This document shows positions 1-21,146 of a DNA stretch of 21,146 nucleotides, piece after piece; the first letter of the stretch is position 1; each line of letters starts with the position of its first letter. The notes below the pieces were generated by a model. The model saw only the letters and a list, made by a program, of their open reading frames with translations, searched no databases and was not told where the DNA came from. Position numbers and translations under genes: made by a program. Source of the DNA: Chromera velia (taxonomy: Eukaryota > Sar > Chromeraceae); NCBI GenBank assembly GCA_018398765.1, contig JAHBMJ010004325.1, positions 60,735-81,880 of the forward strand. The letters are read 5' to 3'.

Positions 1-480
1 AGATTTACTGCAGATTTAAGGTCTGTTGACTCTATTCCTAGCACATCCGGCTTGGTTTTACAAAATAACTCTAGAAATAACTCTCTACTCGCCTTTAGTA
101 TGCAATATTGCTAGCAATATTGCAAGACCGTTGCCAACATGCGCTCTGAGTCCATGCTCTCCATTACTCTCCATTGCAACACACGGCCACACCTAGGGCC
201 ATACCCTATAATTCAGACTATTAATTCTATGACTGCGTCTATCACGGTGCCTTCTGTGGCTTTCTTACGATCGAGTTTAATATATATCACGAATTAAAAG
301 AAAATATCAGAAAAAATAGTATTATTTTATTATGTTTAATTTACACACAGTCTATAAAGGATAATTTAACTAATTTAAAAATTTAATGATTTTTTATTTT
401 AATGAAATTTAAGTCTACGTTTAAAACTTAGTGAATCCGTAGAACTGCTAGTGCCAGCCTAGAAGCAGTGAGGTTTTTTC
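1..480. other. AT-rich gene-free segment
   Basis: This stretch is clearly more AT-rich than the DNA from about 600 onward, with runs of A/T around 290-430. I see no open reading frame with protein sense on either strand and no splice-bounded exon. It contains a perfect palindrome at 101-124, listed separately. Its composition resembles the AT-rich intergenic DNA at 14.2-15.2 kb and 16.6-17.1 kb. It may be the end of a transposable element that begins outside the window, but no terminal repeat is visible to prove it. Confidence 0.5.
101..124. repeat. 24-bp perfect palindrome
   Basis: Twelve bases (TGCAATATTGCT) are followed directly by their exact reverse complement, with no spacer. The symmetry stops outside 101 and 124. 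It could be a protein-binding site, a hairpin or part of a mobile-element end; nothing nearby decides. Confidence 0.85.
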
Positions 481-1279
481 ATTACTTGTGGTTGGCCAGT
501 ATATGGTTGGTACCTAAGTTGGTACTCGATGGTCTATATATAGTCGAAGGTGGTGGTATAGACCTAGGTATAGACGGTGGTGGGGTAGTTATACGCAATG
601 TGTAATGGGAGCAGCCTCCAGTCGTCAAAATCTCCAGAACAATGTTTTTGGCGCCCTCCCCTCTTGTTTTATTTGATTTTGATGGTCGCTTGTTTGTACC
701 TTGTCCCTGTCCCATGTTATCTGCTGCCGGTTTTTTTTTCTCTTCTCCTCCTCGTTGAAGGATTCCCAGGAGCATTGGGGGGGAGGACCTTAATTCATGA
801 TCTCCGTTCATGTCTCAGTAGAACTTGAACTTTCCTGGAAATGTTTGTGAGAGGAGTGGAAGAAGAAAGAAGAGGTAAATTAAATGTCGGTACTGTAACA
901 GAGAAAGAGTAGTAAGTGCAGTTAGCTCCCTCGGTCCAACGGAGAAAACGGAGAGAAGTCCCAAGGCAGCGCGGTGGTTTCGCGAAGGGTTAGGCAATTT
1001 GGATGGCCCTGGCTGCATCTATTGTATATCGAGCCAACTGTCTGTCTGTCCCACGGAGCTACTCAGACCCATGCAGGTCAATCGCCCATCAAACTTACTT
1101 GAGCAGTCCATTCCGAATCGCAGCGTTGCCGAGTTGTCATGCAAGATCCTCCAAGCTGAGAGGAGACGGCTGGACTGGCTGCAATGAATGAAGAAGGGGC
1201 AGGGATAGGCGTGCAGACACACAGGAAATGAGGGAAGCGACATGCACCCAAATGCACTTGCAGGACGACAACCAGCATC

Positions 1280-1310
<31 letters not shown>

Positions 1311-2107
1311 AGGGGGAGACAGAAGTGCGGTGCCGGGGCAATCGGAGAGAGAGACTTGAGGTGCAAGAGAAGGAATGAAAGCTTTGGGACAGGGACGTCC
1401 TTCTCACAAAGAAAACGCAATCTCAATTCTGCGTATTCAAGAGATGCCACACACACCCAGGCGAGTAAAAGAGAAAAAGAAAAACAAAAAGACATCAGGA
1501 AGCCCCGATTGCATGATCGAGGCGGGTGCATGGGTATTCGAGCCAACCTGCGACTGCATGCCATCTCGGTCGGGATCGAGGATTCGAATCCCCTCAGCTG
1601 AAGAAGGAAGTGTCAGAAAGACCCAGTGCATTCCCCCCCGTCTGTGTCTGCGTCTCCACCCTCGATCCTTGTCCCCCTCGCGCATGAAGGCACCCCCGTA
1701 CCCTAGAGCTGTACGTGACTGCGCTTTCAGGATCCCCTTACGCAATTTCCAGCCTGCACGGACCCAATCGTATATGGATGGCAGAAAGTAAAGTGGAATG
1801 GGTGAGGAAGACAAGTAGCAAGATACAAAGGTACGTTGCAGAGCGGACGTGAAAGCAATGAAGCTGACACACTGACAGACAGGCAGCCAAACAGAGAGCC
1901 AGACAGAAAGAAAGACAGGAAAACAACCAGGCAAAGAGGCAAGGTCTGCCATGAAAACTTTCAAAGATTCACAGGTAAATGCGCGTGTGCTCAGTTGTGA
2001 AAAAACGGTGAAAGAGAGCCAGAAAAGTGCAGCGGAGAAGGAAGAGAAGAGGACAGTTACCAGAGACTCCTTCCACAACGACAGACATCAAATAACACAT
2101 CAGACCT
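481..2107. other. gene-free 3' flank of the ankyrin gene
   Basis: The long reading frames here come from low-complexity DNA and have no recognisable protein features. There is a (CA)n tract at about 1280-1309. A minus-strand segment at about 1551-1599 has a pyrimidine-rich stretch ending in CAG before it and a GT after it, so it could pass for a short exon, but no partner exon could be found. The region is most simply the 3' flank of the minus-strand ankyrin gene. Confidence 0.45.
1280..1309 (+). repeat. (CA)n microsatellite
   Basis: Uninterrupted CA dinucleotides, reading (TG)n on the minus strand. The orientation matches the (TG)n tracts seen on the sense strand of introns elsewhere in this window, which would fit a minus-strand transcript here. 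Confidence 0.9.
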
Positions 2108-3189
2108 TTATTTCTTGACTTCGAGGTCTTTTGCGTGTTGTAAAATCTGCACAATGCTGCGATGACCGTGAGAAGAGGCCAGTGCCAACGCTGTCTTTCC
2201 GTTTTCGTCCTCGAGGTCCAAGCGGGCATTGGCATCCAGCAGCAGCTGTACAATGGACGCGTAACCCTTTGAGCAAGCACTCATCAGGGCTGTCGTTTGT
2301 GCTGATTCTGGACGTCTGGCTTGGCCTGCACCTCCAACAGGAGCTGCACAGCTTCTTCGTGTCCTTGCGAAGCGGCCAAGATCAACGCCGTGCTTCCCTT
2401 TTCATCCTGAATGTCTGGATTTGCCTTTGCATTCAGCAACAGAGGGACAATGTGGGGACTGCAAGAACTCGCAATAAGCAATGCCGTGTCTCCATCGCCC
2501 TGAATGTCAACAGCAGCATTAGCATCGAGGAGCATCTGCACGCTCGTCGGGTCCCCTCTCCGAGACGCGAGGATCAACGGAGTCCAGCCCCGCTTGTCTT
2601 GAACATTCACGTCAGGCTGGGCATCCAGAAGAACCCGCAGGATGTCGGCAAGGCTATAGTATTCAGCGTTGCAGGCATTAAAAACAGCCGTCTTTCCCTC
2701 TTCGTCCTGCAGGTTCACGTCTGCGTGAGCATCCAGCAGCACCTGCACGATGTCGAGCCGACGCACGCCGTGTGACGACGCACGCATGAGTGCTGTCCTG
2801 CCTCGTGTGTCCTGAATGTTCACATTCGCCTTGGCATTGAGCAGCAGTTGCACAACGGCTTTTGTTGATTCGCAAGAACCACCAAGTACCGATACGGATG
2901 CGTATATCAACGCTGAAGAACCTTCGCTGTCCTGAAGGTCCAAATTGGCCCCCGCGTCGATGAGCAGCTTCACAATGTGTGGCTGACCGTGGGAGGCGGC
3001 TTGCATGAGAGCAGTCTTCCCGTCGTCACTCTGGAAGTTCACGTTGACTTTTGCGTCGATCAGCAGCTGCACGGTATCCGTTAGGCCATTGGAGGCGGCA
3101 CAAGCCAACGCGATGGAGCCATGGAAAGGGTCCTGGGCGTCCAAGTTGACGGGCAGTGCCTCTCTCCTATTGCTCAAACGCGAAATGAC
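2108..3189 (-). CDS. second ankyrin-repeat block, likely last exon of the ankyrin/HET-like gene, frameshifted
   Basis: The frame encodes about eight clear ankyrin repeats of the form G-TALM-AAS-GH--IVQLLLDAKA-VN-QD, then reaches a stop at 2284-2286. One base off, the minus strand continues with two more good repeats (SACSKGYASIVQLLLDANAR, then a GKTALALASSHGH repeat) down to a TAA at 2108-2110. One missing A in the AAA run at 2296-2298 explains the break, so it is a real truncation or a homopolymer sequencing error. The ATG at 3231 is a weak start because the following 40 bases look like a pyrimidine-rich 3' splice site (TTTCCGCAG, AG at 3190-3191). An exon starting at 3189 is in phase 0. The upstream large exon offers a phase-0 donor at 3513-3514 (GTCAGC, like the gene's other donors), so this is probably the last exon of the gene starting at 8129. 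A separate gene remains possible. Confidence 0.75.
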
Positions 3190-3514
3190 CTGCGGAAATG
3201 GGAATGAAGGAATGATGAGTCTTCGCTGCATGTCGGTCTACACACATCTTGTTCTCACATGCAGAAAGGCCGGCTGCATGGCTGTTTTTCCAATTTCTCA
3301 CCCTTAATTCTTAGCCAACAAATCTCAGTCCGAAGGCCCTCGCTCGATGCATCGAAGTGGTGGCCTTCTGTGAGGAATCTGACTGACTCGCCAACTGAGT
3401 ACGTGACTACAGCAACAGGTAACCGGAGTTGCATACACTTGTCGCCGTCAGGAATGAAAACGAATTAGTAAATCTTCACACATGTGGAAGGAAACTACTG
3501 CAGTGCATGCTGAC
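3190..3514 (-). other. probable intron joining the HET-like exon to the second ankyrin block
   Basis: The donor ACG|GTCAGC at 3514 and the acceptor TTTCCGCAG| ending at 3190 are both phase 0, so splicing keeps the frame open. If this intron is not used, the upstream exon reads on to a TGA at 3476-3478, adding 12 residues. A second possible phase-0 donor (CAT|GTGTGA) lies at the very end of that frame. cDNA across this junction would decide between one gene and two. Confidence 0.5.
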
Positions 3515-6500
3515 CGTTGTCGCCCCGACAGATGCCAGGAGAGGAAGGTTAGTGTCGAGAGGAAGGGGGTTTTCTTGTGGGAAAAGGACACAAACGGCCC
3601 TACGGAGGCATTCTACTAAGGCCACCCGCTGTCGATGGCCAAAGTATCTTGCTTCATCTGCGCTCAAAATGCCTACCAATGGGCGGAGCTTGAGAACTGT
3701 CACGCTTTGAAGTTTTCCAAAGGCACCGAGCAGCGGCTCGAGGGAGGAACAAGCCAAAATCCGTTCCTCTTCGCTATCTGAACTTTGCTGCTGAGGGACC
3801 CAATTAAGTTTCGATCCGGCAAGATCGAGAACTTGGGGCTGGAACATAAGTCTCAGTGCGGAGTCGGCAGCTATGTACTCGACAAGTTCGGCCAGTTGCT
3901 CTGACGCGGTGTGGTCCATCTCTTTCCGGGCATTTTCCGAGGGAGCCCACGAGCCGTCCGCAAATACGTGGAGTTTTCGAACGGATCGCTGGAGAAATCC
4001 TTTGTAAAGTTCTTTCACGGGATCAGCATCTGACTTTCCGTTGGTGAACTTTTTTGTGTCAAGAGCGTGGCCGAAAGCTAGGGGGGTACTGGGGATGCGA
4101 AGAACTTGATGGGAGAGGGCTGTGCTCCTTTGTCCATCTTCTTCCTCTGCCCCGTTGTCAGTAACAACCTGCCCCGGGGGCTTGAAAGCGGTGACTGCGG
4201 ACTCAAACCAGCACCAACCCCGATCGAGATAGGGGGTGGCATTGGCAGCGCTCTTTGGGACCGCAGTCGATCGGAGAACGTATGTGTGGGAGCTGCTGTA
4301 GATGACATCCATTTTGCCCAGCCCTTGCTTAAAGAGGGCGTCCTCGGCATCAGTGCGTCTACCGCCAGGGGGGTGTTGGAACAGTGACATGAAGTCCCAG
4401 AAGACAAATGTCTTTACGGGGGAGCCTTCCTGCACCCACCAATGGTGCTCCAACTGCTTCACTACACTGCGGAGACGGAAGCCCTCGGGATCGGGGTGTT
4501 CTCTTGACAGCCAGGGATAGCTGATGGCGATGAGCTTGAAGGGTGCACCAATTTGGTGAGGGACTTCTTCTTCCATTTCACTGACGCTGAAAGGGGTACA
4601 ATCTACATTCAGGGCTCTTGCTACCTCTGCTACCTTTTGACGATAAGGAAGGCGGGTGTCTGCCTTCAGCAGGGAGATGAGAAGGTGTACAGGCCAGAAT
4701 ACGACTGCCTGACTGGTGATTAGAGACTTGAGTTCGTTCCAGTCCGATGCCATTTCGTTCGACCACGCGTCGACCATCCTGGCTCCATCTCTCAGCCTTT
4801 CAACCACCTGCACGTACCCCTTTTCATGTGCAAATGCGAGAGCGGTCTTGCCGCTTTGCTGCTGCTGGACATCGAGTGTAGCACCCCGACAGATGAGCAA
4901 GTCCACCAGGAGAATGTTGCCCTCTGATGCTGCACGCATGAGAGGTGTCTTTCCATCTGCATCGGAAATATCAACCGCGGTCATTTCTGCAGTCGTTACG
5001 AAAGGAGACGAGAGCAAAAGCTCCGCCATCGCCAAGTCCCCTCTCTTCACTGCTGTCATCAGTGGGGTCTCACCGGACGCGTTCATGTCTGTCTGCCTGC
5101 ACCCCGCACGGAGAAGCAGCAACACTGCGCCCGTGCGGCGGCTCTCGGAGGCCAGCAGGAGCGCCGTCTCCCCTTTCTCATTCTTGACCTCTGCATCGGC
5201 TTTCGCATCCAGAAGCAGGCGCACACTTTCAGTGTGGCCCTCGTGACTTGCATACATCAGGGCCGTACCACTAGTGCCCAGGATATTCACAGAAGCCCGG
5301 GCATCGAGCAGGACCCGCACTGTGCCCGTGTGGCCACCCTTTGCTGCACAAGCCAAGGCCGTATCTCCTCCACCCTCCTCATCTCCATACTTACCCCTCT
5401 TTCTGCTCTGGATGTCTGCCTTAGCTTTGGCGTCCAGCAGCTTCTGCACGATGTCTGTGTGGCCCTTTGAAGAGGCAAACATCAGCGCTGTCTTGCCGTC
5501 CTCATCTCGGACGTCAACGGTGGCCTTGGAGTCTATCAGTAGGCCCACAATCATTGTGTCGGAATGGTCACTGGAATTCTCCTGTTCATGACGGAGCCGC
5601 ATGTGGCCAGTGTCGCCCTTTGAAGCGGCCCACATCAGGGCCGTCGTTCCGCGCTTGTCTTGGGTGTTGACGCACGCCTTGGCATTCAGCAACAACGGAA
5701 CAATACGGCTGTATCCACTACCAGACGCGTACATTAAGGGGGTCATTCGATCGCTCTCACTTGAAATATTTACATCGGCCCCTGCTTCCAGGAGCAGGCG
5801 CACGATTTCTTCGGAGCTTCTGGAGGCCGCCCGCAGCAGGGCTGTGCCCGACTCACTCTTTGCATTTATATCTGCCTTAGCATCGATGAGCAGCCTGACA
5901 ATGTCTGTATGGCCTTTCGAAGAGGCTCGTATCAGAGCCGTCTCTTGTCCGTCTCTCAGGAGAGAATATTCGTCTGGGGTGAAGGACAAACGATCCAATT
6001 CGGCCTTGGCGTTGATCAGCAGGTGCACAATCTCAGTGTGCCCAGCTTCAGAGGCAGAAATCAGGGCTGTGCGCCCGCGCTTGTCCTGAAGGTCCAAGTT
6101 CGCCTTGGCCTCTATTAACAGCCGCACAATCTCAGTGTGGCCATTGTAAGCGGCCCTCATCAGGGCTGTCCGTAAAGTCTCATGCCTTCCCCTTCCCCAC
6201 CCCCCAGCTCCCACTCCCCATCCTTGCTGATCCTTCTGCCCAGCCCTCGCTTCCTCTTCTGAGTCGGCCTTGTCCTGAATGTCCGCATTGGCCTTCGTGA
6301 TCAGCAGCAATTGCACAATTTTGGTGTGGCCTTTCGAAGAGGCACAGAGAAGTGCCGTCTTTCCCTTCCCATCCAAACAGTCTACGTTGGTCTGGGCTTC
6401 GATCAGCAACTGCACGACCTCTGCGTGACCAGGGTTGGAGGCAGAAATGAGGGCAGTGTGTCCTCGGTTGTCCTGAATGTTCACATTGGCTTTGGCCTTG

Positions 6501-7329
6501 AGCAACAAACGGACAATGTCCGTATGGCCGTTGGAAGCTGCGTACATCAGAGCTGTTCTCAAAGTCACAATGTTTCGCCGAAATAAAAATGAAGCCAAAT
6601 CACCCCCCCCGGAATCCTGTTGGTCTTGTATGTCTGTATTGGCCCTGGCGTCCAACAATAGCTGTACAATGACGGCGTGACCTCTGTCAGATGCACAGAT
6701 CAGGGCTGTCTTGCCATTCTCGTCCAGCACGTCTACGTTCGTACCCCCCTGCTCGAGCTTTCTTTTCACCGTTTGCAGATCCCCTCCCCCTGCTGCGATG
6801 AGAAGTGCCAACTGCCCGGCAGCACCCGATTGTGCAGGGTCTACGCCTGTTGGATGGGGACCTCGTTGGAGCGCAGTCGGAGTTGGAGAGGGTTTGTGAC
6901 TGATCTCGCTGCAAGTCACGAGGGACAGACACAGATAACATAAACGCAGGGTGCAGAAAAGGCTTTAATTCTGTTACACGAGAGTGGGCGCGCATTGCGC
7001 GCCGAGGTATTTCGGATTCGTTATTGCGTACGAACGGAGTATAAGCGGAAGCACACAAACTTTGTGTTTTGTCACGGTGCTGGTCCCAGACTATAGAATT
7101 TGGCACAAGTGAAACCAAGCCTGTCTGGAGAAAACTGGAGTATAGAAGAGTAAGAGGTTTCTTATCTTGCTTGCTGGTCATTTCCTGTGCACAGAAATCG
7201 GCTGGGCAGGAAGACAGAAGGCAAAAACGGGAAAGAAGATAGGGTCAGAGAGTGAGAGAGCAGGAATGAATAGTACCCCGCATGCCAATGGACAGAAAGA
7301 GATGGAACCACCCACACACACACCCACCC

Positions 7330-7406
<77 letters not shown>

Positions 7407-8129
7407 CACGCAGAGAGAGCGAGCAAGCGAGAGAGAGAGAGAGAGAGAAAATTGAAAAAGGGCTGAGAGACACAGAGAGAGAGAGAGATACAGGACCAGG
7501 TACACAAACAGACAGATACAAAGAAGGAGATGTAGCATCGGTGGAGGGGGGGGAGGCTATCGCAAGATGAAAGAAAGAAGGGGACTGACCACTCAGCTTC
7601 TTTCATCTCTGCCGAGTCTCCTTCGAGCCCCTCTCTTGGCCCTGAAGTTCCTTCTCCTGCACTCGTCCCAAATTGACGAGCACCGGAAGCACCTGCAACA
7701 ATGAAAAGAGCAAATTGAATAGCAATTCAGTAACATGCTCTCATCAAGGGAACGGACTGATTGAAGAGGCAGATGTCCTTACCGTCATGTCAGTCTGGAC
7801 TTCTTACCCCATGCATCACTTGCGTGAAAAGGTTCCGCGCTATGGCAAAAAACTGGAGAAAACAAAAATCGCGCATCTCGATTCAAAACGGCACCATCAT
7901 TCACACATGTGTCTAGAAATTCGCAAGCACATTACAAAACGTACATTTTATTGGGGGATTCACGTATGATCCCAGACATGCAGAGCCATTATTCCATCTC
8001 AGAATCTGCACTGCGCGTGTGTGTTCAATTCGACTGACCTTGGGGGGCATCACGCGGCTGTCCATGCGCATCCTTATTTGGAAGGTCTGCCGCCCTGTCG
8101 CCCTTCTTTGTCGATGCAGAGCAACCCAT
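3476..8129 (-). CDS. large ankyrin-repeat protein with HET-like domain and N-myristoylation motif
   Basis: Three exons are supported: 8129-8039, 7692-7590 and 6908-3476 (or to 3515 if spliced onward). Both introns have GTCAGT donors and TTGCAG acceptors, and the phases match (1/1, then 2/2). The protein starts MGCSASTKKG, where Gly2, Cys3 and Ser6 form a classic N-myristoylation/palmitoylation signal implying membrane attachment. A disordered linker follows to about residue 95. About 18 ankyrin repeats run from roughly 97 to 776, several with loop insertions. A HET-like domain spans roughly 850-985, with LIAISYPWLS at about 857, FWDFMSLFQ, a DVIYSSSHTYVL segment and RGWCWFE at about 961. The last 220 residues are unassigned. 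Length is 1208 residues if it stops at 3476. Ankyrin repeats bind proteins; HET domains in fungi drive self/non-self responses. A membrane-tethered sensor or scaffold is inference. The frame of exon 3 has no ATG at its head, only GTG, which supports the upstream exons. Confidence 0.85.
4145..4552 (-). other. HET-like domain within the ankyrin protein
   Basis: The order of motifs follows the fungal heterokaryon-incompatibility (HET) family: a leading SYPW (family: SYxWG), a middle FWDFMSLFQ (family: WIDALCINQ), acidic residues then a methionine and IY before a beta-strand (family: M--IY--A), and RGWCWFE (family: R-W--QE). The spacing of about 105 residues from first to last motif is reasonable. 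Similarity is by eye, and the family is divergent; a distinct protist family sharing the fold is possible. No profile search was run. Confidence 0.5.
7309..7490 (-). repeat. compound microsatellite in intron 2 of the ankyrin gene
   Basis: On the plus strand this is CCCA repeats and CA repeats (7309-7354), then CGCA repeats to about 7410, then GA-rich tracts at about 7417-7448 and 7472-7488. On the sense (minus) strand it reads (TC)n, (TGCG)n and (TGGG)n, and lies within the intron between 7589 and 6909. Long apparent reading frames across it are artefacts of the repeats. Confidence 0.9.
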
Positions 8130-9233
8130 CTGCGCGGAGAGAAGCTCAAAGGACGTTCTTGCCTCTGTAGAAGAGAAAGCCTCGTACGTTCAGAATGCGC
8201 CTTGTACCCCAGCTGCAGTGGGACGTTTTATATACTTGCCGGTCTCCCTGAAGACGGGTGAAAGCCTTCTGTGCGTGTCAGAGTTCGCATATGTGTCAGT
8301 GATGCATTCGCCAGTCATATGAAAGGGCTATGGATGGAGTGAGCGAACAAAATGGGGCCAGCCGCATGGGGTGGGATGGGGTGTACCGAGGGTGTGTGCA
8401 TGTACATGTAAGTTTGCGATGATCCCTCGTGAATGTCATCCACCCAGATCACCTCCATACGGCTATGGCTGACCAGTGTATGCGCCTTTTTGCAGGGTTT
8501 CGATCAAACTGACTCCACAGACGGCTCTATCGCGTATTTGATGGTCTATAGGTTGATGGTATTTTGTTCACCCCCTCTGATGATGAGTCACGTGAAAGCA
8601 AGGAAGCAGGATGACTCACAAGTATATACAGCAAAAACGGACAAAATTTCTCCCTCTTGGACCTCTTGTACTGGTGTGTTCAGCTAGGAAGGAAGCTATT
8701 CCGTCATGGTTATAGTGTTACTACAGGCCGGGAGTCTGTGCATGTCTCTGCAGTCCAGGCTTTTTCTCCGGCCCTTTGCAAGGCCGGGATGCATGCATGC
8801 ATGCAACGGATTGCATGGTTGCATGCATGCATGGGTCACTGCGCGCGTAATTTCTTTAGGGTCAATTTGGGTGGTACTGCGTGCGTCGGTGCATGTGCGT
8901 GGATCGATGCATCGGCGTGCGTCAGCAAATTATCATGCAGAGACGCCCAAAATTCTTCGCGCCGTCATTGAGCGAGAGCTGGCGATCTTACGCCTTCTAT
9001 CTGATTGGGCTTCGACACATGGACTATCATGGACTGCTTGTCCTTTTGCAATCTGACTTCCTCTGACAGTTGATAGGGAAGGGAGTGCTCTCTCATTGGT
9101 TGTGTGCTTTTTTTTGGATCAGTGGCTGGTGCCTCGGCAGCGTGGTCTACTGTCTCTCGTCAGCGTCTGTTGTTACGGACAGGCAGGCTTCGTGCCTGGT
9201 CCTTCTCTTGACGGAGTGGGGAGGGAAGGGAAG
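8130..9233. promoter_or_regulatory. divergent intergenic region between the ankyrin/HET-like gene and the plastid-protein gene
   Basis: The two genes start at 8129 (minus) and 9234 (plus), so about 1.1 kb must hold both promoters. No coding sequence is convincing here. A TGCATGCA-rich hairpin lies at 8789-8832. On the minus strand, the bases just upstream of the ATG at 8129 (CTTCTCTCCGCGCAG) look like a 3' splice site, so a 5' untranslated intron may end exactly at the start codon. Confidence 0.6.
8789..8832. repeat. TGCATGCA-rich inverted repeat
   Basis: The arm ATGCATGCATGCAAC at 8793-8807 is the exact reverse complement of 8818-8832, with a 10-base spacer that itself contains TTGCATG. The left side carries an extra ATGC unit. 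TGCATGC-type motifs are known targets of ApiAP2 factors in Apicomplexa, relatives of chromerids; a role here is inference. Confidence 0.85.
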
Positions 9234-10623
9234 ATGCTGCTCTTTTGGGCGGCTCTTTGTGTGCTCTGCAGTCATGTGAGAGCGTTCACGCCGAATGGGA
9301 GATGGAGTATACGGAAAGAGAGGAGGGCGAGGAGGCAGCCGTTGCAACGGATAGGTGAGACAGCTCTCTTTTCTCTGTCCTTGTTTGTGTTGCCTGGCAA
9401 AATGCGATTGATCCACTTTTCCCTCTTTTTGTTGCAACCCTTGTTCATCTCGTCTCCTCTCTGCCTCCCTTTTCTCTGAAGGAAAGTCGGTACCAGCCAG
9501 ACCAACCGTTGTCGAATTCCCGCGCAGCACAAGCCTGTCTCGCCTTTCCCTCATGTCTCCGTCTGATTCTGTGCTCCACAAGGGAATCAGCTTGCAAAGA
9601 AAGAAGACAATGAAACGCACTGGCACGCGCACACATACAAAGAGAGAGAAAGCGAAGAGGGGCGGCCGAGGAAGAGAAATTTGCACGTCTCCAGACATCT
9701 CTTTCTTCTTGTCATTTGGACGCTTCAGCGTCTGCAGTCGGATCCTCTTATCCCTCCCCTCTCTTGCGATCCTCTCCATGGCACTCCTCTGTCCATCTCA
9801 TCTCCTTTGTCTTCTTCTTCTTCTTCTTCTTCTGCTGCTGCTGCTGCTACTGCTGCTGCTTCTTCTTCTTCTTCTTCTTTTCCGTCCCGCATCCTCCCTC
9901 GTCCAATGTCCTTTCCTTCTTTTTTTCACTTTCCCAGTATGCCCTCCGCTCCCTTCTCCCCGCTTTCGTCTTTATTCTCTTTCCACCCTCTTTCCCCCTG
10001 TTTCTTTCCAGTCCTCCCCTGCCCTCTTCACGTTGTCCTTTCCGACTCTCTCTCTTTCCCCCCCTCTGAGACGTCCAGTCTCTCTCTTCTCTTACTCGCC
10101 TTCGAACTTTATCTCACTCCCTGGCGCGTTGATCTGATCAATTCCCGCTTGGTTTAAGTTCCCCCCCTCTTTCCTTCTTTTGTCTCCCCCCCTCTTTCTC
10201 TTCCCAGACGATCCAACGGTTCTGCGGGGCTTTGAAATTTTATTCGACTCAGAGGACGCCATTCCGGAGTACGAGTCAGTCAGTCAGTCATTTGCTTCTT
10301 TTGGGACAAACAAAGGCAATCGCAATGTCATTGCATGGTGACGAGGGCACCACTATACCTCCCCTACCGCCCTCTTGACTGAGATCGGAGGATCGGAAAG
10401 AAGCACCACTCAGAGCCATTCAGTGAGACAAGACGCGAAGAACCCACCAAGCAGAAGCTCAGTTCGTCAGACAGTCAGACAGGGAAGACCGTCAAAAAGA
10501 GGGAAAGATGAAAAAATGGACAAAGTGACCAGCGGGCGAGTAAAGGGACATGGAGAGCGACAGAATGAAAAGATAGCAGTAAGGCGGATTTCGCTACCAA
10601 GTAGATCTATCTCCCACTGCCTC

Positions 10624-10689
<66 letters not shown>

Positions 10690-10711
10690 TGTGTGTCCCT
10701 GTGTGTGTGTC

Positions 10712-10752
<41 letters not shown>

Positions 10753-11245
10753 CCCTGTGTGTGTGGGTGTGAGTGCGTCCGCGTGTGTGCGCAGCCCAAA
10801 TGACTGCATCAGTCTGTCTCTGAGAGCCATGCAAGACATGGAGGGCGTATTCAGCAAGATCAAGTCGAAGGATAGGATCATCAAGAAGCAGATCCTCCTC
10901 GAGAAGGACGCTCAGATGAGAATCGCGAGAATCAAGGAGGAAAGAGACATTCGGGTCCGTGGGTGGGAGGGAGGGTGTCGCCCTCAGTCAGGTAGTTGTT
11001 CGTCCCGGACAAGCATTCATTCGTACACGTGCACAGAAAAGATCCATGAATGCGTACACTGAATTTCCGACGAAGAAAGCAGAGCACCTACACACGGAGA
11101 GAGAGAGACTAACATTGGTGTGGTATGCGGACTGTTTCCCCACCTTTTTGTATTCAGATTCCTCATTTCTGAGTCTTCAACGTTGTGCATACATCGACGC
11201 ACATTTATGCACAAAGATGCGATGCGTGTGAGTGCCCGTGTGTCA

Positions 11246-11280
<35 letters not shown>

Positions 11281-13486
11281 CGCGCGCGCGCGTGTGTGTG
11301 TGTGTGAGAGAGAGAGATAGTGTGATTGTGAATGTGAGTGTGGTTGTGAGTGTGTGCAGTACATCTACAGCGTGGGGGCGGAGAAGGAGTGGGATTTCGA
11401 CTTTGGCCAAGATGATCCGCCTCCCCTTGCACCACCAGGGTGCGTTCGTTTTGTTTCTTCATTTGAGTACAGACGCACTGGTATCGGCTGCGGGTTGTTT
11501 GTTCGACCAGCGTTTGTGTTCGTTGTCCACATTATTTTTGCATGGGTGCATTCCGTTGTGTTCATGCGAAAGGAACGAAGACGATTGACGTAGATGTCGA
11601 GCTGAAGGGTCAGTCTGACGGCGCATCCATGTCTTTCTGTGTGCCTGGTTGGTCTGTATTCTCCCTTAGTTTGCGTGCCTCCCTTAGTTCACCTCGCTGT
11701 TGTCTGCCGGTTCGAAAACAGGCAGATACACAAAACCAGAACACAAACTTGTGTTTGTTTGTTTTGTTTGTTCTTTTGTTTGTTTGTTGTTTGTTCGTTT
11801 GTTTGTTTGTTTGTTTGTTTGTTTGTGTCTTTCTTCTCGGCTCCTTCTGTGTCCTTGCAGCTTCCCTTCTGTAATTTGATGCCGCCACAGGAAGGAAGAT
11901 GTCTGTCTGTCTGACTTTGTGCGCGTTAGTTTGTATTGTACATTCATCACATTCAGAGTATATATGCTCTCATTTCGGTGTGCCCTCACGTAGATGACCG
12001 TGCATGCATGTGCATTTGTTCATTATTCTATTTGTGTGTATATTCTCAGGAAGAGTGAGTTTATGGCCTATATGGGGTACGACAAGCCCGTGAAGGGCAG
12101 AGAGACGGCCACCCGAAAGCGAATGGTGGAGATGGCCAAACAGATGGACGCCGACTACGAAGCAGACTATGCGAGGCTGCTGGCGAAAGGAGCTGAAGAC
12201 GAGGCGCCCGTCTCAACCGTGCCGGCCGCAGCCTTCACGGCACCCGCAACGTGAGTAGAAAGAAGTAAAAAGCGGCTGAGCATTCTTGTAGCGATCAGCA
12301 ACAGTCAGACCACGGCAACAGACTTACTTGCGAGACTCACAAGAACAACCACGTATCAGAGAGAACCTCGAAGCCGAGTGCTCACACAGTGTTCAGTGTG
12401 TTTCCTTCCGGCCTTGCTTCGTTCTTCTCACTGGCAGTTGTCTTTCTGAAGAGGACGAATTCGAGTCAGAAAGGCCGACAAGGGACGAATGACGATCCAA
12501 AGAGAGAGAGAGAGAAAAGAAATGCGCAGAGAAAGAGAGAGAATATCTGCACGCAAGTGGAAGGGATGGGAAGGGAAGCACGGTTTTTGTCTCTCGAGTA
12601 TTGGCCAGAAGAAGGGAAAGAGACGAACGAGGATGTTTTGAAAGAAAAAAGAAGGAGTAGCGTCGTGTTACCTGCCTTTGAATGGGACTTGGTTTCTCGT
12701 CCGCCTGTGTTCGTTGGTTTTTGCTCTCTTCTTCCTTCATTGAATCACAAAAGGTTTGGCTGATTTTTCCTCTTTTTATTTTTCAATTCTTCCTTTCCCT
12801 TGTCTTGTTTCTTGAAGTGTGTTCTGCTGTCGTTGCTCTGCTTTTTCGTCGTGCTTCCTCTCTTCTTGCTCATTCCGGATGTCTCCTTTTCCTTGAGCAC
12901 ACCGATGGCAAGATCATTACATAACATCTATCTGCGTGTGTGTGAATCCACCCTCTCCTCTCCTCTCCTCTCCTCTCCTCTCCCACTGCATGCAGCCCCG
13001 TGACTTCCCTCTCCGGTACCTCCTCGTCCTCCTCTCTGAAGTCTGCCTACTCTGGGGGTGAGTCAGACTTACGAGGGTCTCTCTCTCTTTCCCCGTGTCT
13101 GTGTGTGTGTCGGGGAGAGAGGGGGGGGGGGTAAGATGCTATGTTTATGTGTCTGTGTGCCAGTGAGGTAGAGCTTCTTGAGCTTGGTAGGTCACAAAGT
13201 GGGTGAGAGTGAAAGAAGATGGAAAGATGGTGGGGAGGGCCGAAGTTTTGTTCCGTCTTTCCTGTTTCCCCCGTGCTTTTCTCTGTATCGTTGCCAGTCA
13301 GCCTGCCCGTCTCTCCCTCTGGCTCTCGCTTTTTCTGCCTTCCCTTGGTGTTCATTTTTGCTTTGTGAGTCAGTGAGCAGAGTGTGTCTGCGTGCCTATG
13401 TTTCTACACGCGCTTGCACGTGTCCATTGTTTGTCAGTCTTTGTCCAGTTTCGAGGGAAGTCTCCCTCCCCACTGTCTCTCTGTCT

Positions 13487-13523
<37 letters not shown>

Positions 13524-13551
13524 TTTCTCTCTTTCTCTATCTCTCTCTCTT

Positions 13552-13600
<49 letters not shown>

Positions 13601-13987
13601 TTCTCTATCTCTCTCTCTTTCTCTCTCCTGCCTCTCTTTCTCTCTGAGTGTGTGTGCGCGCACCCGTGTGTTTGTGTATATCGATACGAAGAGAGTTGAC
13701 TCCAAATTTCTTTTTTTTTCGCATTCTTCATCCATCTGGTTTCTCCTTTGGGAGGCTTTTTGTTCTCCCTTTTTTCTGGCGGTTCATTTCAATCTGTTGC
13801 ATTTATATGTTCCATGCATGGGCTTACAGGTCTCTCCTCCACAGGCGCTGGGTATAAGAGGCCGGCATACATGGAGGGGATCGATGACGATGAAGACGAT
13901 GGGGATGAGGAGGGCGAAGGGAAAAAAGAGGGCGGCCTGGGAGGGTTGGGACTAGGAGAATTGGGAGACGACGACGAAGACCTCTGA
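9234..13987 (+). CDS. predicted plastid-targeted protein of unknown function, seven exons
   Basis: Exons are 9234-9354, 10208-10274, 10795-10954, 11360-11439, 12050-12250, 12996-13057 and 13845-13987. They sum to 834 bases, 277 residues plus TGA, and every junction agrees in phase (1, 2, 0, 2, 2, 1). The start gives a hydrophobic signal peptide (MLLFWAALCVLCSHVRA) followed by FTPNGRWSIRKERRARRQ, basic and beginning with Phe, as in bipartite targeting to plastids of red-algal origin. The mature part has an acidic segment (GFEILFDSEDAIPEY), a charged helix likely to form a coiled coil around residues 70-115 (KSKDRIIKKQILLEKD), a WDFDFGQDDPPPLAPPG stretch, a second helical segment (YDKPVKGRETATRKRMVEM), an Ala/Ser/Thr/Pro-rich linker, and a very acidic Gly-rich tail ending DDDEDL. 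I do not recognise the family. The exon-2 donor could instead be at 10269 or 10287, both in the same phase. Confidence 0.85.
9813..9884 (+). repeat. (CTT)n/(CTG)n microsatellite in intron 1
   Basis: Trinucleotide CTT repeats flank an inner block of CTG repeats, within intron 1 (9355-10207) of the plastid-protein gene. The whole 3' half of this intron is strongly pyrimidine-rich on the sense strand up to the acceptor at 10207. Confidence 0.9.
10628..10755 (+). repeat. (TC)n then (TG)n microsatellite just before exon 3
   Basis: About 45 bases of TC repeats run into about 80 bases of TG repeats broken by TCCC. The tract ends about 40 bases before the exon 3 acceptor (AG at 10793-10794), so it occupies the place of the polypyrimidine tract. 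Confidence 0.95.
11246..11318 (+). repeat. (TG)n(CG)n(TG)n microsatellite before exon 4
   Basis: TG repeats flank an alternating CG core, followed by a short GA run, ending about 40 bases before the acceptor at 11359. Alternating purine-pyrimidine DNA of this kind can adopt Z-form; that is general knowledge, not shown here. Confidence 0.95.
11742..11826 (+). repeat. (TTTG)n microsatellite in intron 4
   Basis: Imperfect TTTG tetranucleotides on the sense strand of the intron between 11440 and 12049 of the plastid-protein gene. Confidence 0.95.
12955..12985 (+). repeat. (TCTCC)n tandem repeat abutting exon 6
   Basis: Five-base pyrimidine repeats end about ten bases before the acceptor at 12994-12995 and form its polypyrimidine tract. 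Confidence 0.9.
13490..13647 (+). repeat. (TC)n microsatellite in intron 6
   Basis: A long TC tract with occasional TTTC and TATC interruptions on the sense strand of the intron between 13058 and 13844. The long reading frames over it (Ser/Leu or Arg/Glu dipeptide repeats) are artefacts. Confidence 0.95.
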
Positions 13988-14797
13988 GAGCAAAGAGACA
14001 AAGAGAGGTAGGCAGGGAAGGAGAAAGATGTGCTGAAGTGTTCATGGTGACTCCTCGGACAGAGCGGAGAGAAGGAGAGGACAGAGCAGCGCAAAAGTGG
14101 ACCGGCAGGGACGGAGAGTCGAAGTGAAGAAAAATGGTGGTTCTACGCCAAAGCAGCCGAATCCTGTGTGGGGCGGGATCGTTAAAATTTTGTGCCGGTC
14201 GTTCTATTCAACATTTTTCTACTTTCAGCCCTTCAAAGGATCGAAGGTGCAGTGACTTAATGTTTTGAATGTTTTCACTTGTTCACAAAACTTTAGAAAA
14301 AGGTAGCTATAAAGCATTGACCGTGGTCTTCCTAGTGGTCTTCGCACTCTAATAATATATGGTACTAATTTAATTGATTTTTTTTTTTTTTTTGCTGTAA
14401 TATAGGCCTAGGCCCAAGTTTTAGACCTTTTGGTCAGAGCTTTGGAATGAGACTAGGAATGACTTCTTGTAGTATCACACAAAGATACTGGTAGAAACCT
14501 ATAAGTACTTATAACTTAATTCAAGGTTGTAACTTGTAAGCAGAAACAAGATGTAAATTGGGATTCCGAAAATATGATGAGGTTAATGTTTCACCAGATG
14601 TTTTGACTAGTATTCCAAGAAGTCATGCACAGATTATATGCAGACTTAAAAAGTTAAAAAATATAGACTAGCTCCTGTTGTAATGATGGTTAAACTAGCG
14701 CTTAATTAACCAAAGTGCCTCGTATATTGCCGCCTAAGTCGATACTTCGTACTAGTTTTTAGACGCCTATTTATAGGCCGATAGACATGGCGTACGC
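13988..14797. other. 3' flank of the plastid-protein gene grading into AT-rich DNA
   Basis: To about 14160 this is likely 3' untranslated sequence. From there the DNA becomes AT-rich and holds a T15-type run near 14378-14393. A 40-odd-codon open stretch at about 14545-14676 (plus strand, beginning near CKLGFRKYDE) has some protein look but no start, no partner and no family I know. I see no gene. Confidence 0.45.
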
Positions 14798-15010
14798 TAG
14801 GGCAACCTCCCTAAACCTAAGTGCCACTTAAAAAAACATAATCAAGATCATCTCTATCTGTGGCATCTTTTTTCAAGAAACCGTTCAGATATGCGGCTTT
14901 GGCTTTCAAGACACCATAAATGATCCACGCCTGCGATGCGGACTTTCAAGCTTATCCAAAAATGCGGCCTGAACTTTTAAGTGGTAGTTAAGTTCAGGGA
15001 GGTTGCTAGG
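14798..15010. mobile_element. short inverted-repeat (MITE-like) element with 4-bp TAGG duplication
   Basis: The first 32 bases from 14802 match the reverse complement of the last 32 bases to 15006 at 28 positions; both ends begin GCAACCTCCCT or GCAACCTCCCTG. TAGG occurs directly outside each end (14798-14801 and 15007-15010), as a target duplication would. The element proper is 205 bp, has no coding capacity, and is therefore non-autonomous. The superfamily cannot be given from this alone. Confidence 0.75.
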
Positions 15011-15230
15011 GCATACGCACATATGATGATGATAAACAAAACGAATGAAAGCCGTCGATCGGCAGCGGTCCTAGCAGTGGTCGGCTATTAAAGCGATAGG
15101 ACGTAAGCAAAAGGAACAGCCCCGATCGACAGAGCAGCATTATCCGGCTCTCTCAGCATCACGATCGTGACACGAAAGAGATAGGCAGCACAAAGGACTA
15201 GGCGTGATCTGTAGATATATATATCTTTAA

Positions 15231-16621
15231 ATATATTTTTTATACGGCTGTGAAATCTACAGGGGCACAAAAAAGAGTTTTGAGAAATTCAATCAGTACA
15301 GAGAAGGTTTATGAGGTAGATGTTGGGCATACGAGAAAAAGAAAGCGTCGTATCAACATATTTAGAGGGGGGTCTTCTTCCGATCAAGCTGGAGGTAGTA
15401 GATCGGACGCTGATATGGAGGGCTGCTGTTCTGAAAAAGAAAAGAGAATCCCCTGTCTTCCATGCGTTGATCGATACAGTTTAGAGAGGAGTGGACAGCA
15501 GACTGAAGGGAAAGGAAATGCATCCGTATGAGTTCTTCCCCCACTTAGAAGAGAGTGCAAAAGCGCTGTATAACAGAGGTAAACACCCGTTTGAGATAAG
15601 AAGAGCACTAGCACAGGCAAGTTAACAGCCTTCTTTTAAGACAAGAGATACAATAGTTAGATGGTTGAGAGAAAAAAACGTAGATGAGATGGAAAAAAGA
15701 AAGAAGAAAGTGTTTAAGAGGCAGGTAGAACAAACAATCAAGACAAGAAAGAGAGAGGAACAGGTAAGACTGAGTCAGTTCGAGGGGGTTTCAGGTTGGC
15801 ACAGAGGGGTTCAGAACGGAAATCGCCTTCATTTGTGGTCTTTCCTTGAGAAAGAAAAAAATGCAGAAAGAAACACTGGTGCACTCCGTGCATGCATCAG
15901 AGAAGAAGATATTGGAAAAGCCCCCTCTTACTATACTGAGCCGGCGCCCTGGTCAGTGCATAGAAGGAGAGCAGCATTCAGACTTGGAGAAAGAAGCTTC
16001 GCCGTCACAAAAGGAAGAGTGCCGTAGAAAGGTGAACAGAGAGTGCCACTTGAGAAACGAATTTGTCAATTCTGTTTTGACTTGCTTGGCCTTTCAGTCC
16101 TCGAGGATGAGGTCCACGTGCTCACAGAATGCCCAGTGCACGAATAGGAAAAGGAGGAATGCATTGGCTATCTGGCACAAGGGTGGATAGACGAAAGGAA
16201 TAAGAGAGCAAAGCGTGTAAGAAAGTCAGAAGGGGATAGAAAAATCGATAAAATGGCCCTGTTCACCTTTTTGGTCAACGAAGCAGACTACCATGTGAAC
16301 ACACTCATAAAAAGAATCTTGATGAGACGAAGAGTGTGGGGGAGATGTAAAGAGGAACTTAAGGATGCTTTTTGAGATGTGACTGTCGAACAGCTTGCAA
16401 AAGTCCACAACAAAGAAGAGAAAAGGAAAGGAAACAGACAGCCGCGTTCTAAAGTAGAAGATTTGATCGGTATGCTTCATCAGATGAAAAGAGCAAGAGA
16501 GACAGGCTCTACACGTAGGTATACGGTCGCAAAAGTAATAGAGGATGCATGTTATCGCTCCACCCCTGCCCTCTGTCACTCTGTCTTTCACTCGCACTTC
16601 ATCAGAGAAAATCAAGCATAA
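15231..16621 (+). pseudogene. decayed non-LTR (LINE-like) retrotransposon 3' end
   Basis: The frame begins with LYGCEIYRGT, a motif found just after the reverse-transcriptase core of LINEs. After a frameshift near 15311-15320 it continues MLGIREKESVVSTYLEGG, then LPIKLEVVDRTLIWRAAVL (the RT thumb-like segment), and later AFRLGERSFAVTKGRVP followed by RICQFC---EDEVHVLTECP, the C-terminal CCHC-type motif of many LINEs. In this single frame there are stops at 15482 (TAG), 15623 (TAA), 16025 (TAG), 16145 (TAG) and 16373 (TGA), so it cannot be translated. The catalytic RT core and endonuclease are absent: the copy is 5'-truncated, as LINE insertions often are. The last 80 codons (from MTVEQLAKVHNKEE) are uninterrupted but unidentified. 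Confidence 0.75.
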
Positions 16622-17096
16622 CTTAATATTATCTCGGGACCGTAATTCAACTGCATCCATGTTTATAGGCAATAGCAATGGTTTTGGTTTTGAAGTTTGA
16701 AGTGTAAGGCAAGAAATTCATGTGTCGTGATGAGATATGATGAGATGTGTCATTACATGTATGCGTGGCATTGCGTGCATGATGTGGAGTAATGTGCATG
16801 AATATATGGTGTAAGGCGGACGTCAGATAACTGGTACGCAGGTCTAGGGCCCCGCCCCCGAACACAATGTAATCCTGTAATCCTGTATAACCCATAATAT
16901 AATATATGCACAGGAAAAAATATATAGAAAAAATATATGAGGTAAGACTATGTTAATGCAAACTTTCTTCAAGAAAGGTTCTAAAGGTGAACCAATGAAG
17001 TGAAAAGCTGTTTATACATCGAAGAAGTGACATAGATATATTAAATATATAAATAGATATATTTTTAAAATTGAAAATATAATATAAAAATATATA
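16622..17096. other. AT-rich right part of the TIR element
   Basis: No coding sequence is seen. The short direct repeat of TAATCCTG at 16870-16885 and the A-rich bases that follow could be the 3' tail of the retrotransposon fragment. The last 60 bases are almost pure A/T and mirror the AT-rich bases inside the left terminal repeat. The 10-base string TTAAATATAT appears near both 15227 and 17041 and might be the retrotransposon's own target duplication, but in such simple DNA that is weak. Confidence 0.4.
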
Positions 17097-17120
17097 TACA
17101 GATCACGCCTAGACAAAGGA

Positions 17121-18117
17121 GGCCTCAGGGACGAAGCAATTCGCTGAGTAATCCGATTTTGCATTCTGCATGTCATTGAGAGAAGATTCCTTGTTTTCTT
17201 CTTTCTGTGGCCATGCCAGCACGGTCCCGCTCTCTGTGTCAGAGTCCCCGACTCAGTCTTCCCTCTATGTGCATGCGTGTGGGCGCGTGCGTGTGTGTGT
17301 GTGGTTTGGTTTGTTTTGGTATGTCTCAAATGAATTCAATTGAGAAATTAGAATAATTATTTATTTAAAGTACATGTTCTCTTTCAACCCTGCATGGAGA
17401 AGAAAGGAAGGGGAAACGATGTCCCGCCTTGCTCAATCCGCTTGTATGTATGGACCCTCCCTCCAGATCCACGAAAACGTCGGTTGATCGACAGCCCAAT
17501 GCACAGAGCAGGCCTCTCTCCTTCACTCTGCTCTTCTTCCTTGATTCATTCCTTTTTCCCTCCGGGAATGAGAATCGAAAATTCGACAATAAATGCGATA
17601 GACATCCAAAGCAAGGCAAGGCAAGGCAGGGCTTCGTCATAATACAGCGAGACAGCGGCCCCGCGGGCAACTTATTAGGCAGTCAGTCAGACGGACAGCA
17701 GACAACAGGAAGCATCGAAGGAATTAAGACGGAAAGAAAGCGGAGACAAAAGAACCCCGACAGACGTAAGTCAAAGAATTCATGGCTCCTTCCTTACACG
17801 TATCGTTGAAAGGAGAGAGAGAGAGAGAGAGGCGGCTGGATAGGCAGAAAGGAAGGACGATAAGGACAACTGAACGAACGGGAAGGAAAAGGAAAGGACA
17901 AGGAAAGGAAAAGGAGGGAGGAAAGTGGCTGTCCTGTCACGAGGACGGACAGACAGACAGACAGACCCAGCAAGAAGAGACACAGAGACCTCTCCCACCC
18001 CCCCCCAACGATTCGATCCTCCTTCCTCCTTTCCCGCACAAAGGCATGCCTTGAATTGTCCCATTGCATCTTTTCTCTCATTCCATTCATTCAATCACCC
18101 CTCCCCGCCCCCCTCTT
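17121..18117. other. 3' intergenic flank of the carrier gene
   Basis: No supported gene. Several reading frames of 60-126 codons cross this region but have no domain, signal or splice context. It contains short purine-rich tracts (GA near 17814-17832, GGAAA repeats near 17880-17920, GACA near 17944-17967). It presumably includes the 3' untranslated region of the minus-strand carrier gene ending at 18118. Confidence 0.4.
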
Positions 18118-18328
18118 TCACCGCCACGGAGGACCCCCCCTCTCTTTGAAGAACCTCACGATCAACTCGAAAGTCGCGAACTGGATTGCCCCTGCATGCA
18201 GCGAGAAGAGAAGAGAAGAAAGACCCATAGAGGAAAAAACAAGTAAACATTCTCTACACGCATCACACACACGGACACACACGGACACACACGGGCACAC
18301 ACGGACACACACGGACGCACACGCACAC

Positions 18329-18411
<83 letters not shown>

Positions 18412-18801
18412 CATCTACTATACTTAACACGGCGACGCTTTTTTTTTTAGCCACAAACGCATGCATGTGCATGCATGCGCTATTCCCCCACGCAGGGAGT
18501 TTGATCCCGCGGTCAAAAATTCCAGATTCAGCACCCACCGCGCGCGGGAATAATGCATGCATGCATGCACGCGTGTGTCTAAAAAAAAAGCTCCCCCGTT
18601 TCTACGCGAGGTGAGTGCCTTGGAAGTGAAATTATCCGGCTGGGGACATTTAATTGACGGGCCAGGTGTTTTGACGGGCAATTATTTGACGGGCCATGCA
18701 GTTGTATATTTGACGGGCCAGGCTATATTTTGACGGGCCAGGGATATTTGACGAGCCTGGGGATTGTGACCGGCTCACTTTTTTGACAGGCCAGGCTAGT
18801 A

Positions 18802-18840
<39 letters not shown>

Positions 18841-18894
18841 GCACACACACACACACACACACGGACACGGACACGGACACGGACACGGACATGG

Positions 18895-18925
<31 letters not shown>

Positions 18926-18982
18926 TACACACACACATACACATACACATACACACGCGCGCGCGCGGACACTCACACACAG

Positions 18983-19021
<39 letters not shown>

Positions 19022-20028
19022 CACGAACGGGGACTGAGGTACTCATGCTTTCATGCACACCACTCACGCAAACACCCAGCACACAAGCAAAACAAAGGAT
19101 GAATGGAAATGATGAAGCGGTCAACTGTCTACGCAAAAAAACAATGCATGCTCGGTATCCACACGCACAGGAGAAAGAGTCCGCTTTCCTTGTAGTGAAT
19201 CGTCAGCAGTTTTCTTTTCTGAAAGCCGTGCATGGCTCCGTGACTCTGTAGAACGAACACCAAAAAGACCGGCCATAAATTGATTCCTGTACAAGTTGAA
19301 AGAACCAACAACGCATGAGCTCTGTTCTTGGCCCCCCACCTGCTGGTATTGCCTTAAAGGCGGTCGGCCCGATGCCTCTGTAGAAGGAACGCCAGCCCTC
19401 GTCTCTGTACATCTTCTGCACGCAGTCGAGCGTGTTTCTGCAGAAACAGGGACATCGATAAATCCGCGCTTAAGTACATACAAACACACATATTAACAAA
19501 CAGATCAGGATATGTACCGAGACGCAAAAAAATGCATATCCACGCATTGCACGAATGCACTGCAGGGTGTCGCTCAAAAGAAGGCAGTCAAGCAGGCAAT
19601 AATTTTTGACTGCAGAGGGAGGAATTTACACCGGCAAAAGGAGACTGAAAGGAGGCAAAAATAAAGGCCGGGTGAAAGGACAAAAAACACAAAGAGACAA
19701 ATGCATCGAAAGAAGAGAGATAAACAGAGGTGGCAGGAGTCAAAGAGAGGAAAATTGAGAGGAGGAAGCAAGCATGAACCACACATAGAGCCACCCACTC
19801 ACACACTCAGAACCACACATAGAGCCACCCACTCACTCACTCACTCACTCACTTGAAGACCAGAGGCTTCCCGTCAACGCCGTTGTTCATCATCCGTTTC
19901 CTGTACATACACACACACACAAGACGCATGCATGCCCCCTAGACATGCGTCTGAAAGCATGAGGATGTTACGAGAGACACAGAGATAAAGAGTTGAGTTC
20001 GGTTGTGTGTGAGTGTCTTTCTGCATTC

Positions 20029-20064
<36 letters not shown>

Positions 20065-20880
20065 GCGCGCGCGTGTTTCTTCTGTCTGTCTCTGGCATAG
20101 AAAAAGAAAGATGGACAGGATACAAAGGCTCGCCAGGATCACATCAAGGACACGCACACGCACGTGACAGACCTGACTGTGTCAGCTGGAAAGACCAAAA
20201 ACTGCGCGCAGAGATTCGCGAGAGCCCCTGCAGACAGACAAGCGGACAGGCAGGGAGGCAGGGGCAGGCAGGCAGGCACACAATACTGCTCTTCTTCCTT
20301 TTGTCCTTCCTTACGAGTTTTCTTTCTCTCTTTCATTTTTCCTTGGCTGGTGGCTGGGGGGACACAGGGGTGGACCCACAAGAAAGAAGACAAGAAAAAG
20401 CAAAGAGGGAAACGCTCGAGTGTTCCTCACAAACGGTCAATGCAAGAACCGACCACCCACCCACCCACCCACGAACTCGCTCACCAGCGATGACCGATTC
20501 CCAGAGCACCCGCATGGCGCTCCTTTGTGACCAGTGCCCCTTCTCTTCTTGGCTGCGCCTGTGAGAAGGAGACGGGAGCCCAAAGCCGAACGGACAGAAA
20601 GGAGGGAGGGAGGAAGGAAGAAAGAAAAGGCGGAAGGAAGAAATGAGGAGACGACGAATGAAGAACTAACTGACCAACAAAAAAAAACATGCGATCACAA
20701 CTCAGACCAAATTCAAAATCCCATCGAAGAGAGCCAGGACAAAATAGAGGGAGGGTGGGGGCGGAAAAAGAAGAAACGTGCCGTGACGGAAGATACATGC
20801 AACGCAAACGACTACATACTCACACACTTACTTTTTCAGGATGCCAAAGAGCGTGAGCTGCGCAGTGATGTAGGGGATGC
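18118..20880 (-). CDS. mitochondrial carrier (SLC25) family protein, C-terminal half
   Basis: Six exons read on the minus strand: 20880-20832, 20558-20485, 20227-20173, 19900-19853, 19437-19340 and 18191-18118, ending in TGA. All five junctions agree in phase (2, 1, 2, 2, 1). The product segment is about 132 residues and covers the end of carrier repeat 2 ([17 protein letters not shown]) and all of repeat 3. Repeat 3 has helix 5 with the family signature P-x-D-x-x-R-x-R ([13 protein letters not shown]), the matrix helix ([20 protein letters not shown]) and helix 6 (IPAG joined to [14 protein letters not shown]). Carriers of this family exchange metabolites across the inner mitochondrial membrane. 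The RKRMM run recalls the RRRMMM of ADP/ATP carriers but does not match it, so the substrate is open. The 5' exons lie upstream of 20880, beyond or near the window end. The last intron (19339-18192) is unusually long and repeat-laden. Confidence 0.9.
18262..18415 (-). repeat. (CA)n microsatellite in the last carrier intron
   Basis: CACACGGA-type units pass into about 80 bases of pure CA on the plus strand, which is (TG)n on the sense strand. The tract ends about 70 bases before the acceptor of the last exon (AG at 18193-18192). Confidence 0.95.
18437..18591. repeat. fold-back repeat of about 155 bp
   Basis: The left arm (18437-18489) runs GC, T10, AG, then GCATGCATG-rich DNA, then TATTCCCC. 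The right arm (18545-18591) is its diverged reverse complement: GGGAATAATGCATGCATGC and so on to A9 and GC. The arms are about 50 bases with several mismatches and small gaps. No flanking target duplication is evident. It lies in the last intron of the carrier gene and may be a fold-back mobile element. Confidence 0.65.
18654..18795 (+). repeat. iteron-like array of TTGACGGGCCAGG, eight copies
   Basis: Copies begin at about 18654, 18671, 18686, 18710, 18730, 18748, 18766 (degenerate, TGTGACCGGCTC) and 18783. The core TTGACGGGCC is well kept while the AT-rich spacers differ in sequence and length, giving a step of 15-24 bases, about 18 on average. This differs from a plain tandem repeat, where spacers would be equally conserved. 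It is in the last intron of the carrier gene. Confidence 0.8.
18800..19021 (-). repeat. compound (CA)n/(GACACG)n/(GA)n microsatellite
   Basis: On the plus strand CA repeats are broken by five GGACAC units near 18863-18895, a GA run at 18908-18925 and a short CG run at 18956-18967. On the carrier's sense strand these read (TG)n and (TC)n. Long frames across it are repeat artefacts. Confidence 0.95.
19830..19852 (-). repeat. (GTGA)n repeat forming the exon donor site
   Basis: On the minus strand the exon ending at 19853 is followed at once by five GTGA units, so the first unit is the GTGAGT donor and each later unit offers another one four bases on. Confidence 0.85.
20028..20062 (+). repeat. 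(TC)n microsatellite in a carrier intron
   Basis: TC repeats on the plus strand, so (GA)n on the carrier sense strand. This is the clearest exception to the pyrimidine-sense orientation of the window's intronic microsatellites. Confidence 0.9.
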
Positions 20881-21146
20881 CTGCAGTTATGCATGTATGA
20901 AGAGAGAACATACGAGAAAATACCAGAGCAGAAGAGGTTTCAAGCGAAGAGAATATGCAAGAGAGGAAAGTGGAAAAAAGGAATTATCAGCCAGCGGAGC
21001 AGGCCGATTCACCCCCTCTCCATCTAGTTCCCCCCCAAGATCTCTCCTTCCCCCCCTGTCTTCTCCCTTTCACCTCAGGCACTCAAGCACGGACTCTTCC
21101 AACACTTTTACACTTTACCAATGCGTTCGTGTCTACCCCCCCCCCC
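20881..21146 (-). other. upstream intron of the carrier gene, window end
   Basis: The exon at 20880 needs one base from an upstream exon, so this DNA starts as intron (acceptor CTGCAG at 20886-20881 on the minus strand). A possible GTGAAA donor lies near 21074-21079, but the sequence before it has an in-frame stop and no convincing carrier motif, so no exon is called. The window ends in a run of C. Confidence 0.4.

Follow-up and report, generated by a model that had tools for sequence, protein, structure and literature searches.

The window analysed here, the whole 21,146-nucleotide stretch of Chromera velia DNA at positions 60,735 to 81,880 of contig JAHBMJ010004325.1, carries on its minus strand (8129–2284) a gene in which a conserved central domain lies between two arrays of ankyrin (ANK) repeats (Table 1). 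In our sequence-based gene model, four exons with GT–AG splice sites are joined in frame into a protein of 1497 aa that starts with MGCSASTKK. The fusion proposed in an earlier, sequence-only reading of this DNA, namely an MGCSAS start at 8129 followed by an ANK array, a domain and a second ANK array, is present as described, and the exon of the second array indeed joins in frame in the model.

Pfam matches to Ank_2 (1.7e-112 and 7.4e-81) identify the product as an ankyrin-repeat protein. That reading had counted about 18 repeats before the domain and about ten after it; the arrays are real, with 16 Pfam Ank (PF00023) stretches upstream of the domain in the 1162-aa open frame, eight in the exon ORF at 2284–3237, and two more in an overlapping ORF in another frame. 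The modelled protein ends at the stop at 2284, which leaves these last two repeats outside the frame of exon 4. A Pfam search of the exon 3 and exon 4 ORFs (E<=10) gave no NACHT or NB-ARC match. A region of about 220 residues between the domain motifs and the second array had been called unassigned, which applies to the window's own tail, where no match was found, but not to the FTNGxD...VKxLYxxF block inside it, which is conserved in the family.

Table 1 Modelled features of the minus-strand ANK gene, in window positions
Feature	Position	Strand	Basis or remark
Exon 1 (modelled)	8039..8129	-	starts MGCSASTKKGDRAAD...
Exon 2 (modelled), low-complexity linker	7590..7692	-	frame and GT-AG sites
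Exon 3 (modelled): about 16 ANK repeats, then central domain, then tail	3515..6908	-	open frame 3476-6964
Conserved domain, 327 aa, used as query; N-terminal helical-looking stretch and FTNGxD...VKxLYxxF block	3797..4777	-	tblastn, alignment
Core, motif order SYPW...HPDP, FWDFMSLFQ, IY, RGWCWFE	4142..4552	-	32-member alignment, cyanobacterial relatives
Codon of the invariant Glu in RGWCWFE (W+4)	4202..4204	-	invariant column E192
Exon 4 (modelled), second ANK array	2284..3189	-	Pfam, paralogue loci, splice sites
Two more ANK repeats, other frame, past stop 2284	2108..2401	-	Pfam

The start of exon 1, MGCSASTKKGDRAAD, is what we take to be a myristoylation/palmitoylation-like motif, and lipid anchoring at a membrane had been proposed from it. 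As a trait of the family this was rejected, as an MGC start lies upstream in just one of five paralogue loci, a candidate one, and is not conserved. On this evidence, membrane anchoring does not appear to be a family trait, while the window model does carry a putative motif for lipid anchoring.

Elsewhere in the window, a mitochondrial carrier fragment lies on the minus strand at 19203–19469 (Pfam Mito_carr, E 6.5e-8), and an intron-rich-looking gene occupies about 9237–13990 on the plus strand, beginning with MLLFWAALCVLCSHVRAF, which looks like a signal peptide by eye.

A domain family fused to ANK arrays

We scanned the genome (177.8 Mb in 4040 contigs) for paralogues with the 327-aa domain and obtained 121 tblastn matches, which a hand count assigned to 76 distinct loci at E<=1e-3. 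Neighbourhoods were fetched for 50 of these (L001–L050), and same-strand ANK repeats occur inside the fetched stretch at 39, in the same ORF as the domain at 28. The arrangement differs between groups of loci: in L001–L020, ANK repeats lie upstream in 19 of 20 and downstream in 19 of 20, the locus lacking the downstream repeats being at a contig end; in L021–L037 all 17 have them upstream and none of the 17 has them downstream within the fetched stretch; and only two of the 13 loci L038–L050 have any. In a tree of 40 genomic cores and three cyanobacterial cores, members with ANK repeats on both sides form one clade (98/94) and those with upstream repeats another (91/85), and the other seven members sit on long branches whose placement lacks resolution.

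The order of ANK exon, domain and second ANK exon is kept in all five ten-kilobase paralogue loci. A phase-0 donor after GATE-like residues occurs at the same place in five of six genes, including that of the window, and the matching in-frame acceptor before V[IV]xRL in four of six. Recurrence of the arrangement together with the retained splice junction shows that the fusion is a family trait rather than an artefact of one locus, and the conserved splice junction makes it unlikely that the domains belong to separate genes, an outcome that the sequence-only reading had named as fatal to its proposal. Given the 76 loci and the order kept in five of five paralogue loci, the occurrence of the domain and of its architecture is more than chance. 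We found no published description of this family in open-licence PMC full text.

The C-terminal stretches of three paralogues without ANK repeats (L050, L046 and L047) look LRR-like, with Pfam matches under the cut-offs in two of them (LRR_6 at E 0.001 in L050, LRR_4 at E 0.29 in L047) and none in L046. The tail region thus has an LRR-like look in relatives, under Pfam cut-offs.

Relatives of the domain extend to cyanobacteria. The first lead, weak at E 0.1 in tblastn, pointed to a hypothetical protein of 379 aa from a Pseudanabaena plasmid (WP_126390537.1), which profile comparison confirmed as a relative (Prob 96.8%, E 2.4e-10). As a contig query this single protein found nothing, and a four-row alignment query found a relative in Calothrix elsteri; a third relative comes from another cyanobacterial genome (G299). 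Across 386 cyanobacterial genomes there were three matches at E<=0.01, two of them solid and the third (E 0.004, with stops) discounted. Compared with the 32-member protist alignment, the cyanobacterial relatives score hhalign E values of 4e-10 to 2e-6. They are proteins of about 390 aa without ANK arrays. By sequence, then, the domain belongs to a family that has neither a name nor a Pfam model and that has cyanobacterial members.

In Calothrix, a Thoeris ThsB TIR-like gene (L052 3801-4292; PADLOC ThsB 3e-65, Pfam ThsB_TIR 1.2e-27) lies about 700 bp downstream of the relative. The Pseudanabaena plasmid relative (L051 1448-6153) sits among AAA ATPase, VWA and TPR genes.

One alternative account places the action of the proteins outside the cell or inside a partner organism, as might happen in symbiosis, with ANK arrays fitted to foreign targets rather than serving as internal sensors. 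The modelled MGCSAS N-terminus is not a secretory signal and would suggest the cytosolic face of a membrane, and the cyanobacterial relatives are small and lack ANK repeats. Symbionts and intracellular bacteria are, on the other hand, described as enriched in ANK proteins (PMC4986451). We consider this account quite improbable.

Comparison of the domain with HET and TIR

Six positions of the domain are invariant across all 32 aligned members (P95, D96, D128, G187, W188 and E192). The motifs SYPW, FWDFMSLFQ, IY and RGWCWFE occur in the order that had been claimed for them, an order that is HET-like: against the HET blocks LSYxWG, WxDxxCxxQ and RxWxxxE, the corresponding motifs of the window, SYPW, WDFMSLFQ and RGWCWFE, show deviations. 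The three-block pattern used here combines the blocks of the bacterial HET protein WP_317389201.1 with a typed HET consensus. The Glu at W+4 is a candidate catalytic residue by analogy with TIR and HET, and the W-x-x-x-E spacing of RGWCWFE resembles the WCxxE of TIR domains.

Membership of the Pfam HET (PF06985) or TIR families was, by contrast with the motif order, rejected on a profile search at E<=10, which returned no match for the whole ORF, for the isolated domain or for any of the 32 members. The three cyanobacterial relatives have no PF06985 match, no member matches any other relevant Pfam family at E<=10, and no sequence relative of the domain was found in the PDB at E<=10. A PF06985 search over the C. 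velia genome and the 386 cyanobacterial genomes gave nothing, in a setting where the controls also went undetected (0 of 14 in the own genome), so that it does not speak for absence. For the core and the cyanobacterial relatives, PADLOC and NCBIfam yielded nothing beyond two NCBIfam matches far under their cut-offs. No viral relative was confirmed in three scans, and phages yielded six weak matches, the best at E 3, each covering less than 80% of the query.

In profile comparison of the protist family against 59 targets, HET and TIR sequences scored close to background or no better than it (Prob 1.7% for the bacterial HET protein, 1.0% for the typed consensus and 0.2% for ThsB). With the cyanobacterial sequences added, the two HET scores were reached by one and three of 60 shuffles, and the score against ThsB (Prob 5.5%) by none of 60. 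The cyanobacterial profile alone matched the bacterial HET core at Prob 39.9%, E 3e-4 and an hhalign score of 31.2, and none of 600 shuffles scored as high against WP_317389201.1 (shuffle maximum 25.5). Of 91 real sequence segments compared with this profile, the best (27.4) was another segment of the same HET protein and the next reached 20.8, while the score against the typed consensus, which lacks the third block, was reached by 14 of 60 shuffles. The HET link, which would run through the cyanobacterial members and one bacterial HET protein only, is suggestive and unproven. Structure prediction with AlphaFold from two-row alignments gave unusable models of the domain and the core (pLDDT 34.9 and 40.6).

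In the literature HET figures as a remote relative of TIR and as an inducer of cell death (PMC10890737, PMC12881547). Most likely, the domain falls within a wider HET/TIR-like group, and its fold would then be HET/TIR-like. The sequence-only reading had seen in the fusion a candidate recognition system outside fungi. An immune-like architecture is indeed present, but an occurrence outside fungi is not new in itself, given a 2014 account of non-fungal HET homologues in stramenopiles, haptophytes, choanoflagellates, green algae and bryophytes (PMC4986451); alveolates are not among the groups that this account names as having them.

At E<=0.01 the genome has a single TIR_2 match, at another locus (L071, G000:C643:32711-32971; 27.5 bits, under the family cut-off). 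A Sulfitobacter plasmid (L056 801-3577) carries a bacterial HET-domain gene next to a gene with a TIR domain, the two in opposite orientation.

Repeat variation and selection

For the domain, dN/dS was estimated from 14 copies (91 pairs, of which the 29 with 0.1<dS<1.5 were used), giving a median of 0.19 and a range of 0.14–0.28; the domain is under purifying selection. These values, together with long open frames in most of the listed copies, argue against a mobile or decaying repeat family with little function and partly made up of pseudogenes, an account for which in-frame stops in four copies (L003, L008, L013 and L021) and the break in frame where exon 4 of the window copy ends might be cited, and which is already very unlikely. 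Outside the domain, the values are higher: among the close copies L002, L006 and L007, where the domain gives 0.22–0.26, dN/dS is 0.80–0.85 in the upstream ANK array, 0.65–0.82 in the tail after the domain, and 0.56–0.89 in the downstream ANK exon, where two of the three pairs were compared over 41 codons.

We collected 207 ANK repeats from the scanned loci. Six close copies, the youngest ones, contributed 51, of which 46 were kept and five, each a diverged last repeat, dropped. In these 46 repeats the most variable of the 33 positions were, in order, 3, 13, 2, 5, 14 and 10, with a mean entropy of 2.49 at the six against 0.40 elsewhere, a ratio of 6.2. The ratio is 2.0 in the window's own array, 2.8 in L010, 2.2 in the rest of clade I and 1.8 in clade II, where five of the top six variable positions are the same as in the close copies. 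The window copy shows the pattern weakly, and the claim rests on its close relatives.

In an artificial ANK library, the same six positions (2, 3, 5, 10, 13 and 14) were the ones chosen for randomisation as outward-facing (PMC3308923), and for fungal NLR ANK repeats five positively selected positions are reported, all but one on the concave face (PMC4986451). Because ANK surface positions are described as generally variable (PMC8781854), the place of the variable positions says little, and it is the contrast with the framework that counts.

At the DNA level, framework codons are almost uniform, including their silent sites. Differences of two or three nucleotides are seen in 47% of repeat pairs at the six variable codons, compared with 1.1% at the 26 framework codons, and four-fold sites (0.089 per site) would lead one to expect 2.2%. 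Codon 1 is likewise variable, with 34% of pairs differing to this extent. Even in the ten pairs with no framework difference over 78 nt, a mean of 4.1 of the six codons differ. For a fraction of 0.54 of the repeats, the closest repeat belongs to the same gene, compared with 0.17 when labels are shuffled (0/1000). A 29-nt framework stretch, searched with up to two mismatches, gave at least 100 matches and none for the reversed control, and among the matches listed all lie on ten contigs, each about 1.5 kb or less from a copy of the domain. The repeats are homogenised and carry localised whole-codon diversity. Repeats that form a superstructure, are homogenised and vary on the binding face, the type of array diversification described for fungal NLRs, are found in the six close paralogues and weakly in the window, and in those paralogues the immune-like architecture that had been suggested is borne out.

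When five of the variable positions are pooled, pN/pS comes to 0.97 (bootstrap 0.76–1.23), not above 1, and that of the framework is 0.64 (0.49–0.82); a value near 1 counts against positive selection in the strict sense. It would fit relaxed constraint, and hence an account in which the ANK arrays serve as ordinary scaffolds and the central domain has an unrelated enzymatic or binding function, the pattern arising by recent amplification of repeats and weak surface constraint with no recognition involved. Variability of the same positions in older arrays and the lack of a HET or TIR HMM match in the domain also fit such an account; relaxed constraint should, however, leave mostly single-nucleotide differences, whereas differences of two or three nucleotides are far in excess of expectation. 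We regard it as possible, if on the unlikely side.

The six ligand-facing codons might also be renewed by a dedicated process, such as templated exchange of short cassettes between loci, that swaps entire codons and leaves the remainder of each repeat uniform, which would amount to an antibody-like ANK receptor repertoire coupled to a HET/TIR-like effector in a protist. The pairs that are uniform over 78 framework nt yet differ at about four of the six codons, by several nucleotides each, would be compatible with such a process. We nevertheless think it doubtful: 59 of the 70 codon types also occur in older copies, so that ordinary gene conversion and selection on an old codon pool offer a simpler account.

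A possible recognition repertoire

What we observed, a domain family of recurring architecture with purifying selection on the domain and homogenised repeats of localised variation, is best read as a recognition repertoire that would work like the fungal HET-NLRs. We favour, with modest confidence, a large family of recognition proteins in which the ANK arrays sense, the HET/TIR-like domain is the constant output, and the arrays are diversified by exchange. The two arrays flanking the domain would form the sensor, and the domain the constant effector or signalling part. Copies would diversify through duplication and exchange of ANK repeats, with the repeat framework homogenised and six outward-facing positions per repeat kept or made diverse. 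A ligand on the arrays might expose or cluster the central domain, which could then signal or kill, perhaps enzymatically, with the invariant Glu of RGWxxFE at its active centre. Ligand binding, the HET/TIR-like fold, an enzymatic or cell-death output and a role in immunity or allorecognition are the parts of this model that we infer.

Plants, animals and fungi are known to have intracellular receptors that diversify rapidly. If our reading is correct, the fungal recipe of a constant death-type domain with homogenised, hypervariable repeats arose or persisted elsewhere, and a chromerid alga, placed beside the apicomplexan parasites, would possess such a repertoire. With a protist family of this size, combining a bacterial-type signalling domain with ANK repeats varied on the binding face, it becomes testable what such cells recognise. 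The family also provides a conserved domain for which Pfam has no model and of which one cyanobacterial member lies near a Thoeris ThsB gene.

Among known systems, the TIR domains of plants, animals and bacteria differ from the domain described here, which has no TIR HMM match and profile scores near background. The cyanobacterial proteins share with the protist family a homologous core with all motifs, but are rare and lack ANK repeats. Their blocks, ISHRWG...GFWYDYSCLPQ...RGWCFAE, include all three of the HET type and resemble those of the Sulfitobacter plasmid HET protein WP_317389201.1 (LSYAWG...FWIDAFCVPP...RTWTYQE), although that protein is not significantly similar to the profile of the protist family itself. 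From the fungal HET-NLRs the window protein differs in lacking a NACHT or NB-ARC match and, in its domain, a PF06985 match; since these tests fail, it is not a HET-NLR member. Its domain lies between two ANK arrays whereas theirs is N-terminal, and its host is not a fungus. Like HET-NLRs such as HNWD (HET-NACHT-WD40) and those with conserved ANK, TPR or WD repeats, as these are described in PMC4986451 and PMC12881547, the family joins a constant signalling-type domain to tandem repeats homogenised both within genes and between them, and it shares with them variation at a few positions on the binding face of the repeats and a HET-like order of motifs.
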